From Trachythela sp. YZ-2020 (lineage: Eukaryota; Cnidaria; Anthozoa; Malacalcyonacea; Clavulariidae): a DNA stretch of 64,000 bases. How positions within the stretch are numbered: position 1 is the stretch's first letter; each line of letters starts with the position of its first letter. The notes below the pieces were generated by a model that saw nothing but the letters and a program-made list of their open reading frames with translations, was not told the DNA's origin and searched no databases. This document shows, piece by piece, positions 1-64,000 of the stretch. The position numbers were made by a program, and so were the translations under genes. Where the stretch lies: contig JADLSH010000393.1 in the NCBI GenBank assembly GCA_016169945.1, forward strand, positions 5,907,501 to 5,971,500, written 5' to 3'.

Positions 1-229
1 GCCTGGTTTTCACCACAATGTAAGGGTAAGCGTAAAAAAAAAAACATTCCGACATAAACATAAGCAAACGTAAGAATATCCAAAGCTTGCGCTCTGTTGC
101 GCTTACACTTATATCACAGTAAATCAGGCTTTATACATTGCAGTGAGAACAACGCAAGCATAAGCACATCCGCTTTTACGCTTATACTTATGTTTGCTGC
201 TTATGCTTATGTCTCAGTGAAAGCCAGGC
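1..229. mobile_element. MITE with TTAA target, left edge at window start
   Basis: The window opens with GCCTGGTTTTCAC and the same motif returns inverted (GTGAAAGCCAGGC) ending at 229, immediately followed by TTAA at 230-233. Both subterminal regions are rich in 'cataagc/gcttatg' motifs, so the element is close to a long inverted repeat. It has no coding capacity. The TTAA suggests piggyBac-type mobilisation, but the left target copy is outside the window. Confidence 0.6.
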
Positions 230-233
230 TTAA

Positions 234-2191
234 AATAGCATTTCCCACATTTAATTTTGAGCAAAACATAATTGTGTGTTGATGACATATTCAATGACAG
301 AATATAGAAAAGATCGAGTACAGAACTAACAAAAGCATAAAATATTTTCTTTCTTTTATAAGCAAATGTCACATCTTCCACGATTTCTTCCAGGTAATGC
401 GTTGACCCTTTATCCATTCGGCCACAATGTCAACTACTGAGTCACCAGTGATGGATGTTACATAAGAGTTAAGAGTTTTTCTTCTCTTTCCCTTAATACT
501 CCCTTGGAAAGCTTCTCTTTGAAATATCATATCAGGCTAGCATGACCATATTTAAGATCCTGCCACATATTCTAGTACTTTTTCAAAATATTAGGGTTTG
601 AAATGTTCAGAAAGGTTTGTAGGCTGTACTGTAAAGCCAGAAATCGTCTTGTTCTTTAATGTATACACTCAGATAACATTAGTTAGCATTTGTAGGAAAC
701 CATTAGCAGACTGTCAGGTCGCTGATAGAAAGGGTACTTTTTTGATTGTTTGAAGGGTTTTGGGTTTTTGATTGTGACGACTGCTTGAATTATTTATTAC
801 CTCTGTTTGTTAGCATAGATATTAGACTAAAAAGACGTTAATGCATGTCCTTATCTGTTAAGTATTGAAAAACTCAGGAGCTTTTTGCAGCTGTAAGTTG
901 CATTATGGTTTAGGTGAGAATATTTCATTCAATTATGATCACCATAATTCCAGATTGATGACCTATATTCTATAGGGTTGTAGTTTTGAAATTTTCAACA
1001 GTTAATTATCCTAGTGCATACTAAGCATCTATTAAAATTTAAATTGATCCCTCCTTGAAATTTTGATAGTTTTAGCATTATTCAAGTCAAGTAATATATT
1101 TATTTACCCATTGTGGATCTACATAAAAATACAGTGGAGTAAAAAAAAGCACTGAAATGGTGCGCTACTTTGTTTTCTCAGTTTAGTTTAGCTGTGGCGC
1201 AGAAGAGTGATTCGGTTGGGTAGGTTAGACAAAATGTAAGTGGGTCCAGGCAGGCTCCCCGAGAAAATTTTGAAATCTAGAGTCTCTACAATGACATTCC
1301 CTGCATTCTGGGGGAAGGTTTGACATTAAGAAACAAGGTCATTTTGTTCATTTTGCATTTCAGGCAGTGTAGAATCTGACACGTTCATATTAAGTTCTCC
1401 CACTCCGATCTATATTTGAGTGGGGGGAGGGGGCTTAGCCCCCCACTTATAATTCTGTGGGCTATAACCCCTCCTAGAGCATTATCAAGACTATGGTGCA
1501 CCCCTTATGAAAAGTTAATTGCCCCAGGTCTTATCAATATCTTGCTTTGGCCTTGACCGTTAATCTACTCCTGAAGTCTGTCAGGAAATTTTCTGCTCGA
1601 GTTAAGCCCCGACATTTGAAGCATGTAAACGAGACAACGAGTGACGAAAATGAAAACATCTCGGTCAAGCTTTATTTCATGAAAATAACGTGTCTTTTCG
1701 AAATGGCGGGGAAAACTTTAAGAATCAGCCCAATAATATCCAGAACGTTTAATGTTGGGGCACAGGACCTGCAGTATACGTTTTAACGGGTGAAAACGTG
1801 TTTTTCCCCACGCTCTGACACAATTTTCGATACATCGCCATCGGTTAATTTTTGCCTTGTATGCAGTCAATATACATATAGCAATTCAAAAAAGTAGAAA
1901 TCTTGTGTCAGGAAAAATTCGCTAATGTTAATAGGCTTTAAGATACTACAGCGTTCGTACAAAACTTGAAAGTCCTTGAATTTGAAAACAAAAATTCAAG
2001 GCCTTGCCCTTGAATTAATAAGGAGGTGCTTGAAAGTCCTTGAATTCCTCTTGCTTTAGTATTTGGATACTATATTTTCTGAAATTTGTCTCTCCGGTGA
2101 GAAATTTTGTATTGTTGCTAGAGCAAACTTTGTGATAGCGGACTTCCAGTGCTACAGTCTTTCCCCCGAATTTGAACAAGTATCCGTTCAT
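234..2191. other. Intergenic, no gene recognised
   Basis: I see no supported coding sequence here. The stretch 1250-1540 has G- and C-runs (for example near 1422-1445 and 1440-1475) resembling worn hAT-type ends elsewhere in the window, but I could not pair its termini. Earlier exons of foxm1 could lie here or further upstream; none was recognised. Confidence 0.5.
1964..2050. repeat. Short direct/inverted repeat 'cttgaaagtccttgaatt'
   Basis: The motif ttgaaagtccttgaatt occurs near 1967 and again near 2030, with an inverted-like 'attcaaggcc' and 'cccttgaatt' between them. It looks like a fragment of a dispersed repeat. No function is inferred. Confidence 0.5.
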
Positions 2192-2199
2192 CATTCATT

Positions 2200-2608
2200 C
2201 AGTGTGGATTATAACAATCTCTTTTGCGCCTGACAAATGTCCGATCAACTAGACAGTTTCTCGGACATTGGCTAAGAATGGTCGGCCATGCTTTCAATAG
2301 CTTCTTATGTGTACAGGTCAGATTATTCATGTTGATGTTATTGCTGATACTTGTGTGATGCACCTATATTTACATGAAACGTCCTATAAAGCAACACATA
2401 ATTGCATTAAAAGTAGAATCATTTGAAAGTTTAACACTCTTTCCTTCAAAGAAACCTTTTTTTAGCATCCATTGTTAAACGTTAAAGATGGAGGAAAACT
2501 GTGTATTTTATTTGATCGGTCAAAAAGTCCGTGCAGAATAAAACTGATCGGCCATTTCGTGTCTTTGTTCGGCAAATAGCCGAATGCCGACCGTTATAAT
2601 CCACACTG
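2200..2608. mobile_element. Non-autonomous hAT-type element with 8-bp TSD
   Basis: The ends are inverted: CAGTGTGGATTATAAC at 2200 and GTTATAATCCACACTG ending at 2608. They are flanked by an exact 8-bp direct repeat CATTCATT (2192-2199 and 2609-2616). An 8-bp duplication plus a CAGTG start is the hAT pattern. The 409-bp interior contains 'gatcggcc/ggccgac'-like subterminal motifs and no open reading frame of note. Confidence 0.85.
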
Positions 2609-2616
2609 CATTCATT

Positions 2617-3341
2617 TCCTTGGCAGCTGTACGTAGAAGACCAGCATCAATTGTTTCTGCCAACATGAGTGGGGTTATTTTTTTCTTCTAGCTTTGTTAC
2701 CTGGAATGAAACAAACATATTAAACTAAATATCTGTTTATAACAGGGTTGGATATAAGATTTTTTCAAGAATAAAATCTTTATTTGTTATATTAATATAA
2801 GATGATTTTTAAAATATATAAGAAGATTTTCAGTAAGTTAACTAAGCTTTGATGACATCATATTATCATAACTTTCCAGAAAGACACTATCAAATTATAT
2901 CCTTGTGTAACAAGACATTGAATACTAAAACATTCAATAAAATATTCCAACGACGAATTTTTAGAAAAATGTATATTTTACCTGATTCCTCTGATTTCAA
3001 TCCAAAACTTGAAAAATCGTGAACTCTGGAATGCTTTATTTGTGCATTTTGAATAAATTTTTCGTGTTCTACTCTTTTCTGAAACTCGAAAGTTGTTTTG
3101 GAATCACTTCAGCACATGACTCCAGAGCATGTAAACAAATGCTTTGATTGGTCGAAAGGAAGTTTCCCGTATCCCGTATGTGTGTAATTGCACAGCTGTG
3201 GTATTTTTTTCCTAAACACCCTAGTAAAAAAATTCAAAGAAAATCCTGATGTCTTTAGCCAATTAGAAAGAGTAAAACTTAACTAAAATGATATTAAATT
3301 AGAAATTTGAGTCTAAAAATGTTGCATTCTTTACATTATAG
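2617..3341. other. Non-coding upstream of the foxm1 exon
   Basis: AT-rich sequence containing the upstream intron ending at the acceptor AG (3340-3341). No coding exon is recognisable in it. Confidence 0.4.
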
Positions 3342-3638
3342 ACAACAGAGAAAGGATCTCTAGATGATAGTTTAACCAGTATTCAGTGGCTTTGTCGACT
3401 GGAATCAAACAAACTCGTGGAAACTAAGTCACATGAGAAGTGTGAGCCCGTGACTTCCAGCCCAATCAACCGTCCTAAAGAAAACAATAATCCATATCGA
3501 AAACCTCAGTATTCATATGCTTCTTTGATTGTGTTAGCTATTAACAGTACAAAGGATAAACGAATGACCTTACAGCACATCTACGCTTGGATCGAAGACA
3601 ACTTTCCATATTATAAATATGCAAAGAAGGGCTGGAAA
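3342..3638 (+). CDS. foxm1: FOXM1-type forkhead factor, exon with first half of the DNA-binding domain
   Basis: This exon is 99 codons in phase 0, bounded by an acceptor (tatag, ending 3341) and a donor (gtaagt from 3639). Its start carries the acidic 'LDDSLTSIQWL' motif, which in vertebrate FOXM1 lies between the N-terminal region and the forkhead. It then runs into the forkhead start (PQYSYASLIVLAINSTKDKR, then MTLQHIYAWIEDNFPYYKY and GWK). The INST..KRMTL..IY.WIED.FPY pattern is closer to FOXM1 than to FOXJ/N/O/P as I know the families. FOXM1 is a nuclear cell-cycle transcription factor that activates G2/M genes. The start codon and N-terminus are not in the recognised part, so the gene is partial here. 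The next exon is 2.6 kb downstream. Confidence 0.88.
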
Positions 3639-3721
3639 GTAAGTAAAATAATATATCTGCAGTTATCAACACAGTTCAAACTATTATTCATGTTATATCT
3701 TGAATAAACTCGGAAACATTA

Positions 3722-3781
3722 CAGACAAGCCAACTGCTATAGAACTTTCAGCAGAGGACCTTTTAGCGGTTGGCTTGTCTG
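3722..3781. mobile_element. 60-bp hairpin MITE with TA target
   Basis: CAGACAAGCCAACTGCT at the left returns as AGCGGTTGGCTTGTCTG on the right, with TA on both sides (3720-3721 and 3782-3783). It is a minimal foldback of mariner-like type lying in the foxm1 intron. Confidence 0.7.
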
Positions 3782-4385
3782 TATAATCCTAACTCTGGCG
3801 GAGGTGCATATATAGTCTTTACGATAAAATCTGCAATAATTAAAATATATGGGCAGAACTACAGTAACTTCAAATATGGGCAGAAAAGGAATTGAACAAT
3901 GACATATAGCTGTTCAACCAATCAACGGCATGCTATTGAAATATCCAGTCTCCCTAAAATATTTGTTTTCTGCTTTACGCGCACGAATGTTAGGTTTTAG
4001 CTTGTTGTTGTTTACTCGAATACTGCACCACCATGCCGTTGCCTAGCTATACTTGCCTCTGGCGGGAAGAACTTAAACTAGGTTGAGACATTCTTAAACA
4101 AACGATATTTAGTAATGTAAGTTTGGTATATGATACACTTTTTTTCTAGAATATTCGACTATACATATCAGGCGTGTTTTGTTTGCATAGACTATAGTCT
4201 AATAGTATATATATTTCGTGCAAATGGACTCATATGTATGTATTCAATGACTTTTAATACACATCCGTGATTCTATATCAGTGATATTATATAGCAGAAT
4301 CGATCTATGGAAATCTATTTGGTTTTATAGTTTTGATAAGTCATAAATGTGGGATGTGAAATGGAACCCCGGGTTCCAAATTGAT

Positions 4386-4456
4386 CAACCTGTTTCCCAG
4401 GGTCTCGCCTTCGCCCACCCCCCTGCTGCGGAGAGACCCTGGTAGGCTGGTACTGT
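4386..4456. repeat. Remnant repeat with inverted CCCAGGGTCTC ends
   Basis: 'cctgtttcccagggtctc' at about 4389 faces 'gagaccctggtaggctgg' ending about 4453, separated by about 35 bp. This looks like the fused ends of a dispersed element whose middle has been lost. Confidence 0.5.
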
Positions 4457-5407
4457 CTGGTCACGTGAGTCAAAGTCGTCGGCTATACTCAGTAGGGGTA
4501 TAGGCAATCCAGTCTGTTGACATTGCGTTGATAAACAAAACCATTATCCCATATATGGTAATGAAACTGTTCGTCTAATTATAGAATTCTCTTATTGTTC
4601 TGAGTTCGTTTAACAATTTATACTAAAATTCAATTTACTGACGATTTTCCTGATAAGTCTGACTTAGATTATTTCTTAACCGAATAAAATTAGAGTTCTA
4701 AATATATTTTAACGCGAAGTCGAATGTAGGTTTTAACCAAACGGAGATGTCGGGCAGCAGAGCCTGAATTTTCTTCAAGTATACTTGCCTAAGTTCTGTA
4801 CACTAGATTCTAGACTAGAAGTTACTATCGCAAGTGAAGTGCTGCCTAGAGAAAACGAGTGTTTTGAATCGGGCAAATAAACTTGACATAACGTCTCAAA
4901 CATGGGTTTCAGGGAGGGCAGGCGTTCTCAATTTTCAGGAGTAACACAATGTTTGAAATTGGGCTTTCCTTTGAAACAAGTACAACCTATTGTGGTCTAT
5001 TCAATTTCAAAGGTTCACTTTTTTATTATACACCCTATATTGTATAAAAGTCATTAAAAGGGACAATATAAGTTCTGCAAGTTGTAGCATACAATATAAT
5101 TCTGAAATTGTTTCCTTATATTTAAATATTAACCTATAAAAACTATTAATCTATCACTTATCATAAATATTGGCATAGTCGACAATGTTGATAATTCAGT
5201 TGTAAATCACTACTAAGAGCATCTTCCAAAGTGTAGTAAGGATCATTGGTAGTTTCCATAAATAAATCCCCAGCTAATGGGTTACTGTATTCTAAATGAT
5301 ATGTGCTATCAAAAATTGAAACCATTTCTGGCACATCAGTTAAAAGCAAATAGCTTTTATTAATTGATCTGCTAATAAAAGTATAAAGATTATCTCCAAC
5401 ACATAGT

Positions 5408-5590
5408 ATGTTATTCAAAAGTGAAGACAACACTTCTAATATCAACCGGAATGAATTTCTTTCATCTGCTACGAAGGAACAGAAGAAAATTTTCCCACTC
5501 GTCATAGATTACAACCCCAAACTTCCTAATGTTAGTCGTATTATCGAGAAACACATTCATTTAATCCACATGCAACTCAGCAGAGCTTAA
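5408..5590 (+). pseudogene. Possible Penelope-like retroelement fragment
   Basis: A short open frame contains FPLVIDYNPKLPNVSRIIEK, which resembles the 'tyNP.LPni..I..k' segment seen near the C-terminal end of Penelope-like reverse transcriptases, upstream of the GIY-YIG region. No catalytic motif is present and both sides decay at once. Assignment rests on one motif recalled from the family and is weak. Confidence 0.3.
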
Positions 5591-5864
5591 CCAAGTATTC
5601 CCCCATGGATCCATCATACCGTCATACAGAAGACCCAAAAACATTAAATAAATTTTAATTTTAATGTAAATTGTACTTTACGTCTAATCACATACCCTAA
5701 ACTTAGGTAATTTAACTTAGACTTTAAACTTAGGTAATTTAACTAATTTATGCTTCAGACTTTTAGATTTTTTACTTAGGCAATTTTATAATTTTACTAA
5801 TTTATTCATGGACGGTGTATAAGTATAAATTCCATAGTCCGCCATTTTGTTTGTTTTGGGAAAA

Positions 5865-5894
5865 TCATTAATTGTACTGCAGTACAATTAATGA
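5865..5894. repeat. Perfect 30-bp palindrome
   Basis: TCATTAATTGTACTG followed directly by CAGTACAATTAATGA, with no spacer. It lies inside the foxm1 intron and could be an extreme minimal foldback element. Confidence 0.75.
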
Positions 5895-6262
5895 AATAAT
5901 TGTACTCCTCTCAACCAATCAGCATCCAGTAATTTTGTCATGCTAATAATAATATCATATATTTGTTAGCACTGAGGAAACATGAACAGGCGAAACGTCT
6001 GCTTTTTAACTTTGGGGGGAGTAAATTGTGTGGTTCAAATGGAGGGATTCTGCATGCATGTATTTCTAGTTTTGTATTTAATTACGAAAATGTTTTACTC
6101 CTTCGAAATTCAAATTCTGCGGCATTTTTCGTCAGGAAACGTCTGGAAAATCCGATTGATGAGATATTCCAGGTGTTCCAGATGTTGCATTCCATGTTTT
6201 AGACAATGACTAGAATCATATATTACAAAAACTGTTATTAACAAGAGTTTATCTCATTTAGA

Positions 6263-7458
6263 ATTCCATTCGGCACAACTTATCACTTCACAAATTTTTT
6301 ATCAAACAACAACGTGCAGACGCTCTTTGTGGTAAGGGAAGCTATTGGCGCATCTCACCCGAAGGCAAGGAAAACTTGTTGCGCAATCTTCTGAAACCAC
6401 CTACTAATAACCTTCAACCACCGATTGCACTTCTGCCACACGACCCTAACCGAAAGCTACGACATATCTTGCCAAAGCCTAGTTCTGACGCAACGAAATT
6501 ACAGTACGTTCCACTTGTCGACTATGATCTTCCCATTGTCCTTGTACCAACTATGAACGAGGATGGAAATCAAATATTTCATGATCCAGTTCAGACAGTA
6601 CCAACTCAAATTCAACAGAATTATTATGTAAGCCCATTGCAACAAGGTTTGGCGTGTACCCCTGCTAAATCAGCGACTCAATCTGCAGTAGTTGACAGTG
6701 CAGCAAATTTATTGTCATTTTCTCGGACTGCTGAGAGCGTGAATAAACTACAAGCTTGTGAAAATGAAGCTTCGAGTGGACCATCTTCCGAGGCAACAAC
6801 AAGAGCTCCTTTGTGTACCTACAACAAACAAACACCAGCCAAGGGTAAAAGTAGGCGCAAAGCTGCGAGTCGTAATCCCAAGGAAACGTCGTTAAAGCAA
6901 CAACGTTCACAAGTGCCGAAAAGCTCAAAGCGAGTTCCCAATATATTGCGACGGAAGAAAAAGCTCCTCGTGAAATCCCCAGAAAAACAGGAAGCAGTAA
7001 TTCAAACCCCACTCAAAAACAGTGTGCAGTCGACTTTGGCTGCAATTAATTGCAGCAACCACACGCCTTATTCGCCAAATAGACGGCTTGACGATTTTGC
7101 CAATTTGTTGAGTGCGCCTGGATCTTCACCTTTAGGACACAATCGCTCGTTTGAATTTCTCCAACATGGCTTTGGTAGTCCAGGAATTTCGCCGCTTAGA
7201 TCGCCGGTTTGTTTTAGCTCGTGTCTCACACCTTTTAGACAAAATGATTGTGACCTCGGGGTAGTAAGTACTCCAATCAGGTCTTGTCTGGGAGATTTAT
7301 CTTATAATTGGACTCCGTTTAACACAGGGTTCACACCAATATCGACTAATACTTCACAATCTAAATCTAGTACCAGTACACAGCGGTGTCGAAAGTCGCT
7401 TGGCCTTGAACAAATTAACGAATCAAGCGAATCTACTCAATCAAGCCCTTCTTGGTAG
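6263..7458 (+). CDS. foxm1: FOXM1-type forkhead factor, terminal exon (frame broken once)
   Basis: The exon opens after tttag (AG 6261-6262) with NSIRHNLSLHKF, the recognition helix of the forkhead, and continues after one frame change with GKGSYWRISPEGKENLLRN, the wing region. The frame is lost at the five-T run 6296-6300; one more T would keep both halves in frame. From about 6302 the frame is open to TAG at 7456-7458, giving about 385 further residues. This tail is rich in S/T-P sites (TPLKNS, YSPN, SPGISPLRSP, SCLTPF, STPIRS), as expected for a protein phosphorylated by CDKs. It also has a basic stretch around 6850-6980 and ends in SSPSW rather than in the acidic transactivation end of the vertebrate protein. 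The missing T may be an assembly error or a real mutation. Confidence 0.82.
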
Positions 7459-7637
7459 GGCTTCAGACCTTGTAAATATACATTATATAGAAATTTTAAT
7501 ATTGAAAATATATTACGTTCATGTGAGAGATGAGTGTTGGTTGGTATAAAAGATCTTATGCCGTGTTTATTGCTATATTTTGCTCACATAATGTACTGGA
7601 TACCTGGAAAGATATATTGATACCAGTCCTAAGACTG

Positions 7638-7643
7638 AATAAA
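7638..7643 (+). promoter_or_regulatory. Possible polyadenylation signal AATAAA of foxm1
   Basis: AATAAA lies 180 bp after the foxm1 stop codon, the first canonical hexamer on this strand that I see there. Positional inference only. Confidence 0.4.
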
Positions 7644-8871
7644 AGTCAATGTAGTCCTATGATTGGATCAAAATTAAGGTGGTCAATACAAATGGTGGCC
7701 CTATAATGGCTCTATCCTAAAAAAATAAAAAATGCAATCGTTACAGCCTTCTTAATCAGATCTGTAGAATTCTAAACGCATAAGCGAAAAAATCCAGCTT
7801 ATTCTACACCATTCTTGGGGTAAAACCATGATTTTACCCTAAGCTTTGTTCTATCATATTGTTTCTACCTCCTCCACAGGCGCTTTATTAATTGGAGCGG
7901 GCTTGGAAAATTAGGGAAGGGACGCACGGGCGACATAAAAAAATGCGGGTAAGGCGAAGTGAAGCGCCTGCTGACTAATGTTCTCAAGATGGCAGAAGCT
8001 ATTCACCACTTATTCACTTAATTTGACTATAATCGTCCGGAGAAAGAGTTTGTTAATTAGCAATTATTGAAAGAGGTTGAGCGTGATATGAAGAATTATC
8101 ATGCCCGAAGTTTGCCGTGTTAATTCTTCATATCACGCGAAAACCGAGTTCAATAATTGTTTTATTATTTATTTAAAAAATTAAAAATATCTTGCGAACC
8201 TTGAGGAAGCCATTTGTTTTTTCACGGCAGTGTTGGCAGTTGTCATTGTCAACGAGTCAATATGATTGTCGTCGCCGTAACCATGACAACGAAGTCATAT
8301 TGACGCGTCAATAATTATCATATTGACTCGCTTGACCATATTTGGCAAGCTGTCGCCGCGTAAAGAGCCTGGACACGAGGTTGTTGAGTTGATATGACGA
8401 TTTCACAGTTGACTGTTAGCCAATCAGAAACCAGGAATTTTTTAAAGAAATAATGATTCTTATGAACGTAGGCTCTTACAAAAGGCTAAGGAAGGTGGGA
8501 AAGTACTTTGCCCTAACTGTCACGCTTCTGATGGCAAAATAAATGAGCATATATTTGCATATAATTTTCCTTCCAAGTTAACATATTCATAGTCAAATAC
8601 ATACTCATACTACATACTGAATGACACATTAATGATGTCGACATCACTATCACTGAAGTCAGTTGAACCCTTCGCATTTTGAGTGCATTTTTCGGTGTTG
8701 TTGCCCATCGAGACTGAGGACAAAAACACTTTGATTCAACGTTTCATATTTCGATTAATATGGATCATATTTCAGCAATAACTTTCAAAATATACCCATC
8801 TAAGATGGAAAACACGAAAACATATCGTTTTACGCTGTGATGGGCAATATTTCAGGCATTACATACATACA
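7644..8871. other. Intergenic with small inverted repeats
   Basis: No gene was recognised. It contains the foldback at 8061-8159 and a weaker inverted pair (gagtcaatatgat near 8253 and atcatattgactcg near 8318). Confidence 0.5.
8061..8159. mobile_element. 99-bp foldback MITE
   Basis: The left arm 'caattattgaa...gcgtgatatgaagaatta' is matched by 'taattcttcatatcacgc...ttcaataattg' on the right. The arms are about 38 nt with a short loop. No clear target duplication. Confidence 0.6.
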
Positions 8872-8904
8872 GTAGAACTCCGCTAACTCGAACTCCCAAG
8901 GGAA

Positions 8905-9095
8905 GCGAAAAATTGTTCGAGTTAGCGGGGGTTCGAGTTAACGGGGTTCGAGTTAACGGGGTCGGTGTTGGATTTCGTTATTGGATTTATAATCATTATG
9001 AGTTCGAGTTGACCGATCTCGAGTTCGAGTTGACCGAGTTCAAGTTGACCGATTTCGACTTCGAGTTGACCAACTTCGAGTTGACCGTTTTCAAG
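8905..9095. repeat. Subterminal TTCGAGTT repeat cluster, left end
   Basis: About a dozen copies or variants of 'ttcgagtt(a/g)ac' occur within 190 bp, spaced roughly 10-25 bp, as 'ttcgagttaacggggt' and then 'ttcgagttgaccga'. Such clusters are often transposase-binding sites; that role is inferred. Confidence 0.7.
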
Positions 9096-9381
9096 TTCGA
9101 AATGACCGATTTCGAACTTCTTGTAATGTTTTTCACTTGTGAACGCATAATACCACGTATATTCTAGTAACTAGCCCATAATATATAAAGTTTTCATTTG
9201 TTAAGACAATAGTTCGCCCTCTTTATAAAAGGGAGATAATTACTAAAACAATGTTAATATGTCATATCTATTTTTCATCATGATCAAGGTCAGTGAGACT
9301 CAAAACAGATTAAACTATCCGATTCCACTAACGATTTTAGGGATTTTAAGAACACTCAGACTAGTCCGTTGCTTCTCAATA

Positions 9382-9521
9382 CACCCTTTCTGTAATTACG
9401 TCACAACTCTTTTCTTGACCTGGGAGCCTCGCTGTCATGCATCACGATGATTGGCTAGCAATTAATGAGAATGAGGCTCCCAGGCCAAAAAGAGAGTTGT
9501 GACGTAATTACCGAAAGGGTG
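9382..9521. mobile_element. TA-flanked MITE, copy 1 (sister at 25660)
   Basis: CACCCTTTCTGTAATTACGT faces ACGTAATTACCGAAAGGGTG, with TA on each side (9380-9381, 9522-9523). The inner arms continue with 'cctgggagcctc...gaggctcccagg'. A relative with the same architecture is at 25660-25796. Confidence 0.8.
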
Positions 9522-10231
9522 TATTATACGAAAACGGGTCGTGGTCTATAGAGTTTCATTACAGTAGCACAGTAACCGATTTGAGCAACTGATCACTCGC
9601 AAATTTTGCACAAAACTGAAAAAGAATGGTTGTAATGACAAGATAAAGCAATAACAAATACAAAAAGCATGTACAGAAGTCTGGATGGTCAAGATTGGGC
9701 GACGATTGAGATGGATTGTAAATGCCATCTTGATTAATTGTTGGCAGACACTTTCAAGTTTAGGTAAATTTGTATGAAAACGTCGTCTTACATGTTGTGT
9801 GGAAGTTCTAATTTGTTTAATATGACTCGTATATTATAACTGAACCCATTTACATTGTTTATTTTCAAATTTTCAGTTCAGACTATGAATAAAGACATTT
9901 TTTGGTCAAAAATCGGTGACACTGCCCCTTTAACGCATTAAAGTGTACAAGTTTCTGGGTATTCAGATGATAATTTATTATGCTTCAAATTTCCTAAAAT
10001 AGTTAACCAGAAATGAAGGCACAAACGATAACAGTCTACCTTTTCTTGACAATCAAGTACAACCAAAACGAAAACAGAGCACTGTAACACATACACGGAA
10101 ATATAATGTAAATAGAAATGTTAACAAATCAAAGCACCTAGCGGGAGAATACCGAATCCCTTTGCTTATAAAATGGAATATAAACAACAAGAAATGCACA
10201 ATTTTTGTGTTCTGCACAAGTATGCTCTAGG

Positions 10232-13200
10232 TTATCTACAGCGTATGGGTAAATCTTGCAATGTGTCGAGTTCTTCGGGTGTTAATCGCAATTCGTCTGC
10301 AATTATTATTTCTTTTGGAGGAATAAAATGATTTGAGGTGGACGAACACTTGGAAGTGCATTCAAGCCTTGTACAAAAACGGAAGACGGCATCGATTTGG
10401 AAGTGGTTTCCATTCTTATCTTTGTGAGAGGGTGTGTATTTTCCCATGACGGTAATACAGAGGTCTCCAGTCTTAAACACCCGCTTTCCACAACCTTTAC
10501 ATTTTGGCTTGGGCCCCCCCTGTAGCGGCATCCTTGACAAATTCCACTCAGGTCTATTTATTGACTGTTGATTAGTAGACGATTGAGTCTCAGATGTGGC
10601 TGATGTGCTGGCTGATGTGTTGGCTGATGTGTTGGCTGATGTGTTGGCTGATGTGTTGGCTGATGTGTTGGCTGATGTGCTGGGTGAAGAATTTTTGTCG
10701 AATTTCATAAGCATTGATTTAAGTTCGCTTGTTGTAAAGGCAACTTGATTGAGTCTATAATCGTCTTCTGGAAGCGAAAGTTTATTTAGCATTATATATA
10801 AAATATGACTGCACACCTGAGTACCATTCTTAGTGAATCTACAAATATCTCCATTCTTTAAACATGTGGGCTTGTGTCCTATCGTTACAATAATTTCATC
10901 CTCGTAACATTTGCAAATAAATCTACAGTTAATCTCCGTTCGGTAATCAATGAAAGTTACGCAGATCCTGTAACGTTTGGCCAGTTCCAATGACTTATTG
11001 AATTCTTTTGAACGCCGTGTCCTCTTGTGTGCTCCACGAACCTCCCTATCAGCTCTATGGGTAGAAGATGGATCAACTAAATGAGAAACCGATCGAGATT
11101 GCTCTGTATCTTCAGCACAAAGCTGGTCACCAAACTCTTTCGCGACACGTTGTTGCTCATAGTAACTTTTTAAGATTCCTTGTTCAACGCTAGGACCCTC
11201 ACCAGCTTTCGACTCTCCAGACTGAAAAGTTTGCAAGGAAACTTCAAGTCTTACCATTTCAGCAATATCTTCTTTTGCAGCGGTCACTAAGTCGAGGTTT
11301 CTAGCTCCTTGGTGGGTCCAACTCGCATGTCCTACTTCTGCAAGGTTGGTATTTGGAGGGTTGTTAGCCGGCCGCCAAGCCCTAAATATGTGACCTCTTC
11401 TCTCGTGCCACCAATTGATCCATGACTTCAGGTTTGGCCTTGATGCGTCGTCGACAAACTTTAATAGTTCAACCAAATTTTTTTGATAGTTTGAGGTAGT
11501 TGTGGCCAAAAGCAAACGATCTGTTAACTCAGTAAATTGATCTTTTTCTTCTTGTGTTGGCAGCACTCGTCGGTGTCTATTGCGGCATTCTTTAAAATGG
11601 AACTCACACGATTTGCTCTTGATTAATGCCTGTGGCCCGAACACCTTATCTATTGCTGACCAATTAGCTCCTGCCTCGTCCATACACCAACCTTTTGGGT
11701 CAAACTGGTAGTTAGGCTTTTCAGAAAATTCTGATAGGGCATCGTTCCATAAAACCCAAAAGAGAGAAATGCACTCCTCGGTTTCCCTTTCACAGTCCAT
11801 AGTCGCGAGTTTCACTACACGGCGTAGCAAAGGATGGTATGTCCACAGCGTAAGTGTTTTAAGACCATGGCAACGGCTATGAGTTCCGTCAAAATAACAA
11901 TATTCTTCCCTCATAAAATGATCTTTCGATTGGGCCATATTTAGAGCTATATTGAGGGACACTTTGCTTGTTTTAAAAACGTATGTCGGCTTCGACGGGT
12001 TCATTTTTCTGTTACTGAACGAGTATATGTAGAAAGGATCCTTTTGTTTAGCCTTTTCTCGCAGTTTTGTTACTGCGTCAAAGCTGTGGCCATAGGGGTT
12101 AACCTTCTTTTTCATTGCATGTTTTAACTTTGACAACGTGTTAACATCTGTCAACTCGCGCGCTTTGTTTGTAATATCATTCCAGTCGCAGTTATCGTCT
12201 ATCATATTTGTAATAGTATGATTTGGAATTTGGACAGGTTTGATATTCTTGTTAGCATTAAGTACGGATTTTATGTATTCTTCACCTGTAGCTTTGGGTT
12301 TAATTGGAGTACAAGTGTGTATTCCTTCATGGTAAACAGTGACAGTAGTCGCTGTGTATCCATTCTCAAATTCCCATATTTTTCTCGCATTGCAAGAAAT
12401 TAGATCGGCATTACCACCACAACAGGAACAATTCTGTCCACTACCAGATAACTCAAATTGCACTGTGTTAAACGTTTTAAATTCTTGAATGTATGGGCAT
12501 TCAATGTTATTGCAAATATAAGAACCTCTACATTCGGCTATTCTTCTAATGCCTGCGAAGGATTTTCGACTCGATGAAATATACGGTCGCCATGGTCGAC
12601 CATCTTTACTGGATGACATCAATTTTGTTTGATTGCAGGGAAGCAAAAACTGGCAATGGCCATCTATGTCGTAAGGTAGAACTTTTACGTGATTTACGGG
12701 GACATCATCCCAATGACATGGCCCAAGATATTCCTTCCTCGCTTTTTTTATCACAGTAGATGTACCCTCGTCCCTATAAAGGAAAAATATATAATTCTTA
12801 CGTTATTAAAACCAACTGAGTAAATAAATAATGGAAGCAACAAATTTAGTTTTCGAGATGAATATTAACACAGCCTCTTATTACAGCATAGTGCTACTAC
12901 TTTCGCTCAGAACGTTCGAATTTATGGGATGATCTGGCCTCCCAATAATTTTTTTTCAGAATACAACCGGCAAGGAATCGTACAAAAAGAAGTATCTGAA
13001 ATATCTGACCAGGACATGTGTTGTACATTGTGGAAATGAGAGACGGAAATTTCTCCAGCCAAAATGTCATCTATTATGTTAAAGCCTGAAAGCAGGAAAT
13101 ATTCTTGTATGAAAGTTACAGTAGTGCTCGTCAAAAGATATTACATGTTTTTTATTCAAATGGAAGTATACCTACATCTCATCATCCGAAAATCTGTTCA

Positions 13201-16145
13201 GCAAATTCTGGTGGGTGGATGTTTTTTTCCTGGAAGATGTGTTAATAAAGTGATTGGTAAATAATAATGTATATTATAAAGCATGAACATATTACTGGAT
13301 TCCGGTTGGTTGGGAGCAGTTCAATTATTTCGTTAAGTAAAGTAAACTACAGTAGCTCAGTCCAAAAAGCAAAACGATCACTGTAGAACAATCAAATATT
13401 GAAGCAAACGCTGGAAGTAGCATAAAGATTTAGCCGATATTAGATCATACTACGAAGTTCCACAAAATCTTAATGCGGGAGTGTGAAGATACATCCTGAA
13501 ATTAATGCAATTTGCCTTCAACTTACCACTGGCAAAATGTTCAATGATTACCTATTATCACTTATCATACATAGTATTATCACTATTATATGATAACTGA
13601 ATATGAGGTTTGCATGACATCTAGCTAAAAATAAGTTGTCATATATGTAAAGAGAATATAGTTGGTAGCACGTCAACTAAGTACTGATGCTGTACATAGA
13701 GAACACACAGTACCTTGAAGTTGCAGAATTTATACATTTTTCTGGCGTGTTCTCTATGCTGCTGTCATTCACCAGCTCACATATAGCTTCCTGTAAAACA
13801 TGAAAATTCCGTATAAAGCGATTAGTGTACGTAATATGTACCGCAAGATTGTATATTGATTGCATAAATTCATGAAATAATGGTAATTGTCAGCGTATAA
13901 GTGCAACATGTACAATATTTCAATATCAAAACAAGAACAATGAACATTTTCAAACCCTTACAATATCAGATGAAGAGTCACCAGGCTTTTCTTTTTTTGG
14001 AATGCCATCATTGTGTGCATTGATTATGTGATTTAACAGCTTTTTTTCGGTCCAACAAGCCTCTTTACAAAATGGACACTGTTTCTTTGGCATAGCCTTA
14101 AAAAAATAGAGAATACTAATAGTGTGAAGAAACACTTTAAAATATCTACAGTACTCCAAAGCCAATGTAAATATGTTTGGTTTACTAATATTAAGTATCT
14201 GCTATGACAACTTTGCTGTGTGATCTGAATATCATTCTCAACAAGAATGACTATATTTTTTGCAGCAATATCTCAGCTCACAAGTAACACATAGATAAAC
14301 TATACTTTATACCTTGCTTTTATGCTGTTTTGAAGGATTTAATAACTCTATATCACTGTCACAATCCTTGTCACTGTCTATGTCATTTTCATGATTATTT
14401 CTCTACCAACAAATTGAAACAGATATCCAATGAATCATGGAATACAGAACACAGGGTGCATCATAAAATGTGACACTTTAGAAATTAGAACCTTTAGAAA
14501 AACAATGATCTTATACACTTGGGAATTTGAGATAGCTTCATACTGTATACGCATCAGTAAGACAAAGCGAAATTTCTGAAGATTCTGATTTCTAAAGGGT
14601 CACCTTTTTATGATACACCCTGTATAGAGGGCAAATATGATCCTTGACAGCTGTAGACAGTTGACATTGAATCATTACAGTATGCATTCATGAGTTTATA
14701 AACAAGTACTATATTGTTTTTTTCTTTTCTTAAGTATTCATTGTATGAATTAATTGTTTTTTGGTCAAAGTTAACATTTGCATTCATTTACCCTGAGACC
14801 CCAGGTCACTAAGCCCAGCTGCAAAGATCATTGAGAAAAAATTGCAGAAGGCAAAAAGATGTCACAGTGTGTGAGAATGTTTCTGTGATTTTAGGGGTGT
14901 TGCCAGGATTCAAAACCATATTCCTTCACATGCAGTACTATATCCTGTCCTAAATACAAACCTTTTTTTTCATGTTTCCGGAACATCCCTGTGGCAATAT
15001 TGGTTCCCCCGGATTGTAGCTTTCTTCTTCCCACCATTCAAATGTACAGTCCTTCCTTTTTCGTTTCTTACATGAAGATTCCTTGAGGGTGAGAAGGAGA
15101 TTAACTTACAATAATGTCCTTCAATTAAGGTCTTAAGGTCATTCATAATTATCAATATTTTCAAAAATACCCTCTTTGTGTCAGAGCTGAGCGAGGTTTA
15201 GTTAATGCTAAATAAAGTTGCGTGACTTTGGATTTAATTTATTTGAACAGTTTTGCATGCGAACCATATATGGTGTTGTTATTGTAAAAACTGTGAGAGA
15301 GATGCGAGAAAAGTGAGACAAGCAAGAGAGTTTATATTTTATATTTTTGTAATAAGGATTCTTTATAACCTTTTTGAGACTTTTTGGGATCGTCATCACT
15401 TGGAATTAATCAAAGAAGTATAAAGAAATGGCAGTTTATGGAAGATATAAAATTGAAGGGAAATTAACATAATTATGTACATGTATATATGGTCATGATT
15501 TTTTATGCTTTCGGCACGGCAGGGTTACTTATTTTCAGTCCTACAAATTTTAAATTACACATCCCCACCCCCCCCCCCCCCTGCTAAATTATGACCAGTC
15601 CCCAGGGCTAAATCATAATAAAGCAATGTGACGTACCTTTCTACATCTTAAACCATTTTCTCTAAAAGTGGAGCTCTTTTCCCTATCAGGATCCGAATTT
15701 TCATCCTCTGAATCCAAAACCAGGACACTTTCAACAGGCCAAACAGGGTCGTCGGTTTTTTCAGCTTTTACAACCTCTGAATAGCTCCTACATGAGATTA
15801 AGAGATGTTGTTATAATAACAGCAGCACAGGAGATCTGAAATTTAATGCATTAAGAGAAAAAGCAAAGCACCACAAGCGAAGCATTAGACTTTCTCAAAG
15901 TCTGACAAAGTTTATATGTCAAATTGTCAATATGTGTGATGCACAAGATATTTTTTGATATTACAAGACATACCTTTTATTACTAAACTGGCCATGTCCA
16001 GCACCTTCAATAACCTTGATAAAAAGCAAAATACAAATAGGGATTTTGCTTAGGATCACGTAGTATTAAAAACCTAAAAATCCATCCATTTTTCTAATTT
16101 ACATACCTCTAAGTTTAAAATCTCTGAACTTTTTCGTTCCGCCAT
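10232..16145 (-). CDS. Spliced MULE-like transposase with C2H2 and SWIM zinc motifs
   Basis: I read eight exons on the minus strand: 16145-16107, 16014-15974, 15787-15637, 15081-14962, 14402-14313, 14096-13962, 13790-13714 and 12773-10232. All junctions are GT-AG and join in frame, giving 1064 codons from ATG (16145) to TAA (10232). Exons 3-5 encode an acidic/basic linker. Exon 6 encodes a C2H2 finger (CPFCKEACWTEKKLLNHIIN then AH). Exon 8 holds a Cys-rich N-terminal zinc region, then the catalytic core: D in YFDGTHSR, D in WCMDEAGANW, the FHFKECRNRH helix, and E in NTNLAEVGHASW, the D-D-E layout of Mutator-like transposases. A SWIM-like motif (CRFTKNGTQVCSH), a (SANT)n low-complexity stretch and a final Cys cluster (CKGCGKRVF...CTRLEC) follow. 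No frame break was found, so the copy may be recent. An alternative is a domesticated gene, but it sits inside transposon ends. Confidence 0.82.
10597..10682 (-). repeat. 12-bp tandem repeat inside the transposase gene
   Basis: The unit 'gctgatgtgttg' (variant 'ctggctgatgtg') is repeated about seven times. On the coding strand it gives the Ser-Ala-Asn-Thr repeat between the SWIM-like motif and the C-terminal zinc cluster. Its length is a multiple of three throughout, so the frame is kept. Confidence 0.85.
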
Positions 16146-16204
16146 CGTGCGCTTTGCGCTTGAGCATCGTGAATTTACTCCGTATTACCGCTGCCCAAGA
16201 ATCT

Positions 16205-16640
16205 AACTCGAACTCGTGACTGAACTCGAACTCAAAATCGTAACTCGAACTCATAAAATAGAATATCTCTCGTTTATTATGTTAATAATTAATAAGATAT
16301 AGTCGTTTTATTGTACCTATCACAGTGTTTGCGCGAAGTTTACTTCGCTAATAGTTAAAAAAGAAGATAAACAATGAAACTAAGTAGAAGATCAGTGATG
16401 ATCGACGCAACTTGTTGAACCTTTTATCTCTTTATGCACTTGAATTATGTTTGTAGATATTATATACCGATTAAATTGTTGTTGTCTGAATAGAAATCCA
16501 AGCTTCCGACTTGTCAATGTGCTATGTTCTGACATTTTGAGGTTTGCCGATGCACGTCTCGAAAATAGAGTTCGAGTTAACTGGGTAAATTTGACCAAGG
16601 GAAAATGAAATTTGATGGAGTTAGCGAGGAGTTCGAGTTA
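16205..16640. repeat. Subterminal TTCGAGTT/AACTCGAAC repeats, right end
   Basis: Copies of 'aactcgaac' sit at about 16205-16250 just upstream of the transposase start, and 'ttcgagttaac' copies sit at about 16567-16640. Their position mirrors the left-end cluster. The first group lies in the likely promoter of the transposase gene, so transposase binding could affect its own expression; that is speculation. Confidence 0.6.
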
Positions 16641-16702
16641 ACCGGAGTAAATTACTGTAATCTCGAACCTGTGGTGCCAGTGTGGGTAGAGTATAGCAAA
16701 TA

Positions 16703-16783
16703 CGGCGGTTGACTGTTGTGTAAAACTACCTGTGTAAAACTCATTGTATTTTTCAGGTAGTTTTACACAACAGTCAACCGCCG
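16703..16783. mobile_element. 81-bp hairpin MITE
   Basis: CGGCGGTTGACTGTTGTGTA faces TACACAACAGTCAACCGCCG, continuing into 'aaactacctg/caggtagttt'. The arms are about 30 nt, apparently perfect, with a loop of about 20 nt. Confidence 0.75.
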
Positions 16784-16838
16784 AAATTGGATTTAATTAG
16801 TTCGAGTTAGCGGGGAGTTCGAGTTAAGCGAGTTCGAG

Positions 16839-17982
16839 CACAGGCGGCCCAATTTCAGGGTGAGTGATCAGGAGTTGCGGGTTTTTAACGGCTTTTTATA
16901 AACAAATTTTATACTCCACCAAAACTATTCTAAAAACATTCTTAAATTAGTCAAATAACTACACTTTAACAATAAAATATAGTTGACATGATAGTATAAT
17001 GCCTTTGCATTATTTTAATTACGCCATGGGCTCATTTAGAGCGGTTTATGCAACCTTTTCTGTGGCCTATATGTTGTGTCAAATTGTGTGTTGCTCGTTA
17101 TATGTGTATAGAAGCTAAAGGCTAATTACTCGCGGCCCGACCGTATCGCTTAAAACTCAAATATCTCCGCTCAAACTTGTCGTACGGCAAAAAAAATTCG
17201 ATCAGATCTTTTCACAAAGGTTTCTCTTTCTAACGAATATGGTTTGATCATAACTCGGGCAAATTTAGCGACGAACGGAGCCAAAATCTCTCAATTTCGG
17301 CTATGTTCATAAATACTTGGAACTGTTCGGGCATGATCGTGGACGTGACGTAAACAACTGGTAAACAATACCGTCTTACGCGGGGTGGGACAGCAGTCAA
17401 ATTGACGAGTAGCGACGAATTTGACTGCTGTCCCACCCCGCGTAAGACGGTATTGTTTACCAGTTGTTTACGTCACGTCCACGATCATGCCCGAACAGTT
17501 CCAAGTATTTATGAACATAGCCGAAATTGAGAGATTTTGGCTCCGTTCGTCGCTAAATTTGCCCGAGTTATGATCAAACCATATTCGTTAGAAAGAGAAA
17601 CCTTTGTGAAAAGATCTGATCGAATTTTTTTTGCCGTACGACAAGTTTGAGCGGAGATATTTGAGTTTTAAGCGATACGGTCGGGCCGCGAGTAATTAGC
17701 CTTTAGCTTCTATACACATATAACGAGCAACACACAATTTGACACAACATATAGGCCACAGAAAAGGTTGCATAAACCGCTCTAAATGAGCCCATGGCGT
17801 AATTAAAATAATGCAAAGGCATTATACTATCATGTCAACTATATTTTATTGTTAAAGTGTAGTTATTTGACTAATTTAAGAATGTTTTTAGAATAGTTTT
17901 GGTGGAGTATAAAATTTGTTTATAAAAAGCCGTTAAAAACCCGCAACTCCTGATCACTCACCCTGAAATTGGGCCGCCTGTG
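16839..17982. mobile_element. 1.14-kb near-perfect palindrome (foldback element)
   Basis: The two arms of about 565 nt start CACAGGCGGCCCAATTTCAG and end as its complement at 17982; the centre at about 17408-17420 has only about 13 unpaired bases. GTTCGAG flanks both sides (16832-16838 and 17983-17989), consistent with a 7-bp target duplication. It has no internal gene; any open frame in it is a palindrome artefact. The arms look essentially identical, implying recent insertion or ongoing correction. Confidence 0.85.
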
Positions 17983-18375
17983 GTTCGAGTCAGGGCCGTA
18001 CTCAGAAAATTATGGGCCGTACTCAGAAAATTATCCAGGGGGGGTGTAAGGTGGTTTCAACCGACTACCAAACGAACTTGTACCGGCTACTTACAATTTT
18101 TTTTCTCATAAAACTCCTTTTTTATGTGTCGACGGGGGGGATAAAACTCCTTTTTATGTGTCGACGGGGTGGGGAGATAAGACTTTTAAAAATTTTTCCC
18201 AGACTACTAACGTTTTTATATTACTATTTTACCAATACATCAGTTTTTTCTTACAAAAAAATTATTTCTCTTTTTCTATTTTTGTGCCGACTTTTTTTGC
18301 TCCGACTTCATTTGTCCCGACTTGTATTGTTTTGTGCCGACTCGTTTTGTGCCGACTTGTATTGTTTTGTGCCGT

Positions 18376-21371
18376 ACGAAGCCTTCGCACTAAACTCGAT
18401 TTGATCTCAGTTGAACTGGTAAACAAGAAGCTATTTGACGTTCTAACTTTTTCCGAAACATGGTTGGATGAATCTATCTCTGACAGTGAACTCAAGCTGG
18501 ATGGTTATTACTTATTTAGGCGAGATAGGTTGGGAAATGGTCGCGGAGGAGGCGTGCTGATTTATCTACGAGAAAATCTACCCGGACAGGTTCGCGAGGA
18601 TTTGAATAACATGGAGAACGAATGTTTATGGGTTGAAGTAAATCGTCATAAATGTAAACCGATCTTATTATGCTGTGCATATAAACCGCCTAACATGGAT
18701 ACACCAAAATTTATCGACGGACTGACTGTTAGCTTATCAACGGTAAACCAAGATAAGTATGATATGATTTTGTTGGGCGATTTAAATGTTGATTTTCTCG
18801 AGAAAGATTCAAAACGCACGTCGAATCGTTTACTTCGGAATTTTGCAGTTTCATCTGGTCTCTCGCAAGTCATTAAAGCGCCAACAAGGATTACGAGTAC
18901 AACACAAACAATGATCGATCTTATTTTTGTCAACAATGAGCATCGCATCATTGACTCCGGTGTTATTCCAATGTCGATAAGCGATCACTCCCTGGTGTAT
19001 TGCACATTAAAAACTGGTGTTAGAAAAGCTTTGCCTAGAATAATTGAATATCGTTCTTACAAATCTTTTAACGCTGATTCTTTCATAAATGATCTAGAGA
19101 ATGTTCCATGGCATGCCATAGAAAACGAAACAAACATTGATGATGCAGTCATAACATGGAATAAATTGTTCTCTGACGTCGCCGATGCACATGCACCTAT
19201 AAAAAAGCGGCGTATTAACGGCAACAAAACTCCTTGGATTTCATCCAAAATAAGGGAAGCCATGCGAGACCGAGACTATCATCATCGCAAATCTATTAAA
19301 TTACAATCTAATTATCATTGGAATATGTATAAAAAGTTGCGGAATTTTGTTAACCGTGAAATGAAATCAGCAAAATCGAAATATTACATCGATTTGATTG
19401 AAAATAACAAAGGTGATGAAAAATCGATATGGAAAGTATTAAAGGACGTAACCTGTCGTAATAAGAAAAGTTCGATCCCAAGTTCAATCATTAGTGATGG
19501 AGTAACATATACTAAACCAAACATTATCTCGGAAGTTTTAAATGCCTATTTTACATCAGTGGCTAAATTCTTAGCATCAAAGCTGCCGAAAGTAGCCTTC
19601 TCCGGACAAAAGCCATCTCAATATCAGTGTTCCACCTTCAAATTGCAGAAAGTTAATATTGACTTTGTTTATAATCAATTACGTTCCATAAAACAAAACA
19701 AAGCAACTGGTTTGGACAACATAAGTGCTCGACTTATTAAACTTTCAGCACAAGTATTGGCTCCTTCTATAGCTACCCTATTAAACATGTCCATTGAAAC
19801 TTACACCTTTCCAAAAATATGGAAATGTGCGAAGGTTATACCGTTGTTTAAATCAGGCGACCGAAATATTGCTTCAAATTATCGTCCAATATCTGTCTTG
19901 CCAACCTTAAGTAAAATATTGGAAAGAGTTGTGCATACTCAGTTTTACCAACATTTGATGGACAATAATCTCCTCACAAATGTTCAACACGGCTTTAGGT
20001 CTAAGCGTTCCACTACTTCAGCATTAGTTACATTCTCTGACGAAATACTTGGCAATATGGAAAATGGAAAGTTGTGTGGTGCGGTCTCTCTTGATCTCTC
20101 GAAAGCGTTTGACACCGTCGACCATGAAATCCTCCTTAAAAAATTACAGTGGGTTGGCGTATCTGATCTCGATCTCCGATGGTTTGAGTCCTACCTAAGC
20201 GACAGATCACAGAGAACTGCTTGCGTTAATCATATGTCAAATACTTTGCCAGTTACGATCGGTGTTCCGCAGGGTAGTATATTGGGACCACTCTTGTTTA
20301 TTGTTTATGTAAACGACCTGCCAGGAATTGTTGACCACTGTAAAGTATCCATATACGCTGATGACACGATTATATACTGTTTTTCATCATCAACGGCTGT
20401 TCTAGAAGATTCCCTTAACACAGACCTCGCAGCTGTAGCAGAGTGGTTAAATATGAACAAACTGACACTCAACCTTACGAAGACCAAGTTAATGGTAATT
20501 GGTAGTGACAAAAAATGTAATGCTGTCTCTCTAACTGTTCAAGTAGCGGGAAATGAAGTAAAGGAAGTCAATAAATTGGAATATCTGGGTGTTACCCTAA
20601 CATCGAATTTCAAATGGCATGAACACATAGAAAAGATTTTGGGGAAAATCAACAAGCGCATTGGACTTCTAAAACGGACAAAACATTTGCTTCCTCGCAG
20701 CTCTAGACTGTTGTTATATAATAGTCTTATTCTCCCAATCTTTGACTATGCTGATTTGATATGGGGCGATAAAGGGAATGAAACTCTGATGGCAAAATTG
20801 CAAATTTTGCAGAATAAGGCTGCAAAACAAATTTTAGATCGTCCTTGGTTTTCATCTGCTTCATGTGCCTTACACGACTTAGGATGGAAACCTTTGTCAA
20901 ATCGTAGGTTCTATCATCGTTGTTTATATGTTTTTAAGTGTCTGAATAATCTTATTGATAATGATATAAACTTTTTATATAATAAAGACATTCACGACTA
21001 TAATACTAGGACCAAGAACAAATTAAGGCTCCCAAGAATAAAGAGAAACTGGGGTAAATATAACTATAAGGTAGATTACCACGCAATATCGGATTGGAAC
21101 TCCTTAGATGAGCAGGTTACTGACTCAGACTCACTTAGTAAATTTAAGTCAACTTTTTTAAAATAGTATTAGTATATTGCATAGTATATTGACTTAGTGC
21201 ATGCATGCATGTTGATTGTTGTAACATCTATATAGTATTCATAATTCGTTTTTAATATTTAGTCTTATTGTAAATAATCTTCACTTAATAGTGTCAGGAC
21301 CTTTCTGAAAATCATGTTCTCGTGAGAAAGCTTCCTGACCTTTAATAAAGATCTTATTCAATCAATCAAAT
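18376..21371 (+). mobile_element. Non-LTR retrotransposon (LINE), near full-length coding part
   Basis: The LINE sequence runs from about 18376, where similarity to the hAT host stops, to a 3' tail of 'ttcaatcaatcaaat' at about 21358-21371 just after AATAAAG. The 3' region has a hairpin-like 'cctttctgaaaatcatgttc' segment, a feature shared with the other plus-strand LINEs here. An inverted copy of the host at 25300-25417 lacks this insertion. Confidence 0.8.
18403..21166 (+). CDS. LINE ORF2: apurinic-type endonuclease plus reverse transcriptase
   Basis: The frame is open from 18158, but the first 80 or so codons translate hAT host DNA; LINE coding starts at about 18400. Early in the protein lie endonuclease motifs: SETWLDESI, GGGVLIYLREN, LLGDLNVDF, then ISDHSLV. 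The reverse transcriptase follows with NYRPISVLP, QHGFRSKRST, LDLSKAFDTVDHEILL, GVPQGSILGPLLFIVYVNDL, IYADDTIIY and LEYLGVTL. The frame is uninterrupted to TAG at 21164-21166. No ORF1 or start codon suited to the LINE was found, so the copy is probably 5'-truncated or rearranged. The domain order and simple-repeat tail fit the CR1/L2/Rex1-like group; the exact clade is not resolved. Confidence 0.85.
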
Positions 21372-23689
21372 CACGCTTCTGCCGACTATATCTACAAATA
21401 CAATTCATGGGGGGGTGTGACACCCCCCCAAACCCCCCCGTCGATACGGCCCTGGTTCGAGTTAGTGTGGTTCTACTATACATGGAAAAACTTAATTTAA
21501 ACTCAGTTTTCTCAACTGCCAAAAATGCCCGATATTGTGCGCAGGATATCTCAAACGCGAAAAACTCAATTTAGCTTTTAAACCAATATTATAGTCCCCG
21601 AGCCGGGCGATAGCCCGGGCGAGGGTACTAATTCCGCTCGGTTATTGATCACACCCGGAAAAAAGGAAATCCATGGGAGAACGATGAGCCAGCTGGCTCC
21701 AGGTTCGCAGCTCCAGTTTCGCGAACCTGGAGCCAGCTCCAGATTGGCTCGAAACTGGAGCTGGGACGACAAGTTTGTAAACAAAGCGTTTTGGCCGCTT
21801 AACCAGTAATGTAAATGAATTTTTTTTGAAAGACCATTTTTACCTGTCATATTTTCTAGTACGTGACCGAAAATGAGAACTTTATTCCGTTTCATTTGTC
21901 CACAGTAGCTTGTGAAAGTTGACTATTTTTTCTGACGAAGGGGCTGGTCAGCGGCCCGATTGATCGTATAGCTTTTTAAAACCTTATTTTTTTACCTTTA
22001 TAATGGCAAACTGTAAAATTTGATTGATGACCGTTCTAGAGAAAGTATTCAAATATAATGTCAAGCAATAAGCGTACTTCTACATCGCGAAACCGCGATA
22101 AATAACTCTGGCAAAGTCGAGCCATCTATTTCACGCGCGGCCCGCTTGTTTAATTTCACACTTCCGTGAACACACAACTTTGGTATCGGTAAATTTGCGT
22201 TTTGGAGAAATAACCTATTGAACGTTTAATGATATATTATTATTTATTGCACTTTTTTAAAGAGTAAACGATTGAAACATCTTCCATATCTGCAACACAC
22301 AACGCAAACAAGAACGCGAAAAATGGTGTTAAATGCGGCTCAGATTGCCGAACGTCAAATACGTCTAGCATAGTACAAATTGTTTCGCAAAATTTCCTCT
22401 TAATTAAACTCGCCTTTCTGCGATTTTTCAAAAGATGACCCTTCTAGATTAATTGTCATTCTACCATATCCTATAGTATTTAAAATTTTAGGATGTATAT
22501 CCAGCATGAACAACTCACGAGAACACTGGCATTCGTGAACGACATGAGAAATCCACTTTCAAGAGATGTAAATATATTAACGTAATTGACAACCAAAACA
22601 ATCAGTCCATGTGCTTTGGCACGTGATGTCATTTGATAATCTCTGGGGAAAACCCAGTGGAAAAACCCGTCCGTGCACTGTAAAATTATTGCGCATGTGT
22701 TTATCCAGACCTGTTTTCTTGTTTCCCCAAGCAACGTATGAAACAGGTGCTGGAAAGGAGTCTGTGTTTGATAATTAAAAGGTTTTTATCATCAAGGGAT
22801 TTATTTTGTAACAAAGATTATAGTAAATATTGTTTATTGGCTATTGCTGATTGTTCGGAATTAACTTTTGAAATCTTACGAGAATGCGTCCGCCGAGATT
22901 AATTAGGGTATGCTTACTGCTACTAGGGACACCCTAACTTGGGGGGGGGGGGGGGGAATAGGGAGTCGGCCATAGAAAAAAAAGATACTAGATAGATCAG
23001 GGATACTAAATGTCAAAAATTTCCGGGGGAGCGTGCCCCTAACCCCAAGCTATTCAAGACCTATAGAATGACAACGCAAGACCACACAGTTAGGTTCAAA
23101 TTCGTAACTGCTGCTCAAATAGATCTGGCACAATTTGAGCAAGATATTACAACATAGTTACAGCTTGTTCTATCTGTTGCTAGGTATAACTTGAAAATAT
23201 ATTTACCGTAGTAAAAGTCAGCTGGCAATGATCACAAAACGTTTTGCTCACAAAAACGAGATTTTAAGGTTCCATGTACTTTGGATTTTTAGGAGAGGTT
23301 GGGAGGGGGGTCTTATGAAAAAAATATCATTATTTAGGGGTGGGGAAAAGTTTATCATGGGGATGGACCATGCCAAAGATTTAAGAGAGCTCACTAAATT
23401 CCACCCCCCCCCCCCCCTCCCAGATAAGAAATGAACCCCTTAATAGCTTTGGTTATATAGTAGAGTTACCTCGTGAGCACTCTGTTTACGCAATAGGATG
23501 TCCTTTGTTATAGGTTTGCGTAGGCCTGCAGAAACCACTAACGAAACACAAGTCGCACGAAGTGAAAATGGTCTGATAAAATAATCTTGGCTTTTTTTTA
23601 TTATGCTTACCACTCTGAGGTGGACGGACAGCCTTAACAGGTTTTACAACCCAATTGAGAAAGGTTCCGAGGGTTAGTTAGTTAAGGTT

Positions 23690-23775
23690 AGTGCCTTGGG
23701 GTTAGTTTTTAGTGATGGAGGAAAACCGGAGTACCCGAAGAAAAACCCTCGAAGCACAGGAGAGAACCAACCAAT
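23690..23775 (-). repeat. Fragment of a Nin-type SINE core
   Basis: On the minus strand it reads 'GGGTTTTTCTTCGGGTACTC' followed by 'CGGTTTTCCTCC'. This resembles the conserved SINE core known from many metazoans (Nin-DC) and the SINE at 49190-49364. No tRNA-like head is attached. Confidence 0.5.
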
Positions 23776-23909
23776 CTCAACTTACACGAATTAATCAAGC
23801 ACCCTGACATTTGAGTTCATTTCGATTCAGCTAAGACGGCTATATGATCTATTTCAGCATACATGTATGCAAGCTTGTTCCTAAAGTTGTACTAAAATCA
23901 ACTTGTTTA

Positions 23910-24062
23910 CAGTGGCGAAGCCAGCCTGACAATTTGGTCATGCTATGCAAATATTTCCGTGTTCATAGACTGTGAAAACAATCAATTTCTAAAGAAATGA
24001 ATAATGATAATGATTTAAAATTTGCATTGCATGACCAAATTGTCAGGCTGGCTTCGCTACTG
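23910..24062. mobile_element. 153-bp hAT MITE with 8-bp TSD
   Basis: CAGTGGCGAAGCCAGCCTGA faces its complement ending CTACTG (one mismatch). The exact target duplication CTTGTTTA is at 23902-23909 and 24063-24070. It inserted into the unique spacer just outside the right arm of the inverted duplication. Confidence 0.9.
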
Positions 24063-25659
24063 CTTGTTTACTTGATACGGTTTTCCCCAGAGATTATCAA
24101 ATGACATCACGTGCCAAAGCACATGGACTGATTGTTTTGGTTGTCAATTACGTTAATATATTACATCTATTGAAAGTGGATTTCTCATGTCGGTCACGAA
24201 TGCCAGTGTTCTCGTGAGTTGTTCATGCTGGATATACATCCTAAAATTTTAAATACTATAGGATATGGTAGAATGACAATTAATCTAGAAGGGTCATCTT
24301 TTGAAAAATCGCAGAAAGGCGAGTTTAATTAAGAGGAAATTTTGCGAAACAATTTGTACTATGCTAGACGTATTTGACGTTCGGCAATCTGAGCCGCATT
24401 TAACACCATTTTTCGCGTTCTTGTTTGCGTTGTGTGTTGCAGATATGGAAGATGTTTCGATCGTTTACTCTTTAAAAAAGTGCAATAAATAATAATATAT
24501 CATTAAACGTTCAATAGGTTATTTCTCCAAAACGCAAATTTACCGATACCAAAGTTGTGTGTTCACGGAAGTGTGAAATTAAACAAGCGGGCCGCGCGTG
24601 AAATAGATGGCTCGACTTTGCCAGAGTTATTTATCGCGGTTTCGCGATGTAGAAGTACGCTTATTGCTTGACATTATATTTGAATACTTTCTCTAGAACG
24701 GTCATCAATCAAATTTTACAGTTTGCCATTATAAAGGTAAAAAAATAAGGTTTTAAAAGCTATACGATCAATCGGGCCGCTGACCAGCCCTTCGTCAGAA
24801 AAAATAGTCAACTTTCACAAGCTACTGTGGACAAATGAAACGGAATAAAGTTCTCATTTTCGGTCACGTACTAGAAAATATGACAGGTAAAAATGGTCTT
24901 TCAAAAAAAATTCATTTACATTACTGGTTAAGCGGCCAAAACGCTTTGTTTACAAACTTGTCGTCCCAGCTCCAGTTTCGAGCCAATCTGGAGCTGGCTC
25001 CAGGTTCGCGAAACTGGAGCTGCGAACCTGGAGCCAGCTGGCTCATCGTTCTCCCATGGATTTCCTTTTTTCCGGGTGTGATCAATAACCGAGCGGAATT
25101 AGTACCCTCGCCCGGGCTATCGCCCGGCTCGGGGACTATAATATTGGTTTAAAAGCTAAATTGAGTTTTTCGCGTTTGAGATATCCTGCGCACAATATCG
25201 GGCATTTTTGGCAGTTGAGAAAACTGAGTTTAAATTAAGTTTTTCCATGTATAGTAGAACCACACTAACTCGAACCAGGGCCGTATCGACGGGGGGGTTT
25301 GGGGGGGTGTCACACCCCCCCATGAATTGTATTTGTAGATATAGTCGGCAGAAGCGTGATTTGAGTCGGCACAAAACAATACAAGTCGGGACAAATGAAG
25401 TCGGAGCAAAAAAAGTCACACGTTAATTGTGTGAAAAAGGAAATTTCCTTGAAAGTGGAAACCCTGCAAAGCACAAAAGTCAAAACACATTTGATTTGAA
25501 ACTAATTAAACGGGCTGTGCAGGCTGAATGCAGGTGTTATTGCAGTCTTCCACTTCCCAGGAAATTCTGGGAAAGCTATTGAAACCTTTTTGGAAAGCTT
25601 ACTTTGTTGTTAAAATAAGCATTAAATTTCTTATTTTTCCACGTACCGCCATGTCAATA

Positions 25660-25796
25660 GACTCTTTCGATAATTACGTCATTTGGCCTGGGAGCCTCAC
25701 TCCCACGAAGAGTGGGCCAATCACGTTTCGTCTTGATGCACGAAAGCGAGGATCCCAGGCCAAATAGGCGGATGTGACGTAATTATCGAAAGAGTG
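25660..25796. mobile_element. TA-flanked MITE, copy 2 (sister at 9382)
   Basis: GACTCTTTCGATAATTACGT faces ACGTAATTATCGAAAGAGTG with TA at 25658-25659 and 25797-25798. The inner 'cctgggagcctc' and 'cccaggccaaata' match the copy at 9382-9521. Confidence 0.8.
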
Positions 25797-26046
25797 TATT
25801 CAGCTGGTCTTTGCGACGCAGTAGTACTACTGTCTACCACTACTGATAGATACTATTTATTTACTTCTTACCATAGAGTAAGGATACTCTATGCTATTAC
25901 TATTACTATTATAGCATTTTGCAACCTGTTGCATTCTACTATTATGACAGCCGCTGACCAATGCTCCGAATTTAAAAATAGAAGTAGAAACGTTGAAACA
26001 AAAAATGTCACTGAGGGAAGATTAATAATTAAATAAATAGTAAATA

Positions 26047-26336
26047 CACGAATCGCGAAATTCGGGCAAAAATCGGGCAAAAATAGCAGTTAAAGAAAAA
26101 CATGTAGCTGTGACTGGATGATTTAAAATATGCGTATTAAAGTATTCAAATGTTCAGTCATGCATTCGTGATTACATATCACAACAATAAAAACACGAAT
26201 GCATGACTGAACATTTGAATACTTTAATACGCATATTTTAAATCATCCAGTCACAGCTACATGTTTTTCTTTAACTGCGATTTTTGTCCGACTCAGAACG
26301 CGTCATTTGGATGCGCGCCGAATTTCGCGATTCGTG
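26047..26336. mobile_element. 290-bp foldback element with TA target
   Basis: CACGAATCGCGAAATTCGG is mirrored by CCGAATTTCGCGATTCGTG, with TA outside. The inner arms (about 26087-26175 and 26192-26278) are apparently perfect over about 85 nt around a short loop. Between inner and outer arms the right side has about 30 nt of unpaired sequence. Confidence 0.8.
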
Positions 26337-26509
26337 TATAGTTAAATACAATATTTTCACCAACGAAAAAGGAAATTTAGATTTAGGCAGTGGAAGCATT
26401 GGTGTTATACCACGTGTTATGCAAATGCGAACTTCAAAATGGCGTCGTTTTGAATGACTTTAACTTAATTTAATTCCAATTTGCATATCTTCGATTATAT
26501 ATTATAACT

Positions 26510-28743
26510 ATGAAATGCAGGAAATGTAATTCCGACGTCTTGGAATCATTTCGCTTTTGTCATCTTTGTGGAACTGTAATTTATGTGGAATTACACAAAA
26601 CAAATGGATCGAATGTTTCGGATTCTACGAGTAGCCATGCAGCCCATGCTGTTTCGAATTCACAGCCTCCGCCAGTAACTCCTATACTTTCCTTTGATGA
26701 ATTTCGGAAAAGAAAATCGAACGAAAGAGTACAGCATGCGGAGAAAAAGAAACAACAAAAGCCCCCAAAGGAAGTTCTTATTGGAATAGGGATAATGACT
26801 TTAACGAAAGGAGAATTAAAACCCATGAAAGGTACATGCAAGATGGTCCGAGTTCCTGCAACCATTCGTAAGTTAGATCTTCTTAAGGTGTCATACGAAA
26901 AACACTGTGCACATGATCGTAATTTCGATAAAGAAGCAAATTATACACTAGTTTACCCAGATGGCACAGAAATTTTGACCCTTCCTGACCATCATAATCG
27001 TATATTTCAATTGGATGAGTATCAGAAAGATGTTGGCAAAGCATTCAATCGCATCACATTGTTCCTTTGAAACTAAGTGACCAGGAACTTTATAACCAGT
27101 TACAGCTGGACAGTAGCAATGACACTGAAGGTGAATCAGGACCAGGGGAGGAAAGCCACATTAGACAGATGTCTGTGATTGAATCATTTGCTCATGCAAG
27201 TTCTTCCACACAAACAAACAGTTCCTCACTGCAATTAGTGCAAAGCTCTAGCAAGACATCAACATTGACATCACATGATTCAATTGTTGTTGATGACCAT
27301 GACCAAAGTATTAATGTATCTGAAGAGAATGGTTCAAGCTCACAGGTAGTGAATGCATTACCTTCTGAAACAGCAAGATTTTCTAGAGGTTTTCAAAGCT
27401 TGAAAGAAATGTTCCCCACTAAGAATGACAGTGAATTGAGGCAAGCAGTTGATGTAACTGGATCTGTGGAAGGGGCAATTAACTTGCTTGTAGAAGTTCA
27501 AGACAGATCAGTGAATGACTTGTATGGGTCGTTATTGAGTGAAGAATGTGAAGATGACGTTGACACTTACCACGATGAGGATGAGCCATTACATCAATCA
27601 AAAACATTGTATACAGTGAATGAAAAGCTTACTGAAAAGCTTAAAAGCTGGAAAGAACTTAATATGAATAGCTCAGGTAACTTAAGAATGAAAGTTAGAA
27701 GGCAGCATGTTTGGGAAGACTCACTTACCAAGCTAGGAAGAGCAAAGGAGGATGTGTGCAAACCAATCAAGGTCCAATTCATTGGGGAGCCCGCTGTAGA
27801 TCAAGGTGGGCCATCACGAGAATATTTTGGGTTGGTAAACTCTGCTGCTCAAAGAAAGTTGATGTCACAATACATTTTTAGACACAATATCTCAGCCTTA
27901 CAAGGAAGAGAATATTATGCTTTTGGGCAGCTTACTGCTCTTGGCTTACTACAAGGATCTCCAGGCCCTAGATGTTTTTCTAAGACTACAGTTGATTATA
28001 TTTTGACAGGAAATGTTGAAGACCTTGTGCCATCTATTGATGAAATCCCAAATCATGACATAAAGACCAGTCTCGCTGAGTTGGAGAAACAGTCAAATGC
28101 CGATGAATTCCGAGAAAAGGCAACCTTTGAAAGTGGTTTCCGATTTGAAGCTGGTTACACCAAGCCATTTGTCACAATGTCCGACAAAGAGGAATTTCTT
28201 AGATGCATTGCCCTTCACTACACTGTGCTTGTGTCATTGAGTGAGCTTAACCAGTTTATTGATGGTCTCAAGACTTGCAATATTCTGCAGCTAGTCCGAG
28301 AAGATCCAGATATGTTCAGAAGTTTATTTGAAGTGTCAAACACAAAGCTAACAGCTGAGGATATCGACTCCATTTTCGATCCAAAATTCAGCCCTGTTGG
28401 TAGCAACAAATTTGCCATTGAACAAAACCTTATTTTCAATTTTAATCAGTATCTTGAAGATGTTGAGAATGGTAGAGTTGTTAGCCAAGTTGAAGATAGA
28501 GAAGTTACACTTAACCTGAATCAAATTCTGGAATTTGCAACTGGCACAAGATGTACCTGCAGTTGGATTCTCTCCTCGTCCAACCATAGAGTTCTTGCAT
28601 AATTTGGATACTCCAAGGAAGATCAGCACAAACACTTGTGCTAATGTTCTCAAATTTCCAGTAAGTGAGTTATGTGATCAAAAGAAATTTAGTGAGGAAT
28701 TTACTTTTTGTTTGTTGAACTCACCTGGATTTCAGTTACTTTG
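26510..28743 (+). pseudogene. Zinc-ribbon / CUE / HECT ubiquitin-ligase-like gene, two frameshifts
   Basis: Segment 1 (26510-27067) starts MKCRKCNSDVLESFRFCHLC, a zinc ribbon, followed by a conserved region with the signature YPDGTEILTLP and KAFNRITLFL. The frame then changes at about 27067 (tcctttgaaac) into segment 2. Segment 2 has an acidic Ser-rich linker, a CUE-like ubiquitin-binding motif (LKEMFPTKNDSELRQAVDV) and a HECT domain beginning GEPAVDQGGPSREYFG. A second shift at about 28550 moves into a frame with DVPAVGFSPRPTIEFLHNLD and the catalytic Cys region NTCANVLKFP, ending SPGFQLL. HECT enzymes transfer ubiquitin through that Cys. The gene resembles the expanded G2E3-like HECT genes of cnidarians. 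It has no introns and faces an integrase-like gene, so it may be mobile-element cargo; this is inferred. Confidence 0.78.
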
Positions 28744-28875
28744 ATATTGCATTGTGTTTAGTAGGCAATCTGAGAACTGAGTGCTAGTAGAGGACTGGAC
28801 TAGTTATCAAATTAGAAATTACTTAGTATGGCATAAAATGCTCTAAATTATGTTTCATGCAGTAGCTACACAGTG

Positions 28876-29168
28876 CAGAGATGGATTTACAGGGGGTGTG
28901 CACCCCTCCTACCTTGGCCAAGGGAGGTGCAGGAGGGGTGCAAATTCCATATCAAATCTGAATTTTGGATTTGACAGGGCATTTATCAAACAATATAATA
29001 TCGGGCCATTGATGGGCATTTTTGACCATCTAATTAAAAAAAAAATTCTGACAAGATAACTCCCATGACCCTATAGGGGGTCCTCAGTGGCGATTCACCC
29101 TTCCTTTGGCTTCATGACCAAAACCCGCTTAGCACCCCCCCTATCAAATCAAGCTGGATCCATCCCTG
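28876..29168. mobile_element. 293-bp hAT MITE with 8-bp TSD
   Basis: CAGAGATGGATTTAC at the left and GATCCATCCCTG at the right are imperfect inverted ends, with GGGGGTGTGCACCCC and GCACCCCCCC inside. ACACAGTG is repeated exactly at 28868-28875 and 29169-29176. Confidence 0.85.
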
Positions 29169-29734
29169 ACACAGTGTATTTTTGGCATAACAGGAAATAT
29201 GGAACTGTATTTTTATGTTGACTTGTTGCTAGTTCCAGTCCTTTTACTTGCAATCGTATCATAATAATTACTTGGGAACTTTGGTATGTTCTCTTGATGT
29301 TCAGAATTGTTAATAGTTGTGTTTCATAGTTGTGCATGCTTAAATTAGTATTTATGCAATCAAAAGTGTATATAATTTAGTTCCCTTTGGGAGAAAGTGA
29401 TACGAGAACTGGGTCAAAAGGCATTAATATGGCATGGGGGAAGTGACAATTTAGTGACCCTTCTGATAACAACATTATATAAACCTACAAATGCACAATA
29501 GACAATAATGTTAATGATACATGTACTTTATATTACTTACAGTTACATTTATATTTCTGAGGATCTTAGAAGATTATTGAAGATTATTTTTTCATAAATT
29601 TCAACATATTTTTTGAATTTATAGACATCTTTCACAGATCGTTTTGGGATATTTACAATACCCATCAGATATATGCATACAGAGCAATATACTGGTAAAA
29701 AATGACACTGTAGCCACATATGCTAATGTCTTAC

Positions 29735-29835
29735 AATAAAACCTCCCTTTCTAATAAGTCCCGCCCACTCAAATGTGCCTGAAATAGATAAAAGCTCCCC
29801 CCAGGAGGGGATAAATAGAGGATTTACGGTATGTG
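29735..29835 (-). repeat. Fragment of a 'CCGTAAATCCTCTATTTATCCC' dispersed repeat
   Basis: On the minus strand the sequence runs from 'accgtaaatcctctatttat' through 'ggggggagcttttatc' to 'gggcgggacttattagaaag'. The alternating GGGG/CTTAT(T/C) blocks are typical of a dispersed repeat in marine invertebrates as I recall it. Its other end was not found. Confidence 0.35.
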
Positions 29836-29841
29836 TGTTTA

Positions 29842-30992
29842 TTATTGAGCAACTCTTAATAGTCTATGGTATAGTGCAACTGCATCTCTCCAAGAATTTG
29901 GCTCAGCAATACCAATCATTTGATTGGCATAAGATAGGTACTCTTTGTAAATCAGTGATTCATTTGAATCATCAGATGGATGAAGTTCATTGTCAATTTC
30001 TTCTAGATCCTCGGGTTGTATTGGTGTTTGTAGTCTATAGTACCAACACTATCTGGTAAAAAGTACAGAGTGTTGGGGATCCCTGAAGCAGTATGGTGTC
30101 GAGACTTACGAATGTAGTGATTGTTCCATTCATCCCTTACTTCATCTAATTCTTTCTGTATAATCTTACTGAAACAAAACCAAATGCACTCCATATGCAT
30201 TCTGTTGCTAGTATCAAGATTTCCTGCATCAATCATGTCCTTGAAAAAGTTAATCCACCATGAACTCCATGACCGCCTTAGGTAGGCCCACCAAGCTTCA
30301 ATGCGTTGATTGCTATGTGAAGAACCAAAACGGTGAGCTTTTAAGCCAGCAAATGAATCAGTACCATTTCTTCTGAGGAAGCACTGACCTGTGGACATAA
30401 TTCCATTTTCAGTACCTCGATCTGTTCGAAGAATTGATGGGCAACCACCAGCTTCAATTACAGCATCCCTAAATAACTTTCCAATTATTTTAGGATCATT
30501 GTTACTCATTTCAAGTTTCAGCCATATGACACGCCGACTAAACCCATCAATACAGCCATGTATAGGTAATCCATAAGGTTTAAGCTTGTCATATCCGTCG
30601 GCGTGCCAACAGTAATTTGGCCCTGGATTGGTGTAATTTCTTCTTTTCAGCCTGTGGGCTTGTCTAAGCCTGGTTCCTTCTGGGTCCATTTCTCTCAACA
30701 GGACTTCTACCGCAGATCGTGATACATTTATTCCATACTTTACATGTAGTTTTCGCCACATTGCTCGGTAACCAAGTAGGTTTCCAGCTCCTTCGAGTTC
30801 CTTGCTAATGTGCTCTCGAAGAACAGCTTCATTTATCTCACAATTTCGTCGAGTTAAACCATATTGTTTCAAACGATTCAAAAGAGTCCTTTTTGACATC
30901 TTTATATCGTGATATTTATCCAGAAAATCCAATATCGTGTTGTACTCGTACTTTCTGGAAAAGTAATACCTAATTGCTTCCTCTTCATCCAT
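29842..30992 (-). pseudogene. DDE integrase-like transposase, one frameshift near the C-terminus
   Basis: Starting at ATG 30992, the protein has an N-terminal helix-turn-helix region (ILDFLDKYHDIKMSKRTLLN then RLKQYGL). A retroviral-integrase-type core follows with all three acidic residues: D in CWHADGYDKL, D in LRTDRGTEN and E in NQRIEAWWAYLRR. The frame stops at 30003, but the adjacent frame continues with QPEDLEEIDNELHPSDDSNE and YANQMIGIAEPNSWRDAVAL to a TAA at 29842-29844. One indel at about 30025-30045 therefore breaks an otherwise complete gene of roughly 390 codons. The core resembles the rve-like proteins of animals with 'IHGCIDGFSRRV'; an IS3EU-type DNA transposon is a possible home. 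It converges on the HECT gene. Confidence 0.78.
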
Positions 30993-31192
30993 ATATTAAG
31001 CTGAAAAACTGCGCCACATGTCTGTACTGTATCGAATATAAACAATATTTACTACGGTATTTTCCCGCTTCTTCCAAACCCCTCAATGGGCCACATTCAA
31101 GGGGGCGGAGAATTTTGCAACATAAAAATGTGTCCTACAAATTGTGTTTTGCCTTTTGGCTTGTGCGTGTGCTTTGCTATTAAATTCCAAGT

Positions 31193-31590
31193 CGATGTTT
31201 TGCTATTACAAATGTGTTTTGCTATCCCAAATGTGTTTTGCTATTCCAAATGTGATGTGCGATGTCAAATGTGTTTTGCTATTCCAAATGTGTTTTGCGA
31301 TGTCAAATGTGTTTTGCTATTCCAAATGTGATGTGCGATGTCAAATGTGTTTTGCTATTCCAAATGTGTTTTGCGATGTCAAATGTGTTTTACTATTCCA
31401 AATGTGTTTTGCGATGTCAAATGTGTTTTGCTATTCCAAATGTGTTTTGCGATGTCAAATGTGTTTTGCTATTCCAAATGTGTTTTGCGATGCCAAATGT
31501 GTTTTGCTATTCCAAATGTGTTTTGATTTTTAAAATGTGTTTTGACTTTTTGAAATGTGTTTTGCTGATGTAAAAATATGTCCAAAAAAC
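31193..31590. repeat. Minisatellite of 19-bp units in 38-bp dimers
   Basis: Alternating units 'caaatgtgttttgctattc' and 'caaatgtgttttgcgatgt' repeat about twenty times, with variants such as 'caaatgtgatgtgcgatgt'. Two unit types alternating give a 38-bp higher-order unit. Open frames of 60-130 codons across it (FAIPNVFCDVKCVLL-like) are a consequence of 19-bp periodicity, not genes. Confidence 0.9.
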
Positions 31591-32490
31591 TGCTAAATGT
31601 GTTTGAAGATCGTTAAATGCGTTTTGTTTGTCTTGTTTTGTGTTTTGCACTTATGGGCCACCGTACCATTGTCAACACATGTAATTTGGCAATAAAGCCG
31701 AATAAGAAACTGAGGAGTTCCCAGTAAAATGACCACAAGTTTTCGAAGAACGTCTGATATATAGTTTGTATTTTAGTTTTAATAAGTAACATTATATAAT
31801 TTTCAATTCATATAACTCAATCTTTATGCTACACTATTTTTTATGTTTCCTGGCATAGAGAAGCATGGGTCTATGAGAGGAAAAGCGTTTAGACAGGTGT
31901 CCCAGGAAAGCTGTCCCGTCGTAATATCGCCTGATAATTCCTAGGAATTTCCCCGAAATTCCTGTGACACCGGTTTTACACCCAAAATATCAGCCATATG
32001 GGGTGTGCTATTACAACGGCAGTTATATTACATGCTTGAAATATTGCTGTATGTGGCATAGATACATTAATTTTCTCTTCCTGCAGTTAAATTAACAATT
32101 AGCTAGCTAAATTTAATGATCTAATGCAATTCTAATGGCCATAACTTGCCGATCTAGTCGTGTGAATAAATAGCGCCACAAAAAGTTGAGTTCGAAGTTA
32201 TATAGAGGGAATTATATGTTAATTAAATTATTAATTATATACCTTCTGTAATAAGAGGCAAATACTGCAATTTCATTGGTTCTGAGGGAGTCCGATTAAT
32301 CCATTAATTGCACCTATTCGTTCTATTACTATTATTAATAAAAGCTAAACTATATCAGATATCAAAACTATCGTTCTTCGAAAATTTGTGGTTGTCATTT
32401 TACCGGGAACTGCTTTCTTATTTTTTCAACTTTATTGACAAATTACATGTGTTGACAAGGATCCAGCAAACAACGATTTCGATTAAATTT
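31591..32490. other. Non-coding, no gene seen
   Basis: AT-rich sequence with degenerate tail units of the minisatellite to about 31650. Nothing else recognisable. Confidence 0.5.
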
Positions 32491-32492
32491 CC

Positions 32493-32578
32493 CCATTTCA
32501 GCGTTTTATCCCCATTTCAGCGTTTTATCCCCATTTCAGCGTTTTATCCCCAATTCAGTGTTTTATCCCCAATTTAGT
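32493..32578. repeat. 20-bp tandem repeat (about 4.5 units)
   Basis: The unit 'ccccatttcagcgttttatc' is repeated four times with two diverged terminal units (ccaattcagtg, ccaatttag). Confidence 0.85.
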
Positions 32579-32607
32579 TTCCGCTTTCAGTTCCCGTTTC
32601 CGCGATT

Positions 32608-32705
32608 CAGAGGACCTAGTGTTGCATTTTTCGTCACCGTTCCTGGTTAGGTCTTAAATTGTGTATATATCTACTCACTTGGATTATCCACCAAACCCAG
32701 TATTC
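32608..32705 (+). repeat. SINE copy lacking its tRNA head
   Basis: From 'cagaggacctagtgttgcat' to 'cccagtatt' this matches 32882-32977 almost exactly (a G/A difference in 'cctggttagg/cctgattagg'). It begins at the 3' end of the tRNA-like acceptor arm, so the copy is 5'-truncated. Confidence 0.75.
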
Positions 32706-32815
32706 TAGTTCAACCAAGTGAAGTGCAAAAAAAAAATCTTTGAAGTTTACCTTATCACAACCCGCACAACCGATCACCTATATATACAGAACTTACGGTT
32801 ACAGCTCAGCAACTG

Positions 32816-32977
32816 GCCTCTGTAGCTCAGTTGGTTAGAGCGCTGCACCGGAATCGCAGGGCCGTGGGTTCAATTCCTGCCAGAGGACCTAGTGTTGCAT
32901 TTTTCGTCACCGTTCCTGATTAGGTCTTAAATTGTGTATATATCTACTCACTTGGATTATCCACCAAACCCAGTATT
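32816..32977 (+). repeat. tRNA-derived SINE, full-length
   Basis: A tRNA-like head (32816-32890) precedes the body shared with 32608-32705. The head has a D-arm 'GCTCAGTTGGTTAGAGC' with a box A and a T-arm 'GTGGGTTCAATTCCTGC' with a box B. Its acceptor arm (gCCTCTG/CAGAGGa) has six of seven pairs. The anticodon stem has a mismatch and position 33 is C, so it is not a working tRNA gene. Confidence 0.75.
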
Positions 32978-33018
32978 ATATTTTTAGTTACCAAAACCTT
33001 CACACAATATATAGATCC

Positions 33019-33056
33019 CCAGCCTCGTACCCAGGCGCTTTTAAGGAAAAGAAAAT
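33019..33056 (+). repeat. 'CAGCCTCGTACCCAGGCGC' repeat end
   Basis: The stretch 'cagcctcgtacccaggcgct' plus 'tttaaggaaa' recurs inverted at about 45357-45393. It looks like the end of a dispersed element whose other end is not visible here. Confidence 0.5.
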
Positions 33057-33646
33057 TACACACCGGCGTGAGTATAAGTATACTGTATACTATATATGAA
33101 AACAATGTGTTCTTGGTTTTATTGCCGGTTGTCCTTTGTTTTGACTTTGCAATCCCTAATTTGGCTTACTTTAAGATGAACATTGTAATACAACATGTTA
33201 GCATCCTCAATAGACCTCATTACCTCAAGTTCTAGTGCTGAACTAGACGTATCTTTCGGACAATTAAATGTTCATATTTGAATGTTTGTAGTTCATATTA
33301 ATATATTTCTGACTATATTAATGATGTCACTATGTCAGTTTTGAACTGTTGATTAATTAGCATCAATGGCAATGCAATGTATTTGTCCCCTGTTTAAAAT
33401 TTAAATTTGTAGAACCAGATGCTTCTAGCACTCCTGTGAAGGAAACTCAGACCCCTTCAACCAGGAAAACATTTTTAACACCAGTAAACACAAATATATA
33501 TATATTATTGTTTAAGTACATGTTTAAATACATGGATATTGACTGAAGTAGCAGGGTTACCAAGAGCATCTGAAAATAACCAGTATATCCATGAAGTAGG
33601 ATCACATAACCTATCAACAGGCTATATTGCTACCAAAGTGGCATGG

Positions 33647-34065
33647 ATAGTTACATATTCTCACTGCTCGCTTCCCCACACAATGCCATTTGGCTGAGGG
33701 GATTGAGATTGGGGCTAAATAATTTTCAGCCAAAAGATAAAATGTGGAGAAGCGCGGAAGGATCGAGACACAGCCTAGGGGAGGTGGGTGGGACCAAACA
33801 ACTCTAAATCGCCCGAAATCGCCGTTCTAGGTTTTCGGTTGCAAAGTGCTCACAATAGCCGAATTCGTGCAGGCTTTATACTATTATAATATTACCACGT
33901 GACTTCTCAGGATCACTTCCTGTAATTTCATGCATAAATAATTTATTATTATTGCATTGTGAGGAAAAACTCCCAGTGAGAATAGTTATATATTCTCACT
34001 GCTCGCTTCCCCACACAATGCCATTTGGCTGAGGGGATTGAGATTGGGGCTAAACAATTTTCAGC
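33647..34065. repeat. Direct repeat of about 85 bp, 335 bp apart
   Basis: 33647-33731 and 33982-34065 share 'atattctcactgctcgcttc', 'cccacacaatgccatttggc' and 'gattgagattggggctaaa'. They lie just beyond the 3' side of the minus-strand DIRS-like element and could be part of its terminal repeat system. I did not find a counterpart on its 5' side. Confidence 0.6.
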
Positions 34066-34251
34066 CCCGGACAACGCCGGACAACGCTTAAATGCACAGT
34101 AACTCACACATAGACAACAAGAAAGTTATAATTTAATACAAAAGATAATCCATCTCTCTCCAATACTCAGAAACAAAATACCGCTCCTGTGAAAAATAAT
34201 TAAGGGAAGGCCAGAGAAAAACCGTCTAAACCATTCCTAGCACGAAATGTT

Positions 34252-35989
34252 TCACCAAGATGAATAGCTGGAAGCTTTTCTGAAGGCACGCTCGAACCAG
34301 TTCACGAGAACTGAAGACGTTGTTGTGGGATTCATAACAGCCGCCCGTTGCGTGTAATAAGCTGCAGTAGAGAGACTTCGCCAACCGATGTGTCGAGCAA
34401 CCGTTTCGTTAGAGGCACCCAACAGGGAAAGAGTAATAGAACATCCACCACGGAAACTATGCGGAGTTTCCCCTCGATCGATGCGAAGATCCGTTAAATA
34501 TTTTCGTAGGCGGTTGGGAACGGCGGAGCCAAGGAATGGTTCATCGAGAATTCGCCCCTTGCGATCGGTAACTCGAAAAAGGAAACCATCCCGCAAAACA
34601 ATTCCCATCTGACTGGAAAGAAAAACGTAAAGTCGCAAATTGGCAACGGGACAAAGCAAAGGATGAGGCGATGGTTTAACCAGTGAACTCTAAGTAAACT
34701 GAAACGCTAACTCCTATGATCAACTCCTATGATTCGTTGAAGCCAAGCTAGTTTTTCTGAGGTTTGAGTTGAAATACTTAACGCCGAACATTGGGCTATA
34801 TATGAAATTGAAGCTATTAAAAAGTTATATTTGATATAAAAACTTCAAGACTTTAGGCAAAATAGAAATACTTAAAAAATACAAAAACAACCGCAATTTT
34901 GTAAAATACGGCAAATTTTCCCTCAAAGTTTTAAGTATTTCCCTTTTACCTAAAGTCTTGAAGTTTTTATATCAAATATAACTTTTTAATAGCTTCAATT
35001 TCATATACAGCCCAATGTTCGGCGTTAAGTATTTCAACTCAAACCTCAGAAAAACTGAATTAAGCTGGCTTCAATTTCCCCCCCTGCGTTAGCGTTTCAG
35101 TTTACTTATAGTTCAATGGGTTTAACCGCGAATATGTGCTGATGCTTCCCACGAAGAGTCTTTCCAAAGCTGTGTCGAAAGAGAAAGCCTTCACCGCCGG
35201 GCAGGGAGAAAACATCTTTGGTCTTTAATCTGCCCAAATCAGACGCGCGATCACCGGAGTAAAAATCCAGGCAAAAGAAAGCAAGATCACAGGCGTATAA
35301 ATAACGACAAGTAGGCGAGATGTCAGGCGTCAACAATAACCGCCAAATAGACGTACACAAGGTTGAAAGCTTGTCGAAAAACAACGGGACCGCTTGCTTG
35401 GGTGAAACTCGGATTGAACTTGTTCTTCTCGGATAGAATTCAAACAATCCTTGAGAATTGTATGCGTAGCTGGGTTACCCTCGTAGACGGTGGAGGAATT
35501 CACAACAGATGGAAAAAAAGAGGCAAAAATAGAACGCATTTTTGCGATATAATTCTCAACGGTAGCGGCCGCAAGACGAGTAGGACAGGAACAATTTGCA
35601 GATTTCCGATGAGTGCCGAAATCGGGGCATGTAGCAGAATGTATTTTTGTCTTCCCAAAGTTGTCCTTCCAAATGAGAAACCGGACTAAATCATTAGGCC
35701 ATGCGGTGATTAAGCACTTTGGTTGCGGAAGGGAGGCTAAAAACTTTTCAAGTTCATGCTGCAGCTGGGATTTCTGACGCAGATAAGGTTTGTTGCGACG
35801 AGTCGTTCCGAGAGAATGGAATCTGGCATTGATCATTGGCATATCCAAGCGTACACGATCGCTTGGTAACACGTCAGGAACGGTTTTTTGGAAGCCGCAT
35901 CTTTGGCAGTACTGAAAGTTCACATCGTTGCAGTCGGGACAACACTCCGCTGGCTTCCACACACGAGGTACACCAGAGTAGGCCTGCAC
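34252..35989 (-). pseudogene. DIRS-like tyrosine recombinase, split by a MITE and a frameshift
   Basis: Reading the minus strand from 35989, an N-terminal Cys-rich segment (CCPDCNDVNFQYCQRCGF) is followed by a core-binding region. One frame change at about 35400 leads to the first catalytic Arg (YSGDRASDLGRLK). The gene is interrupted by an hAT-type insert (34681-35118). The part after it has the box II residues: H and R in HSFRGGCSITL, H in ARHIGWRS and the nucleophile Tyr in AAYYTQ. Tyrosine recombinases integrate DIRS/Ngaro-type circles without target duplication. Removing the insert with one target copy rejoins the two halves in frame, so the insert came after the gene was formed. Confidence 0.8.
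34681..35118. mobile_element. 438-bp foldback hAT-type MITE inside the recombinase
   Basis: The arms begin CAGTGAACTCTAAGTAAACT and end in the near-complement 'agtttacttatagttcaatg'. They extend over about 180 nt each around a loop near 34880-34920. The 8-bp repeat GGTTTAAC flanks it exactly (34673-34680 and 35119-35126). Confidence 0.88.
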
Positions 35990-36007
35990 GAAACAAGAGG
36001 AAACGTC

Positions 36008-37509
36008 TTAAAACTGCGAAACACGGAACACCCAAAGAGCCCATTGGAGAGGACGTGTGAGAAAACAAACACTGTCTCTGGAAGGAAATAAGAGGATATC
36101 GAGGTCGCCTTTCTTGCCCAGGAGGAAAGAAGCCGATGAAAATGTTTGCAAAAGTGGCCACCAGTAACGACGAGTGCACAGGTCGGGAACAACAATAGAA
36201 AACGGGCAGCGCTGGAGACGAAGGTGTTTGAGGAGGGGGCCGATGAGAAAAAAAGGAGGGAAAACGTAAACATTCTCAGATACCAACTGTTGAGCGAAGG
36301 CATTCACGCCAGCAGATTCCTTAGTTGGAAAAGGGGAAAGAATGTTAAAGGACAACCTGAACAATCTGGCAAAACGTTAGCAGGGAGGGCCATCAAATCG
36401 ACTGTGTGGGGGCCAAATGCACATTGAATGCGGTGCCAAACTGGTGGGGCGAGTGTACAATCGAGATCGGAAAGCACGCGAGATGGGAGATCGGAAGGGT
36501 TTTCCTTGGAAGGGATATAATGCAATGTAAGGTAAATGTTGGAATGCAAGGCCAGGGTGAAGATATCCTTAAAAACGTCAGATAATTCTCAATTTCGTGA
36601 AATGGAACGTTCCCAGGCATGTACGAGCGTCTGGTTGTCGACATAACAGTCAACCCAACAATTCTGGAGCGTGACAGCAGCCGTTGTAAGTGTATTAAAC
36701 CGGACGACGATGGGGGATGAGCGCTCCGATGCCGACCAAAGACCACGCACTGAGGAAGAAGCATGCGGAAGGCTGATAATACCACCCCAACCAGTATTCG
36801 ACGCATCCGAGGAAAGGATCAGGTGAGCATGGAATTCGGCACACCATGGTAAAAATCCATTCCATGTATGCAAAAAACGCCATCCTTCGAGTTCCCGAAG
36901 TAAATCCCCCGAGAGAAGCACCGAACGTCCCCGAGTCGAGGCACGGGAAATCGCTAAAGAATAAAGGCGAGCTTCTGGAACCGCAAATCGTTGTAAAACG
37001 TTCAACGTTACCCGCTTTTTTTGCAAGATATCCTCCAGCAGGTCAAGGAATTTATTTCTTTTGGCGTCAGGTAAAAGAAATGCTTGATTAACGGAATCGG
37101 ACAAAAAGCCCAAATAAGGGACCACCAACTGTGGAATCAAAATAGACTTCTTGAGACCAATGAAGAATCCCAGATGAAGAAGAATATAACACATGATATA
37201 CGCCGCTGATGCAGCCGATGCGAACTTTGACGGCTGAGAAACGGCATGCGTCTGTTCTCGCGCGTGAAGTTGGCCCACATGATAATCATCGATGTATTGT
37301 GAGGATGGAACCCCAAGAGAACGTGCATAACTAGTACCTGCCAAACCGATATTATGGTACAGGTACGCACTGGCCTTCCAACCAAAAGGGTCGTAGAAAA
37401 ACAAAAATACCAGCCCCCATTGAAGACCAAAATACGTTTGGCTACGCTTAGTAAGAAAGACATGATCATAAAGCAACAGCGAGGTGCTCAAAAATACAAT
37501 GTGGTGCAA
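36008..37509 (-). pseudogene. DIRS-like reverse transcriptase / RNase H, frameshifted
   Basis: On the minus strand from 37509: reverse transcriptase with GVPSSQYIDDYHVG (the YxDD box) and LGFFIGLKKS...VPYLGF, then RNase H with LILSSDASNTGWGGII and CYVDNQTLVHAWERS. After a stop/frame change near 36589 it resumes with LHYIPSKENPSDLPSR and FGPHTVDLMALPANVL (36549-36304). It shifts again into NVYVFPPFFLIGPLLKHLRL...RRYWWPLLQ (36364-36008). At least two frame breaks occur. The order RT-RNase H-recombinase on one strand is that of DIRS/Ngaro elements. No gag-like gene was recognised upstream. Confidence 0.78.
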
Positions 37510-37929
37510 AATAGAGAGTGCGAAACAGTGTATAGGTACTTGCTAAACCCAATGTAGGCAATAACAGTATATATTATACGATTCGCCGCAAACTATGAGT
37601 TGAACTAAAACATTGTCATTGCATGGGCCCACGCAAACAAAATCAAATAAATACATAACCGAAAACAGGTGATGCGAATATAACATAAGACAAAAGCTCA
37701 AAGCACAAACCGGTGTGCATGTCACTGAATTTAAAACAATACTTAACGAAGTTAAATCCAACTTAATTGTTCCAGCAAAAGTAATTGTAGTCTGTAGATA
37801 TGCAAAGTGCGAGTCTAAGCCCCAAGGTTTCCCAACCAAAGCGGCAAAAAAAAATCGATTTACTTCACAAAGAGCAATTGAACCAAACAATTATAGATGT
37901 TTCTCGCAACGCAAATATAGGTAAAATGT

Positions 37930-38300
37930 ATTCGCTTCACCAAAAGTTGTAGTTTAAAATAATGTATTAGCTTCACCAAAAGCGAAAATTTAAATTGCTT
38001 CTTTACCAAAAGCAAATACAGTAGTGCATTGGCCTCACCAAAAGCCGCCGAATAGTTAAAATTAATGTATTTGCTTCACCAAAAGCAACAACTCAAATAA
38101 AGGTATTTGCTTCACCAAAAGCGATAATTCCAACGTATTAGCTTCCCTAAAGCATACAATAGTTCAACGTTGCTTCACCGAAAGCAACATAGTTAAATCC
38201 ACAAGCAATAATCCAAAGAAAAAGCGAAATATATGTTTGCTTCACCCAAAGCCACAGACCCGCTAAAGTTATAAACTCCTGCTTCACCCAAAGCAACTGT
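37930..38300. repeat. Array of about ten GCTTCACCAAAAGC hairpin motifs
   Basis: The motif GCTTCACCAAAAGC (variants tcacccaaagc, tcaccgaaagc, tccctaaagc) occurs at about 37933, 37970, 37997, 38031, 38073, 38109, 38141, 38172, 38239 and 38281. Spacing is mostly 27-42 bp (one gap of 67). Each motif can pair GCTT with AAGC, often extended to TTGCTT/AAGCAA. The spacers differ in sequence. It lies 5' of the DIRS-like gene set. Confidence 0.75.
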
Positions 38301-39065
38301 CAAAAAGGCTCAAACGCAAAAGCATAGAGTAAATATTATATAGAGGGTTCACTCTCTTGGGAACCTTTGAATTTTTTGGGGTCGCGCATATCGCATTACG
38401 CATGTTGGCCGCCATTTCTCTGGCCAGTCAATTGCTTTTTCTGGCCAATAAGCACGCCGAACTGGCTGATCCGCCATTTCTCTGGCCAGTAAACTGCATA
38501 TTTTTGCATAAAAAACCGAGGACACGTTGCACCGCTGAGTGGCCCTTCTGTATACATCTTTATTCTGTGGCAAAAGTGCAAATAAAGTTATTTCACGGCC
38601 AAAAGCAATTAATAGTGCAAATGTATCACATTTTCCTTCACGAAAACAATAGTTCAAATGCGTTACGACGGAAGTCGAGGGGGAAAACCACTTATAGGCT
38701 TATGAAAGCAGTCAAACTCTGTAAATTATACGTCTCCAGCACGCGCCTGAATACGAGAACACGTCGTAGACATGTGTAGGGTTTTGATTAGTGTACCCAC
38801 CTCGCCAGACCGCACATTAGGAAAACGCTACAACAACCGAGTTGACAAATAATGAGACTGAATATGAAAGACGAACGAGGGTTAGACTAAAACTCGAAAA
38901 CTAGCCGTGGTATAACGGCGTTGTTTCAAAAACTAAGAACGAGTGAAAGACAACCCACGCCAGTGGACATAGACATAAAATTTGGGAATGCTTAAAATCT
39001 TAAAAATATCCCGGTTGTAAAATATATGCAAACAAAAACATGCATGCATGAACGAACAGGCCTAA
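38301..39065. other. Non-coding with repeat traces
   Basis: Two copies of 'gccatttctctggccagt' occur near 38410 and 38474, and weak continuations of the hairpin motif occur to about 38650. No gene recognised. Confidence 0.5.
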
Positions 39066-39296
39066 AGGCCATTTGCCATTACGGTCGTTTTGCCCGCGCG
39101 GGCGAAGCGACCGATTCGAATCACGTGAATAATTAGTCGCGCGGGCACGCCAAGAAAGTTGAATGTAGTTCAACTTTCAGGCGTGTCCGCGAGGTGTAAA
39201 TCGGACAAAAAAATCTCATGCTAGACACATACAGCGAAAGTTGAAACATGGTCGCTCCGCCCGCGCGGGCAAAGCGGCTGTAATGGAAAATTGCCT
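39066..39296. mobile_element. Harbinger-like MITE with TAA target (CpG-rich copy)
   Basis: AGGCCATTTGCCATTACGG faces 'ctgtaatggaaaattgcct', and TAA flanks both sides (39063-39065, 39297-39299), the 3-bp target typical of PIF/Harbinger. The arms contain GCCCGCGCGGGC. A relative with CpG replaced by TpG/CpA is at about 41356-41493. Confidence 0.8.
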
Positions 39297-39399
39297 TAAT
39301 GACCATGAAAAACTGCTATATGCATACGGAAATATTCGAGATAGAGGACAGAACATACACGGACTATAGTAAAATAGAACACAAGTTGGCAAAAAGGAA

Positions 39400-39789
39400 A
39401 ATAAAGCATGCACATTGTTCATAAACGACCGCCAAACAAAGAACTAGATACCCAACTTGAAAATACACCAACAAACCTGAGGTTGATCCTGAGGGAGCGG
39501 CGGAATAACGACGGTGGGGTCAACATTATCACCAGGAACCGGAATCGGATCGTCCGGAGGAACCAAAGCATTAATGTCGACTTGCGTGGGCTGCTGAGCC
39601 ACGAGAGGATGTTCTTTTTAGCTTACAATCTGTCCAGTTCCCAGTGTGATGAGGGAAGGCATAAGTTGTCAACTGAGCTGGAACATGTTGCTGAGTATTG
39701 ATGAAGACTCAAATATTTATGTGAAACAGTCATTGTGATGGATTTGCTTGATTTGACATCCAACGAGAAGAATATTATCACTCGAACAG
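39400..39789. other. Non-coding, unassigned open frame only
   Basis: An open frame at 39408-39701 (+) is Arg/Asn-rich, lacks a recognised domain and has no context supporting it. I do not call it a gene. Confidence 0.4.
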
Positions 39790-41078
39790 TTAAAGTGCTT
39801 ATAAACCCAAAATGGGTTTTTATTGATTCGGATAAGGCATGAAAAGTTAGTTAGTAAGTTCTAGATTAGTTTTTGGCTTAGACTTTTAATTTCGGAGATA
39901 TAAAGGCTCAAACAGGCAAATTTTGCCATTTTCTGAAAAAAAGTAGCGCGACCAAAATATCACCAAGGGGCCTGGACCCCAGGAACCCAACTTTGATAAA
40001 CAACTAAGAAATATATGGCGAAGATATCGATGTATTGTGTTTTTTTGCATATTTTGTCTAAACGATGTTTCGTTTGTGCGTGATATTACACAGAAAGTAC
40101 CAACAGTAATATATCTAGCTATCTGACACCTTTTTTGGATGATAAATCACCTACTGCGGCTTTAAACCGATAGAAAAGAGGACACCGAAACTCATCGATC
40201 TGAGACATTTGGTGGCAAATACAGGCCATAGTTATCGACCTATAAACAAAGACAAATGTACCCAGTTGTCCCAACATAGGACAGGAATCAACATACAGGT
40301 AAGCTGTGATTTTAACAAATGCAATGATGTCTATTCGCGCGTATGAACTTTGGATATTTAACGTTGAATCATGCCACCTAAATGTGCATATTATTTGCTT
40401 AGTATACAACGGTGTACAACGGTGTTTGTTGGCACACAAATCGATTGAAGTGCTTCTACCTCTGAGAGATTACATACTGCTGTTATAGAATAATATATCA
40501 TATATGTTTCAATGTGAAAATTATCACAACTTTAATGCCTTTATGGTATTTAACTAATATAAATTAATAGGCCATTCTACTTTTAGATTTCAACCTACTT
40601 TATATGTGGACTTTCAGTGTCTTGTATTATCCTACACATGTGGTCAATGTCAAATGTTTTATATGACAGTGAGATACTGATGCTATATGTTTGATTGATA
40701 CATGTATTTGGCACAAAGTTGATCACCAAGTGCTGCACTGTCCCACTAGTGGAACCACCTTAACCTGCGTATCAGGCATTTCTGCGGTTGGGCCTTGGTT
40801 TGTTAGCCACCTATGTTGAAGAACCTTAGGGAGGCTAAGAAAAAATTCCCTGAATAGAGATATACACTTCAAAATTGTATAGCCCATTAAACTATTTGTT
40901 TGTCATTTCATCTAGATTATCAGTGAAGTAAACTGGAACCATCAGTGAAAGATGAATTAACATTTTTAATTAAATATTTATTAAACATCTTTATCAATAT
41001 ATGTTGTATTGTCACTCTACTGTGTCTTGGGGGCAAGTGCACTTTTAATAGCTCAGCCCCTTGATTGGATCGATTGGC

Positions 41079-41140
41079 TTAACCCATTAATTGGCAAATT
41101 TTACTCATCAGTGGTAGAGTACTGCCAATTAATGGGTTAA
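41079..41140. repeat. Perfect 18-bp hairpin arms
   Basis: TTAACCCATTAATTGGCA and TGCCAATTAATGGGTTAA are separated by 26 nt. Each is preceded or followed by a 'ttgattggatcg' direct repeat. Probably a small foldback element inside the TTAA element. Confidence 0.65.
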
Positions 41141-41355
41141 CTGCGCTTGATTGGATCGGCTAAACCTTAGCTGCTTTTTGGGTAATGGGTTACCTAGAAA
41201 AGAGCCAGGAGGAACTTTACCCATCTGGAAGGAGAGATTCCACTTATAAAATGTGCAAGGACATCTGGTAGGGGAGGGGGTCAACATCCATTTCCCTCCA
41301 TGGAGAGAAAGTCATTTTACTTGCACAGAGAAGCACCTTTCTGAGTCACTTAAAT

Positions 41356-41493
41356 CAGCTATGTGGGCATGCCAAGAAAGTTGGATGTGTGTACACTGCG
41401 AGTAAAGCAAACATCACTCTCACACCAGACATCTAATGTGAAAGTTGAAGCATGTTTGCTCTGCCCACACAGGCAAAGCTACTGTAATAGAAA
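41356..41493. mobile_element. CpG-decayed relative of the 39066 MITE
   Basis: 'catgccaagaaagttggatg' and 'gaaagttgaagcatg' align with 'cacgccaagaaagttgaatg' and 'gaaagttgaaacatg'. 'gcccacacaggcaaagctac' aligns with 'gcccgcgcgggcaaagcggc'. Almost all differences at CpG are TpG or CpA. Confidence 0.7.
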
Positions 41494-43055
41494 GTATGAT
41501 GTTTTACAGATCACATACTGGCCTTATGGCTTATTTATTAAATTAGATATGTTTCCCCACTAAAACATTCTCAAAAGATGAATATTATTCTAAGCCTATT
41601 TATGTGGCAATTAATGTTTAGTGTTGTCACAATAATTCCATATATCTATATATCCAGTTTATGATATCTGTGTATTGATCATCTTTCATTTACATGGACA
41701 AAGATGACAATCTGTCAACCAATCTTCCTATGAAAGGTTCTGTGAGAATATACATGGGGGCCAATTTCATTAGATTGTGGGTTGGCCAGTTGCAGTTAAC
41801 CAGTTATTATTCTTGAAAATGTCCAAATTTTGGGTAAATTTGGATGTAAAATTTGTAGGGAAACAAGCTTCCTTGCTAAAGTGAGAACCAACTTTAAAGC
41901 AGGTGTAGAAATCAGAAATGAAATGCAACCGATTCCCATGTCCATGAAGGCATGAAGACTATACAATGCAGTAAAAGGTTTAAGTTCCATTCCAACAAAC
42001 TTTTAACCCTTGCATTCGTTCATTTATTTCTTCTTTCTTTATTTGATACTATACGAAAGAATTTTATAAGCAATTGGTTCGCCAGAAGAGGCATCTATGT
42101 CCCAGAACTTATAGACATAAGTTACTGCAAGTGTCATGGTCGTCTCCACGATCGACTTTGAAATCGCATTTAAATCCATTCCTTCGTCTATATTCCACGA
42201 TTGACGATGCAAACCACTAGAAGGGTTACTTTACACACTCAAAAATGTGTTTGAGTTCAAAAATGTGTTTTTTTCCTCAAGAAATAGCCGACTTTTCAAG
42301 ATGATTTATCCAAATGTAATAGTTTTTATAGTAAAAATAAATACACACGTTCCTGGGACCCAGTCCCCCGGAAGACGCTACTTTTTTTCCAAAATAGCGA
42401 CTTTGAGCCTTTATATCTCCGAAACTAAAAGTCTAAGCCAAAAACTAATCTAGAACTTATTAACTAACTTTTTATGTTCTATCTGAATCAGTAAAAACCC
42501 ATTTTGGGTTTATAAGCACTTTAAGCATGTTTTCCAGGTCCAATAAAACAGAAATAAATGATTGAATGTGAACAAATGTGTTGTATTTTTAAAAAATTAT
42601 CCTGTCTACATGCCATAGCAAAAAAATGAAAAGTATATTTCTAGCTAGTATAAATTTAATGTTTGTAGCATAATGCATTATAATTTTTGTAGAAATCATT
42701 ATTATGGCTCTGGTCTGCATAATAAGTAGAATTAATTAGGGTCAATTAGGGTGTTTTATTTTGCTTTAATATATATATAGTATGAGATTTTGAGGTGATT
42801 AATACAATAACAAACCTGAGAAAACTTAAAAATGGATATACAGTAAGAGCCCAGCAAATGACTTTCAATGTCTTGTTTGAATGTTATTTGCTGAGCTTTT
42901 GTAGAGCCTGATAAAAATATCTTTCAGGGACCCTGGGGAAAGGGTAGCATGGTCCTGTCGGTCATTGAAATCCGAATGTGAAAACAGCACAGAGTCCTGC
43001 CCCCCATATACAGTAGGAGTAGCCCTAAAATGTTTTAAACAGCATGGATTCATTA

Positions 43056-43108
43056 CAATTTGATATATCCAGATATATCCAGATATATCCAGATATATCC
43101 AGATATAT
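43056..43108. repeat. 10-bp tandem repeat 'agatatatcc' (five units)
   Basis: 'gatatatcca' repeats five times without change at about 43060-43107, just upstream of the mariner insertion. Confidence 0.85.
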
Positions 43109-43155
43109 AGTAGTTTTTTTATAATCAACCTGAATTGTAATTATATTTATATGTA

Positions 43156-45004
43156 CCGGGTGTCCCCAAAAAAACTTGCGCTGTTTGATTTCATGTAACA
43201 TAAAAACTATAAAAGCTATTACACTCAAATAAGTTTTATTGTATTGAGGAAAGGCTAACTTAGATCTTGATATACAGCCCTAAAAATTTCATGTAATATT
43301 ACGTGAGATACAAATGTTTGAATTTGGCGCACGCTTTAAAAATGAGTAAAAAAATCGAGAAAAACGGCTGATCAAATTTATATGAAAACATTTGCCATTT
43401 TCCACAAAGATTAACAATTTCAATTTTAGCATTTCAACTTAACTTTAATTTCGGGTAATGTCCTAGTAAGTTTAATATTTAGTCAGCCTTTCGTGCCTCT
43501 TGGGAAACGAAATAAGGATGAAACATTTAAAAACTTTGACAAAAACATTCGAAAGCATATTTGATGTCCTTTGGGAGCTCGTATTAAAAAGTTGGTCTTC
43601 GAATATGCCTTCGCCTTTTGAATATGCCTCGATTAACAAAACATCAAAGAGTTTGGGTTTGTATTGAATGTGCTGGAACGGATAATGCTGAAGAAGTTAA
43701 AAGGCGATGGCCAGGACGTTGGGGTAATGTTCCTGCCCCGAGTAGGCAGGCAATAAAAACAACGTTTGACAGAAGGCACGTGCCTCAACCTTAATAAAGG
43801 ACGAAGTGGACGTATGAGAACTGCCAGAACGAGGGAAAACATCGACTTTGTTCGGCAATCCCTGGAAGAAAACGGACGGCGTTCTACGAGGAGAAACGGT
43901 CTTGGATTAAGCCGAAGCACATTCCATCGCATTGTTAAAATTGACATAAAATTTCACCCGTACGTGTTAATACGGAGGCAGGAATTAAGAGAAGGCGATC
44001 CAGCACAACGGCTTGCGTTTTGCAACCGATTGGTGAACACAGTTGTGGGAATTCCTGGATTTCTCGACCAGTTAATAGTTTCAGATGAATCGGTTTTTAG
44101 CCTCAATTCTGAGATAAATTCCCGTAATGTTATTGAATACGCAGAACACGGCAATGGCCATCCGCCTGATCATTATGTTGAATTTGCTCAAGGTGCCGAC
44201 CAAGTGATGGTATGGGTTGGTTTGACAGGAGAAGGTGTTGTCCTGGGTCCACATTTTGCTGAAAGGAATCTCGACAGCCTGGAGTATTTACGAATTATAC
44301 ACTATCATGTCATTCAACGTGATTTTCGAACACACAATATCAACAGGCATGTTATGTGGTGGCAGCAAGATGGTGCTCCCTGCCATACAAGCAATGCGAC
44401 GATGCATTACCTTCGAGGACAATTTCCCGGAAAGCTAATGAGCAAACGTAGCGGTTGGCCCTGGCCCCCTCGATCTCCTGATTTGGCAATTTGTGATTTC
44501 TTTCTTTGGGGCTATTTAAAGCAACAAATCTGGAACGTCCCTCATGAGCAGCAGCCAATAAATATGAGACAGCTTCGTGATGCAATTGTATTGGCGTGCG
44601 AATCTTTGGAACAGCAAATGATTCACCGTTCCTTTGACGCAATGGTTTCCCGTGCAAGACGTTGTATACGTGCAAGAGGACATACTTTCTCTGATGAATG
44701 AATAAATGTTTATCAAACAATTATGTTTTTCATTCGTTCTTTTGACCACAATAAAACTATATATCAAGTCTAACCAAATAATATTTGATAGGCCATTTTA
44801 TGCTAATTTTTAGCATTGTCAAATATGCTTATTCGATTTAAAACATCGATAGCGCAGTCAATGTTACACGGACATTCAAATGTTATATATCGAAATCTAA
44901 GTTAGCCCTTTCTGAATAAAATAAAACTTATTTGAGTGTAATAGCTTTTATAGTTTTTACGTTACATGAAATCAAACAGCGCAGGGTTTTTTTGGGACAC
45001 CCGG
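43156..45004 (+). mobile_element. Mariner-like element, 1.85 kb, with long inverted ends
   Basis: CCGGGTGTCCCCAAAAAAAC and its complement end the element, flanked by TA (43154-43155, 45005-45006). The inverted repeats extend about 130 nt (through 'tttgatttcatgtaac', 'actcaaataagttttatt' and 'ggctaacttagat'). That is longer than the usual short mariner ends. It contains one transposase gene. Confidence 0.9.
43624..44701 (+). pseudogene. Tc1/mariner-superfamily transposase, one frameshift
   Basis: The first segment starts ATG at 43624 (MPRLTKHQRVWVCIECAGTD, a helix-turn-helix start) and ends at double stop codons (about 43789). The coding frame resumes by a change at about 43755-43765 and continues TEGTCLNLNKGRSGR into the catalytic core. 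The core has D in IVSDESVF, D in QQDGAPCHTSN and D in WPPRSPDLAICDFFLWGYLK, with 36 residues between the second and third. It ends FSDE at a TGA (44699-44701). Apart from the one shift the gene is complete, about 350 codons. Confidence 0.85.
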
Positions 45005-45239
45005 TATATAAACATTGTAATCACCATGTAATTCAGTAATTTTACTGCAAAATGTGTGAAATTAAGCTATCTATCTATCTGAAATGCTTTTTGTTTTCCA
45101 GAAAAAACTCTTTTCGCAGTGCATTCATCATTTGGACACAAAATATTTCCTGAACATACAACACTGTGTATAAATCTTCAGTTTGCGACGACAATTGCAA
45201 TATTTTCTCATTTGCATTCATAGCTATTAAAAATCACTG

Positions 45240-45395
45240 CCGCCATCTTTAGTACATTTTCTGCCAGGCGCTTCCTTCGTCGCGACCTCCCCAAGCACCC
45301 CCGCGCGCTCGCTCAGCTTAGCCACTGATCTCTATAAATTAGCTGAATGCGTAAATTTTATTTCCTTAAAAGCGCCTGGGTACGAGGCTGATAGA
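45240..45395 (-). repeat. Repeat with CAGCCTCGTACCCAGGCGC end, second copy
   Basis: 'ttaaaagcgcctgggtacgaggctg' near 45365-45390 is the complement of 33019-33050. 'gccaggcgcttccttcgtcg' near 45256 may be the opposite, diverged end, which would make a 140-bp non-autonomous element. Confidence 0.5.
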
Positions 45396-45747
45396 TCCCT
45401 ATGTTGTTTTGAAGCGAACCCATCTAATTAAGTCACAAAGGTCATTGACTCCAAAGATAATTTTTGAGGATTTGATCCAAGATGGCGGCCGATGAGCAAA
45501 TTTTATCACATTTTACTTCCACTTTACTCGCAAACAAAAATGTTACTGAAAAAAATAGTAACATTCTCATAGTTAGGTGGTCCAGTAAGATTAAATAAGC
45601 TAATAAATATTTCGTTGCCAATGTCCTTTAATAACCTAATTTTACTAAGCACATTTTTAGACTTTTTAGATTGTGTATTATTTATGAGATACATCCAGAA
45701 AATCACTACGGTGAGCGGAGCATTCCTGTTTAAATATTGTTCTAATA

Positions 45748-45776
45748 ATAATAATAATAATAATAACAATAATAAA
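45748..45776. repeat. (AAT)n microsatellite
   Basis: Nine or so AAT/AAC units. Confidence 0.9.
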
Positions 45777-46340
45777 TCTGATCAGACACTATACTTTTTA
45801 GAGCAGAGATGACGAGCACATTCAGTCCGTCTGGTAAAAATACTGTGTGCCAGAAAAAAAAAGTGTGTAAAGATTAAACTCTAGCTCTTTGACAGCCACC
45901 TCTTGCTCTTTCTTAAAAAAAAACTCACGCGAAGAGCTGTTTAACATGCGAATCGCTTCCTCAACACAGTCCATTTGCAAATCGCTAGCAGACGCCATAT
46001 TTGTAAACTATCCATGGAAAAACTTGAGAAAGTTAAAAAAATAATCAGATTAACCACCAATGATTTCCGATGACAGCTTAATAATTTTTTAGCCAATCAC
46101 GTATTTTCAGTCCATCAGTGGACTGGCAATGAAAAACATGGAAACCTGGCAGACGGTTTCTCTCCTTGCCTGCTCGCTTGCTCTCCGCCCGCAAATCCTC
46201 TCCCAAAATTGACCGGCTGCTACGCAGGCTACACTATGGCCGCCATTGACTTTATTTACGCATAGCAGATTCACTATCCACTAGTTTCAGATTAGGGTGT
46301 AACAGGATGGCTTGCATGCTGATAAAATATAATTATAAGT
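45777..46340. other. Non-coding, no gene seen
   Basis: No coding sequence or strong repeat structure noticed. Confidence 0.4.
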
Positions 46341-46341
46341 A

Positions 46342-46550
46342 ATATCATGAAATGAAGTATATTAGCTATTAATAAGGTTTAATAGCTAATACACTTCATT
46401 TCATGATATCACGTTTTGCGAGTTTTCTGAAAGGGTGCGTATTGCCGAGGTCGTATTAGTTCTAATACAACCTCAAACTACGTCAAACGGGGTGTATTAG
46501 TGATTAAATCAACCCGTTAAGACAATAGGAAAACTCGCAAACGTGATATT
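46342..46550. repeat. Two overlapping inverted repeats
   Basis: Arms 'atatcatgaaatgaagtata' and its complement (46342-46409) form one hairpin. The right arm's 'gatatcacg' also starts a second pair with 'aaaactcgcaaacgtgatat' (46405-46550). They may be one MITE inserted at the end of another. Confidence 0.6.
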
Positions 46551-46560
46551 AGTAGAGTAA

Positions 46561-46918
46561 AGCCCCGTACAGACGAGCAAGTTTTCCTTGACAAGTTCCT
46601 TGTCGAGTTTATTTGTTCGTGTGTACGGCAAACAAGTTTTTTTCGATCAATTTTTCCTTGACAAGTTTTACGAGCCCGTGTATTAACGACACGAGTGAAT
46701 ACTTCATGTTTATAGTGGCAATGGCCGCTCGACTACAGATCGAAGATGAGTGCAGTGGCGTACTGCAATTTCCCTTGTTCGAAAGCTGGCATGACTAGCT
46801 TTTGAACAAGGCTCCTTGTCAAGGAAAACTTGTCAATTTTTTGCCGTACACACGGGCAAGTAAAACTTGTCAAGGAAAACTTGTCAAGGAAAACTTGTTC
46901 GTCTGCATGTACGGGACT
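46561..46918. mobile_element. Harbinger-like MITE with TAA target
   Basis: AGCCCCGTACAGACGAGCAA faces 'aacttgttcgtctgcatgta' with 'cgggact', flanked by TAA (46558-46560, 46919-46921). The interior repeats 'ttgacaagttt/aacttgtcaagg' several times on both sides, so the arms can pair over about 100 nt. Confidence 0.8.
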
Positions 46919-46921
46919 TAA

Positions 46922-47630
46922 CTCCTATCCTAGTCCTAGACTCCTAGTTTGACTAAGTTTCTACTTATCACCGAAATTGAAATTTGCATCGAACTGCAGT
47001 CTCCAGGGACCCTTCTGATAACAGAGAGGCAGGTGCTCAAAGTAAACAATCCAATATGATTGTGAGAGAATGGAAAAGTTAATTAAAATCAACCGCGCGG
47101 AAGCAATTAACAGCTCGGAGCAGCTGATTGGAAATATGTCTATTTGTGGCTTTCAAGCAAAGATAAATATATATTAATCTAAATTTCTGGTCGCCATGGG
47201 GACACGTCAGACATATGGTATGGATGCACTGATTTGGATATAGACTGAATAACGCATCTTATATTAAATCCGTGCGAGTCGGGTTACGGCAAAAATTAAA
47301 AAAAAACGTGTACAAGATATTGAGATAAAAAAATAAAAGGAAGAGAACTTCCAGAATTTTTATCTTCCGAACATCATTAATTCATTATCAAATTAACGTG
47401 AATGTTTACGATGATTTTATACAATTTATGGAAATGTTGCATTCTTTTTTTCAACAATTAATAGATTTAGCAAAAATGAACGCAAAAAGCGATGATGACT
47501 ATACGTTCGTTTTTGTTTTTCAAACACTCCAAGCATTTTTTAGCACGTCCTTAATGTCGTTAAAACTATACACCGTAAAACATTTAAAAAATAATAGATA
47601 ATGATAATCTAATAGATAATGATAATGATG
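46922..47630. other. Non-coding, no gene seen
   Basis: AT-rich; an open frame at 47398-47601 has no recognised domain and no supporting context. Confidence 0.4.
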
Positions 47631-47633
47631 TTC

Positions 47634-47882
47634 GCAACCCGACTCAGAAGTCCCAGTTTACTATAGATTTGTATTACAGAATCATAGTTTTCGCGTTTTT
47701 TCCCTTTTACACGTTTCTGATCGGACCAATTTTCTTATCACATGGATAGAAGTACACAAGAAGTATTTTGAGCAAAAAATTCCGGTTGTTTTGGCTTCAT
47801 AACGTTGGAACACGGGATTTGAAAGTACGAAGGAATGAACATCCACTGCTTATATTTAATAGCTTTGATAAACAACTTGTTC
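47634..47882. repeat. Left arm of a widely spaced inverted repeat
   Basis: About 245 nt from 'gcaacccgactcagaagtcc' to 'ctttgataaacaa' is matched in inverse orientation by 52648-52885, with visible divergence. The arms could be the ends of one transposon of about 5.2 kb that later took in the SINE, hAT and LINE lying between. Confidence 0.7.
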
Positions 47883-49185
47883 ATGGCTTCTAATTGCAAG
47901 CCTAACAACAGTGTTTGCAACCACTGGTTTGCAACAGATACCACACTTAAATTAAAACGTTTAGGTGGAATAAAGCACAAAGATAGCATAAGATGAGAAT
48001 ATGTTTTTGAAACAAGGTGTGTTATTTCAATGCTTACAACTGATGCAAAGAATGGAGTGCAAATTCAACGTTTCATTTTTCAACTACAGGTTTTCCTAAA
48101 TATCTTTGATAGTTACAATAAATACTCACTGATGGTGCTGAACAGCGTTACTCAATTACGTCACATTTAGTGATTTACATATATTTATCATTAAGACATT
48201 ATTCAGAATTAACATAGAATGATATTGACAAACAATAAAATACACAATGATATGGCCTGGAATATCTCTAATCTAAGTTAATATATTTTTATGCTCTTTC
48301 AACATTTTTTTTTCTTCAAATGGTTCATATTTTTAAACTATCTATAAAACAAAACAAATATAGAGCAATATTAATATTAATAATCTCAAAAATTTCCAAT
48401 CCGGCCCTGTAAAGGTCGGAAAGAGGGGGGGGGGGGGACAGAGGGGAAAAATACCCAGTGTCACTGCCCAGGGATGTTAAAGGGGCCAGGAAAAGTTGGG
48501 TAAGAATGTGTTCACACTAAAGTGTGTGTGCACGAGGTTGAGGGGGGTGCACATTCACCAACCTGCTCAGGCCTGTGACTGGGTCTGGTCGGCCTTGATC
48601 CTTGTGACATCACTTCAGGATCATAATATATAAAATCACCATAAATGTCACCTCATTTTTCATGAAATTAAACAAATTTATGTCTTGCCAGACAATTTTG
48701 ACATGTGAACAATTTCTTAAATTCATAATTAACAAATACACGAAGTTACTAGGTTCAGACACTGGGCTCAGATTCCAGCCATTGGGGTTCTGGGTACACA
48801 CATTATGGAAGATTGAGTGCACAGAACTCCAACAACTGAGCCTAAAAATCTACCAGCCAGTATAATGTAGAACATATCGTGGTTTCTTGCAACACATTCA
48901 ATTAATGTGTTGTCTTCAAAAATGTTGGGCCAGCAGAAAACTTTCATTGTTAATAATAAAGTAATGGGGAACCTCCTGTTGAGACCTCTCAGGGTTTTGG
49001 CTGAAGATCATATTCATGATGTCAGTCGATCACATTACATACATTACATACATTATTCAGCTCACTCCCCATTGGGGCTTTTCAGTGACCGATTACATCA
49101 AGTATCTAGCTTACCTATATTATGTACTTAACCTACATTATTTATTTTTACAATTGTGATATTACTTTCCTAATCTGTCTATCCT
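47883..49185. other. Non-coding, no gene seen
   Basis: Contains a 15-nt G-run (about 48426) in a sequence that resembles worn hAT-type DNA. No supported gene. Confidence 0.4.
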
Positions 49186-49189
49186 AACC

Positions 49190-49210
49190 CACCCAGTCAA
49201 CTTTCCATGT

Positions 49211-49241
<31 letters not shown>

Positions 49242-49364
49242 ACGACTTTCGAGAGAGCGTTGACTTACTCTTTTCACGTGAGTGTGATGAGTGTCCTCAA
49301 CGAGAATCGAACTCAAGACTCAGAGGTGAAAGGCGCTTGCTCTGACGACTGCGCCACCGAAGCC
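49190..49364 (-). repeat. tRNA-derived SINE with a Nin-type core
   Basis: Reading the minus strand from 49364, the tRNA-like head has box A (GGTGGCGCAGTCGTCAGAGC) and box B (GAGTTCGATTCTC). The core 'GGGTTTCCTCCGGGCACTCC' and 'GGTTTCCTCCCAC' follows. That core matches my memory of the Nin-DC SINE domain shared across eumetazoans. A headless core fragment is at 23690-23775. Confidence 0.65.
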
Positions 49365-49580
49365 ACATTCACAACTTGGTTATAAATGGACTGACAAGTG
49401 TTGTTGCAAGGTCAGTCTATATTGTCTGGGAATAAACCTCTGTGGCAACAAACTAAGAAGGAAATCTAACAAACCTCTTCCATCTTTAATAATTAACAAA
49501 AATACAATTCATCAGTACATAGTTAACTTAGTTTACTTAGATGGACTGTTTGTTTACCATGCACCACATTACCAAAGCTA

Positions 49581-49811
49581 TATGCATACGAATATTTCCA
49601 CCCCATCCACACGTTGTGACCCAGTAACATAATTGTTTACAGTAACTTACTGGGATTGTATAGGGTTAGGGTTAGGGTTGGGGATTGGGTCAGGGTCATT
49701 ACATATGCGTAAAATTACAATTCTAGTACGTTACTGGAATTGTTAGACGATGTAACCAGTAATTTTACGTACTGGCATACAACGTGCGGATTGGCTGATA
49801 TTTCGTATGTG
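49581..49811. repeat. Imperfect inverted repeat around a short telomere-like stretch
   Basis: 'catacgaatatttccacccc' with 'acacgttgtgac' at the left faces 'caacgtgcggattggctgat' with 'atttcgtatg' at the right, with some divergence. 'tagggttagggttagggttg' sits at 49659-49678 between the arms. Confidence 0.5.
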
Positions 49812-49839
49812 TGTAATTTGAATATCTGTAATTTGAACA

Positions 49840-50707
49840 CATAGGCGTACGGGCGCAACTTCGTTGGGGGGGGGGGGGACAAAATTTTGCCCGAGCTTTA
49901 AAGCTTACCCAAAATGCCCGAATTTGGATAATAACATATTGATAACAATAATAACAAGTTTTAGTTGTATTTTACAAATAAATATGCTGAATTTTCACTT
50001 GTGCATTGCTTCTGTGAACTAAAAATGATCGTTTACAAATTGATCTGTCTATGAGTTAACATTGGCGCAATCTGTAGGGGGGTCCGGGGGAGCATTTTCG
50101 GGCCCCCCGGAAAATTTTGAAAATATGAGGGTTCTAAAAGGGGATATTTCGTGCATTCTGAGACCACACTGATACTCAGATAATATACATTCAAAATCGC
50201 GTACACTCATTGCCATGGTTCAATAATAATACTAATGGTTCAGAATATAGGTTACTAATAATCATTCAGTCTAATTCTTAAAGAAAAAAAATATTTTCCG
50301 TGAAATAATTGGTGCGACATGCAAATGCCACTCGCATTCTCTCCGTTCACTCTTGGCTACGGCCCTGCTTGTCAATGTTAATGAGAGCGATACAATTAAA
50401 GTGTTATTGGTCTATTGATGTGCGAAGATAGGTCTTCATGCGCCGTTCTCGTTATAGCCGTTACAGCTAGAGCCAATTCTTCTTCGGTCAGGCAAAGGCA
50501 TGCAACTGAATTACACAAATGTTCAAATTATACAATTGTCCTCCAACAACACGCAATCCAAATAAATATACAGTACTTTAAATTATAAAATTCTGTTTAT
50601 GTTTAAGTTCTGACTACATAATTCTAGTTTGCCCGAATATTCGTGAACCGTTTTTTTTTGGGGGGGGGGCAGGTGTCCCCCCTGCCTCCACGGTCCGTAC
50701 GCCTATG
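49840..50707. mobile_element. Non-autonomous hAT-type element, 868 bp, with 8-bp TSD
   Basis: CATAGGCGTACGG at 49840 faces CCGTACGCCTATG ending 50707. The exact duplication TTTGAACA is at 49832-49839 and 50708-50715. Subterminal G-runs (49866-49878, 50660-50669) resemble those of the other hAT-type elements. No transposase. Confidence 0.88.
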
Positions 50708-50715
50708 TTTGAACA

Positions 50716-52520
50716 TGTACTTTGAAGACTTACCTCAATATCGCTATCACATATATCACAGTTTTTCAAATATTAATGAGGATGATGTAATCTGTCAGCT
50801 GCGCAATCTTAAGATTTCAAAATCGACCGGTATTGATAATATCCCAGCTAAAGCTCTTAAAATATCTGCGGACATTATTGGTCCATCATTAACGTGGATA
50901 TTCAATCTTTCGATCAAAAAGGGAGTGTATGTGAACGAATGGAAAAAGGCCCGGGTATTACCAATTTTTAAATCTGATGATAGGCAAAAATGCGGAAATT
51001 ACCGTCCAATCTCAATACTACCGATTGTGAGTAAAATATTAGAGAGATCTGTTTTTAACCAGATCTACAAATTTCTCATTGATAATTCGCTCATTGATAA
51101 TTCGATAACACCAACATGGTTTTCGTCCAAAACACTCTACTCTTACCGCTCTTATTGAGATGTGCGATACATTTTATGAAAATATGGATAATGGTCAGTT
51201 GAATGGTGCTGTCTTTCTTGACATTCGGAAAGCCTTTGACTCAATTAATCACAAAATCCTTTTGCACAAGTTGAAATACCAATTCGGAATAACTAATGTT
51301 GAGTTGGGTTGGTTTGAATCTTATCTAACAAATAGAGAGCAAGTTTGTATTGTTAATGGAAAAATGTCATCCTCAAAAATGATTGTTTGCGGTGTTCCGC
51401 AGGGATCGATTCTTGGTCCTTTATTGTTTTTAGTTTACATTAATGATCTTCCGGATTGCCTCGACAAAACTACGCCTTATCTCTATGCTGACGATACTCA
51501 AATTTCTTCAACCGGTAATAACCTAATGGAACTTACCGAAAATCTTAATAACGATTTGAAAAAAATCGGTGAATGGCTTTGTAGAAACAAGCTGCAACAC
51601 CATCCAACTAAGACCAAACTAATGTACATAGGGTCAAAGCACAAAATTAATGCTATGAATTGTGATCTTTCTGTAATGCTAAATGATCAACCCATACCCC
51701 GAGTTAGTTCATTCACATGTCTTGGCGTTGCCCTAGACGAAAATCTTACCTGGAATGAACATATTGAAACTATTTGTAAGAAAGTTGGGGCTGGCATAGG
51801 AATTATGAAACGCATGAAACCTTATCTTCCTACAAAAACCCTGCAAGCAATTTATCGTGCGTTTATACAAGCCTACTTTGATTGCTGTTCTCCATTATAT
51901 GGAGTTTGCGACAAACAACTGAAAGACAAACTCCAAAAGTTTCAAAATCGTGCAGCGAGAATGATAGCTGGCACGAGCTACGAGACCAGATATGCTGATG
52001 TTCTTCGATCTCTTGCTTGGGTAAATTTGGATACAAGGCGATGTACAACTAAATCTACACTGTTGTACAAAGTCTTGAATGATTATACTGGACCTAATTT
52101 GAAAGAAACATTGATCAGAAGAAATCTGGTCCAAACCAATTATGACCTTAGAAATGGTCACACTGATTTAGCCCTTGCTAAGCCAAAAAGAGAATTTCTT
52201 AAAAAAAGTTTCAAATATAGCGGGGCTAAACTTTGGAATAGTCTTCCCCTTGATACAAAACTAGCCGAATCAATTTACTCTTTTAAGAATTTATTGAAAC
52301 AGAGTATTAACCGGGCACCTGTACTGTAATACTTTGCAATCCATGGGTCACACCAAAATATTACTTATGTACTATTGTATATATATTTATGTAAATATCT
52401 TGTAAATAGCTTTCTATTATTTTTTTTCTTGTAATTTTTAATTGTTTGACGCCCCTCCTGGAAATCAACTAACCGTTGACGAGGCCAGCGTCATTAAATA
52501 AAGTTTTACTACTACTACTA
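50716..52520 (+). pseudogene. 5'-truncated LINE reverse transcriptase, one frameshift
   Basis: The open frame starts upstream of the reverse transcriptase fingers (NYRPISILPIVSKILERSVF). It changes frame at about 51095-51120, next to a 15-bp tandem duplication (ctcattgataattcg), into one that carries the rest of the domain. Motifs there are FLDIRKAFDSINHKILL, GVPQGSILGPLLFLVYINDL and LYADDTQISS. The protein ends at a TAA (52327-52329). The 3' region has the hairpin-like 'ctcctggaaatcaactaacc', AATAAAG, and a (TAC)n tail at 52502-52520. There is no endonuclease. Confidence 0.85.
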
Positions 52521-52647
52521 AATCGCTTTTGTTCACAGTGTAGTTAGTTCATTTCATCAAACTTCCAGACTACTTTATTTGTGTAGCAGTTACTCCATGT
52601 CTTGAGTGGATTTTGAATAAGAATGTCCTGTTATCTGTTTCAGAACA

Positions 52648-52885
52648 ACCTTGTTTATCAAAGCTAAGCAGTAGATGTTCACTCCTTCAAACTTTCAAAT
52701 CCCGTTTTTCAAATTTATGAAGCCAAAACAACCGGAATTTTTTGCTCAAAATACTTCTCGTGTACTTCTATACATGTGATAAGAAAATTGGTCGAATCAG
52801 AAACGTGCAAAAGGAAAAAAAACGCGAAAACTATGATTCTGTAATACAAATCTATAGTAACTGGGACCTCTGTGTCGGGTGACGG
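52648..52885. repeat. Right arm of the inverted repeat paired with 47634-47882
   Basis: 'ttgtttatcaaagct' to 'gacctctgtgtcgggtgacg', the complement of 47634-47882. Confidence 0.7.
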
Positions 52886-53047
52886 CAATTCACTTAAAGT
52901 CGTAAGCACGAAAAGAAATTCTATTTTATCACGGAGCTGCGACCGATGTATACACTCAAAGGGTGGAAAACCAAAATTTGTCCGCCGCTTCAGCTGAAAT
53001 TGTTTGTTAGCCTGGATGACCACCAAAAAACGAGTTGTTTTTTTTAA

Positions 53048-54434
53048 ATAATAATAATAGTTTATTTGAAAACTGATTTTGTAACCAATAAGTTAAATTA
53101 CATCAGAAATTTACAATATTTGTATCTACTGTTAAAAAGTATTAAGTTATCGTTATATTACATTATTAAGAATATTAAAAGTTCAAAAATAGCAAAGTCA
53201 ATAGGCCTATACTTCTACTCAGTTATTTACTGTTTTCTTTGGAAATAATTTGAGGAAAAAACGATTTCCTAAAACGTTCAGTTCTGCATATATAATTGTT
53301 ATACTTGCATCTTGGTTGCATATCATAGTCTGTTGTTGCTTTATGTTGCAATAGTTCGCTTAGTTTGTCATTATTCTCACTCTTTTTAAAAAATTGTTCA
53401 CATAATATTTCTGTCCTTGCTTTTAGTAAAGGGATACCAGTAAAATTCCGGGCTTCTCTGTAACTCATTAATGGCAACGAGATTCGCAAAGCACGCCGCT
53501 GAATCTTTTCAATGTCTTCGCTCAAAAACTCTTGGATGTTAAAATGCCAGACTTGGCAGGCGTATTCGAGAACAGGTCTCATAATAGTAGTGCATACACA
53601 GTGATTAACGTGTTCGTATCAGCGTTTGATCGTTTCAGCACTCTCAGCATGCAGAGTCTTTTTCCTGCTTTTTTGACAACATTGTTTACGTGTTTCTTTC
53701 CAATTCATATTATCCTGAACAATTAGTCCCAGAACCCGAGCTGATGATACACGTTCTACAGCAACGCCATTTATAATTAAAGGTGGGAAGTCCTGTTTAT
53801 CTTTTGCAAAATCTATTATCAATTATTTACATTTGCTGATGTTCAGTTTCATATTATTAACGATGGTCCAATTATAGATAATATCCACAAGCTCTTGGAG
53901 GATGCTATTGATATCCGGTATAATACTTTCAGTGATAGTACTATCGTCGACGTATTTCCATCGGTTATTCCAGTCTGTGAGAAGGTCGTTTATCATAACG
54001 AGATAAAGTACTGGTCCCAGAACTGTTCCTTGTGGCACACCTCCGTTTAAAGTTTGCCAATTTGATACACAGTTAGCTATCTTGACGCGTTGTTTGCGTT
54101 CAAAAAGGAAACTTCTAATCCAATTTGTAATTGTCGATGGTACCTTCATTTCATATAACTTGTACAGCAGGATGTTGTGGTCTATAAGATCGAAAGCTTT
54201 CGAAAAATCGAGCAAGAAACCCCTTACAGCGGTTTTTGATGTATCAGTTTCATATAACAAGTGATGTACAAAGCTTAATAGGGCATGAGTTGTCGAGGAG
54301 TTTTTTAAAGAACCAAATTGTCGCCTATCAATCTTTTCCTTTATATACTCAAGTAACCAATCAGTAACAAAACGTTCACAGGTTTTAGACAGGGTAGATG
54401 TAAGCGAAATGGAGCGAAGGTCTTTGGTGATCAA
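53048..54434 (-). pseudogene. LINE reverse transcriptase with YVDD box, 5'-truncated
   Basis: The minus strand carries DLRSISLTSTLSKTCERFV, FLLDFSKAFDLIDHNILL, GGVPQGTVLGPVL and WKYVDDSTITE. A break at 53822 follows, then a segment with VSSARVLGLIVQDN, another break, and the thumb/C-terminal part (MRPVLEYACQVWHFNIQEF to SFFPQIISKENSK). The 3' untranslated part ends in an (ATT)n-like tail at 53048-53060. This clade (GGVPQGT, YVDD) differs from the other LINEs here but matches the one at 59828-62275. Confidence 0.8.
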
Positions 54435-54730
54435 TCAGAGCCCCATGTAATAGAAAATCCCACATATGAAATCCCCACAAGAATTACTAGACGTAAGAAA
54501 CGCCCGTATCAGAATCCAGGGAGAGCAGTCAACTATCATGCTCTGAAAAATTTGAAAAAGATAAAAATCCCCAAAGGTATGATATTCCCACCATTCTATC
54601 TGCGAATGTGAGGTCGCTGCCAAAGAAAGTAGATGAGATTGAACAAATAGCTCTGCTCAATTCTGTTGGTGCTATTTGTATAACCGAAACCTGGTTATCG
54701 CCAGAAATTCCTGACTCATCCATTTCTTAC
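54435..54730 (+). pseudogene. 5' part of a LINE endonuclease, copy 1
   Basis: The plus strand encodes 'RRKKRPYQNPGRAVNYHALK' and then IPTILSANVRSLPKKVDEIE and ICITETWLSPEIPDSS, the start of an apurinic-type endonuclease. It is cut by the LINE inserted at about 54733 and resumes at about 56317. Confidence 0.7.
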
Positions 54731-54732
54731 TG

Positions 54733-56318
54733 AGATTTTTAATATGTCAATTGACTCGGATCAATTTCCTTCTGATTGGAAAGCTGCAAGGGTTATTCCA
54801 TTGTTTAAGAAAGGTCAGCGGTCCATGTTGGACAACTATAGACCGATATCAATCCTTCCTGTAGTAAGTAAACTTATGGAAAGAATTATGTATGATCAAA
54901 TGTATGAGTATCTTAACCAGAATAATCTTTTCTCAAAACACCAATTTGGTTTCAGACCTTATCATTCCACAACTACTACATTATTGGATTGTACGAACGA
55001 ATGGTATACCAACATGGACCGTGGGCTGTATAACTTAGTTATTTTTCTTGACCTAAAAAAAGCATTCGATACAGTCGACCACGAAATACTGTTAAGTAAG
55101 TTTGAAATGTATGGTTTCCAAAGGAAAGCATTAAATCTTTTACGTTGCTATTTGACGCACCGAACTCAAAGTTGTCAATTGGCCAGTATACTCTCGGTGG
55201 AGAAAGAAATCATTTGTGGCATTCCTCAGGGAAGTATACTCGGCCCTCTCTTATTTATTATGTATATAAATGATTTGCCAAGCTGCCTAGAACGCACAAC
55301 TCCAAGAATGTTTGCTGATGATACTAACTTAACGGCAGTAGGCAGAACAATTAGTGAGGCGGAAGAGAGGGCGAGCGTAGACATGAGGAATGTTCAGAAA
55401 TGGCTTTGTGCAAATAAACTAAGTCTAAATATAATGAAAACCGAGTATGTTGTAATTGGAACACGACATAAAATAAGTAATATTGATACCCATCAAGGAG
55501 TTAAAATAAATAATCAATTGATTAAAAAAGTTAAAAATACCAAAGCTCTTGGAGTTGAATTAGACGAAAACTTGAGTTGGGAAAAACACATTAATCATAT
55601 TAGCAGTAAAATATCATCAGGTATTGGGGCTATTAGAAAAATGAGGGAGTATGTCGAACAAGACATTTTGATAAAAGTTTATAATGCCTTAATCCAACCT
55701 TATTTTGATTATTGCTGTGAAGTATGGGATACACTTAATAAAGGCCTAAGCGAACGTCTACAGAAATTCCAAAACAGAGCGGCTAGGTTGATCATGAACT
55801 TAAAAAATGAACATGGTCAGTCTATTTTGGCACGAAAATCTCTAGGCTGGGTAACACTTGAAGAGCGTAGGGCACAAATGAAAGCCAGGCTCATGTACAA
55901 GACAGTTAATGGTTTAGCCCCCCAACGACTATGCGAAGCTTTCCAAAATCTGAATACCATTCATGACCATAATCTGAGAGGTTCTTCAACAAGGTTTTAT
56001 ATTCCAAGACCAAAAACGGAATCCTTAAAAAAAAGCTTCCAATATTGTGGGGCTAAACTATGGAATCAGATACCTGAAGAGATACGCAATTCGGTATCGT
56101 ATAATTCGTTCTGTAAAAAGCTATCTTCCTCGACCTTAATCTCGACTTAAAGTAGTAGTTAATTTTTTGTCTAAATAGGTATATAAGTGTATTTGTTATG
56201 TATGTAATATTAGAGCTAGTATATAAATAATAATTTGTAAGTACACATCCCTTTTGGAAATCAGCTTTTGCTGAAAAGGCCAATGTGTTTAAATAAAGTT
56301 GATCTATCTATCTATCTA
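54733..56318 (+). mobile_element. 5'-truncated LINE inserted in another LINE, copy 1 (frame intact)
   Basis: This carries an uninterrupted reverse transcriptase frame to TAA at 56148-56150: NYRPISILPVVSKLMERIMY, FLDLKKAFDTVDHEILL, GIPQGSILGPLLFIMYINDL, MFADDTNLTA. The 3' end has 'cccttttggaaatcagcttt', AATAAAG and an (ATCT)n tail (about 56301-56320). It splits the endonuclease of the host LINE. Confidence 0.88.
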
Positions 56319-56707
56319 TCTAATATGGATATCAATGAGACCACATAGTTTACCAAGAGAAGTTACATCAATCGTAGTAGGCGTGGTCTATCATTCGACG
56401 AGTAATGGGAAACCTGAGAACATTATTTTACGTGATCATGTTCAAAAAAATCTTGATGCTGCGTTACTTAAACAGCCAAATGCATTAATTATTCTAACAG
56501 GTGATTTTAATCCAACATCGACTGGTTTTAATCAAAAATATATAACCCAAGTGAATAGCCTTAAACAGTTGGTTACCTTTAAAACAAGAGATTCTGGTAT
56601 TTTAGACTGGCTGTTTACGAACAGACCTAAACTGTTCTCTTTAACCCAGCTACCTAAGATTGCATCATCTGACCATTATTCAATTCTGGCAAAGCCTATA
56701 CTTAGAG
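56317..56707 (+). pseudogene. LINE endonuclease C-terminal fragment, copy 1
   Basis: Encodes IVVGVVYHSTSNGKPENIIL, LIILTGDFNPTSTGF, DSGILDWLFTNRP and SDHYSIL, the second half of the endonuclease (GDFN and SDH boxes). It stops at the duplication junction. Confidence 0.75.
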
Positions 56708-56714
56708 CCTATCA

Positions 56715-57948
56715 ATAGGCCTATACTTCTACTCAGTTATTTACTGTTTTCTTTGGAAATAATTTGAGGAAAAAACGATTTCCTAAAACGTTCAGTTCTG
56801 CATAGATAATTGTTTTACTTGCATCTTGGTCGCATATCATAGTCTGTTGTTGCTTTATGGTGCAATAGTTCGCTTAGTTTATCATTATTCTCACTCTTTT
56901 TAAAAAATTGTTCACATAATATTTCTCTCCTTGCTTTTAGTAAAGGGATACCAGTAAAATTCCGGGCTTCTCTGTAACTCATTAATGGCAACGAGATTCG
57001 CAAAGCACGCCGCTGAATCTTTTCAATGTCTTCGCTCAAAAACTCTTGGATGTTAAAATGCCAGACTTGGCAGGCGTATTCGAGAACAGGTCTTATAATA
57101 GTAGTGTATACACAGTGATTAACGTGTTCGTATCAGCGTTTGATCGTTTCAGCACTCTCAGCATGCAGAGTCTTTTTCCTGCTTTTTTGACAACATTGTT
57201 TACGTGTTTCTTTCCAATTTATATTATCCTGAACAATTAGTCCCAGAACCCGAGCTGATGATGCACGTTCTACAGCAACGCCATTTATAATTAAAGGTGG
57301 GAAGTCCTGTTTATCTTTTGCAAAATCTATTATCAATTATTTACATTTGCTGATGTTCAGTTTCATATTATTAACGATGGTCCAATTATAGATAATATCC
57401 ACAAGCTCTTGGAGGATGCTATTGATATCCGGTATAATACTTTCAGTGATAGTACTATCGTCGACGTATTTCCATCGGTTATTCCAGTCTGTGAGAAGGT
57501 CGTTTATCATAACGAGAAAAAGTACTGGTCCCAGAACTGTTCCTTGTGGCACACCTCCGTTTAAAGTTTGCCAATTTGATACACAGTTAGCTATCTTGAC
57601 GCGTTGTTTGCGTTCAAAAAGGAAACTTCTAATCCAATTTGTAATTGTCGATGGTACCTTCATTTCATATAACTTGTACAGCAGGATGTTGTGGTCTATA
57701 AGATCGAAAGCTTTCGAAAAATCGAGCAAGAAACCCCTTACAGCGGTTTTTGATGTATCAGTTTCATATAACAAGTGATGTACAAAGCTTAATAGGGCAT
57801 GAGTTGTCGAGGAGTTTTTTAAAGAACCAAATTGTCGCCTATCAATCTTTTCCTTTATATACTCAAGTAACCAATCAGTAACAAAACGTTCACAGGTTTT
57901 AGACAGGGTAGATGTAAGCGAAATGGAGCGAAGGTCTTTGGTGATCAA
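56715..57948 (-). pseudogene. LINE reverse transcriptase with YVDD box, copy 2
   Basis: Second copy of 53201-54434 with a handful of substitutions; it lacks the 3' untranslated tail because the duplicated unit starts just inside the element. Confidence 0.8.
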
Positions 57949-58245
57949 TCAGAGCCCCATGTAATAGAAAATCCCACATATGAAATCCCCACAAGAATTA
58001 CTAGACGTAAGAAACGCCCGTATCAGAATCCAGGGAGAGCAGTCAACTATCATGCTCTGAAAAATTTGAAAAAGATAAAAATCCCCAAAAGGTATGATAT
58101 TCCCACCATTCTATCTGCGAATGTGAGGTCGCTGCCAAAGAAAGTAGATGAGATTGAACAAATAGCTCTGCTCAATTCTGTTGGTGCTATTTGTATAACC
58201 GAAACCTGGTTATCGCCAGAAATTCCTGACTCATCCATTTCTTAC
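57949..58245 (+). pseudogene. 5' part of a LINE endonuclease, copy 2
   Basis: Second copy of 54435-54730 with one extra A in 'ccccaaaagg', which shifts the frame at about 58088. Confidence 0.7.
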
Positions 58246-58246
58246 T

Positions 58247-59829
58247 GAGATTTTTAATATGTCAATTGACTCGGATCAATTTCCTTCTGATTGGAAAGCT
58301 GCAAGGGTTATTCCATTGTTTAAGAAAGGTCAGCGGTCCATGTTGGACAACTATAGACCGATATCAATCCTTCCTGTAGTAAGTAAACTTATGGAAAGAA
58401 TTATGTATGATCAAATGTATGAGTATCTTAACCAGAATAATCTTTTCTCAAAACACCAATTTGGTTTCAGACCTTATCATTCCACAACTACTACATTATT
58501 GGATTGTACGAACGAATGGTATACCAACATGGACCGTGGGCTGTATAACTTAGTTATTTTTCTTGACCTAAAAAAAGCATTCGATACAGTCGACCACGAA
58601 ATACTGTTAAGTAAGTTTGAAATGTATGGTTTCCAAAGGAAAGCATTAAATCTTTGCGTTGCTATTTGACGCACCGAACTCAAAGTTGTCAATTGGCCAG
58701 TATACTCGGTGGAGAAAGAAATCATTTGTGGCATTCCTCAGGGAAGTATACTCGCCCTCTCTTATTTATTATGTATATAAATGATTTGCCAAGCTGCCTA
58801 GAACGCACAACTCCAAGAATGTTTGCTGATGATACTAACTTAACGGCAGTAGGCAGAACAATTAGTGAGGCGGAAGAGAGGGCGAGCGTAGACATGAGGA
58901 ATGTTCAGAAATGGCTTTGTGCAAATAAACTAAGTCTAAATATAATGAAAACCGAGTATGTTGTAATTGGAACACGACATAAAATAAGTAATATTGATAC
59001 CCATCAAGGAGTTAAAATAAATAATCAATTGATTAAAAAAGTTAAAAATACCAAAGCTCTTGGAGTTGAATTAGACGAAAACTTGAGTTGGGAAAAACAC
59101 ATTAATCATATTAGCAGTAAAATATCATCAGGTATTGGGGCTATTAGAAAAATGAGGGAGTATGTCGAACAAGACATTTTGATAAAAGTTTATAATGCCT
59201 TAATCCAACCTTATTTTGATTATTGCTGTGAAGTATGGGATACACTTAATAAAGGCCTAAGCGAACGTCTACAGAAATTCCAAAACAGAGCGGCTAGGTT
59301 GATCATGAACTTAAAAAATGAACATGGTCAGTCTATTTTGGCACGAAAATCTCTAGGCTGGGTAACACTTGAAGAGCGTAGGGCACAAATGAAAGCCAGG
59401 CTCATGTACAAGACAGTTAATGGTTTAGCCCCCCAACGACTATGCGAAGCTTTCCAAAATCTGAATACCATTCATGACCATAATCTGAGAGGTTCTTCAA
59501 CAAGGTTTTATATTCCAAGACCAAAAACGGAATCCTTAAAAAAAAGCTTCCAATATTGTGGGGCTAAACTATGGAATCAGATACCTGAAGAGATACGCAA
59601 TTCGGTATCGTATAATTCGTTCTGTAAAAAGCTATCTTCCTCGACCTTAATCTCGACTTAAAGTAGTAGTTAATTTTTTGTCTAAATAGGTATATAAGTG
59701 TATTTGTTATGTATGTAATATTAGAGCTAGTATATAAATAATAATTTGTAAGTACACATCCCTTTTGGAAATCAGCTTTTGCTGAAAAGGCCAATGTGTT
59801 TAAATAAAGTTGATCTATCTATCTATCTA
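58247..59829 (+). pseudogene. 5'-truncated LINE inserted in another LINE, copy 2 (frameshifted)
   Basis: Second copy of 54733-56318. It has small deletions at about 58656 (ttttacg to tttgcg), 58706 (ctctcgg to ctcgg) and 58754 (cggccctc to cgccctc). These break the reverse transcriptase frame just before and at the GIPQGS box, while copy 1 remains open. Confidence 0.85.
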
Positions 59830-62275
59830 TCTAATATGGATATCAATGAGACCACATAGTTTACCAAGAGAAGTTACATCAATCGTAGTAGGCGTGGTCT
59901 ATCATTCGACGAGTAATGGGAAACCTGAGAACATTATTTTACGTGATCATGTTCAAAAAAATCTTGATGCTGCGTTACTTAAACAGCCAAATGCATTAAT
60001 TATTCTAACAGGTGATTTTAATCCAACATCGACTGGTTTTAATCAAAAATATATAACCCAAGTGAATAGCCTTAAACAGTTGGTTACCTTTAAAACAAGA
60101 GATTCTGGTATTTTAGACTGGCTGTTTACGAACAGACCTAAACTGTTCTCTTTAACCCAGCTACCTAAGATTGCATCATCTGACCATTATTCAATTCTGG
60201 CAAAGCCTATACTTAGAGGTGAAACTAAACTAATAAGTAAATCTAAAATACGCGATATGAGGGATAGTGCGTGGTGTGCGCTAGGTCGATGGATTACTCA
60301 AAAAGATTGGTCCTCTGTCCTCGAAGCCAATTTGATCTTTTTAACTCAGATCTTAACCAGGCTATTGATAGATTCCTTCCACAAAAAGAGGTTAAAAAGT
60401 ACCCAACAGATCGACCATGGATCACTACTAAGATTAAAAAAGGGATTCAAAAACGCCAATCAGCTTTTATCCAGCAAGGGAAAATGTCAACAGCATACCG
60501 ATATTGGAGAAACAAAGTCCAACGTTCCATTCGTGCAGCAAAATACCAATATTATAGCGTTAAAGTTACTGATGTACAAAGAGTTAATTCCGCAAAATGG
60601 TGGAGAGAAATTAAAAAACTCTCTGGGCAAAGTTCAAAACTGGAATGGCACCATCAGTTTCTAGAAAATAGCTCTGACACTAAGTTACTAGCTAATAGGA
60701 TTAACAACTTCTTTACTGGCCTTACTGATAATTTTGAGCCTTTAACTCCACGCATTGTATCCCACGAAGTTACAGGATTTATTTGTAACTGAAAATGAGG
60801 TCTACAGAGCATTATCAGCGCTCCAAGTAAATAAATCAGTCGGTCCTGATTACATCCCGAATAGAGTCCTCAAGGAATTCGCGCATGAAATGGCACCTAT
60901 CATCAAAGATATCTATAACCAATCAATGAAAGAGGGATATATTCCTGAACTCCTCAAATCATCAATTGTTATTCCAGTACCGAAGATCAACCCCCCTAAA
61001 ACCATAGAAAATGACCTCCGACCTATCTCGTTGACATGTACCATAGCAAAGGTCATGGAAGGTTTTACATGCACAAGACTCCTACCTCAGTTAGAAGATA
61101 AGCTGGATCCGCGCCAATATGCTCGTAAAAATCATTCAACAACAGATGCTCTACTATATACATTGCAAGCAATCTACGAAGCAGTGGATACTGGTGAGGC
61201 CGGAGCACGCTTATTCTTTGCTGATTTTTCTAAAGGGTTCGACCTCATTGATCATACCATCCTTCTACACGAACTAGAGAACCTACAAGTTCATCCTGCA
61301 CTTTTGAATTGGATTGCAGCCTTTCTAACCAACCGTATGCAGGCTGTTAAAATAGATGGGGTTCTATCAGACTGGAAATCAGTGAAGGGTGGGGTTCCTC
61401 AAGGAACTAAACTAGGCGTAATTCTCTTTATTGTCATGACAAACAAATTGCTCTGGGAATGGAATCTCCGGACTAAATTTGTCGATGACACATCCGTACT
61501 GGAGATTATCCCAAGAAATTCCATTAGCGTCCTAAACAATGCTGCTGCTGATATACATAATTTTGCCATAGAGCATAATATGAAGCTAAATCCTACCAAA
61601 TGCAAAGAAATGCTTATTAACTTCCTACGCAATCCAAACTTTCTGATTAAACCTATACAAATAGGTAACTATGTTATAGAACAAGTGGAGACTTATAAGA
61701 TCCTAGGTGTGATCATGAGTAGTAATCTAAAGTGGAACTGTCATGTCGACCACATTATCAAGAAAGCCAGTAAGAAACTATATTCGCTAAGGGTACTGCG
61801 TAGAGCTGGAGTCGAAAATGATAATATCTTAAAAGTTTATTTAACTATAGTTCGACCAGTGCTGGAATACGCCGTACCGGTATGGCAAGCCATCCCGGAC
61901 TATTTGTCTGAGGCAATCGAAGTCGTGCAAAAGAGATCACTTAAAATTATCTATCCTGAGTGTGATTCGTACACAGACGCATTATATCTAGCCGACATCC
62001 CTACACTCAAGAGTAGAAGAGATCTATTGTGTGAGAAATATATGGACAAAATGAAATCTAAAGACCATCTCCTACATAATCTACTTCCAAAACCGGTCGT
62101 CTTTGAGAATCAGCGTAATCTGAGAAGGAAATCAGAACAATTTTACCTATTTAAAAATAATACGGTCTGTAAAACGAACAGAGCACAATCCTTTTTTACC
62201 TTTAAATTTTTCCATTAATACTGCTTAATTAAATATTTAGAAATATGCTGTAAATATTAGGAATAAATAATAATA
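59828..62275 (+). pseudogene. LINE with FVDD reverse transcriptase, host of the inserted LINE
   Basis: After the endonuclease second half (GDFNPTSTGF, SDHYSIL) the frame changes at about 60290-60330 to DRPWITTKIKKGIQKRQSAF and SAKWWREIKKL. It changes again at about 60770 to the reverse transcriptase: DLRPISLTCTIAKVMEGFTC, FFADFSKGFDLIDHTILL, GGVPQGTKLGVILFI, TKFVDDTSVLE, ILGVIMSSNLKWN and IVRPVLEYAVPVWQ. It ends at a TAA (62216-62218), followed by an AATAAATAATAATAG tail at about 62262. With 57949-58245 it makes a nearly full second half of one element. Confidence 0.82.
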
Positions 62276-64000
62276 GTCTAAATTCGAACATTTTAATATG
62301 AACATTACCTTAGAAATATTATGTAAATTTTATTAGTAAGCTCGTTAATTCAGTTGTATAACTGCAAGAGAGTTTTAATAAACATCAATAATGTTACCCT
62401 GGAAAATTTTAAATCTAGAATACCTGAAATGGCATTTACTACGTTCTGGGGAAGATTTGACGTGCAGAAACTCGAAGAATTTGACACCTTCATATCAAGT
62501 TTTTTTTATATATTCTGACCTTTTTATGGGAGGGCTACTGGATTTTCAATATTTGCTAAATTGGGCGAAATAGAAATATAAGAACTAATGAAAGCAACTG
62601 TGTTATGATTTAATCGATAGTGTCGTAAAGGTAATATGTTGCCATGGACAACGATATAGGAGACACGAATATAGGAGAAAACACGGAAATATATATGTAT
62701 GAATGAGTTGAGATGTAAAATATCTGTCAATGTCCGCTCTTGGTAGGCATGGACAGATTAGAGTTAAATGTAAGAGATCCGCTCATTGATTCTGTAATGA
62801 GGTGAATGGTGCGTAGTTGTGAAATACAAGAAATTCACCCTAACGGTATCAGTGAGCTGCCATCAGCAGACATTGACAGATATTCTACATCTCAACTAAT
62901 TTCATGCATAGTTCCGTATTTTCTCCTATTTATGTCTTTTTCAGATTTTCTTCCATGTATATTTTGTATTGTAATTTGCACATATAGTTTGCTTTGACTA
63001 AATCCATCTGACATCCGTTATATACAGGTTCCACTATATTGATGTTGTTTCTTCTTGTTGAACAATTTTAAGTTGACAGTATGCTTTTATAGAAGATACG
63101 CTAAAGTGTTTGGTTTTAGAATTCATAAAATTTGGATAAATGCTGATGTACAGCAGTACTATATAATTATGATATCATTTGGTCTGTATATCGACGTTGA
63201 GGTCTGTCGTTTTATCACCCAGTATGTCATGTTATACATGTAAGATAAGGTAATTAGTAACATTTGTAAAAGAGTTGTTATTGAGAATAAATCAGCATTT
63301 GACTATATTTATTGTAAAATTTATTGTCAATTAATAACATCATGCAGTTACCATAGCAACACTAAGTGTGCAATTCTTGTTCAAAGTTACTGATCTGAAA
63401 ACAAGGACTGGATATTGCTTCTGCTATGCATAAATGAAACCAATGGTTTCCTCCAAAATTGCCTCCTTGAATTCAAAAGGATGCTCTATCCGGTTCCAGT
63501 TTTCAGATCGGTGGTTCCAAGTACAACTCCAAGTTAAGTCAGGGATATCTTTAGGGGCTGAAAAGGGTGGACCGCGCGAAAAATATTGGCAAAAAGGAGG
63601 AGGGGCATGCAGAAACGATACAATGTTTTGTTGTTCTGTTTACAATGTTTTAAGGTTACAGACTTTCAGTACATGTATTTTGGAATTTTTAGGAGAGAAG
63701 GTGGGGGGGGGGGGGCGGCGTCATATTCAGGGGCAGGCCAGTGGGAAGAAGTTGAGTATGAAAGGGTGGGCAATGCCAAAAATTAAGAGGGCACACTAAA
63801 TTAAACCAGATAAAACATGAACGGTCCCTAAAAACCCAGCATTCTGCAAGTGCAACCTATTAATTTAGTCTCCAATGATGCTTGGACCTATTTTGATGAA
63901 ACAAATACGAAAATGTTTCAAATGATGAGCTCTGTCAATTTTAACATGTTACTGAAACCCGTTGTACGTGTGAACATGTGAAACTGAAGTAATTTTCATA
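62276..64000. other. Intergenic, no gene seen
   Basis: No coding sequence is supported. 63590-63815 resembles 23262-23440 ('tgtactttggatttttaggagagg' versus 'catgtattttggaatttttaggagaga', then a G-run, 'catgccaaagatttaagagag' versus 'caatgccaaaaattaagagg', and 'cactaaatt'). Both are copies of one non-coding dispersed repeat with a homopolymer tract. Confidence 0.5.

What the first reader, a model, noticed from the sequence alone, without database searches (positions are those of the whole stretch)
10232..16145. Intact eight-exon MULE-like transposase gene with a C2H2 finger spliced onto a SWIM-containing core
Eight exons join in frame across seven GT-AG introns to give 1064 codons with no stop, while other transposon genes in this window are mostly broken. 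The layout (acidic linker, C2H2 finger, Cys-rich region, D-D-E core, SWIM-like CxH, C-terminal zinc cluster) is unusually elaborate. The gene sits between TTCGAGTT-rich inverted ends. It could be an active or recently active autonomous element of a poorly described family.
Basis: partly seen in the sequence, partly recalled or inferred. Interest (0 to 1): 0.8.

Follow-up and report, generated by a model that had tools for sequence, protein, structure and literature searches.

The report
Recently mobile Mutator-like transposon, Pfam-invisible lineage
This is a complete, recently moved "jumping gene" of the Mutator kind in an animal genome, from a branch that the standard family model does not recognise, in which the DNA-cutting enzyme carries different add-on domains in different members.

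Summary
The gene is real: eight exons (16145-10232, minus strand) join in frame to 1064 aa. Exon 8 shows strong past constraint (dN/dS 0.057-0.062 against four ~75%-identical sister copies), and exons 3, 4, 6 and 7 recur as peptides in genomic copies. Genomic copies place its ends at 8983 and 16269 (7287 bp; TTCGAGTT subterminal repeats; 9-bp target duplication with one base lost on the left). The outer TTCGAGTT ends belong to an unrelated CAGTAGAAC-ended MITE into which it inserted; empty sites exist. A second copy differs by 21 substitutions in 7009 bases. The predicted last exon (pLDDT 84) has a WRKY-type finger, an IS256/MULE-like DDE core, SWIM and a four-Cys module. Pfam MULE does not find it, but a profile comparison with recognised MULEs scores 54 against at most 22 in 60 shuffles. 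Verdict: an autonomous, recently mobile element of a divergent MULE lineage whose members carry C2H2, OTU or kinase N-termini. New variant of a known kind.

The parts
8983..16269 (-). whole element, 7287 bp, transcribed leftwards
   Evidence: ends defined by copies L009, L010, L011, L013, L015 and by uninterrupted MITE copies
8975..8982 (.). left target-site duplication TCGTTATT (one base of nine lost)
   Evidence: compared with the empty site TCGTTTATT in L020, L021, L022, L031
16270..16278 (.). right target-site duplication TCGTTTATT
8983..9010 (.). left terminal inverted repeat (28 bp, 18/28 identical to the right one, innermost 15 identical)
16242..16269 (.). right terminal inverted repeat, reads GAGATATTCTATTTTATGAGTTCGAGTT inward
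9000..9115 (.). left subterminal tandem repeats of GAGTTCGAGTTGACC-type units, candidate transposase-binding sites (inferred)
   Evidence: TRF; the stretch from 8986 to about 9069 is 79-81% conserved in L010, L011, L013
16205..16252 (.). right subterminal TTCGAGTT repeats
   Evidence: 16184-16263 is 80-84% conserved in L010, L011, L012
16107..16145 (-). exon 1 (ATG at 16145)
   Evidence: present in L009 and L015 only
15974..16014 (-). exon 2
   Evidence: L009, L015
15637..15787 (-). exon 3, acidic linker
   Evidence: L015
14962..15081 (-). exon 4, peptide conserved in sister copies
14313..14402 (-). exon 5, acidic linker (weakest support)
   Evidence: copy L009 and a weak 14-aa match in L011
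13962..14096 (-). exon 6, carries the C2H2 finger at 14078-14013
13714..13790 (-). exon 7
10232..12773 (-). exon 8, core transposase (846 aa)
   Evidence: dN/dS 0.057-0.062 against L010-L013
12296..12661 (-). WRKY-type zinc-finger domain
11183..12079 (-). RNase H-like DDE core; D codon 11890-11888 (D513), D codon 11680-11678 (D583), E codon 11338-11336 (E697)
10805..10864 (-). SWIM-type zinc site, Cys-x6-Cys-x9-Cys-x-His (the three A1 relatives have Cys-x-Cys)
   Evidence: A1 profile matches MEKK1 SWIM, E 1.2e-4
10597..10687 (-). 12-bp coding minisatellite (SANT repeats), longer in copy L009
10244..10555 (-). C-terminal four-Cys module, fold resembles PARP-1 zinc finger 2 (tentative)
8870..8982 (.). 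left part of the host MITE (CAGTAGAACTCC end)
   Evidence: genome copies; other copies shown
16270..16838 (.). right part of the host MITE, cut off by a 565-bp foldback
   Evidence: comparison with L019 and L031, foldback

Best explanation
An autonomous cut-and-paste DNA transposon of a divergent Mutator-like (MULE) lineage. Shown: its ends, target duplication, recent duplication, an intact open gene model, past purifying selection on the transposase, and a predicted IS256/MULE-type DDE core with the triad conserved. Inferred: the right end drives transcription inward; the spliced transposase binds the TTCGAGTT subterminal repeats through its WRKY-type and C2H2 fingers; D513, D583 and E697 cut at the ends and join them to a target with a 9-bp stagger. 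The window copy landed inside an older CAGTAGAAC-ended MITE.
Against: No Pfam MULE match in the window protein, and the window locus is not among the 142 PF10551 places listed for the genome (150 of 372 candidates scored). hhalign gives only 24% probability in the tool run and 66% in the script run. One of six two-ended copies has no TSD and another only 6 bp. dN/dS against the ~93% copy L015 is 0.41 (414 codons used, 431 set aside) and against L009 2.2 on very few changes. The window's left terminus is altered. No expression or transposition data; exons 1, 2 and 5 are weakly tested.
Confidence: 0.88

Rival explanations
1. A host gene domesticated from a MULE transposase, no longer mobile.
For: In the listing (53 of 413 candidates scored) it is the only copy of its close family with a full-length uninterrupted exon 8; low dN/dS against L010-L013.
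Against: It still has both ends and a target duplication, sits inside a MITE whose empty sites exist, and a 99.7% copy lies at another locus. The dN/dS is measured between transposon copies, so it reflects selection on the transposase.
Confidence: 0.05
2. A recently dead autonomous element: gene intact by youth, ends already damaged, no longer able to move. This overlaps with the best explanation and differs only on present activity.
For: Left terminus GGA instead of the GAG seen in the 7 other copies with a left end (L009-L013, L015, L017), and one base of the left TSD lost. The 99.7% copy L009 is frame-broken.
Against: The transposase is open throughout and could still act in trans. A changed terminus need not block movement.
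Confidence: 0.35
3. One reading: an element bounded by the outer TTCGAGTT-rich ends (8870 to about 16655/16838).
For: Those ends are inverted and the left one is preceded by TA.
Against: They occur in other genomic copies without the gene, which show the uninterrupted site. The gene-bearing copies whose flanks were printed (L009-L013, L015) lack them.
Confidence: 0.02

Closest known systems
Canonical MULE/ZSWIM-type transposases (Pfam PF10551), including one from the same genome (L048)
   Same: D, D, CxxH, E order and register
   Different: too divergent for PF10551 to detect; larger protein (1064 aa) with a WRKY-type finger and an extra C-terminal four-Cys module
ISCth4 / IS256 family
   Different: about 10% identity; bacterial copy-out/paste-in element (PMC7780238, only its listing and start of abstract seen)
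MuDR-6_HM and 'Ghost sub-group Cnidaria' (groups 14 and 7 of PMC6446971; abstract, passages and the first part of section 6 seen)
   Same: cnidarian MULEs; MuDR-6_HM is listed with an 'Ovarian Tumour Gene' motif, and 11 of the relatives here have OTU-type N-termini
   Different: their sequences are not held here, so identity with this lineage could not be tested
Spectre (arthropod MULE, PMC6446971, passage)
   Same: C2H2 zinc finger plus transposase
   Different: two ORFs, 74-bp TIRs (76 in the table), 8-bp TSD; here one spliced gene, 28-bp TIR, 9-bp TSD
Paramuricea clavata hypothetical protein (P0014)
   Same: 73% identical to the window core, 82-83% to sister copies L010 and L011
   Different: 485-aa record that lacks the N-terminus

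Membership tests
MULE superfamily | DDE catalytic triad with CxxH between second D and E | tested here: met
   conservation and register with recognised MULEs; catalysis itself not tested
MULE superfamily | profile kinship to recognised MULE transposases | tested here: met
   hhalign 54.0 against at most 22.2 in 60 shuffles and 21.5 reversed; remote: probability 24% or 66%
MULE superfamily | match to Pfam PF10551 above its cut-off (a detection model, not a biological definition) | tested here: not met
   none for the window protein; 6 of 47 A2 members match at E <= 1, best 0.0028; no row bears PF10551 in its precomputed Pfam column; window locus not in the list
MULE superfamily | target-site duplication of 8-11 bp (range from a passage of PMC6446971) | tested here: met
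   9 bp: 2 perfect, 2 with one change, 1 of 6 bp, 1 none, of 6 two-ended copies
MULE superfamily | IS256-type RNase H core fold | tested here: met
   ISCth4 first by Foldseek and VIA; predicted model, not solved
MULE superfamily | terminal inverted repeats | tested here: met
   28 bp, 18 identical, innermost 15 identical, plus subterminal repeats; short for a MULE
Published groups MuDR-6_HM / Ghost-Cnidaria | falls in that clade of the published tree | not testable with these tools
   Repbase sequences not held
P element | P-element fold | tested here: inconclusive
KDZ | any | not tested
   no KDZ sequence was compared

The most novel reading that the evidence does not exclude
A deep MULE lineage that PF10551 does not detect, found in cnidarians at least (most members come from unnamed sources), uses one conserved core and joins it to different N-terminal partners: C2H2 finger, OTU-type protease, or a complete protein kinase. 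The kinase branch would be a transposase that phosphorylates itself or host factors to control transposition.
Probability: 0.4. Interest if true: 0.7.

Novelty: new variant of a known kind. Interest (0 to 1): 0.5.

Why it matters
MULE surveys that start from PF10551 would miss this lineage, although one genome holds several families of it, some with near-identical duplicates (e.g. L038/L039, 99.1% over 6.4 kb). It offers an intact animal MULE transposase with defined ends and target duplication, suitable for a yeast excision assay, and a natural series of N-terminal partners (finger, OTU, kinase) in which to ask what those modules do in transposition.

Tried and rejected
Outer TTCGAGTT ends as element boundaries: rejected by empty sites. 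Counting genome copies of the element's own ends: not completed (and repeats of 77), so the number of non-autonomous derivatives is unknown. PARP-type identity of the C-terminal module: the fold match has no sequence support, and the domain folded alone gave pLDDT 40.9 and was not used. PDB profile search with the larger alignment A2 gave no relevant match (4 rows, best E 0.41); the MEKK1 SWIM match came from A1 only. MAFFT alignment of exons 5-7 and introns against the sister copies was unreliable and was replaced by exon-wise tblastn. Ends and TSDs of the distant families were not resolved, apart from one right end. In the A2 counts SWIM and C-terminal residues are poorly aligned or missing in many rows; several rows are partial. 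Literature: no paper held all of transposase, protein kinase domain, MULE, OTU domain and fusion (0 papers); two papers held 4 of 5 of transposase, kinase domain, MuDR, OTU, Cnidaria, neither opened; other searches are. PMC2836005 (passages) reports Ulp1 in some Mutator and OTU in Helitron and Ginger elements; PMC13359780 (passages) has no occurrence of WRKY, SWIM or OTU in its main text. Babu et al. 2006 on WRKY-GCM1 fingers is not held, so whether it covers this lineage is unchecked. P element and KDZ are not excluded.
Full report
What was checked. The closest relative with an organism's name is a partial Paramuricea clavata protein, so an octocoral or other cnidarian host is likely, but this is inference. 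I rebuilt the gene from the raw sequence: eight exons, all GT-AG, 1064 aa.

Is the gene model more than chance? Exon 8 against the four ~75% sister copies L010-L013 gives dN/dS 0.057-0.062 over 786-806 codons, with dS near saturation; 38-58 codons with gaps and 2-3 stop codons per copy were set aside. Against L015 it is 0.41 (414 codons used, 431 set aside, one stop) and against L009 2.2, from too few changes to judge (9 exon differences listed). Exon-wise tblastn against nine copies finds exon 4 in L010, L011, L013, L014 and L015 and split in L012; exon 6 in L010-L015; exon 7 in L011, L012, L014 and weakly L010; exon 3 in L015, with only a weak match in L014. Introns align at 48-56% identity with L010-L013, little better than unrelated sequence. 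The exon-4 acceptor is kept in 4 of 5 copies shown, its donor in 5 of 5, the exon-6 donor in 3 of 6 and the exon-7 acceptor in 3 of 4; the exon-6 acceptor is not seen at the same place in the sisters. Exon 5 has only a weak 14-aa match outside L009, and exons 1-2 only L009 and L015.

Where does the element end? blastn of the surroundings against nine fetched copies shows that copy L009 matches from window 8986 to 16269, and that several ~75% copies share the same end regions. Lined up, the left ends read GAGTTTATAATC[A/T]TTATGAGTTCGAGTT (GGA in the window), and the right ends, read inward, GAGATATTC or, in L010-L012, GGGTCTTTC, followed by TATTTTATGAGTTCGAGTT. The flank 8870-8979 occurs elsewhere in the genome (70 listed matches from 40 scored candidates, many of them tandem units at two places, so copy number is uncertain). 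It is the end of a CAGTAGAAC-ended MITE. All five other MITE loci displayed carry the uninterrupted site (L019 with one base changed). TA precedes the left end in the window, L020, L021, L022 and L031, and AA in L019; both ends were seen only in L019 and L031. Against that site the window shows TCGTT-ATT on the left and TCGTTTATT on the right: a 9-bp duplication with one base lost. L010 and L012 have perfect 9-bp duplications, L015 has one mismatch, L009 shares 6 bp, L011 has none, and no right end was recognised in L013 and L017.

How recent? L009 differs by 21 substitutions in 7009 aligned bases; 278 window bases have no counterpart there. Its gene is out of frame early in exon 8. Among the matches above about 65% identity (53 of 413 candidates scored), only the window holds a full-length uninterrupted exon 8. 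The window copy's left terminus is GGA where the 7 other copies with a left end have GAG.

Is it a MULE? PF10551 does not find it, none of the 142 PF10551 places listed in this genome is at the window locus, and no row bears PF10551. A profile comparison with 22 recognised MULEs, chosen from 89 homologs of one in the same genome, aligns D, D, CxxH and E in register and scores 54.0 against a mean of 17.2 and maximum of 22.2 in 60 column shuffles, and 21.5 reversed; the program's own probability is 24% or 66%. With the 9-bp TSD and terminal repeats this makes it a divergent MULE.

Its lineage. 63 distinct homologs were found in two searches; 40 have more than 40 residues before the core. Of those 40, the extension matches P0050- or P0002-type OTU regions in 11 (a Pfam OTU domain was seen in P0002 and P0050 themselves) and the P0015 protein kinase in 6; the C2H2 pattern is in none. 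Many records are single-exon or partial, so absence proves little. In a 73-tip tree (57 database proteins, 15 genomic copies, the window; midpoint-rooted FastTree) the 6 kinase members lie in a clade of 12 (support 0.995; the other 6 carry no kinase in the record), the 6 C2H2 copies in a clade of 8 with P0014 and P0004 (support 1.0), and the 10 OTU members included are scattered. Pfam confirms the kinase domain in all six. This genome holds further families of the lineage, 27-39% identical in separate stretches, some with near-identical duplicates, and OTU-type N-terminal matches upstream in L046 (P0002 type) and short P0005-type matches in L040, L041, L042 and L047 (the P0005 N-terminus resembles OTU by eye only).

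How it probably works. Inferred from MULE biology: the transposase binds the TTCGAGTT subterminal repeats through its fingers, pairs the ends, cuts and reinserts with a 9-bp stagger. The ends, TSD, constraint and predicted fold are shown; binding and catalysis are not.

Noticed in passing
P0015, P0016, P0020, P0022, P0024, P0026 (relatives, not in the window): Six relatives carry a protein kinase domain at the N-terminus (Pfam Pkinase E 2.1e-30 to 5.4e-33) and fall in one clade of 12. P0016, P0020, P0022, P0024 and also P0059 share with P0015 a further region without a Pfam match, protease-like by eye.
   Followed up: partly
16839-17403 and 17418-17982: A 565-nt perfect inverted repeat with a 14-nt spacer: a foldback insertion cutting the MITE, or an assembly artefact.
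   Followed up: no
8885-8954 and 9003-9082: The MULE and the unrelated MITE it landed in both have TTCGAGTT in their end repeats. The printed flanks of other MULE copies do not show the MITE, so this may be coincidence or a shared binding factor.
   Followed up: partly
10597-10687: 12-bp coding minisatellite whose copy number differs between the window and the 99.7% copy L009.
   Followed up: partly
9378-9525: 61-nt imperfect palindrome (89%) inside the element's 3' region, also present in L009.
   Followed up: no
L038 and L039: Another family of this lineage, 99.1% identical over 6.4 kb, with an array of GACTCGCGCCTTTTAGTCGC-type repeats before a right end that reads GAGATTGTC inward.
   Followed up: partly
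30003-30995 (-): Open frame matching Pfam rva_4 integrase core (E 3e-33).
   Followed up: no
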